From Chloroflexota bacterium (lineage in GTDB: Bacteria; Chloroflexota; Limnocylindria; Limnocylindrales; CSP1-4): DNA of 55,811 bases. A program made the position numbers and the translations under genes. The stretch is taken from positions 1 through 55,811 of the forward strand of contig JAJYJO010000007.1 of the NCBI GenBank assembly GCA_021789435.1, written 5' to 3'. Below the pieces are notes generated by a model, which saw only the letters and a program-made list of their open reading frames with translations, ran no database searches and had not been told where the DNA came from. How positions within the stretch are numbered: the first letter of the stretch is position 1; each line of letters starts with the position of its first letter. This document shows, piece after piece, positions 1-55,811 of the stretch.

Positions 1-423
1 GCGGCGCCGGGCCGCGACGCCGCTGCGGCGGTTCCCGGCCCGTCGGGGGCCGCCCGGGCCGAGGCCGGGTCGGGGGAGAGGGGTTGGGAGGCGGCCCCGG
101 AGGGGGCGCCCGCGGAGGTGGCGGCGGCCCCCGGGGGCCGGTCGGGTGCCGGGTCGGTCGATCTCTTCCGGCTGGCGGAGCGCGTTCGCACGGGCGCGGC
201 GGCTGAGGTGGGCCTCGCCCTGCGCGCCGTCCCGCTGGGCGCCGACACTCAGGTCGAGGTCGCGGTGGTGACGCCCGGCGGTCGCGACGCCGAGCGACGG
301 ATCGTCTTCCTCGGCGGGCCGCAGGGGCGGAGCCGGGCCGCGCTGGCCGCCGCGGAGACGCTCCTCAGGGCGATCGGGACGGCGCCGGCCACGCCGCTGC
401 CCGGCAGGCGGAGGGACCGCTGA
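1..423 (+). CDS. Hypothetical protein, 3' part (5' end outside window)
   Basis: The frame is open from the first base to the TGA at 421-423, so the gene probably begins before the window; a GTG at 118 is a possible internal start. The first 45 or so residues are Ala/Gly/Pro/Arg low complexity. The last 85 are better composed, with an amphipathic stretch (DLFRLAERVRTG) followed by alternating hydrophobic strands (VEVAVVTPGG, IVFLGG). I do not recognise a family. Its stop overlaps the ATG of the next gene (TGATG), so the two are probably translationally coupled. Confidence 0.55.
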   Translation, partial: AAPGRDAAAAVPGPSGAARAEAGSGERGWEAAPEGAPAEVAAAPGGRSGAGSVDLFRLAERVRTGAAAEVGLALRAVPLGADTQVEVAVVTPGGRDAERRIVFLGGPQGRSRAALAAAETLLRAIGTAPATPLPGRRRDR

Positions 424-902
424 TGAGCGGAGAGTCAGTGACGGCGGCCGAACTGGCCGCCCTGGAGTTGTTCGCGGGGCTGCCGGAAACGGAGCTTCAC
501 GACCTCGCGGCGGTGGCGAGCCGGCGGCGCCTGGCCGACGGCGAGGCGCTGGTCCTTCAGGGAGAACGCTGGGAGGCCGTGTACTGGCTCACCGCGGGCC
601 GGATCGCGCTCCGGATGGAACACGAGGGCCGCCGGGTGCTCGTCATGACCCTGGCGCCCGGCGACCTCCTCGGCTGGACCGCGCTCCGGGAGGAGCCGCT
701 GGCCCTGGTGACCGCCCGGGCCGTCGGGCCGGCCGAGCTTGTCTCCCTTCCCTTCGACCCTTTGCTGGACCTGCTGACCGGGGGCGGGCCCGCGGCCCGG
801 CTCGCCTTCCGGCGGCTCATCGGCGCGGCCGCGCGGCACCTCCAGGACACGCGCGTGCAACTCCTGCGGCCCGGCAGCGAGGGCGTGATCAGCGCGGGCT
901 GA
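423..902 (+). CDS. Cyclic nucleotide-binding domain protein without HTH
   Basis: A 159-aa protein with a cNMP-binding beta-roll over roughly residues 12-125. Visible family marks are an opening helix (LELFAGLPETELHDLA), the strand and turn GEALVLQGE, and LAPGDLLGW where CRP-type domains have a PGDxxGE turn. It ends in the C-helix region and lacks the winged-helix DNA-binding domain that brings CRP/FNR proteins to 220-230 aa, so it is more likely a ligand sensor than a direct regulator. It is coupled to the upstream unknown gene and convergent with a full-length Crp/Fnr regulator. The ligand cannot be deduced. Confidence 0.8.
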   Translation: MSGESVTAAELAALELFAGLPETELHDLAAVASRRRLADGEALVLQGERWEAVYWLTAGRIALRMEHEGRRVLVMTLAPGDLLGWTALREEPLALVTARAVGPAELVSLPFDPLLDLLTGGGPAARLAFRRLIGAAARHLQDTRVQLLRPGSEGVISAG

Positions 903-936
903 AGGGGCCGGCCGGGCTGACGCCGCCCCGCCGCCG

Positions 937-1638
937 TCAGCGGTGGGAGGTCCGCACCAGCCGCTCCTGGTCGAGGATCACGATCGAGTCGCGCTCGACG
1001 CGGAGCAGGCCGTCGTCCACGAAAAGGCCCAGCAGCTTGTTCACGCTCTGGCGGGTGGCGCCGATCATCGCGGCCAGGTCGCTCTGGGTGAGCGGGGCGT
1101 CCAGGACGATGGTGCCGTCCACGTGGCGGACCCCCTGGTCCTCGGCCAGCCAGGCCAGGCGGGCCGCCAGGCGCCCGGTGAGGTCGAGGAAGTGCAGCTC
1201 GCCGAACTGGACGGTCAGCCGTCGCAGCTCAGCCGCGACGGCGCCCAGGAGCGCATCGCGGATCGCCGGCTCGCGCCCGACCAGTTCCCGGAAGCGAGCC
1301 CTGGGCAGCACGAGTGTCTCCGTCGGCTCCAGGGCAACGGCAGTCGCGGAACGCTCGGCCCCGTCGAGCAGCGCCAGCTCGCCGAGGAAATCGCCCGGCC
1401 GCAGCGTGGCCAGGATCGCCTCGTCACCTTCCTCGGACGGCAGGACCACCTTGACGGCGCCGGCGACGAGGATGAAGAGCGCGTCGCCCGAATCGCCCTG
1501 GTGGAAGAGCACCTCGCCACGGCGGAAGCGTCGCGTGCGCAGCGAATGGGCAAGGGTGGCCATGCTCGAGCGCTCGAGGCCGCTGAAGAGTCGGCACCGC
1601 CCAAGGGCGTCGATGGCGAGGTCCGTGGCCGTCAGCAC
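937..1638 (-). CDS. Crp/Fnr family transcriptional regulator
   Basis: At 233 aa this has the normal CRP/FNR length. Residues 15-130 form the cNMP-binding roll (GEVLFHQGDSGDALFILVAG, LRPGDFLGELALLDG), followed by a dimerisation helix and a C-terminal winged helix with recognition helix MIGATRQSVNKLLG near residue 195. There is no N-terminal cysteine cluster of the FNR type, so a nucleotide or other small ligand is more likely than an Fe-S cluster. The GTG start at 1638 lies 6 nt after a TAGGAT hexamer, suggesting a leaderless mRNA. A perfect palindrome of CRP-site geometry lies 56 bp upstream and may be its operator. Confidence 0.9.
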   Translation of the reverse strand: MLTATDLAIDALGRCRLFSGLERSSMATLAHSLRTRRFRRGEVLFHQGDSGDALFILVAGAVKVVLPSEEGDEAILATLRPGDFLGELALLDGAERSATAVALEPTETLVLPRARFRELVGREPAIRDALLGAVAAELRRLTVQFGELHFLDLTGRLAARLAWLAEDQGVRHVDGTIVLDAPLTQSDLAAMIGATRQSVNKLLGLFVDDGLLRVERDSIVILDQERLVRTSHR

Positions 1639-1644
1639 GGCCGC

Positions 1645-1650
1645 ATCCTA
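1645..1650 (-). promoter_or_regulatory. -10 element TAGGAT, leaderless crp-type gene
   Basis: On the minus strand TAGGAT ends 6 nt before the GTG at 1638. No Shine-Dalgarno sequence fits in that space, so transcription would start at or next to the start codon. Confidence 0.55.
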
Positions 1651-1693
1651 GCCGCGAGCCCCCGGGCCCGAATAGGGCTGTCCGGCCCGTCGG

Positions 1694-1709
1694 TGTCGGC
1701 TCGCCGACA
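1694..1709. promoter_or_regulatory. 16-bp palindrome TGTCGGCTCGCCGACA, candidate Crp/Fnr operator
   Basis: The two 7-bp arms are perfectly complementary around a 2-bp centre. The layout TGTCG-N6-CGACA has the spacing of CRP/FNR sites (TGTGA-N6-TCACA). It sits between the divergent Crp/Fnr gene and MBL-hydrolase gene, upstream of the -10 of the former. Assignment to this regulator rests on position only. Confidence 0.5.
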
Positions 1710-1766
1710 AGCGGCGCGTCGCGGCGGCGCTCTGCCGAGACGCCCCGATGGCCGAGAGTTGCCGCG

Positions 1767-2690
1767 ATGCCCCCACCCAAGTCCGCGGCACGGCGTCCCG
1801 CGCGGCCGACGCCGGTCCCTCCACCCCCACCGCCCCGCTCGCCTGCCCCGGACGGGCTCGAGCTGGTGGTCCTCGGCTGCGGCCCGGCCGAGCCGCAGCC
1901 CGACAGGGCGGCGTCGGGCCTGCTCGTCCGCTCCGGGCGACACGCGCTCCTGCTCGACTGCGGGCCCGGCGTGGCCGCACGGCTGGTCCGGCTGATGCGG
2001 CCTGCGGACCTCGACGCGGTGATCATCAGCCATGTCCATGCCGACCACTTCCTCGACGTCGCGGCGCTGCGCTACTCCTTCCCCTGGCGCTCCGACGGCC
2101 ACGCCCGCCGCGTGCCGCTCCTCCTCCCGCCGGGCGGCATGCGGCACCTGGACTCGCTCGGCCGCGCCATCGGCGAGCGCCCCGGCTTCCTGGCCGAGGC
2201 CTTCGAGGTGCATGAGTACGACCCCGGCTGTCCGACGCGCGCCGGCGGCCTCGAGGTCCGCTTCGTTGCCGGCCAGCACTACCTGCCGTCCTGGGGGGTG
2301 CGGCTCGAGGACCTCTCCGGCCGGACCCTCGTCTACACGTCGGACACGGGCCCCACGCCCCGGATGGCGGAGGCAGCGCGCGGGGCGGACCTCCTGGTCG
2401 CCGAAGCCACCCTCGCCTGTTCGTCGGATGACGACGCCCGACGCGGTCACCTGACGGCGGCCGAAGCCATCGAGATGGGCCTGGCAGGCGGGGTCCACGA
2501 GCTCCTCCTGACGCACTTCGCCGGCCGTCATCGGGACGGGCTTGCCCGGCTGGCGGAGCGGGCGCCACTCCGGACCCGGCTCGCCCGGCCGGGCCTCCGG
2601 CTCCTGATCGGTGAGCATGCCACCGCCCCGCCAGGACGGGCCGGCCGTCCGCGGGAGCGGCCACGGACCCGGCGGTCGGGACTCGGTCCG
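1767..2690 (+). CDS. MBL-fold metallo-hydrolase (RNase Z-like), 3' end unresolved
   Basis: After a Pro-rich start of about 30 residues the metallo-beta-lactamase fold begins (LVVLGCGPAE). It carries the zinc motif HVHADHFLD near residue 93, a further metal Asp in YTSDTGPT near 194, and a late His in LLLTHFAGRH near 256. Homology seems to end around residue 285 (position 2620). In this frame no stop occurs until 4346, far into sequence antisense to mrp, so the end given here is a domain estimate. Stops in the other two frames at 2605 and 2612 make a one-base indel plausible. Likely a cytoplasmic hydrolase of phosphodiester or thioester type; substrate unknown. Confidence 0.7.
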
Positions 2691-2819
2691 CCTAGCCCGG
2701 GGCGGGTGGGCCGGCGGGTGGGCCCGCCGCGTCGAGGCCGGGGCTCGGCGCCGAGAGCCTCCGCCGCCAGCCGGCTGAACTCCGCCAGAGCCCCGCCGCC
2801 TCGACCAGCGCTCCTCGTC

Positions 2820-3893
2820 TCAGGAGATGGTGAGGACGGGGCCCTCTGCCGCGGCGCGCACGCTGACGCGGGCGGCCACGGCCTGGGCGATCGCCGTCAT
2901 GGCCCGCGCGGCCGGCCCCGGCTCCCGCTGGGCAACCGCCGGCACGCCGGCGTCGCCGCCCTGCCGCACGGTGACCTCGAGCGGGATCCCGCCCAGGAAG
3001 TCGATCCCGTTCTCCCGGGCGAAGCGCTCGCCGCCGCCCCGGCCGAAGATCTCCGTCCGCTCGCCGCAATGGGCGCAGACGAAGCCGTCCATGTTCTCGA
3101 CGATGCCGAGGATCGGGACGCTCATCCGCTGGAGCATCGCCAGGGCCTTCGTCACGTCGAGCAGCGAGACCTCCTGTGGCGTCGTGACCAGCACCGCTCC
3201 GCTCAGCGGCACCGACTGGGCCAGCGTCAGCTGGGCATCGGAGGTGCCGGGCGGAAGATCCACGACCAGGTAGTCGAGCTCGCCCCACTCCACGTCGCGG
3301 AGGAACTGCTGGATCGCGCCGCCCACCAGCGGGCCGCGCCAGACGACCGGCTGGCCCGCCGGGACGAAGAAGGCGATCGAGATCACCTTCACGCCGAAAC
3401 GCTCGAGCGGCAGGATCTTGTTGTCGGGGCTGGCCGCGGGCTGGCCGTCGACGCCGAGCATGAGCGGGATGTTGGGCCCGGTGATGTCGGCGTCGAGCAG
3501 TCCGACGGAGGCGCCGGCCTGGGCCAGCGCGACCGCCAGGTTGGCGGCGACGGTCGACTTGCCGACTCCGCCCTTGCCCGAGGCGACCGCGATGATGTTC
3601 TTGACCCCGGGGACCAGCTGCAGGGGCTGCTGGGGTGTCGAACGGCGCACCGTGGCGGCCCAGTCGATGGCGACCGCGTCGACGCCGAGCGGCTCCAGCG
3701 CGGCCGTCACCCGCCGCTCGATCTCGTCCTTCAGCGGGCAGGCAGGCGTGGTCAGCTCGATCGTGAAGGCGACCCGGCTGCCGTCGATCCGGAGGTCCCG
3801 GACCATCCGGCGGGTGACGAGGTCGCCACCCAGCTCGGGCTCCTGGACGGTGCGCAGCGCATCGAGCACGGCGGCTTCGGTGAGGGCGGTCAT
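2820..3893 (-). CDS. mrp: Mrp/ApbC family P-loop Fe-S carrier ATPase
   Basis: An N-terminal DUF59/MIP18-like domain (AVLDALRTVQEPELGGDL) precedes a deviant Walker A P-loop (VASGKGGVGKST), Walker B (DYLVVDLPPGT) and the ENMDGFVCAHCGE segment whose CxxC cysteines bind the bridging Fe-S cluster. These proteins load or carry Fe-S clusters in the cytoplasm. The ATG at 3893 gives 357 aa, the usual family length, but its only Shine-Dalgarno candidate (GGGAGG) is about 15 nt away. An in-frame GTG at 3983 lies 8 nt after TACGAT (3992-3997) and would give a leaderless start with a 30-residue Pro/Arg-rich extension. The gene converges on the MBL-hydrolase gene. Confidence 0.92.
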   Translation of the reverse strand: MTALTEAAVLDALRTVQEPELGGDLVTRRMVRDLRIDGSRVAFTIELTTPACPLKDEIERRVTAALEPLGVDAVAIDWAATVRRSTPQQPLQLVPGVKNIIAVASGKGGVGKSTVAANLAVALAQAGASVGLLDADITGPNIPLMLGVDGQPAASPDNKILPLERFGVKVISIAFFVPAGQPVVWRGPLVGGAIQQFLRDVEWGELDYLVVDLPPGTSDAQLTLAQSVPLSGAVLVTTPQEVSLLDVTKALAMLQRMSVPILGIVENMDGFVCAHCGERTEIFGRGGGERFARENGIDFLGGIPLEVTVRQGGDAGVPAVAQREPGPAARAMTAIAQAVAARVSVRAAAEGPVLTIS

Positions 3894-4119
3894 GGGCGGG
3901 TCGGGAGCCTCCCTGGCGATGGCGCGGTCGGCGCCGGGGTTGGGACGCGACGGGTGGGGCGCTCGATCGTTTCGACTGCCCACGCGTCGATATCGTACGC
4001 CGTCTTCCCGACACCCGCCGTCGGGCGCCTTCCCCGCGTGGCGCAGGGGGGCGCGACCGCAGGTGGCGCGATGCAGGGGCGACGGCGTCAGCGCGGCCCC
4101 GGTCGGACCCAGGCGCAGG

Positions 4120-4578
4120 TCACTCGCGCGACCTGGCCGCCACCTCGAAACGGTTGCCTCGGTAGGCGGGGGCGCCGCGGAGCGCGGCGGCGGCCGATGC
4201 CGCGAGGTAGGCCGGCAGGAAGAGGGGGCCCAGGCGCCGCCACTGGCGCACGTGCTCGAGCTCGTGGCGGAGCGTCGCCTCCGGCAGCTCGGTCCGGCAG
4301 AAGATCCAGCCGCCGACGGTCTGGGCGAACGGCCGGACCGGCATGAAGTCCAGGTAGCGGGCCAGCCGCGGGTCCTCGACGACCCGGGCCCGCCCTCCGT
4401 CCGGCAGCGGGACGCTCCGGCCGGTTCCGCGCACGCCGCATGCGTGGAGCACCAGGCGCGCCAGCGGTTCCGCGGGGAGCGCCGCCCACGCGGCGGGCAG
4501 CGCGGCCCACGCGGCGGCGGCGAGCCGTCCGGCGGCCAGCCGGGCGTCGATCAGGGCGGCCGCGATGCGGATCAGCAC
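4120..4578 (-). CDS. Small HExxH metallopeptidase-like protein
   Basis: The conserved-looking part is the C-terminal half: FCRTELPEATLRHELEHVRQ contains an HELEH motif (HExxH zinc motif), followed by a hydrophobic segment (LGPLFLPAYLAASAAAALRG) and a terminal NRFEVAA. This resembles small actinobacterial and Chloroflexota proteins with an HELEHVRQ motif, whose activity is not established to my knowledge. The GTG at 4578 gives 152 aa and begins with a plausible hydrophobic helix. The frame is open to 4959, but that extra part is Arg/Pro-rich and unlike coding sequence. The start is uncertain; CATACT at 4782-4787 on this strand could be its -10. Confidence 0.6.
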   Translation of the reverse strand: MLIRIAAALIDARLAAGRLAAAAWAALPAAWAALPAEPLARLVLHACGVRGTGRSVPLPDGGRARVVEDPRLARYLDFMPVRPFAQTVGGWIFCRTELPEATLRHELEHVRQWRRLGPLFLPAYLAASAAAALRGAPAYRGNRFEVAARSRE

Positions 4579-5083
4579 GGGGCCGAAGGTCGGTCGGGGC
4601 GGCTGGCGATCGCGCGACCGGCCCCAGGGTCGGCTGAACGGCCCGCCGCTCGAGTGGCCAGGTCCTCCGGGAAGCGGCCGCGCATCGGGTTCTCCCACGG
4701 CAGCGCAGAGGCGGGAGCACGCAGGGCGCGTGCCCACCCGGCGTGTGCCCGGCAGGTCGTTGGGCCCGCACTGCAGAAGGCAGTATGGCGATTCCGGCGT
4801 CACCACCGCGGGCCACGACCGGCGCAGCGTCCCCTCCCGTCGGGCCGGGCCCGGGCCCCCGGTGACCGGCCGGCGCGTCGCGGAGGCCGCGAAGACTCCG
4901 CTGGTGCGACGGGCGAGGTCGGGAGCGTGGGGCCTCGGCGGCGCTCCCCGTGGCGCCAATGCCCTGGTAGCGCGTCAGGTGGCGCAGGTCGCCGCGTCCG
5001 GCAGCGGCGGCGGCACGGAATTCGTGCCCCGGCGGGCCTTTTCGCTGCGAGTCTCGCCCGCCGACCTGCGGCCGACCTGCGGC
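4579..5083. other. Intergenic stretch, no gene supported
   Basis: About 500 bp between divergent genes. Open frames exist on both strands but are Arg/Pro/Gly-rich and show no motif. The only structure I see is a small inverted repeat, ACTGC-N5-GCAGT at 4770-4784, next to the possible minus-strand -10. Confidence 0.5.
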
Positions 5084-5112
5084 TTGACACGGCATTCGCC
5101 GCGCCACATACT
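5084..5112 (+). promoter_or_regulatory. Sigma-70-type promoter of the pot operon
   Basis: TTGACA at 5084-5089 and CATACT at 5107-5112 are separated by 17 bp, near-consensus in otherwise GC-rich sequence. The expected start is near 5119, giving a leader of about 150 nt before potA. Confidence 0.75.
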
Positions 5113-5193
5113 CCGCGGCTACTGCAGGCGGATAGGGTTGTCGAACTCCGGGTAGCTTGAGGAGGCCCGGAGCCATCGGCGGCCCGTGCCGGC

Positions 5194-5220
5194 GGACCCG
5201 GATCCGTCCCGTCCGGGTCC
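5194..5220 (+). promoter_or_regulatory. Stem-loop in the potA leader
   Basis: GGACCCGGA pairs perfectly with TCCGGGTCC across a 9-nt loop. No U-tract follows, so it is not an intrinsic terminator; it may affect leader folding or stability. Confidence 0.4.
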
Positions 5221-5267
5221 ACGTCCCCGTCGCACTCTTCCGCAGCGGCAACCAGCGATCAGACCTC

Positions 5268-6431
5268 ATGCACGATCGGAGGGTCGTCAGGCTCGTGCCC
5301 GCTGTCGACGTCCGTCTCGTCGATGTCACCAAGCGGTTCGGCGACGTCGTCGCCGTCGATCACATCAACCTCGAGGTCCAGGACGGCGAGTTCTTCTCGC
5401 TCCTCGGACCCTCGGGCTGCGGCAAGACCACGACCCTGCGCATGATCGGCGGCTTCGAGGAGCCCACGAGCGGGCTCATCGAGCTGCAGGGACAGGACGT
5501 CACCTGGCTGCCGCCCTACCGCCGGAACGTCAACACCGTCTTCCAGAACTACGCCCTCTTCCCCCACCTCAACGTCTTCGAGAACGTCGCCTTCGGCCTC
5601 CGCCGCCGAGGGGTGAAGGGCCCGGAGCTGAGCAGCCGGGTCGGCGAGATGCTGCGGCTGGTGGAGCTGCCTGGTTACGAGAAGCGGCGGCCCTCCCAGA
5701 TCTCGGGCGGCCAGGCCCAGCGCGTCGCGCTCGCCCGGGCCCTGATCAACCGGCCCGCCGTGCTCCTGCTCGACGAGCCCCTGGGGGCGCTCGACCTCAA
5801 GCTGCGCAAGCAGATGCAGGTCGAGCTGAAGCGGATCCAGCAGGAGGTCGGGATCACCTTCATCTACGTGACCCACGACCAGGAGGAGGCGATGACGATG
5901 TCGGATCGCATCGCCGTGATGAGCGCCGGGCGCTACGAGCAGTTGGGCAACCCGGAGGAGCTCTACGAGCGACCCCGGACGCGGTTCGTGGCCGGCTTCC
6001 TCGGCGTCAGCAACCTCCTCCAGGGGACGCTCGAAGGGGGCGCCGATGCCTACGCCGTGATCCGCCTGCGGACGGGCATCGGGATCCGGGTCCCGCGTGG
6101 GCTCACCAACGGCCACAGTGAGGTCGAGGTCGGGGTGCGGCCGGAGAAGATCCGGCTCTTCGCCGAGACGGCCGATCCGCCCGGCGACGCCAACGTGCTC
6201 GACGGCGTAATCCGAGACGCGAGCTACCTGGGCGTCAGCACCCAGTACATCGTCGAGACGTCGATCGGCGAAGGCGTCGCCGTCTACGAGCAGAACGTGG
6301 AGCGGACCGAGCACGGCTCGCTCCACCGGTCGGGCGAGCGCGTCCGGCTGGCCTGGTCACCGGATCACACGTTCGTCGTCAGGGCCGAGGGCGAGGCCGC
6401 CGCGCCGGCCTCGCCGAAGCCGGAGACCTGA
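5268..6431 (+). CDS. potA: Spermidine/putrescine-type ABC transporter ATPase PotA
   Basis: An importer ATPase of 387 aa. It shows Walker A ([11 protein letters not shown]), Q-loop (FQNYALFPH), signature ([15 protein letters not shown]), Walker B ([12 protein letters not shown]) and the H-loop ([10 protein letters not shown]), then a C-terminal TOBE-type domain ([13 protein letters not shown]). It would energise uptake with the binding protein and permease that follow, at the inner face of the membrane. The ATG at 5268 is taken by convention; an in-frame GTG at 5295 has a good Shine-Dalgarno (GGAGGG at 5278-5283, 11 nt away) and leaves the ABC domain intact, so it may be the true start. First gene behind the promoter at 5084. 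Confidence 0.93.
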
Positions 6432-6468
6432 GGCGCGCCGACGGCGCGCCGCCTGCGAGGAGGAGTCC

Positions 6469-7701
6469 ATGGCCGAGCACGTACCCGACACGTCTCTCGT
6501 CAGTCGCCGCCGCCTGCTCCAGGGCGCGGCGCTGGCCGGCTTCGGAGCATTCCTGGCGGCCTGCAGCGGCAGCTCCCCCACCGCCTCTCCGAGCACCGCC
6601 GCGAGCACGGCCGCCAGCGCCGCCGCCAGCCCGACACCGACGCCGGTCCCGACGCCCAAGGTCCTCGGCAACATCCTCAACTTCGCCAACTGGCCGGCCT
6701 ACATCGATGTCGCCTCCAGCGGCCCCGACAAGGGCAAGTCGCCGACCCTGATCCAGTTCCAGCAGCAGACCGGCGTCAAGGTCAACTACCAGGAGAAGAT
6801 CGACGACAACGCCACGTTCGTGGCGACGATCCACGACCAGCTCCAGGCCGGCCTCGACACCGGCTGGGACCTGATGGTCCTGACCGACTGGATGGCCGCT
6901 CACCTGATCGGGCTCAAGTGGATCGAGAAGATCGACCAGGACAACGTTCCCAACTGCGTCGCCAACCTGCAGGACTCGCTGCGGAACCTGCCCTGGGACC
7001 CGCCCAACGACTACCACTACACCTGGCAGTCGGGCATGACCGGCGTCGGCTACAGCAAGAAGGGCGTGGCCAAGGCCGGCATGCAGGCACCGACGAAGGT
7101 CGCCGACCTCTGGGACAGCCGGCTGGCCGGCCATGTCACCTTCCTGACGGAGATGCGCGACACCTTCGGTCTCGGAGCGCTGAAGCTCGGCATCGATCCC
7201 CTCCAGGTCACCACCGACGACGTCAACAACAAGATCGTGCCCGACATGCAGCCGCTGGTCGGCCAGGGCCTGCGCTTCACCGGCAACTCGTATCTCCAGG
7301 ACTTCGCCAGCGGCAAAGTCTGGGCGGCCATGGTCTGGTCCGGCGACCTGGCCTCGTCGGGCGACCCCGACCAGCTCTTCGTGTTCCCCGCCGAGGGGAC
7401 GATGATCTGGTCGGACAACATGCTCATCCCCAAGGGCGCCCAGCACAAGTACGCCGCCGAGACGTTCATGAACTTCGTCTACCAGCCCAACATCGCGGCC
7501 CAGATCGAGGACTTCGTCTTCTACGTCTGCCCGGTGAAGGGCGCCGCCGTCGAGATCAAGAAGATCGATCCGGGGGCCGAGTCGAACCCGCTCATCTTCC
7601 CGACGCCCGACATCGTCGCCAAGCAGCACGCCTTCAAGACGCTCACCGACACCGAGAACACGCAGTTCAACGACGCCTTCAGCACGCTGACCGGCGCCTA
7701 A
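6469..7701 (+). CDS. potD: Polyamine ABC transporter substrate-binding lipoprotein PotD
   Basis: The 410-aa protein starts with an export signal having twin arginines (SRRRLLQ) and a lipobox ending LAAC at residue 28, so it is probably a Tat-exported lipoprotein. A Ser/Thr/Pro/Ala linker follows to residue 64. The mature domain begins ILNFANWPAYID, the usual opening of PotD/PotF-type solute-binding proteins, with WDLMVLTDWMA and MVWSGDLASSGD as further family-like stretches. GAGGAG lies before the ATG. The ligand is likely putrescine, spermidine or a related amine, matching the aminotransferase in the operon, though related proteins bind other cations. Confidence 0.92.
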   Translation: MAEHVPDTSLVSRRRLLQGAALAGFGAFLAACSGSSPTASPSTAASTAASAAASPTPTPVPTPKVLGNILNFANWPAYIDVASSGPDKGKSPTLIQFQQQTGVKVNYQEKIDDNATFVATIHDQLQAGLDTGWDLMVLTDWMAAHLIGLKWIEKIDQDNVPNCVANLQDSLRNLPWDPPNDYHYTWQSGMTGVGYSKKGVAKAGMQAPTKVADLWDSRLAGHVTFLTEMRDTFGLGALKLGIDPLQVTTDDVNNKIVPDMQPLVGQGLRFTGNSYLQDFASGKVWAAMVWSGDLASSGDPDQLFVFPAEGTMIWSDNMLIPKGAQHKYAAETFMNFVYQPNIAAQIEDFVFYVCPVKGAAVEIKKIDPGAESNPLIFPTPDIVAKQHAFKTLTDTENTQFNDAFSTLTGA

Positions 7702-7724
7702 CCGGACGAGCAGCCCGGGCGCCG

Positions 7725-7753
7725 CTCCGGGAGCGGCGCCCGGCATCCCGGAG
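7725..7753 (+). other. Intercistronic 13-bp hairpin after potD
   Basis: CCGGGCGCCGCTC pairs perfectly with GAGCGGCGCCCGG around a 3-nt loop. There is no U-tract and the operon continues, so it probably protects the upstream potD message or trims read-through, as is common after binding-protein genes. Confidence 0.55.
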
Positions 7754-7766
7754 ACCCCACCCCGCG

Positions 7767-9005
7767 ATGGTCCGCTCCCGCCACTCGCTCCTGAGGACCC
7801 TCACCCCCTACATCCTGCTGGCGCCCGGCATCCTCTGGCTGGTCGTCTTCTTCCTCCTGCCGAGCGTCCAGATGTTCCTCTACTCGGTCTCGCAGGGGAC
7901 CGTGGACACCGGCTACCACGTGGCCTGGGTCTGGGACGCCTACGCCCGCATCCCCCAGCTCTTCAGCCGCCAGTTCGGCAACTCCCTCATCTACGGCGGG
8001 CTGGCGACGATCCTGACCTTCCTGATCTCGTATCCCCTGGCCTACTTCATCGCCTTCCGGGGCGGCCGCTACAAGAACCTGATCCTCTTCCTGGTGATCG
8101 CCCCGTTCTTCACCAGCTTCCTCATCCGGACGATCTCCTGGCAGATCATCCTCGGCGACAACGGGCCGGTGATCGTTGCCCTGCGCGACTACCTCAAGGT
8201 GGTGCCCGCGAACTTCACCTTCCTGGGCGAGCCCGTGGCGGTCGTCTCGGGCATCGTCTACAACTTCCTGCCGTTCATGACGCTGCCGCTCTACGTCGCC
8301 CTGGAGCGGATCGACCTGCGCCTCGTGGAGGCTGCCCGGGACCTCTACGCCGGACCATGGCGGCCGCGCGGCCCGGTCTACGGCGCGGCCTTCGGCGCCC
8401 TGCTGGGAGGCGTCGTGGCGTGGGGCGTCGAGTACGACACCCCGTTCTTCGCGGCGCTCGGCGCGCTGATCGGCCTGCTCGTCGGTGCGTTCGCGGTCAA
8501 CGAGTCGTTCCTGCGGGTGACCTTCCCTCTCTCGTTGCCCGGCGTCTTCGCCGGCTCGCTGCTGACCTTCATCCCGGCGATGGGCGACTACGTCAACGCC
8601 TCGCTGCTGGGCAGCCCCAAGACCCAGATGATCGGCAACGTCATCCAGGGCCGGTTCCTCGTCGTGGTCACCGTCCGGGCCCGCATGGCGGGCTTCGACC
8701 GGCGCCTGGAGGAAGCGTCCATGGATCTCGGGGCGAACGAGTGGACGACCTTCTGGCGGGTGACCTTCCCGCTGATTTTCCCCGGGATCATGGCCGCTTC
8801 CCTACTCGCCTTCTCCCTCTCGATCGACGACTTCGTGATCACGAACTTCACCTCGGGCCTCACCAACACCTTCCCGATCTGGGTCTGGGGCTCGATCCGG
8901 ATCTCGCTGCCCGTCCAGATCAATGTGGTCGGCTCGATCATCTTCCTGACGGCCGTGGGGCTGGTCGGCTTGTCGACGCTGCTGCAGCGTCGGGGAGACC
9001 GGTAG
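7767..9005 (+). CDS. Polyamine-type ABC permease: PotB-PotC chimera with extra membrane hairpin
   Basis: A 412-aa membrane protein. Residues 1-195 follow PotB (four membrane segments, then the EAA-loop start VEAARDLYA). Residues about 196-246 are a Gly/Ala-rich insertion with two likely membrane segments (GAAFGALLGGVVAWG and AALGALIGLLVGAFAV). PotB resumes at FLRVTFPLSLPG and runs to GNVIQGRFL near 298. The sequence then passes in frame into the second half of PotC: VTVRARMAGFDRRLEEA, a second EAA loop (MDLGANEW) and the last two membrane segments. PotB's final helix and roughly the first 140 residues of PotC seem absent, and no separate potC follows. It may be a deletion product, an assembly artefact or a real single-chain permease. 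The residual family assignment is secure; function is uncertain. Confidence 0.85.
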   Translation: MVRSRHSLLRTLTPYILLAPGILWLVVFFLLPSVQMFLYSVSQGTVDTGYHVAWVWDAYARIPQLFSRQFGNSLIYGGLATILTFLISYPLAYFIAFRGGRYKNLILFLVIAPFFTSFLIRTISWQIILGDNGPVIVALRDYLKVVPANFTFLGEPVAVVSGIVYNFLPFMTLPLYVALERIDLRLVEAARDLYAGPWRPRGPVYGAAFGALLGGVVAWGVEYDTPFFAALGALIGLLVGAFAVNESFLRVTFPLSLPGVFAGSLLTFIPAMGDYVNASLLGSPKTQMIGNVIQGRFLVVVTVRARMAGFDRRLEEASMDLGANEWTTFWRVTFPLIFPGIMAASLLAFSLSIDDFVITNFTSGLTNTFPIWVWGSIRISLPVQINVVGSIIFLTAVGLVGLSTLLQRRGDR

Positions 9006-9012
9006 CGCGGCG

Positions 9013-9942
9013 ATGACCGCCGAGAGCGAGCCCGCTCCTTCTGGCCCCTTCCTCCGCGACGATGGCCCGGATGGCGGGACACCCACGGGTGGGCTCTTCC
9101 GGATCACCGAGGCTGCCGAACACGTCGGGGTCTCCCCCTCGGCGTTGCGCCTCTGGGAGCGCCAGGGCCTGGTCGGACCGCGGCGCGGCAGAGGCCGCCA
9201 CCGCCTCTACAGCCCGGCCGACCTGGCCCGCCTGCGCGCCATCCGCCGGCTGCGGCAGGTGGAGGGGCTGAACGCCGCGGCGATCCGGAGGGTCCTGCCG
9301 GCCGAGTCGCCGCCGACGCCCGGGATCGACCCGCGGGCCCGGCTGGGGCGGTCGCCGTCTGCCGCGTCCCGCCCGGGCGGGGGTGGGCCGGACGGCGGGC
9401 CGGATCCCGGCCTGGCGAGCCGGCTGCGCCGTCTGCGCGGAGCACGGGGCCTCTCCCTGCGGGAAGCCGGCGCCGCCAGCGGTCTCTCGCCGTCGTTCAT
9501 CTCGTCCCTCGAGCGCGGCCTCACGGGGGCCTCGCTCGACGCCCTCCGCCGGCTGACCCGGGCCTACGCCACGACGCTGGGCGAGCTCCTGCGGGACCCC
9601 GGCCTGGCCGGCGGTCGGCTGGTCCATCCTGCCGATCGCACCGTGCTGGAGGCCGGCAACGGGGTGCGGATCGAGGACCTCTCCCGGGCGCCGACGCAGC
9701 TCGAGTCGCAGCTCTTCGTCCTGGCGCCGGGCGCCAGCAGCGACGGCTACTACTCCCACCCGGGCGAGGAGCTGATGTACCTGATCGAGGGTGCCCTCAC
9801 CGTCTGGCTCGACGAGAGCGAGCGCTACGAGCTGGGGCCGGGCGACGCCCTCACGTTCCCGTCCACCGTCTCGCACCGCTTCGAGGCGCCCGGCCCGGCC
9901 GAGACACGCCTCCTCTGGATCAACACGCCGCCCACCTTCTGA
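9013..9942 (+). CDS. MerR-XRE-cupin triple-domain transcriptional regulator
   Basis: Residues 28-95 are a MerR-type winged helix (FRITEAAEHVGVSPSALRLW, RLYSPADLARLRAI). After a Gly/Pro linker, residues 132-195 form an XRE-type HTH (LRRLRGARGLSLREAGAASG, SPSFISSLERG). Residues 230-309 are a cupin (YSHPGEELMYLIEGAL, LGPGDALTFPS). XRE-cupin regulators such as PuuR often control amine catabolism and the cupin binds the effector. The added MerR domain is unusual, and no typical MerR C-terminal effector region is present. The gene starts 7 nt after the permease stop and precedes the aminotransferase, so it most likely controls this operon. Confidence 0.9.
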   Translation: MTAESEPAPSGPFLRDDGPDGGTPTGGLFRITEAAEHVGVSPSALRLWERQGLVGPRRGRGRHRLYSPADLARLRAIRRLRQVEGLNAAAIRRVLPAESPPTPGIDPRARLGRSPSAASRPGGGGPDGGPDPGLASRLRRLRGARGLSLREAGAASGLSPSFISSLERGLTGASLDALRRLTRAYATTLGELLRDPGLAGGRLVHPADRTVLEAGNGVRIEDLSRAPTQLESQLFVLAPGASSDGYYSHPGEELMYLIEGALTVWLDESERYELGPGDALTFPSTVSHRFEAPGPAETRLLWINTPPTF

Positions 9943-9970
9943 ATCGACCTGACTCGACGAGAGGTCCGCC

Positions 9971-11314
9971 ATGCCCGAGACCGCCGCCCCGAACCCGCCC
10001 GGCCACGGCGCCCTGGCCGGCGTCGAGCCGATCCCGGATCGCTCGGTCGTGCCGCCGGTCTGGTCCCGCTACACCGACATCCTGGTGGACCACGGCGAGG
10101 GCTCGTGGCTCGTCTCCGCGGACGGCGAGCGTTACCTCGACTACAGCTCGGGGATCGGCGTCACGAGCACCGGCCATGCCCACCCGCGGGTGGTCCGGGC
10201 GATCCAGGAGCAGGCCGCCCGGCTCCTCCACGGCCAGCAGAACATCGTCTATCACGAGGCTGGGCTCCGGCTCTACGACCGGCTCTCGCGCCTCCTGCCG
10301 GGCGAGGACTGGAGCGCCTTCCTGGCCAACAGCGGCGCCGAGGCCGTCGAGGCCGCGGTCAAGCTCGCCCGGGTCGCGACCGGCCGGCCGGTCATCATCA
10401 CCTTCCGCGGCGGCTTCCACGGGCGGACCGGCCAGACGATGGCCCTGACGACGGCCAAGAACGTCTATCGGGGCGACTTCGAGCCGCTGCCGGGCTCGGT
10501 CTACGCCACGCCGTACCCCTACTGCTTCCGGGCGGCCGGCGGAGCGCACGATCCGGCCGCCTGCACCTGCGACTGGGAGGACCAGCTCGAGCTGACCTTC
10601 GCCCAGCTCGTCCAGCCCGACCACGTGGCGGCGATCGTGGTCGAGCCGGTCCTCGGCGAGGGTGGCTACGTGGTCCCGCCCCCGGCCTTCCTGCCCCGGC
10701 TGCGCCGGATCGCCGACCGCCACGGGATCCTCCTGGTGGCCGACGAGGTCCAGAGCGGCTTCGGGCGGACCGGCCGCTTCTTCGCGTTCCAGCACTGGGA
10801 CGCCACGCCCGACATCGTGGTCATGGCCAAGGGGATCGCCTCGGGGCTGCCGCTGTCGGGGATCCTGGCTCGGCGCGCCCTGATCGAGCGCTTCCCGCCC
10901 GGGACGCACGGCGGCACGTTCGGCGGCAACGTGGTCTCGTGCGCGGCCGCCAACGCCACGCTCGACGTGATCGAGGACGAGGGGCTCGTCGACAACGCCC
11001 GGGAGCGCGGCCGGCAGCTCCTGGCCGGGCTTCGGGCCTTGGCCGCGCGGCACCGCTCGGTGGGCGACGTGCGGGGGCTGGGGCTGATGGCCGCCCTGGA
11101 GTTCGTGCGACCGGACGAGGGCGACGGGCGCGTCCCGGACGGGGCCCTGGCCCACCGGGTGATCGCCGCGTCCCTGGAGCGGAAGCTGATCGTGCTCTCC
11201 GCCGGGACCTGGAACCAGGTGGTCCGGGTCATCCCGCCGCTGGTGACGACGCCGGACGAGGTGGACCTGGCCCTCCGCACCCTGGGCGCGGCGCTCGGGG
11301 CCGCCGGCGCCTGA
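9971..11314 (+). CDS. Class III aminotransferase (GABA/putrescine/ornithine type)
   Basis: A 447-aa PLP enzyme of fold type I. It shows ANSGAEAVEAAVKLAR (phosphate-binding turn), FRGGFHGRTGQTMALT, the cofactor Asp in LLVADEVQSGFGRTG, and the Schiff-base lysine in VVMAKGIASGLPLSG. The C-terminal half has GTHGGTFGGN, typical of 4-aminobutyrate and related omega-aminotransferases. A good Shine-Dalgarno (GAGAGGT) precedes the ATG. In an operon with a polyamine importer it probably transfers the amino group of putrescine or GABA to 2-oxoglutarate; the exact substrate is inference. Last gene of the operon. Confidence 0.9.
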   Translation: MPETAAPNPPGHGALAGVEPIPDRSVVPPVWSRYTDILVDHGEGSWLVSADGERYLDYSSGIGVTSTGHAHPRVVRAIQEQAARLLHGQQNIVYHEAGLRLYDRLSRLLPGEDWSAFLANSGAEAVEAAVKLARVATGRPVIITFRGGFHGRTGQTMALTTAKNVYRGDFEPLPGSVYATPYPYCFRAAGGAHDPAACTCDWEDQLELTFAQLVQPDHVAAIVVEPVLGEGGYVVPPPAFLPRLRRIADRHGILLVADEVQSGFGRTGRFFAFQHWDATPDIVVMAKGIASGLPLSGILARRALIERFPPGTHGGTFGGNVVSCAAANATLDVIEDEGLVDNARERGRQLLAGLRALAARHRSVGDVRGLGLMAALEFVRPDEGDGRVPDGALAHRVIAASLERKLIVLSAGTWNQVVRVIPPLVTTPDEVDLALRTLGAALGAAGA

Positions 11315-11392
11315 CCGGCGCCTCACCCGCGGCCGGAGTCGCCGGCGTCCACCGTGCCGGCCGGCGCCATCCGGGCCGGCCCGTCCCCGAGC

Positions 11393-11764
11393 TCAGACGA
11401 GGAGCGACGGGTCGAGCTGCTCCCGGCAGAGCGCCTCGAGCGCGGCCGGGTCGGTCCGGATCTCCGCGTCGCTCATCTCCGGCCCCACATCGAGCGTCTC
11501 GACGACCTCCAGCGAGAAGGCGCCGAGGCCGAACCGCTCCGCAGCCTGGCGGAGCCGGCCGTCCAGGGCAGAGGCGGTCCCGGTCGAGCGGGCGAAGTCG
11601 AGCCGATTGCGCAGGCTTGCCAGGTCGGTCGTCGAGCCGAGCAGTGCCTTCCCGGTCTGGCGATTGCGGATCAGGCAGACGGCCGCCTGGGGTCGAGCCT
11701 GCCGGTAGGCCTCGCGCAGCTGCCTGCGGCGGGCCCGGTCGGCGCTCCGGGCAGGATCAGCCAT
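11393..11764 (-). CDS. GIY-YIG nuclease-like small protein
   Basis: A 123-aa protein whose middle (AAVCLIRNRQTGKALLGSTT, then LRNRLDFARSTG) resembles the GIY-YIG fold of small bacterial proteins, where VYxIRNxxNGKxYVGSS is typical. The first motif is degenerate (AVCLIRN for GIY and LLGS for YIG), so nuclease activity is doubtful. The ATG overlaps the end of the upstream phosphatase gene by 8 bp, implying coupled translation. Converges with the aminotransferase gene. Confidence 0.65.
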   Translation of the reverse strand: MADPARSADRARRRQLREAYRQARPQAAVCLIRNRQTGKALLGSTTDLASLRNRLDFARSTGTASALDGRLRQAAERFGLGAFSLEVVETLDVGPEMSDAEIRTDPAALEALCREQLDPSLLV

Positions 11765-12587
11765 CGGCGCGCAGGCGGCCGAGCAGCTCGTCGTGGAGCA
11801 GCCCGTTGGAAGCGACGCAGGAGGCGATCCCCGGCGAACGCTCGCCGTCCACCGAGGTGAGCCGGCCGCCGGCCTCCTCGACGAGTACCAGCGGCGCCGC
11901 CAGGTCCCAGCTGTGCATCCCCGTCTCGATCATCGCTTCGGCCGCGCCCTCGGCCACCAGGGCGTAGCCCCAGAAGTCGCCGAAACCGCGCTCGCGCCAG
12001 GCGGCGGCGATCGTGGCATCGAAGCCCGGCAGCAGGCCGCTGCCCACGCTCTCCGTCCGCGACCCGTAGAGCAGCTGCGCGTCGCCCAGGGACGCGACGT
12101 CCGAGACCGACAGGCGCCGCTCGCCGTTCCAGGCGCCGCCGCCGCGCCAGGCGACCCAGCGCTCACCGAGAGCCGGCGCGCTGATCACGCCGGCCTGCAG
12201 CTCCCCGTCCCGCTCCACGGCCAGCAGGGTCCCGAAGAGGGGCACGCCGCGGATGAAGTTGTGGGTCCCGTCGATCGGGTCGATGTACCAGCGGACTGAT
12301 GCCCCGGCCTCCTCCTCGCCCTCCTCCTCGCCGATCAGCCCGTGGCCGGGGAAGCGGTCCTGGATCCGTTCGCGGATCAGCCGCTCGATCGCCCGGTCGA
12401 CCTCGGTCACCAGCGTGCGGTCGGGCTTGGTGGAGACCCGCATGTCGCGCCGGAAGGCGCCCATCGCCATCCCGTCGGCCAGGTCGCAGCAGGTGACGGC
12501 CAGATCGAGCCAGGCGCGCAACTCGTCATCCGAGGCACGGCGAAGGCCGGCGCTCCAGTCCGGGCCGAAAGGGGCAGGCGGGATCAC
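11757..12587 (-). CDS. Inositol monophosphatase family phosphatase (HisN-like)
   Basis: The 276-aa protein has the family's metal-binding motifs in order: GEEEGEEEAG near the first acidic cluster, WYIDPIDGTHNFIRG (DPxDGTxNF) near residue 120, and MHSWDLAAPLVLVEEAGG (WDxAA) near 225. Such Mg-dependent enzymes dephosphorylate inositol phosphate, histidinol phosphate or related substrates; LVTEVDRAIERLI fits the HisN/SuhB group. The frame stays open to 12686, but the GTG at 12587 lies 7 nt after TAGGAT and suits a leaderless start. Its stop overlaps the start of the GIY-YIG-like gene. Confidence 0.88.
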   Translation of the reverse strand: MIPPAPFGPDWSAGLRRASDDELRAWLDLAVTCCDLADGMAMGAFRRDMRVSTKPDRTLVTEVDRAIERLIRERIQDRFPGHGLIGEEEGEEEAGASVRWYIDPIDGTHNFIRGVPLFGTLLAVERDGELQAGVISAPALGERWVAWRGGGAWNGERRLSVSDVASLGDAQLLYGSRTESVGSGLLPGFDATIAAAWRERGFGDFWGYALVAEGAAEAMIETGMHSWDLAAPLVLVEEAGGRLTSVDGERSPGIASCVASNGLLHDELLGRLRADG

Positions 12588-12594
12588 GCCCCGA

Positions 12595-12600
12595 ATCCTA
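12595..12600 (-). promoter_or_regulatory. -10 element TAGGAT, leaderless phosphatase gene
   Basis: On the minus strand TAGGAT is followed by 7 nt and then the GTG at 12587, the same arrangement as at 1645. Confidence 0.55.
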
Positions 12601-12733
12601 TCGCCCTTCGGGTCCCAGAGCGGCTCGGCCGAGACGCTGGCCGGCACCCAGGTCCCGAAGACCTCCACGTCGACCCCCGTCCCCACACCGACCGACGGCG
12701 GCGCAGCGCAGCCCCGGGTCGGAACGGACTGCG

Positions 12734-12928
12734 AGGCAGACGTACGACCTGACCAGCCTGACGGGGTCGAACCGGGGATCAGGGGCCAGTCTCGGCTACC
12801 ACACGCTCCACATCGTCGAGCTGCGCTACTACGCGACGATCACCGGAGACCGCTTCTTCTCCGCGTATGCCGCCCGGTTCCAGAGCTACCTCAACTCGTG
12901 CGGCCGAACGACAGCGTGCCCGACCTGA
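12734..12928 (+). pseudogene. C-terminal remnant of a D-glucuronyl C5-epimerase-like gene
   Basis: Reading agg-cag-acg from 12734 gives an open stretch ending at TGA 12926-12928. It contains YDLTSLTGS, then LGYHTLHIVELRYYATITGD and FFSAYAARFQSYL. The order YDL, YHxxHIxxL, TGD, AxRFxxYL matches the C-terminal domain of glucuronyl C5-epimerase family proteins. No start codon or upstream domain is present; the frame runs straight into the promoter region of the phosphatase gene on the other strand. It is best read as a 5'-truncated gene left by rearrangement. A short real gene is unlikely because the fragment is only the end of one domain. Confidence 0.6.
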
Positions 12929-13078
12929 GGAAGCACTGGGCGGCACGGTAGCCCTCCTGGAGGGACCAGCGCGCGGACTGGGACCAATCTCCAGGCGGCG
13001 GCGCCGACCGACCGCCGCGCGGGTCGGCGGCCCGGCACGACCTGCCCGAGCGCCCGGCCGACCCCCCGTGCGGGCGCC
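12929..13078. other. Intergenic, nothing recognised
   Basis: GC-rich sequence between the epimerase remnant and the end of the aldolase gene, without a clear terminator or coding signal. Confidence 0.4.
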
Positions 13079-14485
13079 TCAGCCGGCGGGAACGGCCTCC
13101 TTGAGGACGTCCGGGAGCGGACGGTGCAGCACGACCGGCTTCACGTACTTCTCGACCAGCGCCCGGGAGCCGGGCACGCCGAGCTGGCCGAACAGGAAGT
13201 CCACCTTCTGAGCCTGCGAGGCCAGGATCTCGTCCCTGGTGGCCAAGTCCCAGAGCTGCCGCTTGAAGGGTCCGATCGCCCTCTTGCGCGTGCTGTAGAC
13301 GAACTGCGCATCCGTCTGGCCTTCCTTGCGCTCGTCCGCCGCGTTGGCGAAGCACCAGGCCTCGATCTCGCGGTGCAGCTCGGCCGGGAAGGCCGGGTGC
13401 TCGTAGAGCGCGTTCTGGAAGCCCGTCGCCAGGTGGATCTCGGCCGTGCCCACGCCCGGGAACCGGTGGAACAGCTCGTCCGGGAGGGTCGAGGCCCCGT
13501 GCTGGACCGCTCCGGCCAGGCCGGCGGCGCGGGCCTCGGCGGACAGCTCGCGAAGCACCTCGAAGTCGAGCTTGACCTCGGCCACGCCGCCACCGGGCAG
13601 CGGGACGCCGCCGTGACTCGTGCCCGTCTGGACGCTCACCTTGGAGAGGCCGACGAACCTCGAACCTCGGGCCTCCAGCTCGCGGCGGTAACCCTCGAGA
13701 TAGGCCCGCAGCTCCTGGGGGGTCGAGTTCTTCTTGCCTACCTCGCCGATCTCGCCGCCCACCGAGATCGTGACCCCGTCGGTCTCCAGCGAACGAATGA
13801 GCGCCGTCAGCTCGGCCGCTCGGCCGTAGTTCTCGCGCTGCTGCTCGTCGAGCGTCGCCTTCGAGAGGTCGACCAGGGTCGAGCTGTCGATGTCGATGTT
13901 GCGGTAGCCGGCGGCGATGGCGTCCCGGCAGGCTCTGCGGATCTCCTCGGTCACGGCCTCCGGGTCGCTCGCGTACTTCTTGGCGTTGAACTGGTAGTGG
14001 TCGCCCTGGATGAAAACCGGGCCCTGCCAGTCGGCCGCGATGGCGCCGGCCAGGACGCTCGTGGCGTACTCGAAGACGCGCTGGTAGGTGTACGTCTGCT
14101 CCGAGCGAGCGAGCTCGAAGATCACGGCCGCCGCGTCGTTCTCGCGGGCGGTCTCGAGGATGACCCGGGCCATGTCGAAGGTCTGGGCCCGCAGGTTGAT
14201 GGCCGGGACGGTCAGGCCCTCGTACTCGTTCCGCGCGCGGGCCCGGTAGAGCGCTTCGATCGAGGCGGAACGGGCATCGAGCTCCTGGCTCGCCTCCCAG
14301 ACGATCCAGCGGGCGGCCTCGACGGTGGCAGCGTCCTCGCTGAACGTGGCGGTCCAGGCCAGGTCGGCGGCGGCGCGCGCCCGGAAGGCGACCTCGTCGG
14401 TCACGACCAGGCGCTGCCCGTCGATGCGGGCAACGCCCTCCAGGCTGGCCAGCAGCTCCGGGACGGAGCCGGCGACACGGGGCAT
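13079..14485 (-). CDS. Class II fructose-bisphosphate aldolase-like protein
   Basis: At 468 aa this is longer than classical class II aldolases (about 280-360 aa). An N-terminal section of about 100 residues precedes the barrel. Visible marks are TVPAINLRAQTFDMARVILE, VFIQGDHYQFN (where zinc aldolases have a metal-binding DH), SVGGEIGEVGKKN, and SVQTGTSHGG with the phosphate-binding glycines. The C-terminus (FLFGQLGVPGSRALVEKYV) may cap the barrel. It probably makes or splits a ketose bisphosphate with dihydroxyacetone phosphate as partner; the precise substrate is open. An AGGAGG sits at good spacing before the ATG at 14485, which excludes the longer open frame to 14593. Confidence 0.85.
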   Translation of the reverse strand: MPRVAGSVPELLASLEGVARIDGQRLVVTDEVAFRARAAADLAWTATFSEDAATVEAARWIVWEASQELDARSASIEALYRARARNEYEGLTVPAINLRAQTFDMARVILETARENDAAAVIFELARSEQTYTYQRVFEYATSVLAGAIAADWQGPVFIQGDHYQFNAKKYASDPEAVTEEIRRACRDAIAAGYRNIDIDSSTLVDLSKATLDEQQRENYGRAAELTALIRSLETDGVTISVGGEIGEVGKKNSTPQELRAYLEGYRRELEARGSRFVGLSKVSVQTGTSHGGVPLPGGGVAEVKLDFEVLRELSAEARAAGLAGAVQHGASTLPDELFHRFPGVGTAEIHLATGFQNALYEHPAFPAELHREIEAWCFANAADERKEGQTDAQFVYSTRKRAIGPFKRQLWDLATRDEILASQAQKVDFLFGQLGVPGSRALVEKYVKPVVLHRPLPDVLKEAVPAG

Positions 14486-14562
14486 CGCTTTCCTCCTGTT
14501 CGGGCGGGCGTGATCGGTCGCCGGTGGTCTGCGCGTCGCCGGGATGCCCGTGCTCGGCCCGA

Positions 14563-14568
14563 ATCCTA
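14563..14568 (-). promoter_or_regulatory. -10 element TAGGAT for the aldolase gene
   Basis: TAGGAT on the minus strand would start transcription near 14556, leaving a leader of about 70 nt with a strong Shine-Dalgarno before the ATG at 14485. Confidence 0.4.
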
Positions 14569-14594
14569 CCGCCACCGGCGGAGCGCCCACCACC

Positions 14595-14629
14595 CTGCCG
14601 CCCGGCCCGTTTGCGGGCCGTCCCGGCAG
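14595..14629 (-). terminator. Long hairpin between VWA and aldolase genes
   Basis: CTGCCG, CGGCCCG, loop TTTG, CGGGCCG and CGGCAG form a two-part stem of 6 and 7 bp with a small internal loop. It lies 85 bp beyond the VWA stop. There is no U-tract, so it is only a possible terminator or processing site. Confidence 0.35.
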
Positions 14630-14713
14630 GACCCTCGGCCTGCCTCCTGCAGGCTGCGCGGGCCGGCCGACCCACGCGCCAGGCCTGCGCGCCGGCCCGC
14701 CCGCCGGGACGGC

Positions 14714-17005
14714 TCAGTGCCGGTGCGCCGTCCGCTGGCCGACCCAGTCGACGAGGACGTATTCGCCCAGGCGCTCGGGAGAGGCGTAGAAGGCCCGCCC
14801 CCGGTTCAGGCGGGTCAGGTGGGCCACGAACTCGGCAAGGGCGCGCGACCGCTCCAGCATGAAGGTGTTGATCGTGATCCCCTCCTTCGTGCAGCGGGCG
14901 ACCTCGCGCAGGGTCTCCTGGATGGTGCGTCGCGTCGGCGGGTAGCTGAACTCGACCTGGCCGTCCTCGAAGTGGGCCGTCGGCTCGCCGTCCGTGATGA
15001 CCACGATCTCGCGGTTGGCGCCCCGCTGGCGGGCCAGAATGCGGCGAGCCAGCATCAGCCCGTGCTGGAGGTTCGTGCCGTACTCGTGGCCGTGCCAGGA
15101 GAGCTCGGCCAGCGCGCCGGCCCGGATCTCGCGGGCGTAGTAGGCGAACCCGATCACCGTCAGGTGGTCGCGTGGGTACTGGGTCCGGATCAGCGCGTCG
15201 AGCGCGACGGCGACCTTCTTGGCCGCCACGAAGCAGCCCCGCAGCAGCATCGAGCGGCTCATGTCCACGAGCAGGACCGTGGCGGTCCGGGCCGTCTCCT
15301 CCGTCCGGAAGACCTCGAAGTCCTCCGGGCGCAGCCGCAGCGGATCGCCCCGGGCGCGCCCGCCGGCGGGCGCCGGGGCGTTCTCCGGGCGGGTGAGCGC
15401 ATTGGAGATCGTCGCCCGCAGGTCCAGGTGGAACGGATCGCCCCATTCGAGCCGCTTGGTCGTCTCGGTCCGCTCCCCGCCGGCTCCGGCGCGGTCGATG
15501 GCGTGGTCTCCGAAGGCGTCGCGGCGGAGGCGGGCGAACAGGTCGTCGAGGACCTTCTGCCCGATCCGCCGGGAGCCGCGCGGCGTCAGCTGCAGGCGGT
15601 CCCCGTGGCGCTCCAGGTAGCCTGCCTTCTCCAGCTGCTCGGCCAGCCGGTCGAGCGCGGCCAGGTCGCGCGTGGCGTCCTCGCCGAGCAGGTCGCGCAC
15701 CTGCTCGCGATCGATCCGGCCGAGGTCGCCCGGCTGCTCGATCGACCCGAGCTGCTCCTCCAGGGCGTCCATCCGCCCGAGGCGGCCCACCTGGTCCAGG
15801 GCGCCCTCGAGCCCCAGGCTCTCCTCGCCGCGGAACCGGAACCGCTCCCCGAGGCCGCCGGGCAGCAGCGCGTCCAGCGTCCCGGCCAGCTGGGCCAGGT
15901 CCCAGCGAAGCCGGTCGTCGCGGAGAAGGGCATCGACCATCGCCGCGAGCTCCGCCCGCTGCTCGGCGCTCATCGAGCGGAGCAGCGACTGCATGGCCGC
16001 CATCCGGTCGGCCAGCTGCTCGATGACGTCGTCCAGGTTCCGCGCGCCGGGGAAGAAGCGGCCGTGCCGGGCCAGGAAGTCCGAGGCGTCGGGGTCGCCG
16101 CCCTGGAGCCGTTCCTGGAGCAACCGGTTCAGGTCGCGGACCATCTCCCGCTGGGCCGCCAGCTGCTCCGGCGTCATCCCCTTGAGCGCGTCGGACATGC
16201 CCCGGACGTACTGGTCCAGGACCTGCTTCTGCAGCTTCTCGACGAGGGCCTGGAAGCGGTCGCGCGCCTCCGGCTCCAGGAACTCGTACTCCTGCAGGCC
16301 GCGGATGCGCCCGCCGACGTCCTCCGGCAGGGCGTCCAGCCGCTCGAGGTGCCGCGACGCCATCTCCCGGAGCATGCGGCGCAACCCCTCGTCGGGGGCC
16401 GGCGGCTCGGCGGAGGAGGCGGGCGCCTCGGCGGCTCGCCCCGCGGGTTCCGGTCTCGGCGCCGCCGCCGGTCCCTGGGCCGCCTCCGGTCCCTGGCCCG
16501 CCTCCGGTTCCTGGCCCGCCTCCGGTTCCTGGCCCGCCTCCGGTCCCGTCGCCGACCCGCCGTCGGGCGGCGGGGCGCTTCCCTCGTCCAGCCGGCGTTG
16601 CACGCCGCGGCGCTCGATGCCGAGGATCGCCTCCAGCTCCTCCCGGATCTCCTTGAGCACGTCGCCGAGGCCGTAGCGCTCGAGGGCCTCGCGGCGCCGA
16701 TCGCGCAGCCGGCGCAGGAGGTCCTGGAGCCCGGCCATCTCGGGCCGCGTCGGGTCGTCCGAGGACCAGCCCCGCTCCATCAGCCGGCGCAGCGCCGTCG
16801 CCAGGTCGCCTTCCGCCATAAGGTCGTCGGCCAGGGCGTCCATGATCTCGTCCCCGGCCAGGTCCGCGACCGACTGCGTCCCGTCCCACTTCGAGAAGCG
16901 GTTTCGCCCGTACCTGCCCGCTCCCGCCGGCCCGGCCTCCGGGTCGGCCGCCGGGTCGGGGACGAAGCCCCGCAGGTCGCGCCGGTCGGGGACGTACCCG
17001 CTCAT
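14714..17005 (-). CDS. VWA (MIDAS) domain protein of a MoxR-VWA pair
   Basis: A 763-aa protein. Residues 1-130 and 210-480 are charged and helical; residues about 150-195 are a Gly/Pro/Glu/Gln-rich linker with tandem repeats. A C-terminal von Willebrand A domain (about 575-750) has the metal-site motif LLVDMSRSML (DxSxS), GTNLQHGLMLAR and VVITDGEPTAH. With a MoxR-type AAA ATPase just upstream (ATGA overlap) this forms a MoxR-VWA chaperone or metal-insertion pair, like the ChlI/ChlD or BchI/BchD logic. The client is not shown by the sequence; no cobalt or magnesium chelatase large subunit is nearby. Confidence 0.85.
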   Translation of the reverse strand: MSGYVPDRRDLRGFVPDPAADPEAGPAGAGRYGRNRFSKWDGTQSVADLAGDEIMDALADDLMAEGDLATALRRLMERGWSSDDPTRPEMAGLQDLLRRLRDRRREALERYGLGDVLKEIREELEAILGIERRGVQRRLDEGSAPPPDGGSATGPEAGQEPEAGQEPEAGQGPEAAQGPAAAPRPEPAGRAAEAPASSAEPPAPDEGLRRMLREMASRHLERLDALPEDVGGRIRGLQEYEFLEPEARDRFQALVEKLQKQVLDQYVRGMSDALKGMTPEQLAAQREMVRDLNRLLQERLQGGDPDASDFLARHGRFFPGARNLDDVIEQLADRMAAMQSLLRSMSAEQRAELAAMVDALLRDDRLRWDLAQLAGTLDALLPGGLGERFRFRGEESLGLEGALDQVGRLGRMDALEEQLGSIEQPGDLGRIDREQVRDLLGEDATRDLAALDRLAEQLEKAGYLERHGDRLQLTPRGSRRIGQKVLDDLFARLRRDAFGDHAIDRAGAGGERTETTKRLEWGDPFHLDLRATISNALTRPENAPAPAGGRARGDPLRLRPEDFEVFRTEETARTATVLLVDMSRSMLLRGCFVAAKKVAVALDALIRTQYPRDHLTVIGFAYYAREIRAGALAELSWHGHEYGTNLQHGLMLARRILARQRGANREIVVITDGEPTAHFEDGQVEFSYPPTRRTIQETLREVARCTKEGITINTFMLERSRALAEFVAHLTRLNRGRAFYASPERLGEYVLVDWVGQRTAHRH
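16468..16548 (-). repeat. Tandem 21-bp repeats within the VWA gene
   Basis: Four near-identical 21-bp units encode the peptide unit GPEAGQE or close variants (EPEAGQE, GPEAAQG). They keep the frame and lie in the linker between helical domains, so copy-number change would only alter linker length. Confidence 0.7.
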
Positions 17006-18507
17006 CGCCGGTAGACCGTGCCGCCGGCCCGGCGGTCCTTGTTGATTCGCCGCTGGAGGTGGAGTCCCTCGAGGAGGAACTCCACGGCGGAGGCGACGAC
17101 GGCCGGGTCGTCGGCCGCGGCGGCCGTCCGACGGCCCGACTCCGCGGCCGCGGCCTTGCCCTCGCCGTTGACGCCGCCGGCGATCCCGGCCGCTGCCAGG
17201 AGGCCACGCACGGCGGCGGGCAGGCCTGGCGTCTCGTGGACCCAGCGGACGTAGTCCCGGGACGGAACGAGCTCGCCGGTCTCGACCACCAGGCCCGCCT
17301 CGAAGGCGGCCACGACCTCGTCGAGATCGTCGAGCGAGACGCGCCGGTTGAAGGTGCTGAAGAGGGCCTTGGTGAGAAGCCGCTCGACGACCCGCTCTTC
17401 CGGCGTCTCGTCGCCGACCGTCTCCAGCTCGATCTTGCCGGTCGTGGAGGCCACCAGGGCGCCGAGATCGGAGACGCGTGGCGCGCCGGAAGCCTCGCCG
17501 AGGCGGACGGCCCGCTTGAGCGCGGCCGCCCGCAGGACCTCCAGGTTGGCGACGGACACGCGGACGGAGACGCCCGACCGCTGGCTGATCTCCGGCGAAC
17601 GACGGGCCAGGTGCGTGAGCTCGGCCAGCAGCTCCTCGACGAAGAGCGGGACCAGGACTGGGGGCACGCCCTCCTCGGCGGGGAAGCGGTGGGCCTCCTG
17701 GCGCATGATCGCGATCTCGTGCTCGAGCGAGCGCGGGTAGTGGGTCCGGATCTGGGACCCCAGGCGATCCTTGAGCGGAGTGATGATCCGGCCGCGGCTC
17801 GTGTAGTCCTCGGGGTTCGCGCTGGCCACCACGAAGAGGTCGAGCGGCAGACGGATGACGTAGCCGCGGATCTGGACGTCGCGCTCCTCGAGGATGTTGA
17901 AGAGGCCCACCTGGATCCGCTCGGCCAGGTCGGGCAGCTCGTTGATGGCGAAGATGCCGCGGTTGGCGCGCGGGATCAGGCCGTAGTGGAGGGTCAGCTC
18001 GTCGGACAGGTAGCGGCCCTCGGCGACCTTGATCGGGTCCACCTCGCCGATCAGGTCGGCGATCGTGATGTCCGGCGTCGCCAGCTTCTCGGCGTAACGG
18101 CGGTCGCGCGGGAGCCAGTCGATCGGCGTGGCGTCCCCCGCCTCGGCGACGGTCGCCCGGGCCGCCGGCGAGACCGGAGCAAGCGGGTCGTCGTGCAGCT
18201 CGCCCCCGCGAACGACCGGGATCTCCGCGTCCAGGAGCCCGACCAGCAGGCGGGCCATCCGCGACTTGCCCTGGCCGCGTTCGCCGAGGAAGACGATGTC
18301 CTGGCCGGCCAGGATCGCGTTCTCGACGGCCGGGACCACGCTCTCCTCGTAGCCGACGATGCCCGGGAAGATCTCCTCGGCCTCGCCGAGGCGGAGGAGC
18401 AGGTTCGAGCGCATCTCCTCCTTGACGCTGCGGGGTCGGTAGCCGGCGGCGCGCAGCTCGCCCAGGGTGGCCGGGCGCTGGGGGTCGGCGGCGGTGGTCC
18501 GGTTCAT
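17002..18507 (-). CDS. MoxR/magnesium-chelatase-type AAA+ ATPase
   Basis: A 501-aa AAA+ protein with Walker A (VFLGERGQGKSRMAR) near residue 78, Walker B-like GIFAINELPDL, and LFVVASANPEDYTSRGRI (sensor 1 with the Mg-chelatase-type NPEDY), then an arginine-rich RIITPLKDRLGSQIRTHYP. It pairs with the VWA protein whose ATG overlaps its stop. The ATG at 18507 has GTGAGG at proper distance and is preferred over the in-frame ATG at 18561, which would overlap the upstream gene. A chaperone-like role for an unknown enzyme is inferred from the family. Confidence 0.9.
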   Translation of the reverse strand: MNRTTAADPQRPATLGELRAAGYRPRSVKEEMRSNLLLRLGEAEEIFPGIVGYEESVVPAVENAILAGQDIVFLGERGQGKSRMARLLVGLLDAEIPVVRGGELHDDPLAPVSPAARATVAEAGDATPIDWLPRDRRYAEKLATPDITIADLIGEVDPIKVAEGRYLSDELTLHYGLIPRANRGIFAINELPDLAERIQVGLFNILEERDVQIRGYVIRLPLDLFVVASANPEDYTSRGRIITPLKDRLGSQIRTHYPRSLEHEIAIMRQEAHRFPAEEGVPPVLVPLFVEELLAELTHLARRSPEISQRSGVSVRVSVANLEVLRAAALKRAVRLGEASGAPRVSDLGALVASTTGKIELETVGDETPEERVVERLLTKALFSTFNRRVSLDDLDEVVAAFEAGLVVETGELVPSRDYVRWVHETPGLPAAVRGLLAAAGIAGGVNGEGKAAAAESGRRTAAAADDPAVVASAVEFLLEGLHLQRRINKDRRAGGTVYRR

Positions 18508-18514
18508 CGGGTCC

Positions 18515-19666
18515 TCACGCGGGGCTGGGTCGAAGGGATCGGTCGGGGCGGACGGGTTCATCCACCGGCCGGGCGAAGGCGGCGATCGCCTCGGCGACCT
18601 CGCCGGGCGAGGTCCGGGGTCCGGTCACCAGTTGACCCAGGAAGGCGGCGCGGCGCGCCCGCTCGCGCTCGAAGTCGGCCGCCGCTCGGCCGACCCGTTC
18701 GGCGAGCTCGGGCAGGACGCCCCAGGCGAAGTGCTCGAAGCGGTCCCCCTCCGGCTCCCAGGTCGTCAGGACGGCGGGCGGGCGTCGCCGGAGATGGCCG
18801 CCGGCGTCACGCTCCAGCGGTCGCACGTAGTGGGCGGCCACAACCCGACGACGGGGCGCGGCCGGCTCCGCATCCCACCACGGCGCCGGCCGCGGCTGGT
18901 CGGCGCGGGCCACGCCGAGGACCAGGACGATGCCGAGGCTGCGGAGTTCGTCCGCCGAGAGGCCGACCGGCCGCGCTTGGAGCTGCTCCAGGACCTCGCC
19001 CAGTGACTCGGCATGGATCGTCGCGCCGAACCCGTAGCCGCGACCGGCGGCGCGGACCAGCAGGCGGGCCGCCTCCCCCCAGGTGTAGGCGGCAAGGTGG
19101 TCGCTCAGCTCGGCGGCCAGCAGGTAAGCGCGGGCAGGATCGGCCGCCGCGAGCCGACGCTCGCGGGGCGACGGCTCGGCGCCGGTCGACTCCGCGCTGG
19201 AGGCGGGCCGGTGCCAGCCGAGCGCCTCGGCCTCGGGCAGCCAGCGGAAGTCCTCCGCCGCGCCCTGCAGGAAGAAGCGCCGCGCGTCGGTCGGCAGGAA
19301 CGCGAGCAGCGCGGTCAGCAGCGTCGATTTGCCGGCCAGCGGCGGGCCGGCGGCGATCACGACCGGCAGCCGCGCCTCCAGCCAGAGCCAGAGCAGGGCG
19401 GCGAGCTCCGAATCGAGGGAGCCGGCCCGGAGCAGCTCGACGATCGAGCGGGGGCGAGGCGGCGACCAGTGAGGGCCCCACCAGTCCCGCGGCAGAGAGG
19501 ACGGCGTGGGTCGGACTCCGCGCGTCCGAGGGTACGGCGCCGGCCCCGTCAGAGGACGCTGGGGCGCCGGGCGGCCTCGGACCGGCAGCGTACGGCCGAC
19601 CGGCGGAGGCGTCAAACACGCCGTCCACGCGCTCCACGGGTCGGGCCCGAGACCGTTCCGGGCCAC
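18515..19666 (-). CDS. Type II/IV secretion-like P-loop ATPase
   Basis: Conserved-looking sequence begins near residue 60 (PRDWWGPHWSPPRP, IVELLRAGSLDSELAALLW). Walker A is AAGPPLAGKSTLLTALLAFL near 107. GFGATIHAESLGEVLEQL near 215 matches the ATxHA segment after Walker B in GspE/VirB11-type ATPases. At 383 aa it lacks the N-terminal domains of GspE. It ends 7 nt before the MoxR start and probably belongs to the same operon. The GTG at 19666 is the longest option; the first 55 residues are Pro/Arg-rich and the true start may be later. No secretion or pilus partner is adjacent, so its role is unknown. Confidence 0.72.
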   Translation of the reverse strand: MARNGLGPDPWSAWTACLTPPPVGRTLPVRGRPAPQRPLTGPAPYPRTRGVRPTPSSLPRDWWGPHWSPPRPRSIVELLRAGSLDSELAALLWLWLEARLPVVIAAGPPLAGKSTLLTALLAFLPTDARRFFLQGAAEDFRWLPEAEALGWHRPASSAESTGAEPSPRERRLAAADPARAYLLAAELSDHLAAYTWGEAARLLVRAAGRGYGFGATIHAESLGEVLEQLQARPVGLSADELRSLGIVLVLGVARADQPRPAPWWDAEPAAPRRRVVAAHYVRPLERDAGGHLRRRPPAVLTTWEPEGDRFEHFAWGVLPELAERVGRAAADFERERARRAAFLGQLVTGPRTSPGEVAEAIAAFARPVDEPVRPDRSLRPSPA

Positions 19667-19722
19667 CGCCCGCTCCGCTGCGGCTCCCGGGCCTGCTCAG
19701 GGCGCCGGCTCGTCCGCCCGCG

Positions 19723-20217
19723 TCAGCGGCGGGTCACCAGGATCCGCCAGGCCGCCCGCCAGAAGTCGCCGCCCACGACGACGACTGCCAGGACGGCCCC
19801 GAAAACGATCACCGCATCGATGCTCTCGCGGCCCTGCGGCGCCCAGTAGACATCGGCCAGGTTGAGGAGGAGGGCGAACTCGTCGAGGATCAGGGCCGCC
19901 CCGATCCCGAAGAGCAGCGCGCGGCCGACGCGGGCCAGATCGAGCAGGTCGAGCAGGCCGGCGGCGAGGACCAGCAGGAGCCCCGGCACCATGTGGTGGA
20001 TGTGGACGGCTCCCGCCACCACGTCGTGGAAGAGCAGCCCCTGGAGGAAGCCGGCCCGGATGGCGTGGGTCACGAGGCGCACGACGATGAACGAGGCGGC
20101 AAAGGCGGATGCGGCGACCAGGCGGGCCTCGTTGCCGCTCTCGCGGACGTGGCGCCGATAGGCGGCCGCCAATTGCTCGGCGCGGCGCTCGGTCCTGGCG
20201 ATCTCTTCCCTGGCCAC
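19723..20217 (-). CDS. Integral membrane protein, unknown function
   Basis: With the GTG at 20217 the product is 164 aa: a charged first 30 residues, then four or five hydrophobic helices (LVAASAFAASFIVVRLV, GLLLVLAAGLLDLLDL, LLFGIGAALILDEFALLL, AVIVFGAVLAVVVVGG). The second contains VHIHHMVPG, with three histidines that could bind metal at the membrane. I do not recognise a characterised family. It lies upstream of the ATPase-MoxR-VWA group on the same strand and is divergent from the attenuated ABC-exporter operon. Start codon uncertain. Confidence 0.6.
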   Translation of the reverse strand: MAREEIARTERRAEQLAAAYRRHVRESGNEARLVAASAFAASFIVVRLVTHAIRAGFLQGLLFHDVVAGAVHIHHMVPGLLLVLAAGLLDLLDLARVGRALLFGIGAALILDEFALLLNLADVYWAPQGRESIDAVIVFGAVLAVVVVGGDFWRAAWRILVTRR

Positions 20218-20280
20218 GCCCGCACGCTGCGCGGCCGATGCTCCCCTGTCAAGTGGAGCCGTGCCCTGCCCGCGGAAGCA

Positions 20281-20310
20281 TTGACATTCCGGCCGCGCGG
20301 CGATTACACT
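20281..20310 (+). promoter_or_regulatory. Sigma-70-type promoter of the attenuated exporter operon
   Basis: A perfect TTGACA (20281-20286) and TACACT (20305-20310) are 18 bp apart. Transcription would begin near 20317, ahead of the leader peptides and terminator. Confidence 0.8.
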
Positions 20311-20338
20311 CCCGCTCCGGCGCTCGCCGAGCGCCCTC

Positions 20339-20369
20339 GACGCCAGCAGATGGGAGACGCCAGCAGATG
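20339..20369 (+). repeat. 14-bp direct repeat carrying two leader start codons
   Basis: GACGCCAGCAGATG occurs at 20339-20352 and again at 20356-20369. Each copy ends in an ATG, the first opening a 6-codon ORF and the second a 25-codon ORF. Confidence 0.8.
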
Positions 20370-20370
20370 A
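20350..20370 (+). CDS. Mini leader peptide MGDASR
   Basis: ATG-GGA-GAC-GCC-AGC-AGA-TGA. Its stop overlaps the start of the second leader (ATGA at 20367-20370). It covers arm 1 of the attenuator, so a ribosome here would block arm 1 from pairing. No clear Shine-Dalgarno precedes it, so its translation is inferred from position only. Confidence 0.45.
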   Translation: MGDASR

Positions 20371-20444
20371 GCGCTCGCATCCCGTATCCGCTCCTCGCGG
20401 CCGTCGCCGCGATCGGCGGGAGGAGTCTGCCCATCTCAGGCTGA
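20367..20444 (+). CDS. Leader peptide, 25 aa, of the attenuator
   Basis: Begins MSARIPYPLLAAV and ends RSLPISG. GGGAG at 20352-20356 lies 10 nt upstream as a possible Shine-Dalgarno. The last codons overlap arm 2 of the attenuator. A ribosome stalled early in this ORF would cover arm 1 but leave arm 2 free, favouring read-through. Short hydrophobic leaders of this kind precede drug-inducible ribosome-protection and efflux genes in other bacteria; the inducer here is unknown. Confidence 0.6.
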   Translation: MSARIPYPLLAAVAAIGGRSLPISG

Positions 20445-20480
20445 CGCGAGGCGGTAGCGCCGCCGGACGACGAAACCCTG

Positions 20481-20512
20481 AGCCGTGGGCAGATCGGGCC
20501 CACGGCTTTCTT
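20481..20512 (+). terminator. Intrinsic terminator of the attenuator (arms 3 and 4)
   Basis: AGCCGTGGGC pairs with GCCCACGGCT around loop AGATCGG, followed by TTTCTT. It is the only hairpin of this window with a clear T-rich tail upstream of an operon. Confidence 0.8.
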
Positions 20513-20638
20513 GATGCCCTGCGCCGGGCGCGACCAGCGTCGCCGGCCCCGGGGCTTCGGAGCCGCGAGCCCACCCCGACGACATCGTCACGGGCCCGCG
20601 GCTCCGCCGTATCGGGCCCCCAGCGCCAGGAGCATCCT

Positions 20639-21544
20639 GTGACCACGACCCTCGACCCCGAACTGAAGAGGCTCCAGGTCCCGGCGACGTCGTCCCAGCC
20701 CACGAACGGCCGGCGCCGCCCCGCGCAGGCTGCCGCGGACCGGCCGGCCCTCCTGGTCCAGCACGTGACGAAGCGGTTCGTCGTCGGTCGGCACAGGAAG
20801 CCGGTCCAGGCCATCCGGGACGTCTCGCTGCGCCTTGAGCAGGGCGAGATCTACGGCATCCTGGGCGCCAACGGGAGCGGCAAGAGCACGCTGATCCGCC
20901 TCGTCAGCGGCCTGCTGACCCTCGACGAGGGGCGGGTCGAGGTGTTCGGCCTCGATCTCGCCCGGCAGGAGCTGGCGGTCAAGCGGCTGATCAACCGGGT
21001 CAGCGTCGACGCCGCCTTCTTCAAGAAACTCTCGCCGGCCGAAAACCTGGCCTTCGCGGCCCGTCTCTACGGGCTCGATCCTCGGGCGGCCGCCAGGGAG
21101 GCCGTCGCCATCCTGGCCCGCCTCGGCATCGCTGAGCGGCGCCTGGGGCGGCCCGTGGAGCAGATGAGCCGGGGGATGCAGCAGAAGGTGGCCATCGCCC
21201 GCGCCCTGCTGACGAGCCCGACGCTGCTGCTGCTCGACGAGCCGACGACCGGCCTCGACCCGCGCTCCAAGCTGGAGGTCCAGGCCTTCGTCGAGGAGGT
21301 CCGGGCCACCCACGACACGACGATCGTCCTGACGACTCACGACCTGGCCGAGGCGGACCGCCTCTGTGCCCGGATCGGGATCCTGGACGGCGGCCGGCTC
21401 GTCGCCGAGGCGACGCCGGCCGAACTCAAGGAACGAGTGGCGCGCGAGCGAGGCCTGCCACCGACCCTGGAGAGCGTCTTCATGACCTACACGGGCCGCT
21501 CGCTCGACGACGACGAGGAGACGGCCGAAGAGGAGGGCGATTGA
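20639..21544 (+). CDS. ABC-2 type exporter ATPase (DrrA/NatA-like)
   Basis: A 301-aa ATPase with Walker A (ILGANGSGKSTLIRLVSG), the variant signature MSRGMQQKVAIARAL in place of LSGGQ, Walker B (LLLLDEPTTGLDP) and an H-loop (VLTTHDLAEADR). The Ser-Arg-Gly-Met signature and C-terminal extension are typical of DrrA-type exporters of drugs or lipids. An unconserved N-terminus of about 35 residues and an acidic tail (DDDEETAEEEGD) flank it. The GTG start has AGGAG 6 nt upstream. It works with the permease at 21809. Expression is gated by the attenuator 130 bp upstream. Confidence 0.9.
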   Translation: MTTTLDPELKRLQVPATSSQPTNGRRRPAQAAADRPALLVQHVTKRFVVGRHRKPVQAIRDVSLRLEQGEIYGILGANGSGKSTLIRLVSGLLTLDEGRVEVFGLDLARQELAVKRLINRVSVDAAFFKKLSPAENLAFAARLYGLDPRAAAREAVAILARLGIAERRLGRPVEQMSRGMQQKVAIARALLTSPTLLLLDEPTTGLDPRSKLEVQAFVEEVRATHDTTIVLTTHDLAEADRLCARIGILDGGRLVAEATPAELKERVARERGLPPTLESVFMTYTGRSLDDDEETAEEEGD

Positions 21545-21608
21545 GATGTCGACCGCGCGCCGATCGTTCGCCCGCCCGACCAGACCAACTCGAAAGGAGG
21601 TGAGTGCC

Positions 21609-21812
21609 ATGTTCGACCCGCGCGACCGGACCTTCGCCCGGCAGCTCCATGCCGAGCGCGTCCGAGACTTCGAGCGGCGGGCCCGTCTCCGCCGGCAGCT
21701 GCCGGCCGGGGCCGCCGTCCCGTTCCGTCGTCGCGTCGGCATCCGGCTGATGCGCCTCGGCGCCAGGCTGGCGTACGCCGACGGACCATTCGAGCCGGCT
21801 CGGTCCCGATGA
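21609..21812 (+). CDS. Small Arg-rich protein, unknown, between exporter subunits
   Basis: A 67-aa basic protein beginning MFDPRDRTFARQLHAERVR, with RRARLRRQLPAG and RRRVGIRLMRLG; it has no membrane segment. The ATG at 21609 follows AAAGGAGGTGA, the best Shine-Dalgarno in the window, so it is probably made in quantity. An earlier in-frame ATG at 21546 lacks this support. Its stop overlaps the permease start (ATGA). I do not recognise a family; an accessory role for the exporter is inferred from position. Confidence 0.7.
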   Translation: MFDPRDRTFARQLHAERVRDFERRARLRRQLPAGAAVPFRRRVGIRLMRLGARLAYADGPFEPARSR

Positions 21813-22651
21813 CCGGGCCGAGCCGGCTCCTCCAGCCCGGAGGGTCTCCCGTGACCGCCGCCGTGCGCGAGATGCGGGCCTCGTATGCCTTCGTCGAGCG
21901 CAACTTCAACCTGACCAAGCGCTATTTCGGCTGGGAGCTCGCCTTCCTCGTCTACAACGTGGCGGGCGCCCTGGCCATCTCCCTGATCGGCAAGCAGTTC
22001 GGCAACAACCGGCTCCTGCTGTCGTTGATGATCGGGGCCGTCTTCTGGAACTACCTGTCGATCATCTTCAGCTTCATCGCGGAGACGATCGCCTGGGAGC
22101 GCTGGGAGGGGACCCTCGAGTACACCATGATGGCGCCGGTTCGCCGCGCCACCCAGCTGCTCGGCTCGACCCTCTACGCCGTCCTCTACGGCCTGGTCCA
22201 CACCACGGTCGTGCTGGCGGTGCTGGTCCTCTTCTTCGGGCTCGACATGTCCCGGGCCAACCTGGCGACCGGGGCCGTCTTCATGGTGGTCGGCTCGCTC
22301 AGTTTCATCGGCATCGGGATGATGGCGGCCATCCTGCCGCTGATGTACGTCGAACGGGGGGCCCAGATGACCTTCGTCCTCCAGTCGCTGCTCCTGCTCG
22401 TCAGCGGCGTCTATTACTCGGTGGACATCCTGCCGGGCTGGATGCAGGTGCTGTCGCACATCTCGCCGGCGACCTACGTTCTCGACGGCGTGCGCAGGGG
22501 TCTCGTCGACGGTCTCCCCGTCACGTCCCTCTTCGGTGACATCTGGCCGCTGCTCGTGATGGCGGTGGTCCTGATCCCGCTCGGGGTCTGGGCCTTCGGC
22601 CGGGCCGAGCGCTACGCCAAGCGGACCGGCAAGCTCAAGCGCGTGGGGTGA
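21809..22651 (+). CDS. ABC-2 type exporter permease (DrrB-like)
   Basis: A 280-aa protein with six likely membrane segments: LAFLVYNVAGALAISLI, LMIGAVFWNYLSIIFSFI, TLYAVLYGLVHTTVVLAVLV, LATGAVFMVVGSLSFIGIG, FVLQSLLLLVSGVYYSVDIL and LLVMAVVLIPLGVWAFG. WERWEGTLEYTMMAP and ISPATYVLDGVRRG are typical of ABC-2 permeases of antibiotic or polysaccharide exporters. The ATG overlaps the stop of the 67-aa gene; a later GTG (residue 15) is possible. With the ATPase at 20639 it forms the exporter; substrate unknown. Confidence 0.9.
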   Translation: MTGPSRLLQPGGSPVTAAVREMRASYAFVERNFNLTKRYFGWELAFLVYNVAGALAISLIGKQFGNNRLLLSLMIGAVFWNYLSIIFSFIAETIAWERWEGTLEYTMMAPVRRATQLLGSTLYAVLYGLVHTTVVLAVLVLFFGLDMSRANLATGAVFMVVGSLSFIGIGMMAAILPLMYVERGAQMTFVLQSLLLLVSGVYYSVDILPGWMQVLSHISPATYVLDGVRRGLVDGLPVTSLFGDIWPLLVMAVVLIPLGVWAFGRAERYAKRTGKLKRVG

Positions 22652-22654
22652 GCG

Positions 22655-23677
22655 ATGACCACCATCGACACGGGCCACTCCACCAGGGGCGTCGTCCTCC
22701 GGCTCTTCCGGGGGCCGGAGGACTTCGGCCCGATCTCCGCGGTCGCGGGGGCCGCCAGGTCGGCCGAGGGTCACCTGGAGCTGAACACGCCCGAGATGAC
22801 CCGCGTCCACTACGAGAGCATGCCCAACACCGTGCTGACACGCGACGTGGCGCTCGCCTTCGTCGCGGGCCGGCCAGCCGGCTATGTCCGGACGGACTGG
22901 CGGGAAGAGCTCGCGGGGGAGCGCGTCCACCAGATGATCCTCTTCGTCGATCCGGCGGTCGGCGAGGCGGCGGCCACCGCCGGCCGTCTCCTTGCCTGGG
23001 CCGAGGAGCACTGCCGGGCCGTGGCCCTGGTCACTCCCACGGGCCGGCCGCGCCTCCTCTCCCTCCAGCCCTTCGGCGCAGGACCGGTCTTGGCGGCGCG
23101 CCTCGAATCGGCCGGTTACCGCGCCGTGCGGCACGGCTTCACGATGCGCCGTCGTTCCCTCGAGGGCGTTGCGGATCTCCCCCTCCCGGACGGGGTCGAG
23201 CTCCGGCCGGCCCGCCTCGAGCAGCTGCGGGCGATCTTCGCGGCCGATCGCGAGGCCTTCCGCGACCACTGGGCGGCTTCCGCCGAGGACGAGTCCGAGG
23301 AGTCCTACCGGCAGTTCCGCGACGACCCGACAAACGACCTCTCCCTCTGGCGGATCGCCTGGCAGGGAGACGAGATCGTCGGCCAGGTCCGCGGCTTCGT
23401 GAACGCCCCGGAGAACGAGGCGAGCGGCCGCCGGCTCGGCTGGTGCGAGTGCATCTCCGTCCGGCGCCCCTGGCGTGGCCGGGGCGTGGCCCGGGCGCTG
23501 ATCGCCAGCACGCTCCGCGAGTTCCGCGCCCGCGGGCTGACGGAGTCGGCGCTCACCGTCGATGCCCAGAACCCGACCGGGGCGGTCCACCTCTACGAGC
23601 TGCTGGGCTTCGAAGTGGCCGCCCATTCGACCGAATGGCGCCGTCCCCTCGTCCTGGCGCCCGAGATCCGGTCATGA
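22655..23677 (+). CDS. Tandem GNAT-domain N-acetyltransferase
   Basis: At 340 aa it holds two GNAT-like halves. The N-terminal half (residues 15-165) is degenerate, with a weak acetyl-CoA site. The C-terminal half (about 180-335) has the full motif: CECISVRRPWRGRGVARALI, then VDAQNPTGAVHLYELLGFE. This layout is like mycothiol synthase and several resistance-type acetyltransferases. It starts 4 nt after the permease stop and its own stop overlaps rsgA (ATGA), so it belongs to the exporter operon. It may modify a drug, amine or ribosomal target; the sequence does not say which. Confidence 0.88.
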   Translation: MTTIDTGHSTRGVVLRLFRGPEDFGPISAVAGAARSAEGHLELNTPEMTRVHYESMPNTVLTRDVALAFVAGRPAGYVRTDWREELAGERVHQMILFVDPAVGEAAATAGRLLAWAEEHCRAVALVTPTGRPRLLSLQPFGAGPVLAARLESAGYRAVRHGFTMRRRSLEGVADLPLPDGVELRPARLEQLRAIFAADREAFRDHWAASAEDESEESYRQFRDDPTNDLSLWRIAWQGDEIVGQVRGFVNAPENEASGRRLGWCECISVRRPWRGRGVARALIASTLREFRARGLTESALTVDAQNPTGAVHLYELLGFEVAAHSTEWRRPLVLAPEIRS

Positions 23678-24786
23678 CCGGCCCGGTCGCCCTCGGCTGG
23701 AACGACGAGGTCGCCGCGTCCCTGGCGACGGCTGCGGGGCGCTCCGGCCGGGAGCTGATCCCCGGCCGAGTGGTGATCCAGCACCGCGACCGCTCGATCG
23801 TGGCGGCCGGCCCGGACGCGGTGGAGGTCGCGGCGGTCGTCTCGGGTCGCTTCCGCCACGCGGCGGCCGCGGCGGCCGATTTCCCGGCGGTCGGCGACTG
23901 GGTCGGCCCGGAGCCGCCCGCCGACGGGCGCGGCCTGGCCGTGGTCCAGGCCGTCCTCCCCCGCCGGAGCGCCTTCGTCCGCCGGGCCGCCGGCAGCGCG
24001 GTGGGTGCCCAGGTCGTGGCCGCCAACGTGGACGTCGTCCTCCTGGCCACCTCCCTGGACGAGGACCTGAACCCACGGCGCCTGGAACGCTACCTCGCGG
24101 TTGCCTGGGAGAGCGGGGCGCAGCCGCGCCTCCTGCTGACCAAGGCGGACCGCTGCCCCGACGAGGACGACCTCGAGCGTCGCCTGGCCTCCGTGGCCCT
24201 GGCGACCGGCCCCATCCCCTGGCTCGCCGTCAGCGCGCGCACCGGCCAGGGACTGGCCGAGCTGACGGCCTGGTTCGACCCGGCTCGCACCGTTGCCCTG
24301 CTCGGCTCGTCCGGGGTCGGCAAGTCGACGCTGATCAACAGGCTCGTCGGCGCCGAACGGCAGGTGACCCGGCCCGTCCGGGCCGGCGACAGCCGGGGGC
24401 GCCACGCGACGGTGCGCCGGGAACTGGTGCGGCTGCCGGGCGGTGGCCTCGTCGTCGACACGCCGGGCCTGCGGGAGCTCGGGATCTGGGAAGGCGACGG
24501 GCTCGGCGATGCCTTCGGGGAGGTCGAGCGGCTGGCCGAGGGTTGCCGCTTCCGCGATTGCCGCCACAGGGCCGAGCCCGGCTGCGCGATGCGGGCGGCG
24601 GTCGCCGAGGGCCGCCTGGACCCCGCGCGCCTCGGGAATCGGCGCAAGCTCCGCGAGGAACTGGCAGCCCTCGACGAGCGACGCGCCGGCCCGGGGGCTC
24701 ACCGTCGCTTCTGGCGTTCGATCCGCGACGCCTCGAAGGAGCGGCTGGCGGCCAGGAGCGATCCGTCCCTCGGCCCGGAGCGGTGA
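23674..24786 (+). CDS. rsgA: Ribosome small-subunit-dependent GTPase RsgA
   Basis: A 370-aa circularly permuted GTPase. The N-terminal OB part contains FPAVGDWVGPE; then come G4 (LLLTKADRC), G1 (LLGSSGVGKSTLIN), a switch region (DSRGRHATVRR) and G3 (VVDTPGLRELG). The C-terminal zinc finger CRFRDCRHRAEPGCA has the Cys-Cys-His-Cys pattern. RsgA acts late in 30S maturation. Here it is the last gene of an operon whose leader appears to sense ribosome movement. The long N-terminal section before the OB fold (about 50 residues) is normal for this clade of RsgA. Confidence 0.93.
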   Translation: MTGPVALGWNDEVAASLATAAGRSGRELIPGRVVIQHRDRSIVAAGPDAVEVAAVVSGRFRHAAAAAADFPAVGDWVGPEPPADGRGLAVVQAVLPRRSAFVRRAAGSAVGAQVVAANVDVVLLATSLDEDLNPRRLERYLAVAWESGAQPRLLLTKADRCPDEDDLERRLASVALATGPIPWLAVSARTGQGLAELTAWFDPARTVALLGSSGVGKSTLINRLVGAERQVTRPVRAGDSRGRHATVRRELVRLPGGGLVVDTPGLRELGIWEGDGLGDAFGEVERLAEGCRFRDCRHRAEPGCAMRAAVAEGRLDPARLGNRRKLREELAALDERRAGPGAHRRFWRSIRDASKERLAARSDPSLGPER

Positions 24787-24862
24787 GCGGCCGCGGGTCG
24801 GCTCGGACTCGGGCTCGACCATCGGCCGCCGTTCGGCCGGTCGCCGAACCTCCCAACCCGGC

Positions 24863-25945
24863 TCAGGCGTCGCCTCGCGCCGGCGCGGGATCGGCCGCGC
24901 TGTCGAGTGCGGCGCCCTCGGCCAGCCAGCCCCGGTAGGCGACCGGGTCCACGTTGCCGCCGCTCAGGACGGCGACCACGCGGCCGCCGGCGGGCAGCTC
25001 CTCGACATGGAAGAGCAGCGCCGCGAGGGTGGAGGCGCCCGATGGTTCGAGGACCAGGCGGGCGTCGCGCGCGGCCCGGAAGATCGCGCGCTTCAGCTCG
25101 TCCTCCTCGACCACCAGGATCCCATCGACGAGGCGGCGGAGATGCTCGAACGGCAGCCGGCCCACCGACGTGAGGCGCTGGCCGTCGGCGATCGTGCGGA
25201 CCGTGCGTTCGGCCGGCCAGGCGATGATCCGACCCTCGCGGAGCGACTCGCGGGCGTCGGCCGCCAGGGCCGGCTCCACGCCCAGGACCCGCGCGTCCGG
25301 CCGGAGCGTCTTGACGGCCACCGCCACCCCGCTGGCCAGCCCGCCGCCGCCGACCGGGACCAGGACGGTCAGGCCGGCCCGCGTCGTCGCCGCCGAAGCC
25401 CGCCGGTCCAGCTCGTCGACCTGCTCGGAGATCTCGAGGCCGACCGTCCCCTGGCCGGCAATGACGGCCGCGTCGTCGTAGGACGAGATGAGGGTCAGGC
25501 CGGCCTCATCGGCCAGCCGGTGGGCGACCTCCAGCCGCTCGTCGGAGGACGGGCCGACGAAGACGATCTCGGCCCCGTCGGCGCGGACGCCGGCCACCTT
25601 GATCTCGGGCGCGTTCCGGGGCATCACGACCACCGCCCGCACGCCGAGCAGGCGAGCCGCGCGCGCCACGCCCTGGGCGTGGTTGCCGCTGGAGTGCGTC
25701 ACCACGCCCCGTCGGCGACGCGCCGGCCGCAGAGCCGCGATGGCGTTGTACGCGCCACGCAGCTTGAACGCCCCGATCGGCTGGAGCGACTCGGGCTTGA
25801 GCCAGGTTCTCGGCCCGCCCCCCGGCAGGTCCGGGTCGGGCGGACCGAACGGCAGGAGCGGCGTGCGGAGGGTCACGCCCCGGAGGCGCCGGGCGGCACG
25901 CCGCACGTCGTCGAGCGTGACCAGGGAGGGAGCGTCGACGGTCAC
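24863..25945 (-). CDS. Threonine/serine dehydratase family PLP enzyme
   Basis: A 360-aa fold-type II PLP enzyme. It shows the Schiff-base lysine in IGAFKLRGAYNA near residue 61, SSGNHAQGVA (substrate loop), the glycine-rich phosphate-binding VPVGGGGLASG near 198, and VLSGGNVDP close to the end. No C-terminal ACT domain is present, so it resembles catabolic threonine dehydratases or serine racemases rather than regulated IlvA. The reaction expected is deamination of threonine to 2-oxobutyrate. GGAGG precedes the GTG start at 25945. Confidence 0.9.
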   Translation of the reverse strand: MTVDAPSLVTLDDVRRAARRLRGVTLRTPLLPFGPPDPDLPGGGPRTWLKPESLQPIGAFKLRGAYNAIAALRPARRRRGVVTHSSGNHAQGVARAARLLGVRAVVVMPRNAPEIKVAGVRADGAEIVFVGPSSDERLEVAHRLADEAGLTLISSYDDAAVIAGQGTVGLEISEQVDELDRRASAATTRAGLTVLVPVGGGGLASGVAVAVKTLRPDARVLGVEPALAADARESLREGRIIAWPAERTVRTIADGQRLTSVGRLPFEHLRRLVDGILVVEEDELKRAIFRAARDARLVLEPSGASTLAALLFHVEELPAGGRVVAVLSGGNVDPVAYRGWLAEGAALDSAADPAPARGDA

Positions 25946-25978
25946 GGTTCCTCCGGCTGGCGGGCTGGTCCCGGCCGC

Positions 25979-25984
25979 AGTCTA
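25979..25984 (-). promoter_or_regulatory. -10 element TAGACT for the dehydratase gene
   Basis: TAGACT on the minus strand predicts a start near 25972 and a short leader of about 27 nt that holds the Shine-Dalgarno. Confidence 0.4.
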
Positions 25985-26126
25985 CGGCCGGCGCCGTCGC
26001 GGCGATGACCCGGCGATGCCACCGCCACCAGGCACTGCGCGCACCGGCGCCGGAGCGCCAGAATCGCGGGGTCATGCCGTTGTCCCGGCCGCCACGGCAG
26101 GCGGTCCCAGCAGCAGGGAGCCCACG

Positions 26127-26579
26127 ATGGCCTTCACCCTCACCAGCCCGAGCTTCGAAGCGGGCGGGGCCATCCCCCGCCGGTTCACCTGTGACGGAGC
26201 CGACCTCTCGCCGGCCCTCGCCTGGGAGGGAGCCCCCGCGACCGCGGCCGCCTTCGCCCTCATCGTGGACGACCCGGACGCCCGCGGCTTCGTCCACTGG
26301 GTGGCCTACAACCTGGCCGGCTCCGTCGCCGGCCGTCTCGCCGAAGGGGCCGCCGCCGCCCCCGGCGCCCCGGCCCAGGGCCGCAACGATTTCGGCCGGA
26401 TCGGCTACGGCGGGCCCTGCCCGCCTTCCGGGACGCACCGCTACGTCTTCACCCTGCTCGCCCTGGCGCGGCCGCTTTCGCTCCCCGGCGCCCCGTCGGC
26501 GGCGCAGGTGCGGAGCGCCGCGCGAGAGGTGACGATCGGCGAGGCGGTCCTGGGCGGAACCTACACCCGCCGCCGGTAG
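26127..26579 (+). CDS. YbhB/YbcL family (PEBP, Raf-kinase-inhibitor-like) protein
   Basis: A 150-aa PEBP-fold protein with the family landmarks FTCDGADLSPALAW, LIVDDPDARGFVHWVAYNL (the DPDxxxxxxxHW ligand-binding motif) and YGGPCPPSGTHRYVF. Bacterial members are soluble and bind phosphate or nucleotide-like anions, but their function is unsettled. AGGGAG lies 7 nt before the ATG. Divergent from the dehydratase gene, convergent with the MBL hydrolase. Confidence 0.9.
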   Translation: MAFTLTSPSFEAGGAIPRRFTCDGADLSPALAWEGAPATAAAFALIVDDPDARGFVHWVAYNLAGSVAGRLAEGAAAAPGAPAQGRNDFGRIGYGGPCPPSGTHRYVFTLLALARPLSLPGAPSAAQVRSAAREVTIGEAVLGGTYTRRR

Positions 26580-26580
26580 G

Positions 26581-26600
26581 GAGCGGCCTCCTTGCCGCTC
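26581..26600. terminator. Hairpin between convergent genes
   Basis: GAGCGGC and GCCGCTC pair perfectly across a 6-nt loop just after the YbhB-like stop and 12 nt from the end of the opposing gene. No U-tract, so a bidirectional terminator is only likely. Confidence 0.4.
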
Positions 26601-26611
26601 GACCCGGGCCG

Positions 26612-27313
26612 TCAGGCGGGCAGCCGGCCCTGGCGCGCCACGAGCTCCAGCAGCGGTCGCTCGCGGCCGATCGTCGTCGTCGGCCCGTGGCCCGGCAGGA
26701 CCCGGACCCGGTCCTCCAGGCCGGCCAGGCGGCGCAGCGAATCGGCCATCGCCTCGGCCGAGCCGCCGGGCAGGTCGACCCGACCCCAGCCCGCCCGGAA
26801 GAGCGTGTCCCCGCTGAAGAGAAGCCCTTCGTCAGCCGCGAAGAGGCAGACGGAGCCTTCGGTGTGGCCCGGCGTGTGGAGCACCTCGAGGTCGATCGAG
26901 CCGAAGCGGACCCGCCCGCCGTCGGCGAGCTCGACCGCCGGCACCGAGGGCGGGACCTCGAACGGCGCGAAGAGCGAGACCGGATGGACCAACCGCTCTC
27001 GGTCGAGAGGGTGAACGGCGATCGCGGCCTCGGTCGTTCCCGCCGTCAGGTCGAGGCCGTGGCCGTGCTCGGCCAGGTGCTGGAGCTGGTCGCGCGACCA
27101 GGTCTGCAGCCGGGCGTTGTCGCCGATGTGGTCCCAGTGGCCGTGGGTGGAGACGATCAGGCGCAGCCGCCAGCCCCGCTCGAGCAGGCGACCGGCCACC
27201 CAGTCGAGGCAGGGCGTGGCCGTGTCGATGGCGATCGCCTCGCGCGTCGCAGGATCGGCCAGGACGTGGACGTTGGTCGCCAGCGGGCCGACCGCCTGGC
27301 TCAGCAGCTCCAC
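26612..27313 (-). CDS. MBL-fold hydrolase (glyoxalase II-like)
   Basis: A 233-aa metallo-beta-lactamase-fold protein with STHGHWDHIGDN (HxHxDH) near residue 55, VLHTPGHTEGSVC near 146, LFSGDTLFRAGWGRVDLPG near 168 and LPGHGPTTTIGRE near 212. This set places it with glyoxalase II and related thioester hydrolases. The GTG at 27313 starts inside a close run of same-strand genes. No glyoxalase I is near, so the physiological thioester is unknown. Confidence 0.9.
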   Translation of the reverse strand: MELLSQAVGPLATNVHVLADPATREAIAIDTATPCLDWVAGRLLERGWRLRLIVSTHGHWDHIGDNARLQTWSRDQLQHLAEHGHGLDLTAGTTEAAIAVHPLDRERLVHPVSLFAPFEVPPSVPAVELADGGRVRFGSIDLEVLHTPGHTEGSVCLFAADEGLLFSGDTLFRAGWGRVDLPGGSAEAMADSLRRLAGLEDRVRVLPGHGPTTTIGRERPLLELVARQGRLPA

Positions 27314-27353
27314 ACGTCGCCCCCGCCGGGCCCGGCCCCGCCGCTGATGGGAC

Positions 27354-27797
27354 TCACGTCTCCGCCTCGAGGCGCGCCTTGAGGCAGCTCAGGATCGCCT
27401 CCGCCTGCGCTCTTGCCGCCGCCTCGACGGGGCCGCGGAACGAGGCCAGGGACCCCCCGAGGGCCACCTCCGCCGACCAGCTGACGGCCGTGCGGTCCGC
27501 GGCGGCCGCCGCAAAGGCGAGCCGGAGGCCGGTCCGGAACGTCCCGCCGAGGAGGGTCGCCGCCAGCTCGAAGGCGGCCGCGTCCGGCGGCGCCGCCTCC
27601 GTGAGGGCCACCTCCAGGGTGGTGCTCGCCCGGAGGAACCCGGCCTCCAGCCGGACGGGGGCGCGGTAGTGCGTGGCGTCGACCCGTTCCACCCTGGGGG
27701 CGCCCGGCAGGCAGGCCGCGACCTGGGCCGGATCCGTCAGGGCCGTCCAGGCGCGCTGCGCGGAGACCGCGATCTCGATGCGGCCGTCCAGGCCCAC
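27354..27797 (-). CDS. SRPBCC/CoxG-like protein
   Basis: A 147-aa START/SRPBCC-fold protein. The opening (RIEIAVSAQRAWTALTDPAQ, then VAACLPGAPRVERVD) is characteristic of CoxG, the protein that accompanies CO-dehydrogenase-like molybdenum enzymes. No such enzyme is encoded in the window, so a general lipid- or cofactor-binding role is as likely. It begins 10 nt after the methyltransferase stop and precedes the glyoxalase-II-like gene. Confidence 0.82.
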   Translation of the reverse strand: MGLDGRIEIAVSAQRAWTALTDPAQVAACLPGAPRVERVDATHYRAPVRLEAGFLRASTTLEVALTEAAPPDAAAFELAATLLGGTFRTGLRLAFAAAAADRTAVSWSAEVALGGSLASFRGPVEAAARAQAEAILSCLKARLEAET

Positions 27798-27806
27798 CCG
27801 GCGGCC

Positions 27807-28682
27807 TCAGGCCGACCCGCCGGCCGGGCCCGGGACCCAGCTGACCACCCCACTTCGGCCGGGGCCGGCGCCGATCGCCAGCCGCCCCTCCCGCTCCTCG
27901 AGGAAGCCGGGCAGCGCCGCGGCCAGGCGCCGGTCGCGCTCGCTGCCGGGGCGGGCCCAGAGCTGCCGCCGGGTGAATGCCAGGGCCTCGTCGAGCGAGC
28001 CGAACCCGGGGCCGGTCCGCTCCACCAGGCGCACCTCGAAGAGGCGGCCGCGGGCGAGGAGGATCGCCTCGAGTTCTGGCAGAGCCGGCAGGGCCAGGCG
28101 TGCCTCGCCCACCACCTCCGGCCAGAGTGCGTCGACCGCCGAGGATGGTGCCCGCTCGGCCATAACGGCCACACAGAGTCGGCCCGCGGCCGCCTCCAGC
28201 GCATCGAGGAAGGTGCCGATCTCCGCCACGTCGTGGCCGACGTTGGCGATCAGCGCCACGTCCGCCCGAAGCCCGGCCGCCGCGCTCCCCGGCGACGGCG
28301 GCCAGCGGTCCTCGATCGCCCGGACGTTCCCGATGCCGTGCTCGGCCGTCCCCTCGCCCAGGGCCGCCAGCATCCCCGGCGACGGGTCGACGGCGACCAC
28401 GTCCCGCACGGCCAGGGCGAGCGGCAGCGCGTACCGGCCGGCGCCCGCCCCGACGTCCAGCCACGTCTCGCCCGGTCGGGCGAGGGCGAGCAGGACGTCC
28501 AGCGTGGGATCGTCCCGCCGACGGGGATCGGCCCGGAACCGGGCCGTGGACGGGCCGTAGAAGTCGGGTCCGTCCTCCACCTCGCGGAGCCGCTCCACCT
28601 GCTCGCGCTCGGCGCGGACGCGCCGGCTCCAGCTCGCCTCCAGGTCGGCGGCGGCGGGGTACAGCGGGTCGGGATCGGTCAC
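27807..28682 (-). CDS. SAM-dependent class I methyltransferase
   Basis: With the GTG at 28682 (GAGGAG 6 nt upstream) the product is 291 aa. The Rossmann motif I LDVGAGAGRYALPLAL is near residue 75, followed by an acidic residue in DVVAVDPSPGMLAAL (motif II) and a motif IV-like ALIANVGHDVAEI. The N-terminus is helical and charged (SWSRRVRAEREQVERL). The acceptor cannot be predicted. Open frame continues upstream to 28799, but that part is Arg/Pro-rich. First gene of a probable three-gene operon with the CoxG-like and MBL-hydrolase genes. Confidence 0.82.
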   Translation of the reverse strand: MTDPDPLYPAAADLEASWSRRVRAEREQVERLREVEDGPDFYGPSTARFRADPRRRDDPTLDVLLALARPGETWLDVGAGAGRYALPLALAVRDVVAVDPSPGMLAALGEGTAEHGIGNVRAIEDRWPPSPGSAAAGLRADVALIANVGHDVAEIGTFLDALEAAAGRLCVAVMAERAPSSAVDALWPEVVGEARLALPALPELEAILLARGRLFEVRLVERTGPGFGSLDEALAFTRRQLWARPGSERDRRLAAALPGFLEEREGRLAIGAGPGRSGVVSWVPGPAGGSA

Positions 28683-28722
28683 GGGGTCTCCTCGGCTGGA
28701 GCCGGCGATCGGCTCGGACGCG

Positions 28723-28728
28723 ATCATA
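28723..28728 (-). promoter_or_regulatory. -10 element TATGAT for the methyltransferase operon
   Basis: TATGAT on the minus strand predicts a start near 28716, about 34 nt before the GTG, in agreement with the chosen start. Confidence 0.5.
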
Positions 28729-28886
28729 GCCGGGCGGCGAGACCGGCCCGCCCCGTTCCGGCCGGCGCGCGGGCCGGGTCCGGCCGGTGCGCGGGCCATG
28801 CCGCTGCGCGGACGTGGGCGGAGCGCGGGTCCCGGGGGCGCGGACCCCGCGCGCGGAACGAGTGCAGGCGCGGGACTCCCGCCGCG

Positions 28887-30149
28887 CTACGCCGGGCCGG
28901 CCGCCACCTCAGAGAGGGCCGCCCGGAAGCCGGCGACGAGCCGGTCGATCTCGCTCTCCTCGATGACGAAAGCGGGCGAGACATGGAGACCGGGCCCGCC
29001 GACCAGGCGGGTCACCACGCCGTGCCGGCGGGCGGCGCCGACCACTCGCTCGGCGATTCCGGGATCCGCGGCCACGACGTCGGCAGCCAGCTGCACGGCC
29101 GCCGTCAGGCCCACCGCCCGGGTCTCGCCGACGAGCGGGGCGTCGGCCAGCCCATGGATCCGGTCGGCCAGGTAGGGCTCGAGTCGCCGCACGCGCGCGA
29201 GCAGGTCCTCCCGCTCCAGGATCTCCAGGTTGGCCAGGGCGACCGCGCACGCCGTGGCGTGGCCGGAGTAGGTGTAGCCGTGGCGGAAGACCGGGCCGGA
29301 CGGGCCGTCCCAGAAGGGCGCCTGGACGCGCCGGCCCACGATCACCCCGCCCAGCGGCGCGTAGCCCGACGTGACGACCTTGGCGAAGGTGATCAGGTCG
29401 GGAGCGATCGCGAAGCGCTCGCTCCCGAACCAGGTCCCCAGGCGACCGAAGCCCGTCACGACCTCGTCGGCGATCAGCAGGACATCGTGGGCCCGGCACA
29501 GCTCCTGGACCCGGGACCAGTAGCCGGGCTGCGGCGGGATGACCCCGCCGGCGCCCACGACCGGCTCGGCGATGAAGGCCGCGATCTGCGGGCCGCGGCG
29601 TTCGAAGAGGGCGGCGAGCGCTTCAGCGTCGTGGACCGGCACGTGCTCGACCGCCTCGACGATGGTCCCGCCGTAGCCCTCGCGGTTCGCGGCGATGCCG
29701 GCCAGCTCGGTGCCCCACGCGTTCATGCCGTGGTAGCCCTGCTGGCGCGAGACGATGATCCGCCGCTCGGGGTGGCCGGTCGCGTCCCAGTAGCGCCGGG
29801 CGAGCTTGGCCGCCGTCTCGACCGCCTCCGACCCGCCGGTCGTGAGGAAGACGACCGCCTCCGGGATCGGGGCCAGGGCGGCCACCCGCTCGGCCAGACG
29901 AAGCGTCGGCTCGGTCACGTACGACCCGAAGCAGGAGTAGGCGTCCAGCTCGCGCATCTGGCGCGCGGCCGCTTCGGCGATCTCCGCCCGGCCGTAGCCG
30001 GCCGCGCAGTACCAGAGACCGGCCGTCGCGTCCAGGTAGCGGTTGCCCTCCACGTCCTCCAGCCAGACCCCCTCGCCCCGCCGGAAGACCACCTCGTGGT
30101 CGCGGACGAGGTGCATGTCGGCGAAGCCGTGCCAGAAGCGGGTGGGCAT
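28887..30149 (-). CDS. Class III aminotransferase
   Basis: A 420-aa PLP enzyme distinct from the one at 9971. It has LTTGGSEAVETAAKLAR, RQQGYHGMNAWGTE, the cofactor Asp in LLIADEVVTGFGRLG, and the Schiff-base lysine in LITFAKVVTSGYAPLGG. RHGYTYSGHATACAVA is typical of the beta-alanine/pyruvate and putrescine/pyruvate omega-aminotransferase group, which use pyruvate or oxo acids as acceptor. GAGGAGG precedes the ATG at 30149. No pathway partner adjoins it. Confidence 0.9.
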   Translation of the reverse strand: MPTRFWHGFADMHLVRDHEVVFRRGEGVWLEDVEGNRYLDATAGLWYCAAGYGRAEIAEAAARQMRELDAYSCFGSYVTEPTLRLAERVAALAPIPEAVVFLTTGGSEAVETAAKLARRYWDATGHPERRIIVSRQQGYHGMNAWGTELAGIAANREGYGGTIVEAVEHVPVHDAEALAALFERRGPQIAAFIAEPVVGAGGVIPPQPGYWSRVQELCRAHDVLLIADEVVTGFGRLGTWFGSERFAIAPDLITFAKVVTSGYAPLGGVIVGRRVQAPFWDGPSGPVFRHGYTYSGHATACAVALANLEILEREDLLARVRRLEPYLADRIHGLADAPLVGETRAVGLTAAVQLAADVVAADPGIAERVVGAARRHGVVTRLVGGPGLHVSPAFVIEESEIDRLVAGFRAALSEVAAGPA

Positions 30150-30187
30150 CGGGTCCTCCTCGGCCGCGTTCGGTGGGCAATGGGCGA

Positions 30188-30193
30188 ATCCTG
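30188..30193 (-). promoter_or_regulatory. -10 element CAGGAT for the aminotransferase gene
   Basis: CAGGAT on the minus strand predicts a start near 30181 and a leader of about 32 nt with the Shine-Dalgarno. Confidence 0.35.
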
Positions 30194-30263
30194 CCACCGG
30201 ACCCGCCCGACCGCCTCGCGTCGTTCGTGGCCGGCCGAAGGGGCCGGCGCGATGGGTCGTATA

Positions 30264-30848
30264 TCAGATCCCAGGTGAGCTTCTGCGCCAGGCTGACCAG
30301 CAGAGACGGATCCCGACCGCGGCCTCCCACCAGGCGAGGACCAGGTACCCGAGCAGCAGCACGGTGATCCCCAGGAACAACGGCACCGGAGCCGCCTGTG
30401 CTCCGGGTTGTGTGGGCGTGGGCATCGTGACCGGCACAAAGAGGAGGGCCTCGGTCACCGCGCGCAGGGTCATCAGCACGGCGACCGGCCACACCTCCAG
30501 CGGTCCGCGCTCCCCGAACGCCCTGCTGATCGCCAGGAGCCAGGCGGCGAACACCACGTCCGCGAGGACCAGGGCCCCGATCCGGACCGTGTCATACGTC
30601 AGGAAGTTGTCGCCGAAGAGAGACAGCCATGTCCCCGCCGAGACCAGGCCGGCGATGATGGCGGCGCGCTCCAGGCGAGGGAGCCACCCCCCGCTGGCCG
30701 GCGGACGCTCGAGGCCGACGGCGGCGGCACCCGCCGCCATGCCGAGGCCGGCGATGGTGCCGATGGCCTCGAAGGTGGCGGGCCCAGGGTCGAGCACACG
30801 GCCGAAGGCGGCCGCCAGTCCGACCGGCTGGGCGAGACCGAGGATCAC
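30264..30848 (-). CDS. Integral membrane protein, unknown function
   Basis: A 194-aa protein with five or so hydrophobic segments (LAQPVGLAAAFG, AIGTIAGLGMAAGAAAVGL, AAIIAGLVSAGTWLSLFG, IGALVLADVVFAAWLLAI and VPLFLGITVLLLGYLVLAWW). No catalytic or transport motif is visible and I do not recognise the family. It reads toward the aminotransferase gene but is separated from it by 114 bp. The first codons are hydrophobic, so the start is uncertain. Confidence 0.55.
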   Translation of the reverse strand: MILGLAQPVGLAAAFGRVLDPGPATFEAIGTIAGLGMAAGAAAVGLERPPASGGWLPRLERAAIIAGLVSAGTWLSLFGDNFLTYDTVRIGALVLADVVFAAWLLAISRAFGERGPLEVWPVAVLMTLRAVTEALLFVPVTMPTPTQPGAQAAPVPLFLGITVLLLGYLVLAWWEAAVGIRLCWSAWRRSSPGI

Positions 30849-31293
30849 GACTACGGAGCCGAGGACGGCCCGCCCGGGTGAACGTCCTGAGTCTCGCCTC
30901 GGCTGCTCTCGCGCCCCGGCGACGCTTTCTTCGCTCGTCCGCTGGTCCCCCAGTGCGTGTCTCCGGCACGGTGCCTCGCGCGATCCGCCCAGTCAAGGGT
31001 CCGGCGGCGTTCCGGGCCGTTGCCCGCCAGGTCGGCACGGCACGACCGAGTCGGCACCGGCAAGCAGCCCATCAGGGCGGGCAGGCTCGGCGGGACCGGG
31101 CCGACGCCGCCTCCCCCGGAGGGCGACTCCGGTCGACCCTGCCCGGCGTACCGCGTCCGCCGAGCGGATGAGGTCGATCATGCCCGGTCAACCGGTCAGC
31201 CGGCAGATCGGAACCGGACTCACCCGTGGCCGAGTCGCCCGAGCCGCGGCCTCGACGCCCCGCGGCGCGCCCCGCCGCCATGGCGGGGGGCGC
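30849..31293. other. Intergenic stretch, no gene supported
   Basis: About 445 bp. Open frames here are Arg/Ser/Pro-rich and lack motifs. A 7-bp hairpin (CCCCGCC/GGCGGGG, 31270-31288) lies just past the end of the downstream core-MetE gene on the minus strand and could help end its transcript. Confidence 0.4.
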
Positions 31294-32325
31294 TCAGCTC
31301 GCGAGCGGCGCCCCCTGGGCCCGCCCGGCCGTCGGCCGGCCGTCCGGCAGCGCGTCGCCGATGCCACGAGCCGCCCGGACGCGGCGGACTGCCTCGACGA
31401 TCACCCGCATCTTGGCCTCGGCCTCCTCGACGGTCCGCGTCTTGAGCCCACAGTCCGGGTCCACGAAGATGCGCTCCGCCGGCATGACCTCCAAAGCCGC
31501 CTCGATGCCCCGGACCGCCTCGTCCACCGTCTCGATCCGGTGGCTGTGGACGTCCACGACCCCCAGCCCGATCGCCTTGGTGAAGGGAATCGCCCGAAAG
31601 CGCTCCAGCAGGTCGTAGCCCGAGTTCGACATCTCCAGGTCGATCTGGTCGACCGGGATGTCGAGCATGGCCGGGTAGGCGCGGGCGAAGTCGCCGTAGC
31701 AGATGTGGGTGATGGCGTGGGCCTGGAGCCCGTCGGTGACGATGGCCATCGCCTCCGCCACCAGCGGCAGCTCGTCCATCCGGGCCGACGCAGCGGGCTC
31801 GTCAACCTGGATGAAGCCCGCCCCGGCGGCCGCCAGGTACATCGCCTCGGCGTGGATCGCCCGGGCCAGGTCCAGGACGAACTCGCGGCGGGACGGGTAG
31901 TGCTCGTCGAAGCTCCAGTCGGCGATCGTGTAGGGCCCGGTCAGCATGCCCTTGACCGGGCGATCGGTCAGGGACTGGGCGAACCGCCAGGCATCCACCG
32001 TGATCGGATGCGTCCGCCGCACCGCGGCCACGGCGATCGGCTTGCGGTAGTAACGGTTGCCGTAGCTGCGGACCAGGCCGCCGATCTCGAAGCCGGCCAG
32101 CTCCTCGGCGAAGTAGGTGGCCATGTCGCCGCGGTACATCTCGCCGTCAACCAGGATGTCCACCCCGATCGACTCCTGGAAGCGGATCCAGGTCTCGGTC
32201 GCCTGTCGCTCCAGGGCGGCCAGCTCTTCGTCGGAGACGCGGCCCGCGGCATGCTCGGCCCGCGCCTTCAGCAGCTCGGGCGGCTTGGGAAACGAGCCGA
32301 CCGAGGTCGTCCACAGGCCGTTCAT
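31294..32325 (-). CDS. Core methionine synthase (MetE C-terminal-type), zinc ligands present
   Basis: A 343-aa protein matching the C-terminal catalytic half of cobalamin-independent methionine synthase. It starts TTSVGSFPKPPEL and has FIQVDEPAA (substrate binding). Zinc-ligand candidates are His and Cys in AITHICYGDF and Cys in FVDPDCGLKTR. The N-terminal half of classical MetE is absent, as in the short 'core' MetE proteins. It probably methylates homocysteine, with a methyl donor that may not be polyglutamyl folate. Its ATG overlaps the stop of a paralogue (ATGA). Confidence 0.87.
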   Translation of the reverse strand: MNGLWTTSVGSFPKPPELLKARAEHAAGRVSDEELAALERQATETWIRFQESIGVDILVDGEMYRGDMATYFAEELAGFEIGGLVRSYGNRYYRKPIAVAAVRRTHPITVDAWRFAQSLTDRPVKGMLTGPYTIADWSFDEHYPSRREFVLDLARAIHAEAMYLAAAGAGFIQVDEPAASARMDELPLVAEAMAIVTDGLQAHAITHICYGDFARAYPAMLDIPVDQIDLEMSNSGYDLLERFRAIPFTKAIGLGVVDVHSHRIETVDEAVRGIEAALEVMPAERIFVDPDCGLKTRTVEEAEAKMRVIVEAVRRVRAARGIGDALPDGRPTAGRAQGAPLAS

Positions 32326-33449
32326 GGCGTTCCCTCCTCGCCTGCCTCGACGGCCGCCACCGCCGGATCGACGGGGTCGTCGCCGGCCCGGGGCGTGCGG
32401 CCGAGAGCGGCCTCCCGGATCCCCAGTGCCCGCGGGTCGAGCTGGCCGGCCAGCTCCTCGCCGGCCGGCAGCATGGCCAGCCGGGCGACCTCGCCGAGCA
32501 GCTCGATCTTGGCCCTGGCCCGGTCGCGGGGCAGGTACTCCAGGCCCGTGGAAGGCGCCAGCCCGACGCGGTCCTTGCCGCGCCCCTGGGTCGAGGCGGC
32601 GTAGAAGGCTGCCCAGAGGACCACCTCCTTCTCCTCCGGCCGCGTCGTGCGGGCGTCGACGGCGCCGCAGACGATCCCTCGCTCGTGCGGCGCCTGGGCG
32701 ATCAGCCGCCAGTTGTCGGGGCCGGCCCGCAGGTCGAAGAGGTAGCTTGCGTACGGGGCATCGAAGAAGGTCGCCGGACCGGCCGCGTCGGCGTCGCCCA
32801 TCGTGACCGCCAGCGAGAGGTGGGTGCCCGCGACTCCGTCCAGCAGCCGCCGCTGCGCCTCGCGGAAGAGCCGCTGCTCGGCCGCGTCGTCGCCGATCAG
32901 GGTCGCCGCGTTCTCGTCGACCTGGATCAGGGGGCAGCCGGCCGCGGCCAGGGCGCGCAGCTCCTGGTTGAGCGCCTCGGCCAGGGCCAGCGTCAGCCGC
33001 TCCCGGCCGATCTCGCCGGCGTCGGCGAGGCGGGCCAGCGTGTAGGGCCCCGTGACGCACTGCTTGACCGCGCGCTCCGTGCACGACGCGGCGAAGCGCC
33101 AGTCCTCCACCGTGATCGGGCCCGTCCAGCGCGGCTCCGCCAGGGCCCGTGGCTGGCGGTAGTAGGTGTTGGTGTCGAAGTAGCGGAGCAGGCCGGTGAC
33201 CTCGAAGCCGGCGAGGCCACGGGCGAACGCGGTCTGGGCGTCCTCCCAGCGAACCTGGCCGTCGGTGATCGGCTCCAGGCCGGCGGCCTCCTGCTCCGCG
33301 ACCAGTTCCCGGACGAGCTCGTCCTGGACGGCCCGGAAGGCGGCCGCGTCGATCTCGCCGCGCTCCAGCCGGCCGTACGCGGCGCGGAGGCGGAACGGCT
33401 GCCCCGGCAGCGGGGTCCGGGGATAGGCGCCGACCAGGGTCGCGAACAT
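32322..33449 (-). CDS. MetE-like paralogue lacking zinc ligands
   Basis: A 375-aa protein of the same family as its neighbour (start TLVGAYPRTPLPG, QVDENAATL, VKQCVTGPYTLARLAD). The zinc positions differ: LSLAVTMGDAD stands where the partner has THICYGDF, and LAPSTGLEYLP where it has VDPDCGLKT. So the His-Cys pair and the late Cys are missing and ordinary methionine synthase chemistry is unlikely. GGAGG precedes the ATG at 33449. The ATGA overlap with the intact gene implies equal synthesis, perhaps as a complex in which this chain binds or delivers the methyl donor. Confidence 0.8.
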   Translation of the reverse strand: MFATLVGAYPRTPLPGQPFRLRAAYGRLERGEIDAAAFRAVQDELVRELVAEQEAAGLEPITDGQVRWEDAQTAFARGLAGFEVTGLLRYFDTNTYYRQPRALAEPRWTGPITVEDWRFAASCTERAVKQCVTGPYTLARLADAGEIGRERLTLALAEALNQELRALAAAGCPLIQVDENAATLIGDDAAEQRLFREAQRRLLDGVAGTHLSLAVTMGDADAAGPATFFDAPYASYLFDLRAGPDNWRLIAQAPHERGIVCGAVDARTTRPEEKEVVLWAAFYAASTQGRGKDRVGLAPSTGLEYLPRDRARAKIELLGEVARLAMLPAGEELAGQLDPRALGIREAALGRTPRAGDDPVDPAVAAVEAGEEGTP

Positions 33450-33488
33450 CGAGCCTCCGTTGACACTGCCGGGCGGGCCCCGGCGGCG

Positions 33489-33494
33489 GTCATA
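33489..33494 (-). promoter_or_regulatory. -10 element TATGAC for the MetE-like pair
   Basis: TATGAC on the minus strand would start transcription near 33482, about 33 nt before the ATG. Confidence 0.35.
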
Positions 33495-33668
33495 TCTCCC
33501 CCGGCGTCGTCCGGTGGCCCACCCGCCCGGCGCCGCGGCGCCGGCCCTGCGCGCGGGCCGGGTCGCCGATGGTAGCGCATCGGGCCGCTTCGCCCCGTGC
33601 GGGCCGCCCCGCGCGGAGACCGGGGAGCGGCGCCCGCCGCCGGGGAGCGTCACGCGCGGCCTGGCACG

Positions 33669-33703
33669 AAGAAGCCCGGGCGAGGTCCTCGCCCGGGCTT
33701 CTT
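33669..33703. terminator. Long perfect hairpin, terminator of the DUF5666 gene
   Basis: AAGAAGCCCGGGCGAGG pairs with CCTCGCCCGGGCTTCTT, up to 17 bp, ending in TTCTT on either strand. It lies 68 bp past the stop of the DUF5666 gene and could also stop transcription from the other side. Confidence 0.75.
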
Positions 33704-33771
33704 GCTCGTCGGCCAGACCGGCGGCGGAACCGCCAAGCCCGGTCGGCACCGTGTCCTTGGCTGCGTCCCGG

Positions 33772-34857
33772 TCAGGCGCCGCTGGTGCCGGTCGACGGCG
33801 ACGGCGTTGCCGCCGGGCCGCCGAAACCCCCGAACGGGCCCATGCCGCGGCCGCCCATCGGGCCAAAGCCCTCGCCCATCGGGCCGAAGCCCTCGCCCAT
33901 CGGGCCGAAGCCCTCGCCCATCGGGCCGTAGCTGTAGGTGCCGGCCCCGGCGGCGCGCACCAGGCTCGCCTGGATGGAGCCGTCTGCGTTGCGCGTGCCC
34001 TGGACCGCGATCCGGTCGCCGACCGCGACGTCGGCGAAGCCGGCGCTGGTCTTGCCCGCGACCTCGTAGGTCGTGGAGGAGCTGACCTTGACCGTCACCG
34101 ACGAGCCGCCGGCCAGCTTGAGCGTGATGGAGGCCGCTCCCTTGGCCGTGACCGTGCCGGCCGCCGTGGTCGGCAGAATCTGGACCTTGAGGGCGGTGAA
34201 GGTGCCGTCGCTGGCCTGCGTGCCCTCGACCTCGACCCGCGATCCGACGGTCAGGGCGTCCTTGGTCGCCGACTGCGTGCCGAGGGTGAAGGTCGTGGAG
34301 GAGGTCAGCTCGACGGTCCTGGACGAGCCGTCGTGCTGGGTGATGGTCACGCTTGATGCGCCGACGGCGCTGATCGTGCCGCCGACCTCGGGCAGGACCA
34401 CGTTGATGGCCGTGACCTTGAACGTGCCGTCGGACTGGCGGGTCTCGCTGAAGGCGACCTGGTCGCCGACCTTGAGATCGCCGACCTTGATCGTCTGGCC
34501 GGCCCGGGTGATGGTCGCCCCGGCGGCGTCGATCGTCCGCGTCCAGCCGTCCGTGGTCTGCAGCGACAGCTTCGTGCCGCTGATGCCGGTGATCGTGATC
34601 GTTCCGAAGGGTCCGTGGCCCATTCTGCCGCCGGAGCCCATCCAGCCGCGGCCGCCACGGGGACCGGCCCAGCCGGGAGCGGCCAGGCCGCTTGTCGGGC
34701 TCGGGCTGGCTGCCGTCAGAATCGCGGCTCCGGGCGCAGGAGTGCCGGCGCCCGAGGCGGCGACGCTCACGACGACCGCGACGACTCCCACGGCGGCGAG
34801 GGCCAGCGCGGCGAGCCAGCGGGGTCTCGGACGTCTGATGGCGGGATCGTTTCCCAT
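33772..34857 (-). CDS. Exported DUF5666-type repeat protein
   Basis: A 361-aa protein with an N-terminal membrane anchor or signal (WLAALALAAVGVVAVVVSVAA), a Gly-rich spacer, and three consecutive beta-rich modules of about 70 residues each. The modules repeat the pattern GTITxxxxxSxTxxxxDG, Txxxxxx, xxxVGDxVxVxGTxxxDGTxxA, typical of DUF5666. The tail has three GPMGEGF repeats and a Ser/Thr/Pro end. It is probably an extracytoplasmic protein; no function is established. GAGGT precedes the ATG. It lies behind one of five shared TCTCA-box promoters. Confidence 0.85.
   Translation of the reverse strand: MGNDPAIRRPRPRWLAALALAAVGVVAVVVSVAASGAGTPAPGAAILTAASPSPTSGLAAPGWAGPRGGRGWMGSGGRMGHGPFGTITITGISGTKLSLQTTDGWTRTIDAAGATITRAGQTIKVGDLKVGDQVAFSETRQSDGTFKVTAINVVLPEVGGTISAVGASSVTITQHDGSSRTVELTSSTTFTLGTQSATKDALTVGSRVEVEGTQASDGTFTALKVQILPTTAAGTVTAKGAASITLKLAGGSSVTVKVSSSTTYEVAGKTSAGFADVAVGDRIAVQGTRNADGSIQASLVRAAGAGTYSYGPMGEGFGPMGEGFGPMGEGFGPMGGRGMGPFGGFGGPAATPSPSTGTSGA
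33859..33921 (-). repeat. Three tandem 21-bp repeats in the DUF5666 gene
   Basis: Three copies of a 21-bp unit, one base different in the first, encode GPMGEGF. The frame is preserved. A fourth, diverged copy follows at 33922. Confidence 0.85.
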
Positions 34858-34940
34858 GAAGTACCTCGCAGAGCTCCTCGGCGAAACATCCCCCTGACCC
34901 GGGCCCGGCGAGGGAGGAGGTCCCGCCGGCCCGTGCCACC

Positions 34941-34974
34941 CTTATGCCAGACGTCCCTGAGAAGGTCCTGAGAG
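34941..34974 (-). promoter_or_regulatory. TCTCA-box promoter (site A) of the DUF5666 gene
   Basis: On the minus strand CTCTCAGGACCTTCTCA holds two TCTCA boxes 11 bp apart (34969-34973 and 34958-34962). Exactly 11 nt later comes CATAAG (34946-34941). The leader would be about 77 nt. Confidence 0.65.
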
Positions 34975-35120
34975 TCGCCCGGTCACCGCCGACCGGGCGC
35001 CCGAGGGACGGGCGCGGGCGTCGAAGCCCTCCTATCATGCGCCTTCCACGGGTCGCCCGGCGGCGCCCGGATCGCCGAAACGGGTCCGGGGCGAGGTCGA
35101 CCAGGCAGGGCTGCGGGCGG

Positions 35121-36206
35121 TCAGGCCGGGCTGCCGGCGATCGATCCGGTCACGGATCCGTCGCCCGCCACCTGGAGCTGGATCTGCAGGTTCACCGCCT
35201 GGCCCGCGGCCGTCGAGCAGCTCGCCGCGATCCGGTCCCGCCGGACTCCGGTGATCTGGCCCTGGCAGACCTCGGTCCCCGCGCTGAGCGAGAGCTGGCT
35301 GCCGGTGATGGTCGCCCCTCCGTCGTCCCCGGGGGCCAGGTCCAGGACCAGCCGGAGATGAGCTCCCTGGCCGACGCTGGCGTCGAGCAGCGCGCTGCTG
35401 CCGTCGCTCGACTGGGTCAGGGTTCCCTGCATCGACGCCTGGAAGGGCGACGCGAAGGGTGAGGTGCCGGCCTGGCCGCCGGACGCGCCGCCCCCGCTCG
35501 TGCCGCCGGCGCCCTGGACGGCACTCACCACGCCGGGGGCCGCGCCCGAGCCGTGGCCGTTGTTGGCGATGAGGTTCCAGCCCGGCTGGAGCGGGCCGTT
35601 GATCGTCCAGGTGGAGGCCGCGAGCAGGCCCACGACCGTCAGGGCCGCGACCATCGGATGCCGTCGCGCGCGAGGGTCCTCCGGCCAGAGGCGGAGGGCC
35701 AGCAGGCCGCCGACGACGAAGAGACTCCCGGCGTAGACCGCCATCGCCCACGGCGTCCGCGTGTCGCTGCCGTTGCCCAGGCCGTGGAGGGTCGCCAGGA
35801 CGAAGACGACGAAGCTGAGGTAGTGGAACCGGCGCCACCAGGCGTAGCCGATGCGGGGCCGGGCATACTCGCTCAGGTAGACGGCGATCAACAGGTAGGC
35901 GGCGATGATCCCGAGAGCCACCCACAGGGGTCGGTAGTGGCTGACCATCGGCACCAGCACCTCGGCCGGAGTGAAGCCGATGAACGGGTCGACCGCCACC
36001 GCCAGGGTGTGGATCCCGGTGAAGACGAGGGCCACGAGCGTGACGAAGCGGTGGAGGTCGCTCGTCAGCCAGCGCGGCCAGTTCGGGCTCCGGAACTTCA
36101 GGCTGACCGCCAGGCCGATCGCCACCGAGGCCGTCAGCAGCAGGTAGGCGATGAAACCGCCGGCCCGCGCGACGTCCCAGGTGACGCTGCTCCAGGCGGG
36201 GCTCAT
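35121..36206 (-). CDS. Ferric-reductase-like transmembrane protein
   Basis: A 361-aa protein. Residues 10-195 form six likely helices of the ferric reductase-like domain, with paired histidines suited to heme ligation (SDLHRFVTLVALVFTGIHTL and RRFHYLSFVVFVLATLHGL). No FAD/NAD-binding domain follows. Instead there is a Gly/Ser-rich linker (SGGGASGGQAG) and a beta-rich exported tail of about 120 residues (MQGTLTQSSDGSSALLDASV). Its ATG overlaps the stop of apbE. This suggests membrane electron transfer to a flavinylated or other extracytoplasmic partner. Last gene of a three-gene operon. Confidence 0.85.
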   Translation of the reverse strand: MSPAWSSVTWDVARAGGFIAYLLLTASVAIGLAVSLKFRSPNWPRWLTSDLHRFVTLVALVFTGIHTLAVAVDPFIGFTPAEVLVPMVSHYRPLWVALGIIAAYLLIAVYLSEYARPRIGYAWWRRFHYLSFVVFVLATLHGLGNGSDTRTPWAMAVYAGSLFVVGGLLALRLWPEDPRARRHPMVAALTVVGLLAASTWTINGPLQPGWNLIANNGHGSGAAPGVVSAVQGAGGTSGGGASGGQAGTSPFASPFQASMQGTLTQSSDGSSALLDASVGQGAHLRLVLDLAPGDDGGATITGSQLSLSAGTEVCQGQITGVRRDRIAASCSTAAGQAVNLQIQLQVAGDGSVTGSIAGSPA

Positions 36207-37237
36207 CGGCCGGCCCCTGCCGCCCGGCCGGCCTCCGGCATGGGAGCTCTGCCGGCCACGACCGTGGCGCCCGGGGAGGTCGCGGATCCGGCCCCCCTCA
36301 CTTCATCCCCCGGTGGGGCGGACCACGTCCAGGCGCCCACGGGGAGCTCCCGGCCATCGTCGAGGACCAGCAGGCCGGTCAGGCCGTTGCGATCGAGGAA
36401 CGCCGGGCCCGCGTCGGGCCCCAGGATGAGCGCGACCTTGGCCGCCACCTCCGCCTGACGGCAGCTCGCAGCGGCGACGCTGGCCGAACGGACGCCGCTG
36501 CGAGCGGGCAATACCGTCCGCGGGTCGAGCAGGTGGTGCTGCTCCAGGCCGCCCGTCCGCCAGTGCCGGCGGGAGACGCTGGATGTCGCCAGGGCGCCGT
36601 GCGGCAGGCCCACGGTGCGCAGCCCGCCGTCGATCTCGATCCCCACCGGCCAGGCCGGCAGGCCCGCCGGGCAGCCGACGACCGCCAGGTCGCCGCCCGC
36701 CTCCACGAGGGCCGGCGTCACCTCCAGCTCGGCCAGGCCGCGCAGCGATTCGTCGACGGCCATCCCCTTGGCGATCCCGCCGAAGTCGAGGTGGGCGCCG
36801 GCCGGCAGGTCCACCGTCCGGTGGTGCACGTCGAGGCGAATCCCCCGCCAGGCCCCGCCGGGGCGCGCCGGCCCCGGGTCGGCCGGACGGTCGGCGGGCA
36901 GCTCCGCGAACGTCCGGTCGTAGCCGGCCGCGGCGAGCTGGTCCAGCATCGCCGGATCGAACAGGCCGTCCGTGGCCGCCGCGGCCTCCAGGGCGGCCCA
37001 GGTCACTCGGAAGAGCAGGGAGCTCACGGCGACGGTCTGGCCCGCCGCCGCGTTGAGCGCGCTCAGCTCGCTGTCCGGACGGAAGCGGCTGAGGCGCCGG
37101 TCCCACTCGGCGAAGACGCCGCGCACCACGTCCGCCGATTCGTCGCGGCCGGTGGGCAGGATCGTCGAAACCTGCGTCCCCATGCTCGCGAAGACGAATC
37201 GTCGGAAGCCCGGCGGCGTGGACAGGTCAGGAGCCAC
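36203..37237 (-). CDS. apbE: FAD:protein FMN transferase ApbE
   Basis: A 344-aa ApbE-family protein with RRFVFASMGTQVSTILP at the start of the domain, HLDFGGIAKGMAVDESLRG near residue 165, VEAGGDLAVVG near 195, and a C-terminal metal/FAD region (HHLLDPRTVLPARSGVRSAS). ApbE transfers FMN from FAD onto Thr/Ser of extracytoplasmic electron-transfer proteins. No signal peptide is evident. The GTG at 37237 is proposed because it overlaps the previous gene by only 11 bp. It lies between a small secreted-type protein and a ferric-reductase-like protein, which are its likely partners. Confidence 0.88.
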   Translation of the reverse strand: MAPDLSTPPGFRRFVFASMGTQVSTILPTGRDESADVVRGVFAEWDRRLSRFRPDSELSALNAAAGQTVAVSSLLFRVTWAALEAAAATDGLFDPAMLDQLAAAGYDRTFAELPADRPADPGPARPGGAWRGIRLDVHHRTVDLPAGAHLDFGGIAKGMAVDESLRGLAELEVTPALVEAGGDLAVVGCPAGLPAWPVGIEIDGGLRTVGLPHGALATSSVSRRHWRTGGLEQHHLLDPRTVLPARSGVRSASVAAASCRQAEVAAKVALILGPDAGPAFLDRNGLTGLLVLDDGRELPVGAWTWSAPPGDEVRGAGSATSPGATVVAGRAPMPEAGRAAGAGR

Positions 37238-37532
37238 CGGACTGGACGACCGGCTGCTGGAAGCCGCCACCGGAGAGACCCGGGTTGGCCGCAGCACCGG
37301 AGTTGAAGAAGCCGCTGCTGCCGGCCTGCCCGCCGAAGGGGTTGGCTGCCGTCGGTGCCGGCGTGGCCCCGGAGGCGGCCGCCTGGCCGGCCGCGGTCAC
37401 GCCGACGATGTGGCCGGCCGCCAGGCCCCAGAGGGCGGCGAACGCGACCACGGCGCCGGCGACAACCTGGCGCTTGAGGCGCGTGAGTCGAGCGTGGGGG
37501 TCGGGGCGCGGGCTGGGCTGGGACGCGTTCAT
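37227..37532 (-). CDS. Small membrane-anchored protein with SGAT motif
   Basis: A 101-aa protein with a basic N-terminus, one membrane helix (VVAGAVVAFAALWGLAAGHIVG, residues 23-44, of which only the core is hydrophobic) and a low-complexity Gly/Ala/Asn/Pro tail. The tetrapeptide SGAT at residues 54-57 matches the core of the sequence flavinylated by ApbE ([S/T]GA[S/T]); the usual preceding Asp is missing. It is the first gene of the operon with apbE. Its ATG at 37532 lies 8 nt after TAGCCT, so the mRNA may be leaderless. Confidence 0.7.
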   Translation of the reverse strand: MNASQPSPRPDPHARLTRLKRQVVAGAVVAFAALWGLAAGHIVGVTAAGQAAASGATPAPTAANPFGGQAGSSGFFNSGAAANPGLSGGGFQQPVVQSGGS

Positions 37533-37540
37533 GGGCTCGG

Positions 37541-37573
37541 AGGCTAGGGTTGGAACATGAGACGAGTCTGTGA
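37541..37573 (-). promoter_or_regulatory. TCTCA-box promoter (site E) of the apbE operon
   Basis: On the minus strand TTCACAGACTCGTCTCA holds boxes TCACA and TCTCA 11 bp apart (37569-37573 and 37558-37562). TAGCCT (37546-37541) follows after 11 nt, and the ATG after a further 8 nt. Confidence 0.6.
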
Positions 37574-37581
37574 ACGGGCCG

Positions 37582-38949
37582 TCACGACTGCCCGAGATGG
37601 GCCAGGTCCACCGCCCGCTCGGCCCGGCCGCCGACGGGCAGCTCCACCGTGAAGAGCGCGCCGCCCTCCCCGCGGTTGGCCGCCCTGATCGACCCACCGT
37701 GCCGCTCCACGATCCAGGCGGCGATCGCCAGGCCCAGGCCGGTGCCCCCGGTCGGCGCGCCGGGCGCCCGGTAGAAACGGTCGAAGATCCGGGGCATGTC
37801 TTCCGGTCGAACGCCGGGGCCCTGGTCCTCGACGTCGAGCCGGACGTTCCGGCCGGCGCTGCGGACCCGGACGGTGACCAGCCCGCCGCCCGGCGAGTGG
37901 GCGATCGCGTTGTCGGCCAGGATGGTGACCAGCTGGCGGAGGCGGAGGGGGTCGCCCTTGACCGGCGCCGGCTCGGGATCCAGGAGCAGGCGGACGTCCC
38001 GGCCGGCCGCCAGGGTGGCGAGCGCGGCCATCGCCTCGGCGGCGACATCGGCCAGGTCGAGGGGCAGTCGCTCCATCTCGACCGCGCCCGAATCGGTCCG
38101 CGCCAGGAGCAGCAGGTCGCCCACCAGGGCGGTCAGGTGGTCCACCTCGTCGCGGATGTCGCGGAGGGCCTCCCCCACGGCCCCGACCGGGGCGTCGCGG
38201 TTCCGCTCCAGGTCCTCCACGCTCGTCCGGATCACCGCCAGGGGCGTCCGAAGCTCGTGGCTCGCGTTGGCGGCGAACTCGCGCTGGCGGCGGAGCGAGA
38301 GACGGATCGGCACCAGGGCACGGCTGGCGTAGATCCAGCCGGCGATCAGGGCCAGGCCCAGGACCCCCAGGCCACCAACGAGCAGGACCGTCAGCAGCAG
38401 GTCGAGCGTCCGCACCTCGGCCGTCCGATCGCCGATCACCTGGACGACGAAGGTCTCGCCGGCCAGCGAGATCGGCTGCGACAGGACGCGGACGGGCACG
38501 CCCTGGATCGTGGTGTCGCGGACGTCGACCGAGCCGGCGCGAGCCGCGGCCAGGCCCGCCGCGTCCGGGATCCCCAGGCTCGCCAGGTTGGACGGGCCGA
38601 TGGTCTGGCCGCTCGGCGGGATCACCATGGCGATCGAACCCGAGGCCGGTCCGCCGAACGAGAAGCCGAACCGGCCCGGCAGGGCCAGCTCGTCCGGGTT
38701 TCGATCGATCTCGGCGACGATCGTCGTGGCCCGCGCCCTGAGCTGCGTCTCCGAGTCGTTCGCCAGCGAGCGTGAGACGCTGAAGTAGACGGCCGAACCG
38801 AGGGCCAGCAGGAGAACCAGGGTGACCCCGCCGCTCCAGAGCACCAGGCGCCAGCGGACGCGGCGGAGCAGCCGGGTGTCCGGCTCGGCCGGGTGCGGAC
38901 CCAGGATCGCGAGCCGCCAGCGGGCCAGGCGACGGCGAAGCCCGGCCAT
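37582..38949 (-). CDS. Sensor histidine kinase
   Basis: A 455-aa membrane kinase. Helices at about 35-58 and 187-210 frame an extracytoplasmic sensor domain of about 125 residues. Then come HAMP-like sequence, the H-box (FAANASHELRTPLAVIRTS), N-box (TILADNAIAHSPGGG), and G-boxes (VEDQGPGVRPED and GGTGLGLAIAAW). The order identifies an EnvZ/BaeS-type kinase. Its ATG overlaps the response-regulator stop by one base. The signal is unknown; the surrounding efflux, protease and redox genes suggest an envelope condition. Confidence 0.93.
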   Translation of the reverse strand: MAGLRRRLARWRLAILGPHPAEPDTRLLRRVRWRLVLWSGGVTLVLLLALGSAVYFSVSRSLANDSETQLRARATTIVAEIDRNPDELALPGRFGFSFGGPASGSIAMVIPPSGQTIGPSNLASLGIPDAAGLAAARAGSVDVRDTTIQGVPVRVLSQPISLAGETFVVQVIGDRTAEVRTLDLLLTVLLVGGLGVLGLALIAGWIYASRALVPIRLSLRRQREFAANASHELRTPLAVIRTSVEDLERNRDAPVGAVGEALRDIRDEVDHLTALVGDLLLLARTDSGAVEMERLPLDLADVAAEAMAALATLAAGRDVRLLLDPEPAPVKGDPLRLRQLVTILADNAIAHSPGGGLVTVRVRSAGRNVRLDVEDQGPGVRPEDMPRIFDRFYRAPGAPTGGTGLGLAIAAWIVERHGGSIRAANRGEGGALFTVELPVGGRAERAVDLAHLGQS

Positions 38950-39626
38950 CAGCCCGCGCGCATCCGGTAGCCCACCCCGCGGACCGTCTCGATCTGGCCG
39001 CCCGCGGGCCCGAGCTTGTCACGCAGGTAATGGACGTAGGTGTCGACCGCGTTGGGCGTGACGGCCACCCCGTAGGGCCAGGCCTGGTCGAGCAGCTGGT
39101 CGCGGCTCAGGACCTGCTCGGGGTGGCGAAGGAAGCATTCGAGGAGGGCAAACTCGCGGGGGCTGAGTTCCACCCGGTGGCCGTCCACGGTCACCTTGCG
39201 AAGATGCTCGTCCAGGGTCACGGGCCCGCTCTCCAGGGAGGCGCCGCTGCGGGCCGGCGCGGCGCCGGCGCGGCGGGCGAGCGCTCGCAGACGGGCCGAC
39301 AGCTCCTCGTACGCGAAGGGCTTGACGAGGTAGTCGTCCGCCCCCGCGTCCAGGCCGATGACCCGGTCGTTGACCGTGTCTCGGGCGGTCAGCATCAGGA
39401 TCGCGAGCTTGGACTTGGCGGCCCGCAGGCGGCGGGCGATGTCCAGCCCGGAGATGTCCGGGAGGCCGATGTCGAGGATGACCGCCTCCAGGCCGGGCGC
39501 CTCGAGCGCAAGCTCAAGGCCGCTCCGGCCGTCGGGGGCGAGCTCCACCACATGACGGTCGCCCTGGAGAAGACGCCGGAGCAGCGGGCCGAGCTTTGGG
39601 TCGTCCTCGATCACGAGGAGGTGCAT
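38949..39626 (-). CDS. OmpR/PhoB-family response regulator
   Basis: A 225-aa regulator. The receiver domain has EDD at residues 7-9, the phospho-acceptor Asp in AVILDIGLPDISG, the conserved Thr in ILMLTARD and Lys in YLVKPFAYEE. The C-terminal winged helix contains VELSPREFALLECFLRHP and VDTYVHYLRDKLG. Such regulators bind tandem repeats spaced 11 bp. It lies among five promoters carrying exactly such repeats and is the best candidate to bind them, which is inference. GGAAG precedes the ATG. Confidence 0.93.
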   Translation of the reverse strand: MHLLVIEDDPKLGPLLRRLLQGDRHVVELAPDGRSGLELALEAPGLEAVILDIGLPDISGLDIARRLRAAKSKLAILMLTARDTVNDRVIGLDAGADDYLVKPFAYEELSARLRALARRAGAAPARSGASLESGPVTLDEHLRKVTVDGHRVELSPREFALLECFLRHPEQVLSRDQLLDQAWPYGVAVTPNAVDTYVHYLRDKLGPAGGQIETVRGVGYRMRAG

Positions 39627-39690
39627 TGCTTCCGTCCGTCAAGGTGCGCCCGGGACGCACGGGCGCGATGGTTTCAAGGTAGCGCGTTCG

Positions 39691-40320
39691 TCACTGGCCG
39701 ACCACCGTCACGTCCCGGGCGGGGCCGAAGGTGAGGGTGCGGGTCGCGGGGCTGCTCCCCGGGGAGGGACTGGCGCCGGCCGTGGCTCCACCGAGTGTTC
39801 CTCGCTCGAAGCTGCCGAGCTCCACGATCACCTGCTTGCCGGCCTGGACGTCGCTGGCCGTGCCGCTGGCCTGCTGGTGGTAGGTGGTGGAGCTGTTGAG
39901 CGGGATCGTGACCGTCTGGCCCGAAGTCAGGGTGAGCGTCAGGCTGTCGGCGGTGACGGCGGAGACGGTGCCCTGCACGGATATCCCCCCGCCGGCTCCG
40001 GCGGCCCCGGCGCCTGCCCCGAACAGCCCGCCGCCGAAGGCGCCGCGGCGCACCGCGCCGCCGGTCGTGCCGGTGCCGCCCGTGGTTCCCGCGGTGCCGG
40101 TGTTGGAGGTGGAGCCGGTCGTGCTGGCCGCCGCGGTCGGCGCGGTGAACCGGCCGGCCGCGAAGGTCAGGCCGCCGATGGCCACGAAGGCGGCCGCGAG
40201 GAAGAGCACGTTGCCGGGCGAAGACGAGGTCCGTCGGCGTCTGACCGGGACGACGGGCAGCACGGGTTGCTGCTGCAGGTCGACAGCGGGCTCTTCGACG
40301 ATCGGGAACTGGGGATCCAT
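39691..40320 (-). CDS. Membrane-anchored DUF5666-like protein
   Basis: A 209-aa protein: a cytoplasmic N-terminus of about 35 residues, one membrane helix (VLFLAAAFVAIGGLTFAAG), a Thr/Gly-rich spacer, and one beta-rich module (ISVQGTVSAVTADSLTLTL, then VTIPLNSSTTYHQ and VQAGKQVIVEL). This repeats the DUF5666 pattern of the protein at 33772 once. It starts 13 nt after the MacB-type permease stop and so is the last gene of the efflux operon. Confidence 0.75.
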   Translation of the reverse strand: MDPQFPIVEEPAVDLQQQPVLPVVPVRRRRTSSSPGNVLFLAAAFVAIGGLTFAAGRFTAPTAAASTTGSTSNTGTAGTTGGTGTTGGAVRRGAFGGGLFGAGAGAAGAGGGISVQGTVSAVTADSLTLTLTSGQTVTIPLNSSTTYHQQASGTASDVQAGKQVIVELGSFERGTLGGATAGASPSPGSSPATRTLTFGPARDVTVVGQ

Positions 40321-40332
40321 GGACGCAACTCC

Positions 40333-41540
40333 TTATTCGTAGCGCAGGGCGAGGATCGGGTCGAGACGGGCCGCCTGGCGGGCCGGCCAGACGCCGAAGA
40401 TCACGCCGACCGCCAGGCTGAAGACCACGGCCACCAAGACGGTGAGGGGGTTGAAGACGAAGCCCCAGCCGGCGATGAGGCCGATCACGGCGGTCGCGGC
40501 AACCCCGATCGCGATCCCGACCAGGCCCCCGATCAGCGAGATCGCCAGCGCCTCGATCAGGAACTGGGCCATGATGTCGCCGGCCTTGGCGCCGATCGCC
40601 TTGCGGATCCCGATCTCCCGGGTCCGCTCGCGGACCGAGACCAGCATGATGTTCATGATCCCGATGCCGCCCACCAGGAGCGAGATCGAGGCGATCCCGG
40701 CCAGCAGGATCGAGAGCAGGCCGGTCACCGAGCCGACGGTCTGCAGGAGCTGCGACTGGTCGGAGATCGAGAAGTCGTCCACGCCGCCGGGAGCGATCCC
40801 GTGGCGGCCTTCCAGGGTGACCTGGATGTCGGCCTTGACCAGTTCGATCTGGCCGGCGCTGGCGACGCTGACGCCGATCGTCCGGACCGACTGCGCGTTG
40901 TCGAAGTGGTCCTGCATGGTCGTGATCGGGATCACCACCTCGTCGTCGGCGCTGACGGCGCCGCTCGTGCCCTTGGGCTGGAAGATGCCGACCACCTGGA
41001 ACGGCAGGCCGCCGACGGAGATCGTCGTTCCGATCGAGCCCTGGCCCAGCCCCAGGTTCGAGGCGGTCGTCGCGCCCAGGACGGCGACCCGCAGGTGATT
41101 GGTGACGTCCGCGGGCGTGAGGAAGCTGCCGAGCCAGATCGTGTAGTCGCGGACGGAGGCGTAGGCGGCGCTCGTCCCGATGATCGGCGCCGTCTCGTTG
41201 CTGGTCCCGGCGATGACGAGCTGCGAGCTGTCGATCTCGGGCTCCACGCCGGCGACCCCGGGGAGGGCAGCGATCGCGTTCGCGTCGTCGACGGTGAGGG
41301 TGTTGGCCGACCCGGCGGCGCCCCGGGTGAAGCCCGTCCTGGTCGCGCCGGGATTGACGGTCAGGAGGTTGGTGCCCAGCCCCTGGAGGCGGCTGGTGAT
41401 GCCGCTCGTGGCGCCCTGCCCGACCGAGACGAGGGCCACCACGGAGGCCACGCCGATGATGATGCCGAGCATCGTCAGCGCGGTTCGAAGGCGGCTGTGG
41501 CCGAGGCGGGAGAGGCCGAGCCGGAGAAGCTCGATCGTCC

Positions 41541-41544
<4 letters not shown>
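40333..41544 (-). CDS. MacB-type ABC transporter permease
   Basis: A 403-aa permease of the MacB/FtsX type. It has a first helix (LTMLGIIIGVASVVALVSVG), a large extracytoplasmic domain (residues about 50-270), then three C-terminal helices (LLSILLAGIASISLLVGGIG, LIGGLVGIAIGVAATAVIGL, LTVLVAVVFSLAVGVIFG). MNIMLVSVRERTREIGIRKA is the standard cytoplasmic motif and WPARQAARLDPILALRYE the standard C-terminus. Its start overlaps the ATPase stop (ATGA). With ATPase and adaptor it would move a drug, peptide or lipoprotein away from the membrane by mechanotransmission. Confidence 0.93.
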
Positions 41545-42211
<667 letters not shown>

Positions 42212-42215
<4 letters not shown>

Positions 42216-43735
42216 TGACCGGTCCCGCCGGTCGTCCCGCGGCGGACGAAGTTGCCGCCGCCGAGACCTCCGAGGCCGCCGCCGAACCCGCCGGCGTTCG
42301 TCGTGGCGGTCGAGCCCTGCAGGCTGCTGACGGTGCCGATGACGACGGTGTCACCCACGCTGAGGCCGCTCTGGATCTCGGCCAGCGACGTGGTCACCAG
42401 GCCGACCTGGACGGGCTTGCTGACGACCCGGCCGTTCTGCATGACGCGCACCGAGTAGTTGCCGGTGGAGCCCTGGATGGCCGCCGAGGGCACGGCGAGC
42501 ACGTTGCTGGCCGCGGCGGTGGCGACGGTCACATCGGCGGTCATCCCCGCGTCCAGGCCGCTCGTCGTGTTGCCGAGCGAGATCACGATCGGATAGGTGA
42601 CGACACTGCTCGTGCCGGACGACGAGGCGGTCGGCGAGATCTCGGTGACCGTGCCGGTCAGGGTCTGCTCGGTGGCCGGGATGGTGACCGTGGCCGCCTG
42701 GCCGACGGCCACCGAGGTCAGGTCCGTCTCGGCGACGCTGGCGTTCACCACCATCGGGCCGGCCTGCAGCTGGATCGCGTCGCCGCTCGGCGCGGCGGCC
42801 CCGACGTCCAGGCTGACGGAAGTGATCACGCCGGCCGCGGGCGCGACGATCGAGGAGAGGCTGAGGGTCTGCTGGGCGGAGGCCAGCTGGGCCTGGGCCG
42901 CGGCGACCTGCGACTGGTCGGAGGCGATCTGGGCGGCGGCCGCGGGGGCCACCTTGGCCTGGTAGGCGTGCTCGGCCGACGTATAGGAGAGCTGCGCGCC
43001 GGCCAGGCTGGTGGCAGCCTGCTGGTTGGAGGCGGTCACCTTGAGCTGGGTGGACGAGAGCGCATCCTGCGCCTGGGTCAGCGCGCCCTGGTCCACGTCG
43101 ATGACAGTGGAAGGGGCGCTCGCGGCCTGGTCGCTGGCGAGCTTCTGCTGGGCATCGACCACCGCGGCCTGGGCCTGCTGGAGCTGCAGGTTGTTCTGCG
43201 CGATCGTCTGCTGCTCGGACTGCCTGGCACTGTTGAGCTGGAAGGCGGACTGGTTCAGGGAGTCCTGGGCCTGAACGAGGGTGGAGCCCGTGGCGCCCGA
43301 CTGGTCAGCCGCTAGGCGAGCCTGGGCCGCGGCGAGGTTCGCCTGGGCCGTGGTGACCGCGAGCTGGGCGTCGCCGGGGTCGGCGGTGGCGAGGACGGCA
43401 CCCTGGCTGACCCGCTGACCGACCTTCGCGTTCAGCGTGGCCACGATCCAGGTGCTGGCGCCCGAGGTGCCGCCCGAGCCGCTCGAGCTGCTGCTGGCGC
43501 TCGTGGTCGAGCCATTCGTCACCGTCGGCACGCGGCCGAAGTTCAGGCCGTAGGTCGTCTGCGCGCTGACGGAGCCGGTCGCGACCACCTGCTGGACCAC
43601 GTTGGTCCGGGTCACCTGCGCCGTCAGGTACTGCTGTGACTGGGTGGAGCCGAAGACCGGGCTGAACATGGTGAGCCCCACGGCGGCCACCCCGACGACG
43701 ACCAGGGCGAGCGCGCCGAGGATCTTGAGTCGCAT
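42212..43735 (-). CDS. Efflux adaptor (HlyD/MacA-type membrane fusion protein)
   Basis: A 507-aa protein with one N-terminal helix (ILGALALVVVGVAAVGLTMF), a split biotinyl-lipoyl domain (VGQRVSQGAVLATADPGD and SSIVAPAAGVITSVSLDVG), and between them a very Ala/Gln-rich coiled coil (about residues 130-300). A beta-barrel domain follows (SVAVGQAATVTIPATEQ) and a Gly-rich tail. The ATG at 43735 has GGAAGG 8 nt upstream and is preferred to the ATG at 43753. It links the MacB-type transporter to the cell surface. Behind the TCTCA-box promoter site B. Confidence 0.92.
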
Positions 43736-43789
43736 CTGCGGACCTTCCTGCATCAGGGGACGCCAGGCGGCGCCCCTCGCCGGACCCGA

Positions 43790-43824
43790 ATCCTCTGGCT
43801 TTTGGATGAGAAGGTCCTGAGAGT
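43790..43824 (-). promoter_or_regulatory. TCTCA-box promoter (site B) of the efflux operon
   Basis: On the minus strand ACTCTCAGGACCTTCTCA has boxes 11 bp apart (43818-43822 and 43807-43811), and GAGGAT (43795-43790) follows after 11 nt. It is almost the exact inverse of site C, 60 bp away, forming a 19-bp inverted repeat with one mismatch. Confidence 0.65.
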
Positions 43825-43871
43825 GGCGGCGGGCTCGGCTCCAAGGTTCCGCCCGGGAAGACCTCAGGGCG

Positions 43872-43905
43872 CTCTCAGGATCTTCTCATCGATCTTGTCT
43901 AGAAC
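43872..43905 (+). promoter_or_regulatory. TCTCA-box promoter (site C) of the signal peptidase gene
   Basis: CTCTCAGGATCTTCTCATC has boxes at 43873-43877 and 43884-43888. TAGAAC (43900-43905) comes 11 nt later and the ATG at 43913 a further 7 nt on, so the transcript may be leaderless. Confidence 0.65.
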
Positions 43906-43912
43906 CGGGCGC

Positions 43913-44539
43913 ATGCTGCACGCGTCCAGTCCCTCCTCGCTCTCCCCCGACCCGACCACCCTCCCGGCCGCCGGCCGTCGCCGCCGTCGCCTGGCGCGGC
44001 CGGGCCGGCGGGCGCTCCTGGCGACCCTCGGCCTGATCCCGGTCCTCGTGATCGGCGGCGTCTTCGCCTCCCCGTTCATCGTCCAGCACAGCAGCATGGT
44101 CACCACGCTCGAGCCCGGCGCCGTGCTCCTTGTCGACCGGGTCAGCCCCGAGCTGAATGGCATCCAGCGGGGCGAGGTGGTGGTCTTCCGGCCCCCGATC
44201 GCCGGCTACACCGGCGAGCCGTTCGTCAAGCGCGTCATCGGCCTGCCCGGCGAGCACGTCTCGATCCGGGCCGGCCACGTCTACATCAACGGCCAGGAGC
44301 TCGCCGAGCCGTACGTCTACGACGGCGAGCTGACGACGACGTCCGTGGCCGACTACGAGCTGACCGTGCCGGCCGGCGACGTCTTCGTCCTCGGCGATCA
44401 CCGCGCCGACTCCTATGACTCCCGCGGCTACGGTCCGGTCCCGATCTCCAGCATCCTCGGCCGGGCCTGGCTGGCGCTGGAGCCCGGAGCCTCACCTGCG
44501 CTGCTCTCCTCTCCGGCATACCCTTCGGTGGTCGGCTGA
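43913..44539 (+). CDS. lepB: Signal peptidase I (S26 family)
   Basis: A 208-aa protein with an Arg-rich N-terminus, one membrane helix (LLATLGLIPVLVIGGVFASP), the catalytic Ser in QHSSMVTTLEPG near residue 62, the catalytic Lys in VKRVIGLPGEHV near 105, and the conserved GDHRADSYDSRGYGPV. It removes signal peptides on the outer side of the membrane. It is divergent from the efflux operon and is followed by an HtrA-type protease, and all three share the TCTCA-box. The ATG at 43913 is preferred over the open frame from 43802, which would read through the promoter. Confidence 0.9.
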   Translation: MLHASSPSSLSPDPTTLPAAGRRRRRLARPGRRALLATLGLIPVLVIGGVFASPFIVQHSSMVTTLEPGAVLLVDRVSPELNGIQRGEVVVFRPPIAGYTGEPFVKRVIGLPGEHVSIRAGHVYINGQELAEPYVYDGELTTTSVADYELTVPAGDVFVLGDHRADSYDSRGYGPVPISSILGRAWLALEPGASPALLSSPAYPSVVG

Positions 44540-44561
44540 GGCGGCAGCATTCGCCAGCGAG

Positions 44562-44595
44562 CTCTCAGGACGCTCTCATCAACGAGGCCTACACC
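44562..44595 (+). promoter_or_regulatory. TCTCA-box promoter (site D) of the HtrA-type protease gene
   Basis: CTCTCAGGACGCTCTCATC has boxes at 44563-44567 and 44574-44578. TACACC (44590-44595) is 11 nt later and the ATG at 44602 another 6 nt on, again allowing a leaderless start. Confidence 0.65.
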
Positions 44596-44601
44596 AGAGC
44601 C

Positions 44602-45669
44602 ATGAACGAGATGCTTCACCCGCCGTTCCCGGGCGAGGACCCGGCGGCCCCCAAGCCCGTGGACCCCATCCCCGAGACGCCGGCGGACGCGCTGCCCGCC
44701 CCCGAGCCCGACCCCTGGACGGCCGCGGCACGGGAGCCGGTCGCACCGGAGCCGGCCGCGCCGGAGCCAGCCGCGCCGGCGGCCGGGTTCTGGACGCCCT
44801 CGGCCGCGCCGGCGCCCGGCCCCTCGGCCCCCACCCCGGAGCGCAGGGCCGGCCGCCTGCTGCCCCTCGTCGTGACCTCGGCACTGCTGTCGGCCATCCT
44901 CGCCTCGGCCGGCACTGCCTTCCTCGTGGGCGCGACCGCTCCCCCGGCCGCCACCAGCGCGCCCGGGACCGCCACCCAGACCTCGACCTCGAGTGGCTCG
45001 AGCCAGTCCACCTCCTCGGTGACCGTGACCGACCCCTCCTCGGCGATCGTCTCGGTGGCGGCCAAGGTCAGCCCGGCCGTGGTCACCATCACCAGCACGG
45101 ACACCGCCTCCAACCTCAACCCGTTCTCGGTTCCATCGACCGGTGTCGGCTCCGGCTTCATCTACACCTCCAACGGGCGCATCCTCACCAACTACCACGT
45201 CGTGGAGGGCGCCAGCAGCCTGACCGTGACGCTCGAGGACGGCCGCCAGCTGGCCGGCCGCGTGGTCGCCAGCGACCCGACCCATGACCTCGCCGTCGTG
45301 GCCGTGAATGCCACCGGCCTGCCGACTGTGGCGATCGGCGATTCCTCGACCCTCCAGGTCGGCCAGACCCTGGTCGCCATCGGCAGCCCCCTCGGGACCT
45401 TCACCGACACCGTCACCAGCGGCATCCTCTCCGCCACCGGACGTTCGATCCAGGTGGTCGACGACCAGACCCGCCAGCTCCGCAACCTGACCAACCTGCT
45501 GCAGACGGATGCGGCGATCAACCCGGGCAACAGCGGCGGCCCGCTCCTCGACCTGGCCGGCCAGGTGATCGGCATCGACACCGCGACCGCCTCGAGCGCC
45601 CAGGGGATCGGCTTCGCGATCCCGATCAACGCCGCCAAGGCGATCATGACGCAGGGGACGGCCGCCTGA
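44602..45669 (+). CDS. Membrane-anchored trypsin-like serine protease (HtrA/DegP type, no PDZ)
   Basis: A 355-aa protein. A Pro/Ala-rich cytoplasmic segment of about 85 residues is followed by one helix (LLPLVVTSALLSAILASAGT) and a Ser/Thr linker. The S1C protease domain has His in LTNYHVVEGA, Asp in DPTHDLAVVAV and Ser in NPGNSGGPLLDLAG. It stops soon after the domain (AIPINAAKAIM), so the PDZ domains of DegP/HtrA are absent. It would degrade misfolded envelope proteins. A strong hairpin terminator follows. Confidence 0.92.
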   Translation: MNEMLHPPFPGEDPAAPKPVDPIPETPADALPAPEPDPWTAAAREPVAPEPAAPEPAAPAAGFWTPSAAPAPGPSAPTPERRAGRLLPLVVTSALLSAILASAGTAFLVGATAPPAATSAPGTATQTSTSSGSSQSTSSVTVTDPSSAIVSVAAKVSPAVVTITSTDTASNLNPFSVPSTGVGSGFIYTSNGRILTNYHVVEGASSLTVTLEDGRQLAGRVVASDPTHDLAVVAVNATGLPTVAIGDSSTLQVGQTLVAIGSPLGTFTDTVTSGILSATGRSIQVVDDQTRQLRNLTNLLQTDAAINPGNSGGPLLDLAGQVIGIDTATASSAQGIGFAIPINAAKAIMTQGTAA

Positions 45670-45702
45670 CCCGCGACCCGTCCCGCTCCTCCCCCTCCCT
45701 CC

Positions 45703-45731
45703 CCCGCCACGCCGGCCCCCGGCGTGGCGGG
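45703..45731 (+). terminator. Hairpin terminator after the protease gene
   Basis: CCCGCCACGCCGG pairs with CCGGCGTGGCGGG, 13 bp with a 3-nt loop, 34 bp past the stop. The tail is TCCCTGT rather than a U-tract. Confidence 0.6.
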
Positions 45732-45812
45732 TCCCTGTCCGTCACTCGCCGACCCTGAGGCGGCCCCCGTGGGGGACCGCGCAGGTCCGGCGCCCGTCTT
45801 GGCGGCCGGCCA

Positions 45813-45830
45813 CTTTACCCGGCGCTTACA
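45813..45830 (+). promoter_or_regulatory. PhoB-like tandem box upstream of the second two-component system
   Basis: TTTAC (45814-45818) and CTTAC (45825-45829) are 11 bp apart in an unusually AT-rich spot. The sequence differs from the TCTCA boxes, so it may be the autoregulatory site of the adjoining regulator. Confidence 0.45.
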
Positions 45831-45860
45831 TTCGCCCCCACGAGGCGGCGGGCCGGAGGG

Positions 45861-45866
45861 TATCCT
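45861..45866 (+). promoter_or_regulatory. -10 element TATCCT, leaderless response regulator gene
   Basis: TATCCT is followed by 8 nt and the ATG at 45875. GGAGGG lies further upstream, too far for a ribosome-binding site. Confidence 0.55.
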
Positions 45867-45874
45867 GCCCGGCC

Positions 45875-46594
45875 ATGAAGACCGTCCTCGTCGTCGACGA
45901 CGAGCGCAACATCGTGGAGCTGCTCCGACTCTACCTCGAGAAGGAGGGCTATGGCGTCCTGGCGGCCGCCGACGGCGAGGAGGCGCTGACCCTCCACCGG
46001 CGCCACGATCCGGATCTCGTGATCCTGGACCTGATGCTGCCCCGGATGGACGGCTTCGAGGTCTGCCGCGAGCTCCGCCGCCGTGGCGAGACGCCGATCC
46101 TGATGCTGACCGCCCGCTCGGACGACGTCGACGCGATCGTCGGCCTGGAGCTCGGCGCCGACGACTATGTGACCAAGCCGTTCAACCCCCGGGCCCTGGT
46201 GGCGCGGGTCAAGGCGATCCTGCGCCGGACGGAGGCCACGGCCCGCGGCGGCCGGCCCATCGAGGTCGGCGAGCTGCGGATCGATCCACGCCGGCGGGAG
46301 GCCAGCGTCGGCGAGCGCCACCTGGAGCTCCGGGCCCGTGAGTTCGACCTCCTGGCGGCGCTGGCCCGCGACCCCGGCGTGGTCCTGACTCGGGACGCGC
46401 TCCTCGAGGACGTCTGGGGGACGGACTTCCCGGGCGAGACGCGGACCGTGGACGTCCACGTCGCGGAGGTGCGCAAGAAGCTCGGCGACGACGGACCTCC
46501 GATCGAGACGGTCCGGGGCGTCGGCTACCGCCTCATGCCGCCGCCCCGCGCGCCACTGCCCCCGGCGGACCCGGCACCGACCAGACGCGGCTGA
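45875..46594 (+). CDS. OmpR/PhoB-family response regulator
   Basis: A 239-aa regulator with VDDERN at the N-terminus, the phospho-acceptor Asp in LVILDLMLPRMDGFE, Thr in ILMLTARSDD and Lys in YVTKPFNPRA. The winged helix contains LELRAREFDLLAALARDPG and TVDVHVAEVRKKLG. It is followed after 7 nt by its kinase. It differs clearly from the regulator at 38949. The tandem TTTAC/CTTAC box in front suggests autoregulation. Confidence 0.93.
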   Translation: MKTVLVVDDERNIVELLRLYLEKEGYGVLAAADGEEALTLHRRHDPDLVILDLMLPRMDGFEVCRELRRRGETPILMLTARSDDVDAIVGLELGADDYVTKPFNPRALVARVKAILRRTEATARGGRPIEVGELRIDPRRREASVGERHLELRAREFDLLAALARDPGVVLTRDALLEDVWGTDFPGETRTVDVHVAEVRKKLGDDGPPIETVRGVGYRLMPPPRAPLPPADPAPTRRG

Positions 46595-46601
46595 GGCGGC
46601 G

Positions 46602-48104
46602 ATGCCGCGGGGCCTCTCCGGGCGCATCCTCCTCGCCTTCGCCGGCTTGGCCCTCGCCGTGCTGCTGGCCGTCGGAGGCACGCTGGTCGTCGTCCTGACC
46701 GGCCTCCACCGCTCGTCCGCCCAGGACAACCTGGCCAACGTGAGTGTGGCGCTGGTGATCCAGCGCGGCCGCGCTCTCAGCTCGCAGAGCGCCACCGAGA
46801 CGCTCCTGGCGACTCGGGACGAGCTCGCCCGGCGGGACATCTCGGCCGGGCTGGTGACGGCCGGCGGCCAGCTGGTGGACCTCGAGGGGACCGCCCTCCT
46901 GGCGATCGGCGCGCCCCGGCTCTCCCCGACGGGTGCCCGCGGCACGACCCAGAAGGGCACCTTCACGGCGCCGGACGGGACACGCTACGACTATGCCGCC
47001 ACGATGCTCCGGGCGCCCGTCGGGCTCGGGCCACGGGCGCTGGTGGTGGCGACCCCCGATCGCGCCCGCGCCCAGGCGCTGGGGGACCTCCTGACGGCCC
47101 TGCCGGTGGTCCTGCTCGTCCTGGTCCTGGTCGGCGCCCCGATCGCCTGGCTCCTCTCTCGTTCCGTCTCCCGGCCGCTCCACCGACTGGCGGCCGCGGC
47201 GGCCGACCTGCCCGCCTCGGGGACGGCGCCGCTGCCGCTGCAGGGCCCGGCCGAGGTGCGCGAGCTGACCGAGCGCTTCAACGCGATGAGCGCTGCCCTC
47301 GCCGAGACCCGCGACCGCGAGGAGGAGCTGCTGGCGAACCTGCGCCACGACCTCCGGACCCCCCTGACGGTCATCACCGGCTTCGCCGAGGCGCTGGCCG
47401 ACGGCACGGCGACGGGCGAGGCGGCCGGCCGCGCCGCGCGGGCCATCGCCGAGGAGGCGGGCCGGCTGGACCGGCTGGCCGGCGAGCTGGGCGCCATCGA
47501 GCGTCTGCGCAGCGGGGCGGCGGGCCTCCGGCCCGAGAACCTCGAAGCCGGCCAGCTGCTCCGGCGGACCGTCGAGCGCTTCGCGGCCCGGGCGACGGCC
47601 CGCGGGGCATCCCTGGCGGTGACGGCGCCGGCGCCGGGCGACCCGCCGCTCGCCTTCGCGGCCGACCACTTGGCCGTCGATCGGATCCTGGCCAACCTGG
47701 TCGACAACGCCCTGGCCGCCCTGCCCGCCGAGGGCGGCCACGTCTGGCTGGAGGCGCGGCCCATGCCCCCGGCGCCCGGCTACCCTGCAGGCGTCGCCTT
47801 CGCCGTCACCGACGATGGGCCCGGCTTCCTGCCGGGCACGATCGAGCGGGTCTTCGAGCGCTTCTTCCGGGCCGACGCCGCGCGGGCGGGAGGCGGCTCC
47901 GGGCTGGGCCTGGCCATCGTCCGCGAGCTGGCCCGCGCGCACGGCGGCGAGGCACGGGCGGAGAACGTCGCGCCGCACGGTGCCCGCGTATCGGTGGTGC
48001 TGCCCGTCCTGCCCCGCCAGCCGGCCGGCACTCCCGCGCCGGGGACGACCACCGCCGTGGAGGATGCGGCGCGCCGCCGTGCCCGGCCGTCGGCGACCGG
48101 ATAG
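46602..48104 (+). CDS. Sensor histidine kinase
   Basis: A 500-aa kinase. Helices at about 8-30 and 163-185 flank an extracytoplasmic domain. A HAMP domain (RPLHRLAAAAADLPAS) follows, then the H-box (LANLRHDLRTPLTVITGFAE, with Asp instead of Glu after His), the N-box (ILANLVDNALAAL) and G-boxes (TDDGPGFLPG and GGSGLGLAIVREL). It forms a two-component system with the regulator before it. The ligand is unknown. Confidence 0.92.
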   Translation: MPRGLSGRILLAFAGLALAVLLAVGGTLVVVLTGLHRSSAQDNLANVSVALVIQRGRALSSQSATETLLATRDELARRDISAGLVTAGGQLVDLEGTALLAIGAPRLSPTGARGTTQKGTFTAPDGTRYDYAATMLRAPVGLGPRALVVATPDRARAQALGDLLTALPVVLLVLVLVGAPIAWLLSRSVSRPLHRLAAAAADLPASGTAPLPLQGPAEVRELTERFNAMSAALAETRDREEELLANLRHDLRTPLTVITGFAEALADGTATGEAAGRAARAIAEEAGRLDRLAGELGAIERLRSGAAGLRPENLEAGQLLRRTVERFAARATARGASLAVTAPAPGDPPLAFAADHLAVDRILANLVDNALAALPAEGGHVWLEARPMPPAPGYPAGVAFAVTDDGPGFLPGTIERVFERFFRADAARAGGGSGLGLAIVRELARAHGGEARAENVAPHGARVSVVLPVLPRQPAGTPAPGTTTAVEDAARRRARPSATG

Positions 48105-48107
48105 ATT
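48102..48107 (+). promoter_or_regulatory. -10 element TAGATT, leaderless glycosyltransferase gene
   Basis: TAGATT includes the TAG stop of the kinase gene and ends 6 nt before the GTG at 48114. No Shine-Dalgarno fits the interval. Confidence 0.5.
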
Positions 48108-48113
48108 CGCGGG

Positions 48114-49235
48114 GTGCCCTCCAAACCCGACGGTCCCGATCGGCTCGCCAATCCCGACGCAGCCGAGCCGCCCGGCCCCGCCGCGCGGCTCGAACCCTCG
48201 CGGGAGGACGTCGAGGACGCGCGGCCGCAGCCGTTGGACGACGACGACCGGGCGCCGGAGGCCCTGCGCGACCTGGTCCGCCGCCGCTCGGCGGCTCGGG
48301 CCCGCCGGCACTGGGCGACGGCGGACGCGCTGCGGGCCGAGATCGAGGCCGCCGGCTGGAAGCCGCTCGACCGTGGCACGCACACCTCCCTGCGGCGGGC
48401 CGTGGCGCCGGACCGCATCGCGGACGGCCTCGTCCGATACGGCACGTCGGCCGCCGTGCCCTCCCGGCTGGCGGATCCACCCACGGCCGCCTGGACCGTG
48501 GCGATCGCGGCGGGCTCCGACCCGGAGGCGCTGGCCCGCCTCCTCGCGGGGCTGCGCCGGCATGCCCCGGCCGGGACGCAGGTGGTGGTCGCGGCCGACG
48601 ACCCCTCGCGGGAGATGGACGAGCGCCTCCGGCCCGGCGCGCCCGACCTCGCCCCGATCGCCGGCCTGGCCCTGGAGGTCGTCCGCACCTCCGTCCCGAT
48701 CGGTGCGGCGGGGGCGCGCAACGCCGCCCTCCGGCGCGCCGTGGGCGAGCTGGTGGTGCTCGCCGACCCGTCCGTGCGGCCCACCGGCGACGCCTTCGCG
48801 CCGCTGGCGGCTGCCCTGGCCGACCCCGCGGTGGCGCTCGCCGGGCCGTTCGGCCTCGCCTCGACCGACCTGCGCCATTTCGCCCCGGCCGCCGGCCCGG
48901 AGGCCGTCGCGATCGAGGGCTGCTGGCTGGCGTTCCGGCGGTCGGACTACGCGGGGCTCGGTCCCCTCGACGAGCGATTCCTCGAGGCAGCCTACCTCGA
49001 TGCCTGGTGGAGCGCCGTGCTCCGCGTCGGGGCGACCGGGACCGGCCCGGAGCCGCCGCCGCTCCGACGCTCCGTCGTGGTGCCGCTGCCGCTGGAGCGC
49101 GACCCCGGCCCGGGGGTGACGCTGGCCGCCCAGGCTGCCCGCTCGGCGCGCCGGCAGTTCTACCGGCTCCTGGACCGCCTCCGCGACCGGCCCGACCTAG
49201 CGGTGACGCCGGCGACCGGATCGACGCCGCCCTGA
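48114..49235 (+). CDS. Glycosyltransferase-2-like protein with CysS-like N-terminus
   Basis: A 373-aa protein. Residues about 45-95 (LRDLVRRRSAARARRHWATA, then DALRAEIEAAGWKPLDRGTHT) strongly resemble the C-terminal helix pair of cysteinyl-tRNA synthetase, where RxxARxxKDWAxADxIRDxL is typical. Residues about 125-330 look like a GT-A fold: WTVAIAAGSDPEALARLLAG, VRTSVPIGAAGARNAALR, ELVVLADPSV (DxD-like position occupied by ADPS) and IEGCWLAFRRSDY. The acidic metal motif is weak, so activity is uncertain. The combination may be a fusion in this lineage. Confidence 0.65.
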   Translation: MPSKPDGPDRLANPDAAEPPGPAARLEPSREDVEDARPQPLDDDDRAPEALRDLVRRRSAARARRHWATADALRAEIEAAGWKPLDRGTHTSLRRAVAPDRIADGLVRYGTSAAVPSRLADPPTAAWTVAIAAGSDPEALARLLAGLRRHAPAGTQVVVAADDPSREMDERLRPGAPDLAPIAGLALEVVRTSVPIGAAGARNAALRRAVGELVVLADPSVRPTGDAFAPLAAALADPAVALAGPFGLASTDLRHFAPAAGPEAVAIEGCWLAFRRSDYAGLGPLDERFLEAAYLDAWWSAVLRVGATGTGPEPPPLRRSVVVPLPLERDPGPGVTLAAQAARSARRQFYRLLDRLRDRPDLAVTPATGSTPP

Positions 49236-49270
49236 GCCGGTCCGTGGCGCCGCCCTGGGCGCGGCTCGTG

Positions 49271-50539
49271 TCAGCCGGGCAGCATGTCCGGCCGGGGCAG
49301 AACAACCACGGCGCTGGAACCGGGTGGGGCCGACCCGCCCGCGACGGGCCGGCTGGGGTCGCTCCCGATCAGGAGGCCCACCACAAGTGCCACCACCAGG
49401 GCCGCCACGCCGAGCACGCGGAGGAGGGTCGGCGACCCGCCGGTGCTCTCCACGGCAGCGGTGGCGCCCGGTCGCTGCCACATGCCGGCCAGGGTCGGTG
49501 CGCCCGTCGGCGGCAGGATGAAGCCGAGCCAGAGGCCCGAGACGAGGCCGCCCAGGTGGGCGAAGTTGTCGATGATCCCGCCCAGGCTGAAGCCGAGCAG
49601 AAGATTGAAGACGATGACGAAGCCGACCTGGCCGAGAATCGCCTGGCTGCGCCGGTCGACCATCGGACGATGGGCCCGCGAAGCGGCGAAGAGGACCCCG
49701 AACAGGCCGAAGATGGCACCTGATGCCCCGACGCCCTCCGCTCCGGAACCGAAGACGAAGGTCCCGACCGAGCCGCCCGCCGCCGCCAGCAGGTAGATCA
49801 GCCCGAAGAGTCGGGCGCCGTAGAGCTGCTCGACGATCGGGCCGACCAGGTAGAGCGCATACATGTTGAAGCCCAGGTGCATCAGGGCGAAGATCGGGTC
49901 CTGCTGGAACGGGAAGTGCAGCAGCGTCACGGTCCACAGCCGCCAGTACTCGCCGGCCGCCACGCCGGCCCTGGTATAGGCGAGGGCCGCGTAGATCTCG
50001 TTGCTGTTCGGGGCGAACCAGGCGGTCACGCTCACGCCCACCGTGACGGCGATGATCAGGTAGGTGAGCCAGGGCAGTGGGCCGGCCGAGCGGCTGCGGG
50101 CGAAGTAGCGCCGGGCGGAGCGCCGGTCCCCCGTCTCCTTGGACAGCCAGCCCAGCCGCGAAGCGATCTCCTGGCGATCCTCGGGCGGGGCACGCCGCTC
50201 GGCTTCCCGGTAGGCCCGCAGGGCCGCCGGCAGGTCGCCGAGGCGCACCTGGGCGGCCGCGACCTGGCGCCAGGCGGGGTACGCCGAGGGTGTCTCTCCA
50301 AGGTCGGCGGCCTGCTGCCAGACGGGCAGGGCCGCGGCGTCGCCCTCCGAGCGGTAGACGACGTTGCCGATCCCGAGGAGCGCGGCGGCCGATACGTCGG
50401 GATCGGCGTGGCCGAAGACGCGCCGGTAGAGGCTGCCGGCCGACTCCTCCTCCCCAGAGGCGAAGAGCGCATCCGCACGCTCGAGGAGGCTGAGCGCGGT
50501 CGCCCGGTCGAGCGGACCGGGGCGGGTCGGGTCGGTCAT
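49271..50539 (-). CDS. Rhomboid-family intramembrane protease with N-terminal TPR region
   Basis: A 422-aa protein. Residues 10-145 are helical TPR-like repeats (ALSLLERADALFASGEEESA, AALPVWQQAADLGE, AALRAYREAERRAPPED). The rhomboid core follows: HFPFQQDPIFALMHLGFNMYA (first His/Asn region), the catalytic Ser in VGASGAIFGLFG near residue 280, and the catalytic His in IDNFAHLGGLVSGLWLGF near 335. One further helix is near the end (LLRVLGVAALVVALVVGLLIG). It cleaves membrane proteins within the bilayer; the TPR part probably recruits substrates or partners. The ATG at 50539 lies 8 nt after TAGAGT. Confidence 0.9.
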   Translation of the reverse strand: MTDPTRPGPLDRATALSLLERADALFASGEEESAGSLYRRVFGHADPDVSAAALLGIGNVVYRSEGDAAALPVWQQAADLGETPSAYPAWRQVAAAQVRLGDLPAALRAYREAERRAPPEDRQEIASRLGWLSKETGDRRSARRYFARSRSAGPLPWLTYLIIAVTVGVSVTAWFAPNSNEIYAALAYTRAGVAAGEYWRLWTVTLLHFPFQQDPIFALMHLGFNMYALYLVGPIVEQLYGARLFGLIYLLAAAGGSVGTFVFGSGAEGVGASGAIFGLFGVLFAASRAHRPMVDRRSQAILGQVGFVIVFNLLLGFSLGGIIDNFAHLGGLVSGLWLGFILPPTGAPTLAGMWQRPGATAAVESTGGSPTLLRVLGVAALVVALVVGLLIGSDPSRPVAGGSAPPGSSAVVVLPRPDMLPG

Positions 50540-50547
50540 CGCGTCGG

Positions 50548-50553
50548 ACTCTA
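50548..50553 (-). promoter_or_regulatory. -10 element TAGAGT, leaderless rhomboid gene
   Basis: On the minus strand TAGAGT is followed by 8 nt and the ATG at 50539. Confidence 0.5.
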
Positions 50554-50680
50554 CCAAGGATGCCGGCAAGGATGCCGGCCCTCGGCCGCGACATCCGGCA
50601 GGCCGGGCCGGCAGGGTCGAAGGGCGGCCGCAGCTCCCGGCCGCTGGCCGCGGCCGGCCGGGCCAACCAGACGGCGATGC

Positions 50681-50686
50681 TAGACT
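50681..50686 (+). promoter_or_regulatory. Extended -10 TGCTAGACT, leaderless DUF2321-like gene
   Basis: TAGACT with an upstream TG (50678-50679) forms an extended -10. The ATG follows after 7 nt. Confidence 0.6.
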
Positions 50687-50693
50687 CCCGGCC

Positions 50694-51254
50694 ATGCTCG
50701 GAGCGCTCCCCACCCCGGCCCAGCGGACGCCGCCGCCGCGCCGCGCGGCCCGGGTCTGCATGAACGGCCACCTGCTCGCGGCCGAGGAGGACCCCGGGCT
50801 GGCCCGCGGCGCGGCGACGAACCGGGCCGACCCGCTGGCGGTGCGGACCACCGACGTGCGCTGTCCGGCCTGCGGCACGGGGACCATCCTCGCCTGCCCC
50901 GGCTGCGGTTACCCGATCCCGGGCGCGACCCCCACGCTCGCCTTCGACGTGCCGCACTTCTGCATCGTCTGCGGCGAGTACTACCCGTGGACCTTCCGGG
51001 GCGAGTTCTATGCGACGCTGGCCGAGATCCTCGACGAGTCGCCGCGGCTGGATCGGGCCGCGCTCCGGGCGGCCCTCGGCACTCTGGAAAGGCAACGGGA
51101 GGGCCTGGCGGAGTCCAGCGAGACGCGCGGCCTGGTCGAGACGTTCCGCTCCCTCGGTGGCTCCGACTGGGACCTCGCGGCCCAGATCCTCCAGGTCGTG
51201 CTGACCCCGGAGCAGCGCGCGTCGCTGGACCTGCGGGCGGCCTTCGCGCACTGA
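50694..51254 (+). CDS. DUF2321-like zinc-ribbon protein
   Basis: A 186-aa soluble protein with ARVCMNGHLLA, CPACGTGTILACPGCGYPI (two CxxC knuckles) and FCIVCGEYYPWT (another CxxC). This arrangement fits the DUF2321 family of probable zinc-binding proteins. The C-terminal half is helical (LRAALGTLERQREGLAESS, DLAAQILQVVLTPEQR). The function of the family is unknown. The start is supported by the extended -10 immediately upstream. Confidence 0.8.
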   Translation: MLGALPTPAQRTPPPRRAARVCMNGHLLAAEEDPGLARGAATNRADPLAVRTTDVRCPACGTGTILACPGCGYPIPGATPTLAFDVPHFCIVCGEYYPWTFRGEFYATLAEILDESPRLDRAALRAALGTLERQREGLAESSETRGLVETFRSLGGSDWDLAAQILQVVLTPEQRASLDLRAAFAH

Positions 51255-51300
51255 CCGGACCGGGCCGGCCAGGCCGACCCTGCCACGGGCGAACCGTTCC

Positions 51301-52008
51301 TCAGGCGGGCGCCGGCTCCCAGCCGATCCGGTCGATCGCGGCGCGGAACGCCTCCCCGGGCGCTCGCCCGCCGTCGAGCTCGGCGGCGTACGCGCCCACG
51401 AGGCCGGCGAATCGGCCGTCGGGGTCGGAGACCGGCGATTCCAGCACGGTCGCATCGACCAGCTCGGCCGGCCCGGTCGCGCCGGGCTCCACCACCAGCA
51501 CCACCTGGGCCGAGCAGAAGGCCGCCGCGTCCCGGACGACCGCCGCGGCCGCCGCGTCGAGCGGCTCCGCGACGACCACGACCCGGAAATCTCCGAGGTA
51601 ACGGAGGCCGAGCTCCAGGTCCGCCGCGTCGAGTGTCGGCTCCCCGGCCACTCGGGCCGGGGACGCCGCCTCCGGCTCCGCCAGCGCGAGCAGGACCGCC
51701 TCGCGGAGGTCACCGTTCAGGTCGCCTTCCGGATCCGGTCGCAGGCGCTCCGACTCGCCCTCCGGCCGCGCGGCGACGACCGGCGTGGGCCGGCCCGCGT
51801 CGCGCAGGAGGGCGACATGCCCGACCCTCGCCGCCGCCAGAGCCAGGACCAGCGCCTCCCCCGCCGGGTCCTCGCCGACCCGGCCCAGCAGCTCCACGGT
51901 CCCGCCCGCAGCGGCGGCGGCGGCCGCGATCGCGAAGACCGGGCCGGCTCCTCCGCCCGGCCCCCCGTCGGGCGGGCGATACGCGGGCGAGCCGATGACC
52001 ACGATCAC
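51301..52008 (-). CDS. PfkB-family sugar kinase-like protein (short)
   Basis: With the GTG at 52008 the protein has 235 aa, against about 300 for the family. It starts VIVVIGSPAYRPPDGGPGGG (a PfkB-like opening), has AAAAAAAGGTVELLGRVGEDPAG (family signature 1) and GRFAGLVGAYAAELDGGRAP where signature 2 normally contains DTxGAGD. The catalytic Asp of that motif is not seen, so catalysis is doubtful. It may be a diverged, non-catalytic member. The GTG lies 6 nt after TACGCT. Confidence 0.7.
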   Translation of the reverse strand: MIVVIGSPAYRPPDGGPGGGAGPVFAIAAAAAAAGGTVELLGRVGEDPAGEALVLALAAARVGHVALLRDAGRPTPVVAARPEGESERLRPDPEGDLNGDLREAVLLALAEPEAASPARVAGEPTLDAADLELGLRYLGDFRVVVVAEPLDAAAAAVVRDAAAFCSAQVVLVVEPGATGPAELVDATVLESPVSDPDGRFAGLVGAYAAELDGGRAPGEAFRAAIDRIGWEPAPA

Positions 52009-52014
52009 GGGCGC

Positions 52015-52020
52015 AGCGTA
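52015..52020 (-). promoter_or_regulatory. -10 element TACGCT, leaderless PfkB-like gene
   Basis: On the minus strand TACGCT is followed by 6 nt and the GTG at 52008. Confidence 0.45.
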
Positions 52021-52068
52021 GCCCGCTGCCGGGGGTCGCCGCAAGCCGGGCCGGAGACCCAAGCCCAG

Positions 52069-52142
52069 CCGTTGCCGTCGGGCAACGGTACCGCGCCGCC
52101 GCACGCTCCTGACAGTGTTCCTGCAAGGTGCGGCGCGGTACC
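52069..52142. repeat. Two nested inverted repeats between divergent genes
   Basis: CCGTTGCC/GGCAACGG forms an 8-bp hairpin with a 4-nt loop (52069-52088). Directly after it, GGTACCGCGCCG (52087-52098) pairs with CGGCGCGGTACC (52131-52142), and three more pairs follow across a bulge. An octamer GTACCATC occurs at 52138-52145 and 52168-52175, 30 bp apart. This fills the control region between the PfkB-like gene and the Tad-type genes. Confidence 0.6.
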
Positions 52143-52234
52143 ATCCGCGGGCCGGGGGATTACGGCAGTACCATCGTGACCCGAAGCGCTCTTCGTCCCT
52201 CCACGGCCCCTAAACCCCTCGCCGACGTCAGGCT

Positions 52235-52948
52235 GTGCGTGCCTGCTTCCGGTTCGCCATGCTCTCCTTCGGGTCGAGCCGAGTGAGCCGGCTGGGCTTG
52301 CAGGCTGCGCGCCGCGCCCGGTCCGCCAGGGGCCAGTCCCTCGTCGAGTTCAGCCTCATCCTGCCGATCCTGCTCGTGTTGTTGCTCGGCATCGCTGACC
52401 TCGGCCGCGTCTTCGCGGCGGGGATCGCCATGCAGGCGGCGGGGCGCGACGGCGCCGAAGCCGGCGCCCAGACATACACCCAGATCTACGGCGAACCGGC
52501 CATGACGAGCACATCGCTCTACGGCGCCACCGATCAAAGGGCCCTGTCCGTTGCCTGCAGCGAGTTGGCCAACGTGCCGGGTGTCCAGCTGGATCCCACC
52601 GTGGGCTGCACGATACCGGCGATCAACGGCCGCATGCCGGCCGTCGCGGCGTGCGTCCACGACTCCTCGTACACGCTCCCGGACGGCGCCAACCAGCCCG
52701 GCGACACCTGCGGGATGGCCCCCCCGTCCGACCCGACGGACGCTGCCTTCTTCGCCCAGAGCTGTCCGAACCTTCTCACCCCTGGGAATGGCGGCACCTG
52801 GAGCACGGCCCTTGATCCCAACGGCCTCCCCTTCGTCGAGGTCCGCATCTGTTACCGATTCGACATGCTGACGAACGTGCCGGCGTTCTTCCACGTCGGG
52901 CCGGTCTTCCTGCGCCAGAGCTCGAACTTCGTCGTGGCGGCGTACTGA
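52235..52948 (+). CDS. TadE-like pseudopilin
   Basis: A 237-aa protein. RSARGQSLVEFSLILPILLV near residue 35 is the TadE-type cleavage and helix motif (G followed by Q-x-x-x-E-F), and GIADLGRVFAAGI continues it. The remainder is an extracytoplasmic domain with six cysteines that could form disulfides. Such minor pseudopilins belong to Flp/Tad pili or related surface structures. The GTG at 52235 is used; the ATG at 52259 is possible. Its ATGA-type junction with the next gene suggests an operon. No Tad ATPase is in the window. Confidence 0.82.
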   Translation: MRACFRFAMLSFGSSRVSRLGLQAARRARSARGQSLVEFSLILPILLVLLLGIADLGRVFAAGIAMQAAGRDGAEAGAQTYTQIYGEPAMTSTSLYGATDQRALSVACSELANVPGVQLDPTVGCTIPAINGRMPAVAACVHDSSYTLPDGANQPGDTCGMAPPSDPTDAAFFAQSCPNLLTPGNGGTWSTALDPNGLPFVEVRICYRFDMLTNVPAFFHVGPVFLRQSSNFVVAAY

Positions 52949-53667
52949 TGAAGCGTTCCGCCCGGACCCGGCCGTTCGGCCAGGCCAAACGAGGGCAGGC
53001 CCTCGTCGAGTTCGCGCTGGTGTTTCCGATCTTCGCCCTCATCCTGTTCGGGATCATCGTGGTGGGGCTGGGACTCTTCTACCAGGAGCAGTTGACCAAT
53101 GCTGCCCGCGAGGCCGCCCGCTACGCCTCGATCCACAGCGCGACCGCCCAGAACCCGACGGTTTCCCACCTCGATCCGTGGCAGAACGTGCCGCCAAGCT
53201 ACGCGCGCTCGGATGCGCCGGAGAACGGCTGGCCGTTGATGACCGCGGCAGGTCGTGACGCCACCTGGGGCCTGGATCGCTCGAAGATCTACGTGGCCGC
53301 CTGCTGGTCCGGCTACGTCGATCCCGACTGGACGACGAGCGGCGCTACAAACTGGTGGGACTACCCGCCGCCCGGGACGTATGACATCTCGGGCTCTTCC
53401 GTCAACGTCGCCAGCGTGACGGCGGCCTGCAGCATCGGCGGCGTTGCCGATCCACAGAACAACGTCTCGCAGATCGCCTGCGCCGCCGGCCTGAGTACCG
53501 CGGACACGGCCAGTGACCAGTCGGACCGGACCGGCGAGATCGTTGCGAACAGCGTCACCGTCTACGCCTGCTACCAGTGGACGCCACCGATGGCGGGCTT
53601 CCTCATGATCCCGAACGTGGTGACGATGAGGGCCGTCATCACCGAGCCGATCGAACGCCAGCAGTAG
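52948..53667 (+). CDS. TadE-like pseudopilin
   Basis: A 239-aa protein with KRGQALVEFALVFPIFALIL at the N-terminus (G-Q-x-x-x-E-F-A plus helix) and NAAREAARYASIH, typical for the TadE domain. The extracytoplasmic part has four cysteines (VAACWSGYVD, VTAACSIGGV, IACAAGLS, VYACYQW). It starts one base before the previous gene's stop ends. It probably shares a surface assembly with the neighbours. Confidence 0.85.
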   Translation: MKRSARTRPFGQAKRGQALVEFALVFPIFALILFGIIVVGLGLFYQEQLTNAAREAARYASIHSATAQNPTVSHLDPWQNVPPSYARSDAPENGWPLMTAAGRDATWGLDRSKIYVAACWSGYVDPDWTTSGATNWWDYPPPGTYDISGSSVNVASVTAACSIGGVADPQNNVSQIACAAGLSTADTASDQSDRTGEIVANSVTVYACYQWTPPMAGFLMIPNVVTMRAVITEPIERQQ

Positions 53668-53678
53668 GGGGTTCCCGG

Positions 53679-55274
53679 GTGAGTGACAGCTTTCGCCAGC
53701 GCGGACAGGTGTTGGTCATCTTCACGGGGACGCTCTTCGTCCTCCTCCTGATCGCTGCGCTCGTGTTCGACCTCGGCATGTCCTGGATGCTCCGCCGGCA
53801 GGAGCAGAACGCCATCGACCCTGGAGCCATCGCGGCGGCCAAGTACGTGCAGGCCGACTTCCAATACGGCGCGACGCCCCAGATGATCGAAGCCGCGTGC
53901 CACTATGCCCGCGCGAGCGGATTCTTTCCCTCGGCCTCCACCGACGATGGGTGCGTCCAGGCCAACGATCCCGAGAGCGCTCAGCTGACGGTCAACTATC
54001 CTCCGGTTGGCACCTCCGCGGGCAGGTTCGAGGGTTATTTCGGCTACGTCCAGGTTTCAATCACGCGCCAGCACCCCAACTTCTTCTGGCAGATCTTCGG
54101 CAACCCGACCTCATCCGTCACCGCCTCTGCGGTCGCGGCCAACACGTCGGGTGACTCCAACTCCTACTCGCTGATCGCGCTCGATCCCAACAGCGACTCG
54201 GCCAGCGGCAAGATCGGCGGGAACGGGGGAACCGCAAAGGTGTCGATTGTTCCGGCGACGGATCCCGCGACCGGCCAGCCGTACCAGGGCGGTTACGTTC
54301 AGGTGAATTCGACCTTCGGGGGCGTCGTCTCCCCACCGACGTTGGCCAGCTGCGCGCTGGCGGGCAGCAGCGGCACGGGGGCGCTCCAGGTGACCGGCGG
54401 ATCCGGCATCACGGCGCCGGCGATCTTCGTGACCGGGACGTGCGCCGAGAACAACAACGCCACGATCACGACGAGCGCGCCGGGGAATGGCGTCACCCAG
54501 GGGGCACTGCAGGTGGGCGATCCGCTGGCCGACCTGCAGCCACCTGATCCGAGCGCCTACCCGGCTGGCCAGTGTGGCGCCGGTGGACCGACGACAGGTC
54601 CCACGGGAAATGCCTCGAAAGGCTGCGGTGTGGGCAGCATGGCCTGGTCCGCGGACGCCACCTGCTCAGTGACCGGCTCGACCTGCGTAACCTTGAATCC
54701 AGGGACCTACTACGGCGGCTGGAACATCAGCAACAACGTGACGCTCCAGCTCACCCCCGGCATCTACATCATGGCCGGCGGCGGCATCAAACTGAATTCC
54801 GGGGGCTCGCTCACATCGGTGATGGGCGGCTCGGGTTCGCCTGCCCCGGTCCTCATCTTCAGCACGGACAACCCCGCCTCCCACAGTCAGTGCATCAACG
54901 GCACCGCCTCGAGCACAGCCACTCAGTGTCAGGGGCCGATCGACCTGGAGGCTCAGGCCACCCTTGACTTGGCACCAATGGATAGCGGCCCCTACAAGGG
55001 GATGCTCCTTTGGCAGGACGGCAATGCGAGCGGGAGCCTCCTGAGTCCGAACTCCTCCGGCGTCACGATCGGCGGGCAGGTGAACATGAACATTGCCGGC
55101 ACGATCTACGCGCCGAAGGTTCAGGTTACGCTCGTGGGCGGCGGCTCGGTCGGCGGCACCGCGTCCATCCAGATCATCTCGTGGCAGTGGATGATCGGCG
55201 GCGGCTCCAACCTGACGATGCCCTACGACCCGAACCAGCTCTACCACCTGGAGCAGCGCGGCCTGGTGCACTGA
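53679..55274 (+). CDS. TadG-like surface protein with long exported domain
   Basis: A 531-aa protein. RQRGQVLVIFTGTLFVLLLI is the TadG-type N-terminal motif and helix, followed by MSWMLRRQEQNAIDPGAIAA (the usual 'DAAALAGA' position reads DPGAIAA). The rest is a Gly/Ser/Thr/Asn-rich, beta-strand-rich domain of more than 400 residues, with recurring pattern segments (NNATITTSAPGNG, NNVTLQLTPGIYIMAGGGI, GGQVNMNIAGTIYAPKVQV), suggestive of a beta-helix adhesin-like fold. The GTG at 53679 is in a good position 11 bp after the previous stop. Base composition is visibly less GC-rich than in the rest of the window. Confidence 0.8.
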   Translation: MSDSFRQRGQVLVIFTGTLFVLLLIAALVFDLGMSWMLRRQEQNAIDPGAIAAAKYVQADFQYGATPQMIEAACHYARASGFFPSASTDDGCVQANDPESAQLTVNYPPVGTSAGRFEGYFGYVQVSITRQHPNFFWQIFGNPTSSVTASAVAANTSGDSNSYSLIALDPNSDSASGKIGGNGGTAKVSIVPATDPATGQPYQGGYVQVNSTFGGVVSPPTLASCALAGSSGTGALQVTGGSGITAPAIFVTGTCAENNNATITTSAPGNGVTQGALQVGDPLADLQPPDPSAYPAGQCGAGGPTTGPTGNASKGCGVGSMAWSADATCSVTGSTCVTLNPGTYYGGWNISNNVTLQLTPGIYIMAGGGIKLNSGGSLTSVMGGSGSPAPVLIFSTDNPASHSQCINGTASSTATQCQGPIDLEAQATLDLAPMDSGPYKGMLLWQDGNASGSLLSPNSSGVTIGGQVNMNIAGTIYAPKVQVTLVGGGSVGGTASIQIISWQWMIGGGSNLTMPYDPNQLYHLEQRGLVH

Positions 55275-55355
55275 CCGTGCGGTAGCCCGACGGGGGGTCG
55301 CGCGAGGGACGTTCGGGGGATGCCCCGACTCTCCACCAGAGCAGATCGTTGCCGC

Positions 55356-55577
55356 ATGGCCAAACGACTTGTCGCCGCCCTACTCTGGTTCCTTGTCGGC
55401 TGGTGCTTCTATGAGCTGGCTTGGTCCCTGCTCGCGTTTCCACGCGCGGTCGGCCCGCTCTTCGGCACGGCACTCGCGGCTCTCGTGACGCTCGACCCGC
55501 TCGCCGTCTTCTGGCCCAAGAGCGAAGGCCAGCGACCGCAGGCCAGCCTGCAGGTGCCGATCCGGGCGGAAGAGTAA
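55356..55577 (+). CDS. Small membrane protein, unknown
   Basis: A 73-aa protein starting MAKRLVAALLWFLVGWCFYE, with two hydrophobic segments (VAALLWFLVGWCFYELAW and GPLFGTALAALVTLDPLAVF). It lies 81 bp after the TadG-like gene on the same strand. No family recognised; the in-frame ATG at 55320 is an alternative start. Confidence 0.5.
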   Translation: MAKRLVAALLWFLVGWCFYELAWSLLAFPRAVGPLFGTALAALVTLDPLAVFWPKSEGQRPQASLQVPIRAEE

Positions 55578-55715
55578 CCCGGGGCCGGCCTGATCCATCG
55601 CCGCTGGATCACCGATCTTCCGTCCGGCGCGGGGGCGAAAAGCGAGTCGGGGCGACGCGCGCCAATGGCCCGCCGGCGGTCGCCGGAGGTTGTCCCCCGA
55701 TTTGTTGAAGTAGGG

Positions 55716-55796
55716 CGGTGGTCCGCCATCTGAGGCCTTGCCTCTGGCAAGGTTCGGGGTGTCCTGCAAGACGCCCGCAGAGAAGGAGGACCACCG
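55716..55796 (+). promoter_or_regulatory. Structured leader that can hide a start codon
   Basis: CGGTGGTCC (55716-55724) is perfectly complementary to GGACCACCG (55788-55796), which overlaps the Shine-Dalgarno and first base of the GTG. Between them CCTTGCC-TCT-GGCAAGG (55736-55752) forms its own hairpin. Confidence 0.55.
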
Positions 55797-55811
55797 TGGG
55801 AAAGAAGATAC
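55796..55811 (+). CDS. Start of a further gene (5' end only)
   Basis: GTG at 55796 follows AAGGAGG at 6 nt, an excellent ribosome-binding site, and opens VGKKI before the window ends. The five residues do not identify a family. A transposase is a possibility, since such starts and self-hiding leaders are common there, but this cannot be judged from the sequence given. Confidence 0.45.

Follow-up and report, generated by a model that had tools for sequence, protein, structure and literature searches.

The window, by which we mean the whole stretch of 55,811 nucleotides analysed, carries a polyamine transporter locus on the forward strand. The first gene is potA (5268-6431, with the start codon picked by eye), encoding an intact ABC ATPase with ABC_tran and TOBE_2 domains (PF00005 and PF08402), which scores 384 bits against the TIGR01187 cut-off of 356 and is 79% identical to the PotA of the sister-genus genome G032, with no large gaps. 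It is followed by potD (6469-7701), an intact polyamine-type solute-binding lipoprotein recognised by the SBP_bac_8 and PotD/PotF models and 74% identical to its G032 counterpart over residues 42-452. Downstream of the permease region lie an intact, syntenic regulator (9013-9942, assigned from domain models and its match to G032) and an intact, syntenic class-III aminotransferase (9971-11314; PF00202, 77% to G032). The regulator combines a MerR-type HTH, an XRE-type HTH and a cupin domain in a single chain, of which the C-terminal part is PuuR-like, and its position between the polyamine transporter and the aminotransferase is conserved in G032.

The relatives have the operon order potA-potD-potB-potC-regulator-aminotransferase, in which potB and potC are separate genes. 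In G032 the locus reads mrp (on the opposite strand), potA, potD, potB (341 aa), potC (293 aa, overlapping potB by four bases), regulator and aminotransferase, the same order as in the window, and, apart from PotB and PotC, the G032 proteins of this block align with window proteins along most of their length.

In place of the two permease genes the window has one open frame at 7767-9005 of the forward strand, encoding 412 aa with zero internal stops. Residues 1-298 (7767-8660) are PotB minus its last 41 codons, which encode TM6, and are 77% identical to the PotB of G032. Residues 299-412, which with the stop codon occupy 8661-9005, are the C-terminal part of PotC, comprising the end of TM4, the EAA loop, TM5 and TM6, and are 87% identical to residues 181-293 of the G032 PotC. 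The PotB part ends in MIGNVIQGRFL at Leu298 (8658-8660), and the PotC part begins at Val299 (8661) with VVVTVRARMAGFDRRLEEASMDLG. The E. coli chains 8y5f_B (PotB) and 8y5f_C (PotC) match one part each and meet at 298/299, and chance overlap of frames as the source of the chain was ruled out by the strong homology of both halves. The PotB coupling motif LVEAARDLYAG is kept, with a 47-aa insert coming next, and a second, PotC-derived EAA (coupling) loop lies at 8676-8753 (forward strand; RARMAGFDRRLEEASMDLGANEWTTF) with all its conserved columns present. An earlier note made from the sequence had described PotB as running to GNVIQGRFL near 8660, fused there in frame to the second half of PotC, with two EAA loops in one chain, and each of these points was borne out. 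Pfam detects a permease domain in the chain, which reaches no curated NCBIfam cut-off for PotB or PotC (186 bits against 348 for the PotB model NF007044, and 102 against 326 for the PotC model NF007047).

The interval that separates the join points in G032 is 662 bp long and comprises 41 PotB codons and PotC codons 1-180. Relative to G032 the chain is thus missing PotB TM6, in the 41 C-terminal residues, and PotC TM1 to most of TM4, and neither part is a six-helix permease. The loss of one PotB membrane helix had been correctly read; the accompanying figure of about 140 lost PotC residues holds in E. coli numbering, where the residues present correspond to 142-253 only, and in this lineage the loss is approximately 180. 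Neither a second potC nor a potC N-terminal piece was found across the genome bin (2.85 Mb in 156 contigs, 91% complete), in agreement with the earlier note's statement that there is no other potC.

Homologs in the family were examined for the same arrangement. A single match spanning residues 1-412 was found in just one of the 107 family genomes, that of the window itself, and the fusion is therefore not conserved in relatives. In the sister genus (G032, G101, G102 and G105), and in the other family members with the locus, potB and potC are two separate matches. Where both genes lie on one stretch the relatives have 575-821 bp between the join points, and the sister-genus loci L010/L147, L130 and L131 have 662 bp each. 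The sister genus is the nearest comparison, the genus of the window being represented by one genome only in the set compared; its loci in G032 and L147 share with the window the operon order, 77-87% protein identity and the PotB insert, but differ in having two complete, overlapping genes with the 662 bp present. The comparison with potB and potC of relatives, which the earlier note had put forward as a check, thus returns two complete separate genes at this place. A candidate natural full-length PotBC fusion in G019 (a 602-aa open frame) was rejected, as it consists of two ORFs with a stop between them. In four fragmented relatives (L151, L011, L153 and L148) a contig ends no more than about 150 bases from the position equivalent to the junction. 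A second sister-genus potB-potC locus (L152, G102:C281:1-4000) has its potB split over two frames near residue 160-175, which may be a frameshift, an error or a different strain.

The E. coli PotABC-PotD spermidine importer (8y5f and related entries; PMC11414716) allows the join to be placed in a known structure. Both halves of the window chain align with it around the join, PotA and PotD are present in both systems, and the EAA coupling motifs are the same. In E. coli, PotB and PotC are separate chains of six helices each that form a pseudo-twofold pair, with K241 of PotB as a residue of the periplasmic gate and F142 of PotC as one of the cytosolic gate (PMC11414716), whereas the window lacks PotB TM6 and PotC TM1 to most of TM4. 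By alignment, the join connects PotB position ~245, after K241 and before TM6, to PotC position ~143, beside F142. A point on the periplasmic side therefore meets the cytosolic end of PotC TM4 with no membrane span between them. Nine hydrophobic segments are seen in the hydropathy profile of the chain, namely PotB TM1-4, two from the insert, PotB TM5, and PotC TM5 and TM6. As the sequence FLVVVTV at the join is too short to cross the membrane, the second EAA loop and the C terminus are predicted to face outward, with PotC TM5-TM6 inverted; this loop has five arginines and the C-terminal tail is Arg-rich. The insert in PotB contributes two helices and leaves the parity unchanged. AlphaFold2 modelling of the fusion (pTM 0.51) gives pLDDT values mostly below 50 from about residue 243, where the underlying alignment is almost empty, and the model is not counted as evidence for or against. 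On the predicted topology it is very unlikely that the 412 residues form a working permease, and transport has probably been lost.

The reading that we favour, with a probability of about 0.6, is a real and recent deletion of ~660 bp in an otherwise intact potA-potD-potB-potC operon, and the junction (8656-8664, forward strand) is on this reading its scar, with 662 bp gone relative to G032. Such a deletion would have taken the last PotB helix together with PotC TM1 to most of TM4, and would have left the two gene remainders in one frame by chance. The product would be a topologically inconsistent permease fragment, the PotABCD importer of the strain would most likely be dead, and potA and potD would be left partnerless. 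What is observed is the frame, the join, the missing parts, the intact neighbours and the two genes of the relatives; the presence of the deletion in the cells, its recent date and the loss of transport are inferred. The comparison with relatives favours the damaged transporter that the earlier note had named as one of two readings, since the missing block is exactly the 3' end of potB and the 5' part of potC and the relatives have both genes complete.

Intact separate genes are present at the same locus in close relatives, as would be expected of a pseudogene, and there is no sign of the relaxed selection or decay that a pseudogene may also show: none of 41 conserved PotC columns (across the EAA loop and the TM5-P3-TM6 region) and one of 78 conserved PotB columns are changed, there is no frameshift or stop, and dN/dS of the PotC part against G032 is 0.087. 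The deletion would therefore be young relative to the split from the sister genus, or a strain variant, or not real. Absence of decay is expected for a very young deletion, but also for an assembly error or for a product under selection. The open frame itself requires no selection, as a random deletion keeps the frame one time in three.

The sequences at the breakpoints were compared in the relatives, where PotB reads RFLES or RFLTS and PotC reads NISYVVVTV. DNA identity in register is 0-5 nt, and the longest stretch shared within 60 nt of both breakpoints is 9 nt, which is too little overlap to ascribe the event to homology. The earlier note had pointed to similar PotB and PotC sequence at the junction and suggested deletion by short homology; a deletion does fit, but the similarity is slight and the homology route weak at best. 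A real deletion would more probably have arisen by illegitimate recombination. The junction word had no match in IMG/VR.

The leading alternative, which is a real though lesser possibility, is that the genome has complete potB and potC genes and that the assembler or a gap closer bridged the missing 660 bp. The window is a single contig out of the 156 in its genome bin, nothing else in the operon is damaged and the remnants show no decay, and contigs end near the site in G102 (C136), G003 (C358), G106 (C27) and G105 (C30), so the region may assemble poorly; contig ends do, however, abound in bins as fragmented as these. With at most 9 nt shared at the breakpoints of relatives an ordinary de Bruijn join is unexpected, which argues against k-mer collapse by the assembler, and the rest of the bin contains no fragment of the potC N-terminal region. 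Collapse via a repeat was rejected for the want of any common word longer than 9 nt around the breakpoints. A chimera of two organisms is not indicated either, both halves and the flanking genes being closest to one sister genus.

It is highly improbable that the product is a functional minimal permease, in which the 412-aa chain, as a monomer or a homodimer, would import substrate together with PotA. The frame and both EAA loops are kept, the PotC remnant shows a purifying pattern, and genuine fused permeases exist in the superfamily (FbpB-type, 9j4r_A; PhnU2, 546 aa, TIGR03262), which like the window chain have two EAA loops per chain. These known fusions, however, carry two complete transmembrane domains in approximately 490-550 aa, whereas the 412 aa of the window make up an incomplete domain and a fragment, with nine segments of which two come from the insert. 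The join is also topologically inconsistent, the two helices of the insert leave the parity uncorrected, and no relative has the fusion. The genuine single-chain permease that the earlier note had entertained is therefore disfavoured, given the missing helices and a join that would leave the second EAA loop facing the wrong way. A related version, in which the hairpin and rearranged helices replace the lost ones and a single chain, or a homodimer of it, suffices for both PotA subunits, is more improbable still; if, for example, one hairpin segment did not span the membrane, the second EAA loop would again face the right way. The PotC-PotD fusion MMSYN1_0195 (NF043073) is likewise a fusion of polyamine-transporter genes, but it joins other partners in a 1021-aa model, of which only the PotC-like positions 142-233 match the window chain. 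Equally improbable is a polymorphism in which a sub-population carries the deletion, its allele was assembled and other cells keep a working importer, which would fit the absence of decay and the choice of one allele by a consensus assembly, but the bin contains no intact allele and from the genome sequence alone it would look the same as a fixed recent deletion.

An unremarkable recent deletion, or else an error of assembly, is the most likely source of the fusion. Should the deletion be real, the strain would have lost polyamine import while its ATPase, its binding protein and the two downstream genes for the regulator and the aminotransferase remain. The locus also calls for caution, as the in-frame join of neighbouring paralogues mimics a domain fusion, and it is the relatives and the topology that reveal a deletion scar.

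The 47-aa insert in PotB (8361-8501, forward strand), overlooked in the earlier note, lies within PotB's own EAA loop. It occupies residues 199-245, directly after the coupling helix EAARDLYAGPW, and is a Gly/Ala-rich hairpin with two hydrophobic segments; it was defined from alignments with and without the insert, a profile search and an AlphaFold2 model of the relative L045. The PotB of G032 and L147 has the same insert, and E. coli PotB is without it. A profile of the region matched 33 of the 177 genomes of the class, all of them in the family of the window (33 of 107), and, in a sample of 400 genomes from the phylum, none that lies outside the family. Carriers are found among L010-L020, L045 and L129-L146, and the insert measures 47 or ~56-58 residues; the PotB genes without it have a normal short EAA loop. 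In a PotB tree computed with the insert removed (L010-L038, L045, L046 and L129-L146), insert-bearing and insert-free genes are intermingled, a pattern suggestive of clean loss on several occasions or of recombination in the EAA loop.

Only sub-threshold glycine-zipper similarity was obtained for the insert with Pfam, and a literature search of open-licence papers returned nothing relevant on an EAA-loop insertion, or on a PotB-PotC fusion, of this kind. As far as these searches show, the insert is a new variant of PotB. It places a hairpin, in one bacterial family, directly after the PotB coupling helix in the loop that passes ATPase motion to the membrane domain, and is in effect a natural test of how much a coupling loop tolerates, which makes it of more interest than the fusion scar. 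One guess is that it serves as a spacer or clamp next to the coupling helix. When the complete L045 PotB was modelled with AlphaFold2, the model (pLDDT 91, pTM 0.85) had helices at 205-225 and 230-247 following the coupling helix at 188-197, with local pLDDT of 76-86, and its best solved match is E. coli PotB (8y5f_B), with a TM-score of 0.84 by target length. L045 is apparently the same gene as L138, as their coordinates and scores match.

Follow-up and report, generated by a model that had tools for sequence, protein, structure and literature searches.

Two overlapping genes, P0001 and P0002, very probably encode the two halves of a B12-independent methionine synthase as separate proteins (split MetE). 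They lie in a window of 55,811 nucleotides, the whole stretch of DNA that was analysed, which is contig C153 of a 2.85-Mb Chloroflexota genome in 156 contigs (91% complete). The upstream, N-barrel type of subunit is called N in what follows, and the downstream, catalytic type C.

The gene pair and its setting

An earlier sequence-only reading had pointed to two MetE-like ORFs joined by an ATGA overlap; this arrangement is real and both products exceed the Pfam cut-off for the MetE families (Table 1). The two ORFs are separate, which sets them apart from a one-chain MetE with both barrels in more than 670 aa, and their products of 375 and 343 aa, each within 400 aa and encoded with a 4-bp overlap, have the size and adjacency of split MetE subunits. 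A core methionine synthase of the MesA-MesD kind has no N-barrel partner, and here a partner gene overlaps P0002. In the Pfam search the pair was found to be flanked by genes for a DUF5666 protein and for a protein without Pfam match. No methionine gene was recognised beside the pair in the window in a Pfam run on these two flanking genes and a few others, and the Rfam scan of the window gave no family.

Table 1. Positions of the pair, its motifs and the related solo genes (window coordinates unless a locus is named)
Feature	Position	Strand	Description
P0001, upstream gene	32322-33449	-	375 aa; putative non-catalytic MetE N-barrel subunit
P0002, downstream gene	31294-32325	-	343 aa; putative catalytic MetE subunit, zinc/homocysteine site complete
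Stop/start codon overlap of P0001 and P0002	32322-32325	-	4 bp, ATGA on the minus strand
Counterpart of the long hairpin of the MetE N-barrel (T. maritima Lys104...His111)	33150-33185	-	P0001 residues 89-100, RYFDTNTYYRQP
GPDNW motif	32709-32723	-	P0001 residues 243-247; host's bacterial family, paired and solo N
Family-specific tail LDPRA...GR beyond the barrel	32397-32441	-	P0001 residues 337-351
THICYGDF	31687-31710	-	P0002 residues 206-213; zinc ligands His207 and Cys209
DPDCGLKT	31438-31461	-	P0002 residues 289-296; zinc ligand Cys292
Zinc-less solo N-barrels	L010-L023, L027, L029, L031, L189-L208		Hairpin lost, purifying selection
Half-size N descendants	L097:587-1201, L098:3423-4037, L099:7868-8662, L100:1580-2374, L101:5325-6119, L102:6964-7959		

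The putative catalytic subunit

P0002 matched Meth_synt_2 with 274 bits in Pfam and the NCBIfam methionine synthase model PRK04326 with 391 bits, under its cut-off of 406. When aligned with E. coli MetE (L184), it has S, E, D, H, C, E and C at seven positions of that enzyme. The motifs THICYGDF and DPDCGLKT, which had been proposed to bind zinc, do align with the E. coli ligands H641, C643 and C726, and Glu231 is the counterpart of E665. Among 81 catalytic subunits (P0002 and those of loci L103-L182), the alignment showed S433, E484, D599, H641, C643 and C726 (E. coli numbers) kept in every one and E665 in 79. In T. maritima numbers, Arg493, Trp539, Asp467 and His672 were also kept in 81 of 81, and Arg496 was Arg or Lys in 72 of 81. 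The pterin-binding Glu583 (T. maritima) was replaced by Thr, Val or Ala in all 81 proteins, and four alignment columns next to it are missing in the split catalytic subunits.

The upstream subunit

P0001 scored 73 bits with Meth_synt_2 and 53 bits with Meth_synt_1 in Pfam. Its loops corresponding to the zinc motifs of P0002 read MGDAD and STGLEYLP, and the four zinc-ligand positions are occupied by Ala, Thr, Asp and Thr in the larger joint alignment and by His, Ser, Asp and Thr in a smaller one that differs in the register of strand 5. Both alignments agree in the absence of the two cysteines and in the change of Glu to Asp, and thus bear out the sequence-only reading that the upstream gene is without zinc ligands. 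At the Glu665 position both P0001 and the E. coli MetE N-half have Asp, and at the His694 position 78 of 78 N subunits have Arg, again like the E. coli N-half.

According to the accessible text of the T. maritima MetE structure report (PMC539065), Lys104, Arg15 and Lys18 of the N-barrel form part of the folate site, and His111 may be the proton donor. The corresponding hairpin of P0001 is listed in Table 1 and the E. coli MetE segment is KWFNTNYHYMVP. In an alignment of 78 N rows (P0001 and the proteins of 77 of the 80 loci described below), 76 rows had Arg in place of Lys104 together with the hairpin Asn, the other two being gaps; His111 is Tyr or Phe in the split N proteins. Since the split N proteins keep the hairpin positions, the pterin-side loop of the MetE N-half is present in the upstream protein. 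A tree of 73 rows, made with a quick SH-aLRT method and with long branches present, split all 42 N rows (split, solo and canonical N-halves) from all 31 C rows with a support of 99. The AlphaFold2 model of P0001 is a confident barrel (pLDDT 92.6) whose best solved matches are MetE-family proteins (Z 31-37), followed by uroporphyrinogen decarboxylases from Z 23; this structure comparison (VIA-align) does not tell an N- from a C-barrel, with rows on both halves at Z 34-37. The hairpin, the Arg and Asp positions and the tree split all point to descent of the partner from the MetE N-half. The earlier suggestion that this protein replaces the missing half of MetE is thereby supported, together with the gene order and the published archaeal split MetE.

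Relatives and gene order

When named genomes were scanned with P0002, 80 loci were kept, with 57-88% identity and nearly all from MAGs. Their bacterial titles comprise Chloroflexi/Chloroflexota, Actinomycetota, Dormibacteraeota, Eisenbacteria, Omnitrophota, Deltaproteobacteria, Latescibacterota, Acidobacteria, TA06, Elusimicrobia and Armatimonadetes, and the archaeal ones Nanoarchaeota, Hadesarchaea and Hodarchaeaceae; the closest named relatives of P0002 bear 'Chloroflexi bacterium' titles. An N-type gene lies on the same strand within 200 bases upstream of C in 73 of the 80 loci, which rules out a chance arrangement of ORFs, and a 4-base overlap was inferred in 31 of these 73. The N-type gene is 2-4 kb upstream in four further loci and was not seen in three, two of which are near contig ends. 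Neighbours recurring across the 80 loci showed no metabolic link except an MTHFR fusion in two. Loci L046-L050 make up another MetE-like group, whose His-Cys-Glu-Cys ligands are intact; in the tree (rows L046, L047, L048 and L059) it is distinct from both split and canonical MetE.

Within the family of the host, the catalytic gene (P0002 match at 1e-60) is present in 14 of 107 genomes and the MetH activation domain (PF02965) in 53, and the two never occur together (Fisher p 4.6e-5, phylogeny ignored). Even a single genus, g27, has the pair in two genomes (G026 and G108) and MetH in two others (G109 and G111).

Comparison with known systems

Split MetE has already been described, and the novel part here is the orphan N proteins presented below. 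In the open-access literature searched, only Price et al. (2021; PMC7857596) bore directly on split MetE. It is reported there mainly from archaea, with Sulfobacillus as the one bacterial case; the components of P. furiosus, PF1268 and PF1269, are stated to form a complex; and the folate-side component is called hard to identify. The filter given there, a partner scoring higher with Meth_synt_1 than with Meth_synt_2, is admitted to miss true cases, one of which is named. The pair resembles archaeal split MetE as outlined in that text, namely two genes, usually adjacent, each for at most 400 aa, with a catalytic barrel of the C-half type and an N-barrel partner. It differs in being bacterial and in P0001 scoring higher with Meth_synt_2, so that the published filter would miss the pair. 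Of eight other paired N proteins, two passed this filter and six failed it as P0001 does, and such failure may be why bacterial pairs went uncounted. Our comparison with the archaeal type is based on NCBIfam models and on the Hadesarchaea and Hodarchaeaceae loci. Split MetE thus extends here across about eleven bacterial groups in MAGs that the published filter would largely miss, an omission that affects predictions of methionine and B12 dependence.

As far as the accessible text on canonical MetE of E. coli and T. maritima goes (PMC539065), the pair shares with it the two barrels, the zinc and homocysteine residues and the N-barrel hairpin, but the canonical enzyme is a single chain with a linker, and Glu583, the adjoining insert, Lys104 and His111 are altered in the split pair. 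The core methionine synthases MesA-MesD have a similar single catalytic barrel of about 340 aa and, unlike the pair, are described without an N-barrel partner in the sections available of PMC7857596 and PMC7005905; there, corrinoids are the presumed donors for MesA-MesC, and MesD depends on MesX. An adjacent DUF1852 gene (PF08908) would mark the MesD/MesX type; of the two genes next to the pair, one matches DUF5666 and the other no Pfam family. Chloroflexales also have MesB-like proteins (PMC7857596, accessible text) that are MetE-like barrels of Chloroflexota without zinc ligands, but they are described as relatives of MesB, which would set them apart from P0001.

Methyl donor and alternative explanations

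Nine pair-bearing genomes among 61 relatives (G000, G007, G009, G024, G026, G032, G056, G058 and G060) were checked for other components of methionine synthesis. An MTHFR domain was present in eight of them, G060 being the one where none was found, and the B12-binding_2 domain was absent from seven. In G056 (L073:7676-10538) the MTHFR, N and C genes follow one another with a 4-bp overlap at both junctions, and N is immediately preceded by a homocysteine-methyltransferase/MTHFR fusion gene in L148 and L155. Neither S-methyl_trans nor B12-binding_2 domains were found in G056, G058 and G060; therefore, the pair is their only candidate methionine synthase among the kinds searched.

A check proposed with the sequence-only reading, the presence of metE or metH elsewhere in the genome, gave no PF01717 match other than P0001 and P0002 and no MetH activation domain (PF02965), but two genes with a homocysteine S-methyltransferase domain (PF02574). 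A homocysteine-methyltransferase/MTHFR fusion is encoded on contig C83, and on C44 (L067:7357-11419) a homocysteine S-methyltransferase gene is divergent from RACo and MTHFR genes, a possible corrinoid-linked route to methionine. RACo reactivates corrinoid proteins. Contig C32 (L209:3975-7934) has, in a row, genes for formate-THF ligase, the strongest corrinoid protein of the host and an MttB-family methyltransferase, suggesting the use of methylated amines. In view of the PF02574 genes, RACo and the MttB-linked corrinoid protein, the pair need not be the sole methionine synthase of this host.

Methyl-THF is the likely donor, in a changed pocket, because MTHFR co-occurs with or adjoins the pair and Arg493, Trp539, Asp467 and His672 are kept. 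The idea of an unknown donor, also put forward from the sequence, is not supported: eight of the nine pair genomes have the MTHFR domain, and in three relatives a gene with this domain immediately precedes the pair. We infer that the split MetE would work as follows. The downstream barrel would bind zinc and homocysteine and carry most of the methyl-THF site, and the upstream barrel, predicted to be incapable of zinc binding of the MetE type, would dock on it face to face and contribute the hairpin of the N-barrel as a lid on the pterin. The methyl group would then pass directly from 5-methyl-THF, the product of MTHFR, to the zinc-bound homocysteine. A stoichiometric complex of N and C is plausible by analogy with the archaeal enzyme; the ATGA overlap, from which such a complex had been suggested, is insufficient alone to show its formation and may serve to keep the two subunits at near-equal amounts.

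The missing pterin Glu and adjoining insert would also suit a different enzyme, in which P0002 works alone as a core methionine synthase supplied by a corrinoid protein, with P0001 as a regulator or dispensable paralogue. That insert is reported to be missing from single-domain archaeal enzymes as well (PMC539065, accessible text), and the host has a corrinoid protein on C32 and RACo on C44. However, the C32 corrinoid protein is encoded between the formate-THF ligase and MttB-family genes, seven of the nine pair genomes have no B12-binding_2 domain and an MTHFR-domain gene adjoins the pair in three relatives. A dispensable partner also agrees poorly with the adjacency of N and C in 73 of 80 loci and with a hairpin that is found in 75 of 75 paired N proteins and is absent from 32 of 32 solo ones, and we regard this explanation as unlikely.

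A donor other than methyl-THF is possible because the canonical pterin Glu is missing in 81 of 81 catalytic subunits, and a heterodimer that methylates homocysteine from a methyl pterin or another donor would explain this absence as well as the replacement of His111 in N; other methyl pterins are allowed for archaeal split MetE in the accessible text of PMC7857596. The MTHFR domain in eight of nine pair genomes, the MTHFR-N-C operon of G056 and the retention of Arg493, Trp539, Asp467 and His672 nevertheless make it very unlikely. That the substrate of the pair is a thiol other than homocysteine, and its product not methionine, is hardly credible: no methionine gene was recognised beside it in the window and the host has other genes with a homocysteine methyltransferase domain, but all the homocysteine substrate residues of MetE are kept, the catalytic gene and MetH are mutually exclusive in the family, and G056, G058 and G060, without S-methyl_trans or B12-binding_2 domains, have no other candidate of those kinds.

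Orphan N proteins

An N-type gene without the catalytic gene was found in 53 of the 107 family genomes, a genome being considered solo when its best P0001 hit reached at least 120 bits and it had no P0002 match at 1e-60. No description of orphan MetE N-halves was found in the open-access literature searched. MetH is an incomplete reason for the orphaning, because PF02965 is present in only 18 of the 53 solo genomes and absent from 35. Contig breaks were rejected as the origin of the solo genes, several of which have neighbouring genes on either side within long contigs (G011:C1, 582 kb; G018:C4, 265 kb; G006:C4, 143 kb), in genomes without P0002 match at 1e-60. By gene order, many orphans occupy the position of the pair. 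In G024, N is flanked by two-component genes and followed by C, c16 and, further on, c7 and c11; nearly the same order, with C missing, was observed in G033, G011 and G021, the N gene of G033 being known from the locus search and missed by the gene caller.

Motifs were compared between 75 paired rows (12 of the family and 63 others, with the truncated L114, L134 and L143 left out) and 32 solo rows drawn from 37 loci, four of which yielded no row, with L201 omitted as a repeat of L020. All 75 paired proteins had the hairpin motif, and none of the 32 solo ones did. GPDxW was found in 31 of 32 solo proteins, these having been picked by a start pattern plus a GPY, GPF, GPW or GPDNW string that may slightly favour it, in 11 of the 12 paired proteins of the host's family and in none of the 63 of other groups. 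Since GPDxW is common to paired and solo N proteins of the family, such features most simply predate the loss of the catalytic gene. Ten solo proteins formed one group (SH-aLRT 99) inside the N proteins of the family in a quick-method tree. The dN/dS values of close solo pairs (dN <0.2) were 0.16-0.33, with more diverged pairs up to 0.69, and the medians in genus g8 were 0.18 for paired N and 0.08 for paired C. The model of a solo protein is again a MetE-like barrel (pLDDT 90), and its best structural rows are 3rpd, which is MesD in the accessible text of PMC7857596, and MetE C-barrels (Z 32-34).

Smaller descendants occur in a genus of the same order with genomes of about 1.1 Mb, where 18 of 19 genomes have a P0001 match. 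Five of the six N descendants examined are ORFs of 193 aa with a GTG start and one has 260 aa; the 193-aa forms retain a few initial residues and the second half of the barrel and show dN/dS of 0.08-0.15 among them. The orphan N-barrel apparently serves a new job after the loss of the metal-binding half. We lean, with some reserve, towards a history in which the N-barrel of the family gained a second function while still paired (GPDNW, RGxxRV and the C-terminal tail), was retained when half of the family lost the catalytic subunit, then gave up the folate hairpin and, within the same order, became a half-barrel of 193 aa in small-genome relatives, with a novel role and still under strong purifying selection. 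Half an enzyme may, in the orphans, have given rise to a new protein function. Pejchal and Ludwig, in the accessible text of PMC539065, ask why MetE recruited a second, mostly disabled barrel, and paired versus orphaned N-barrels offer a natural experiment on this question.

The surroundings of the orphans vary. The solo N genes of L077, L082, L094 and L096 adjoin ABC-transporter-like genes, labels that were read from the sequence and one of whose products had no Pfam match, and a DHDPS-family gene is near the solo N of L082; this setting hints at an unrelated catabolic role. The half-size forms are found in the same stretch as a rhomboid/TPR gene (c1) that is the companion of many full-length orphans.
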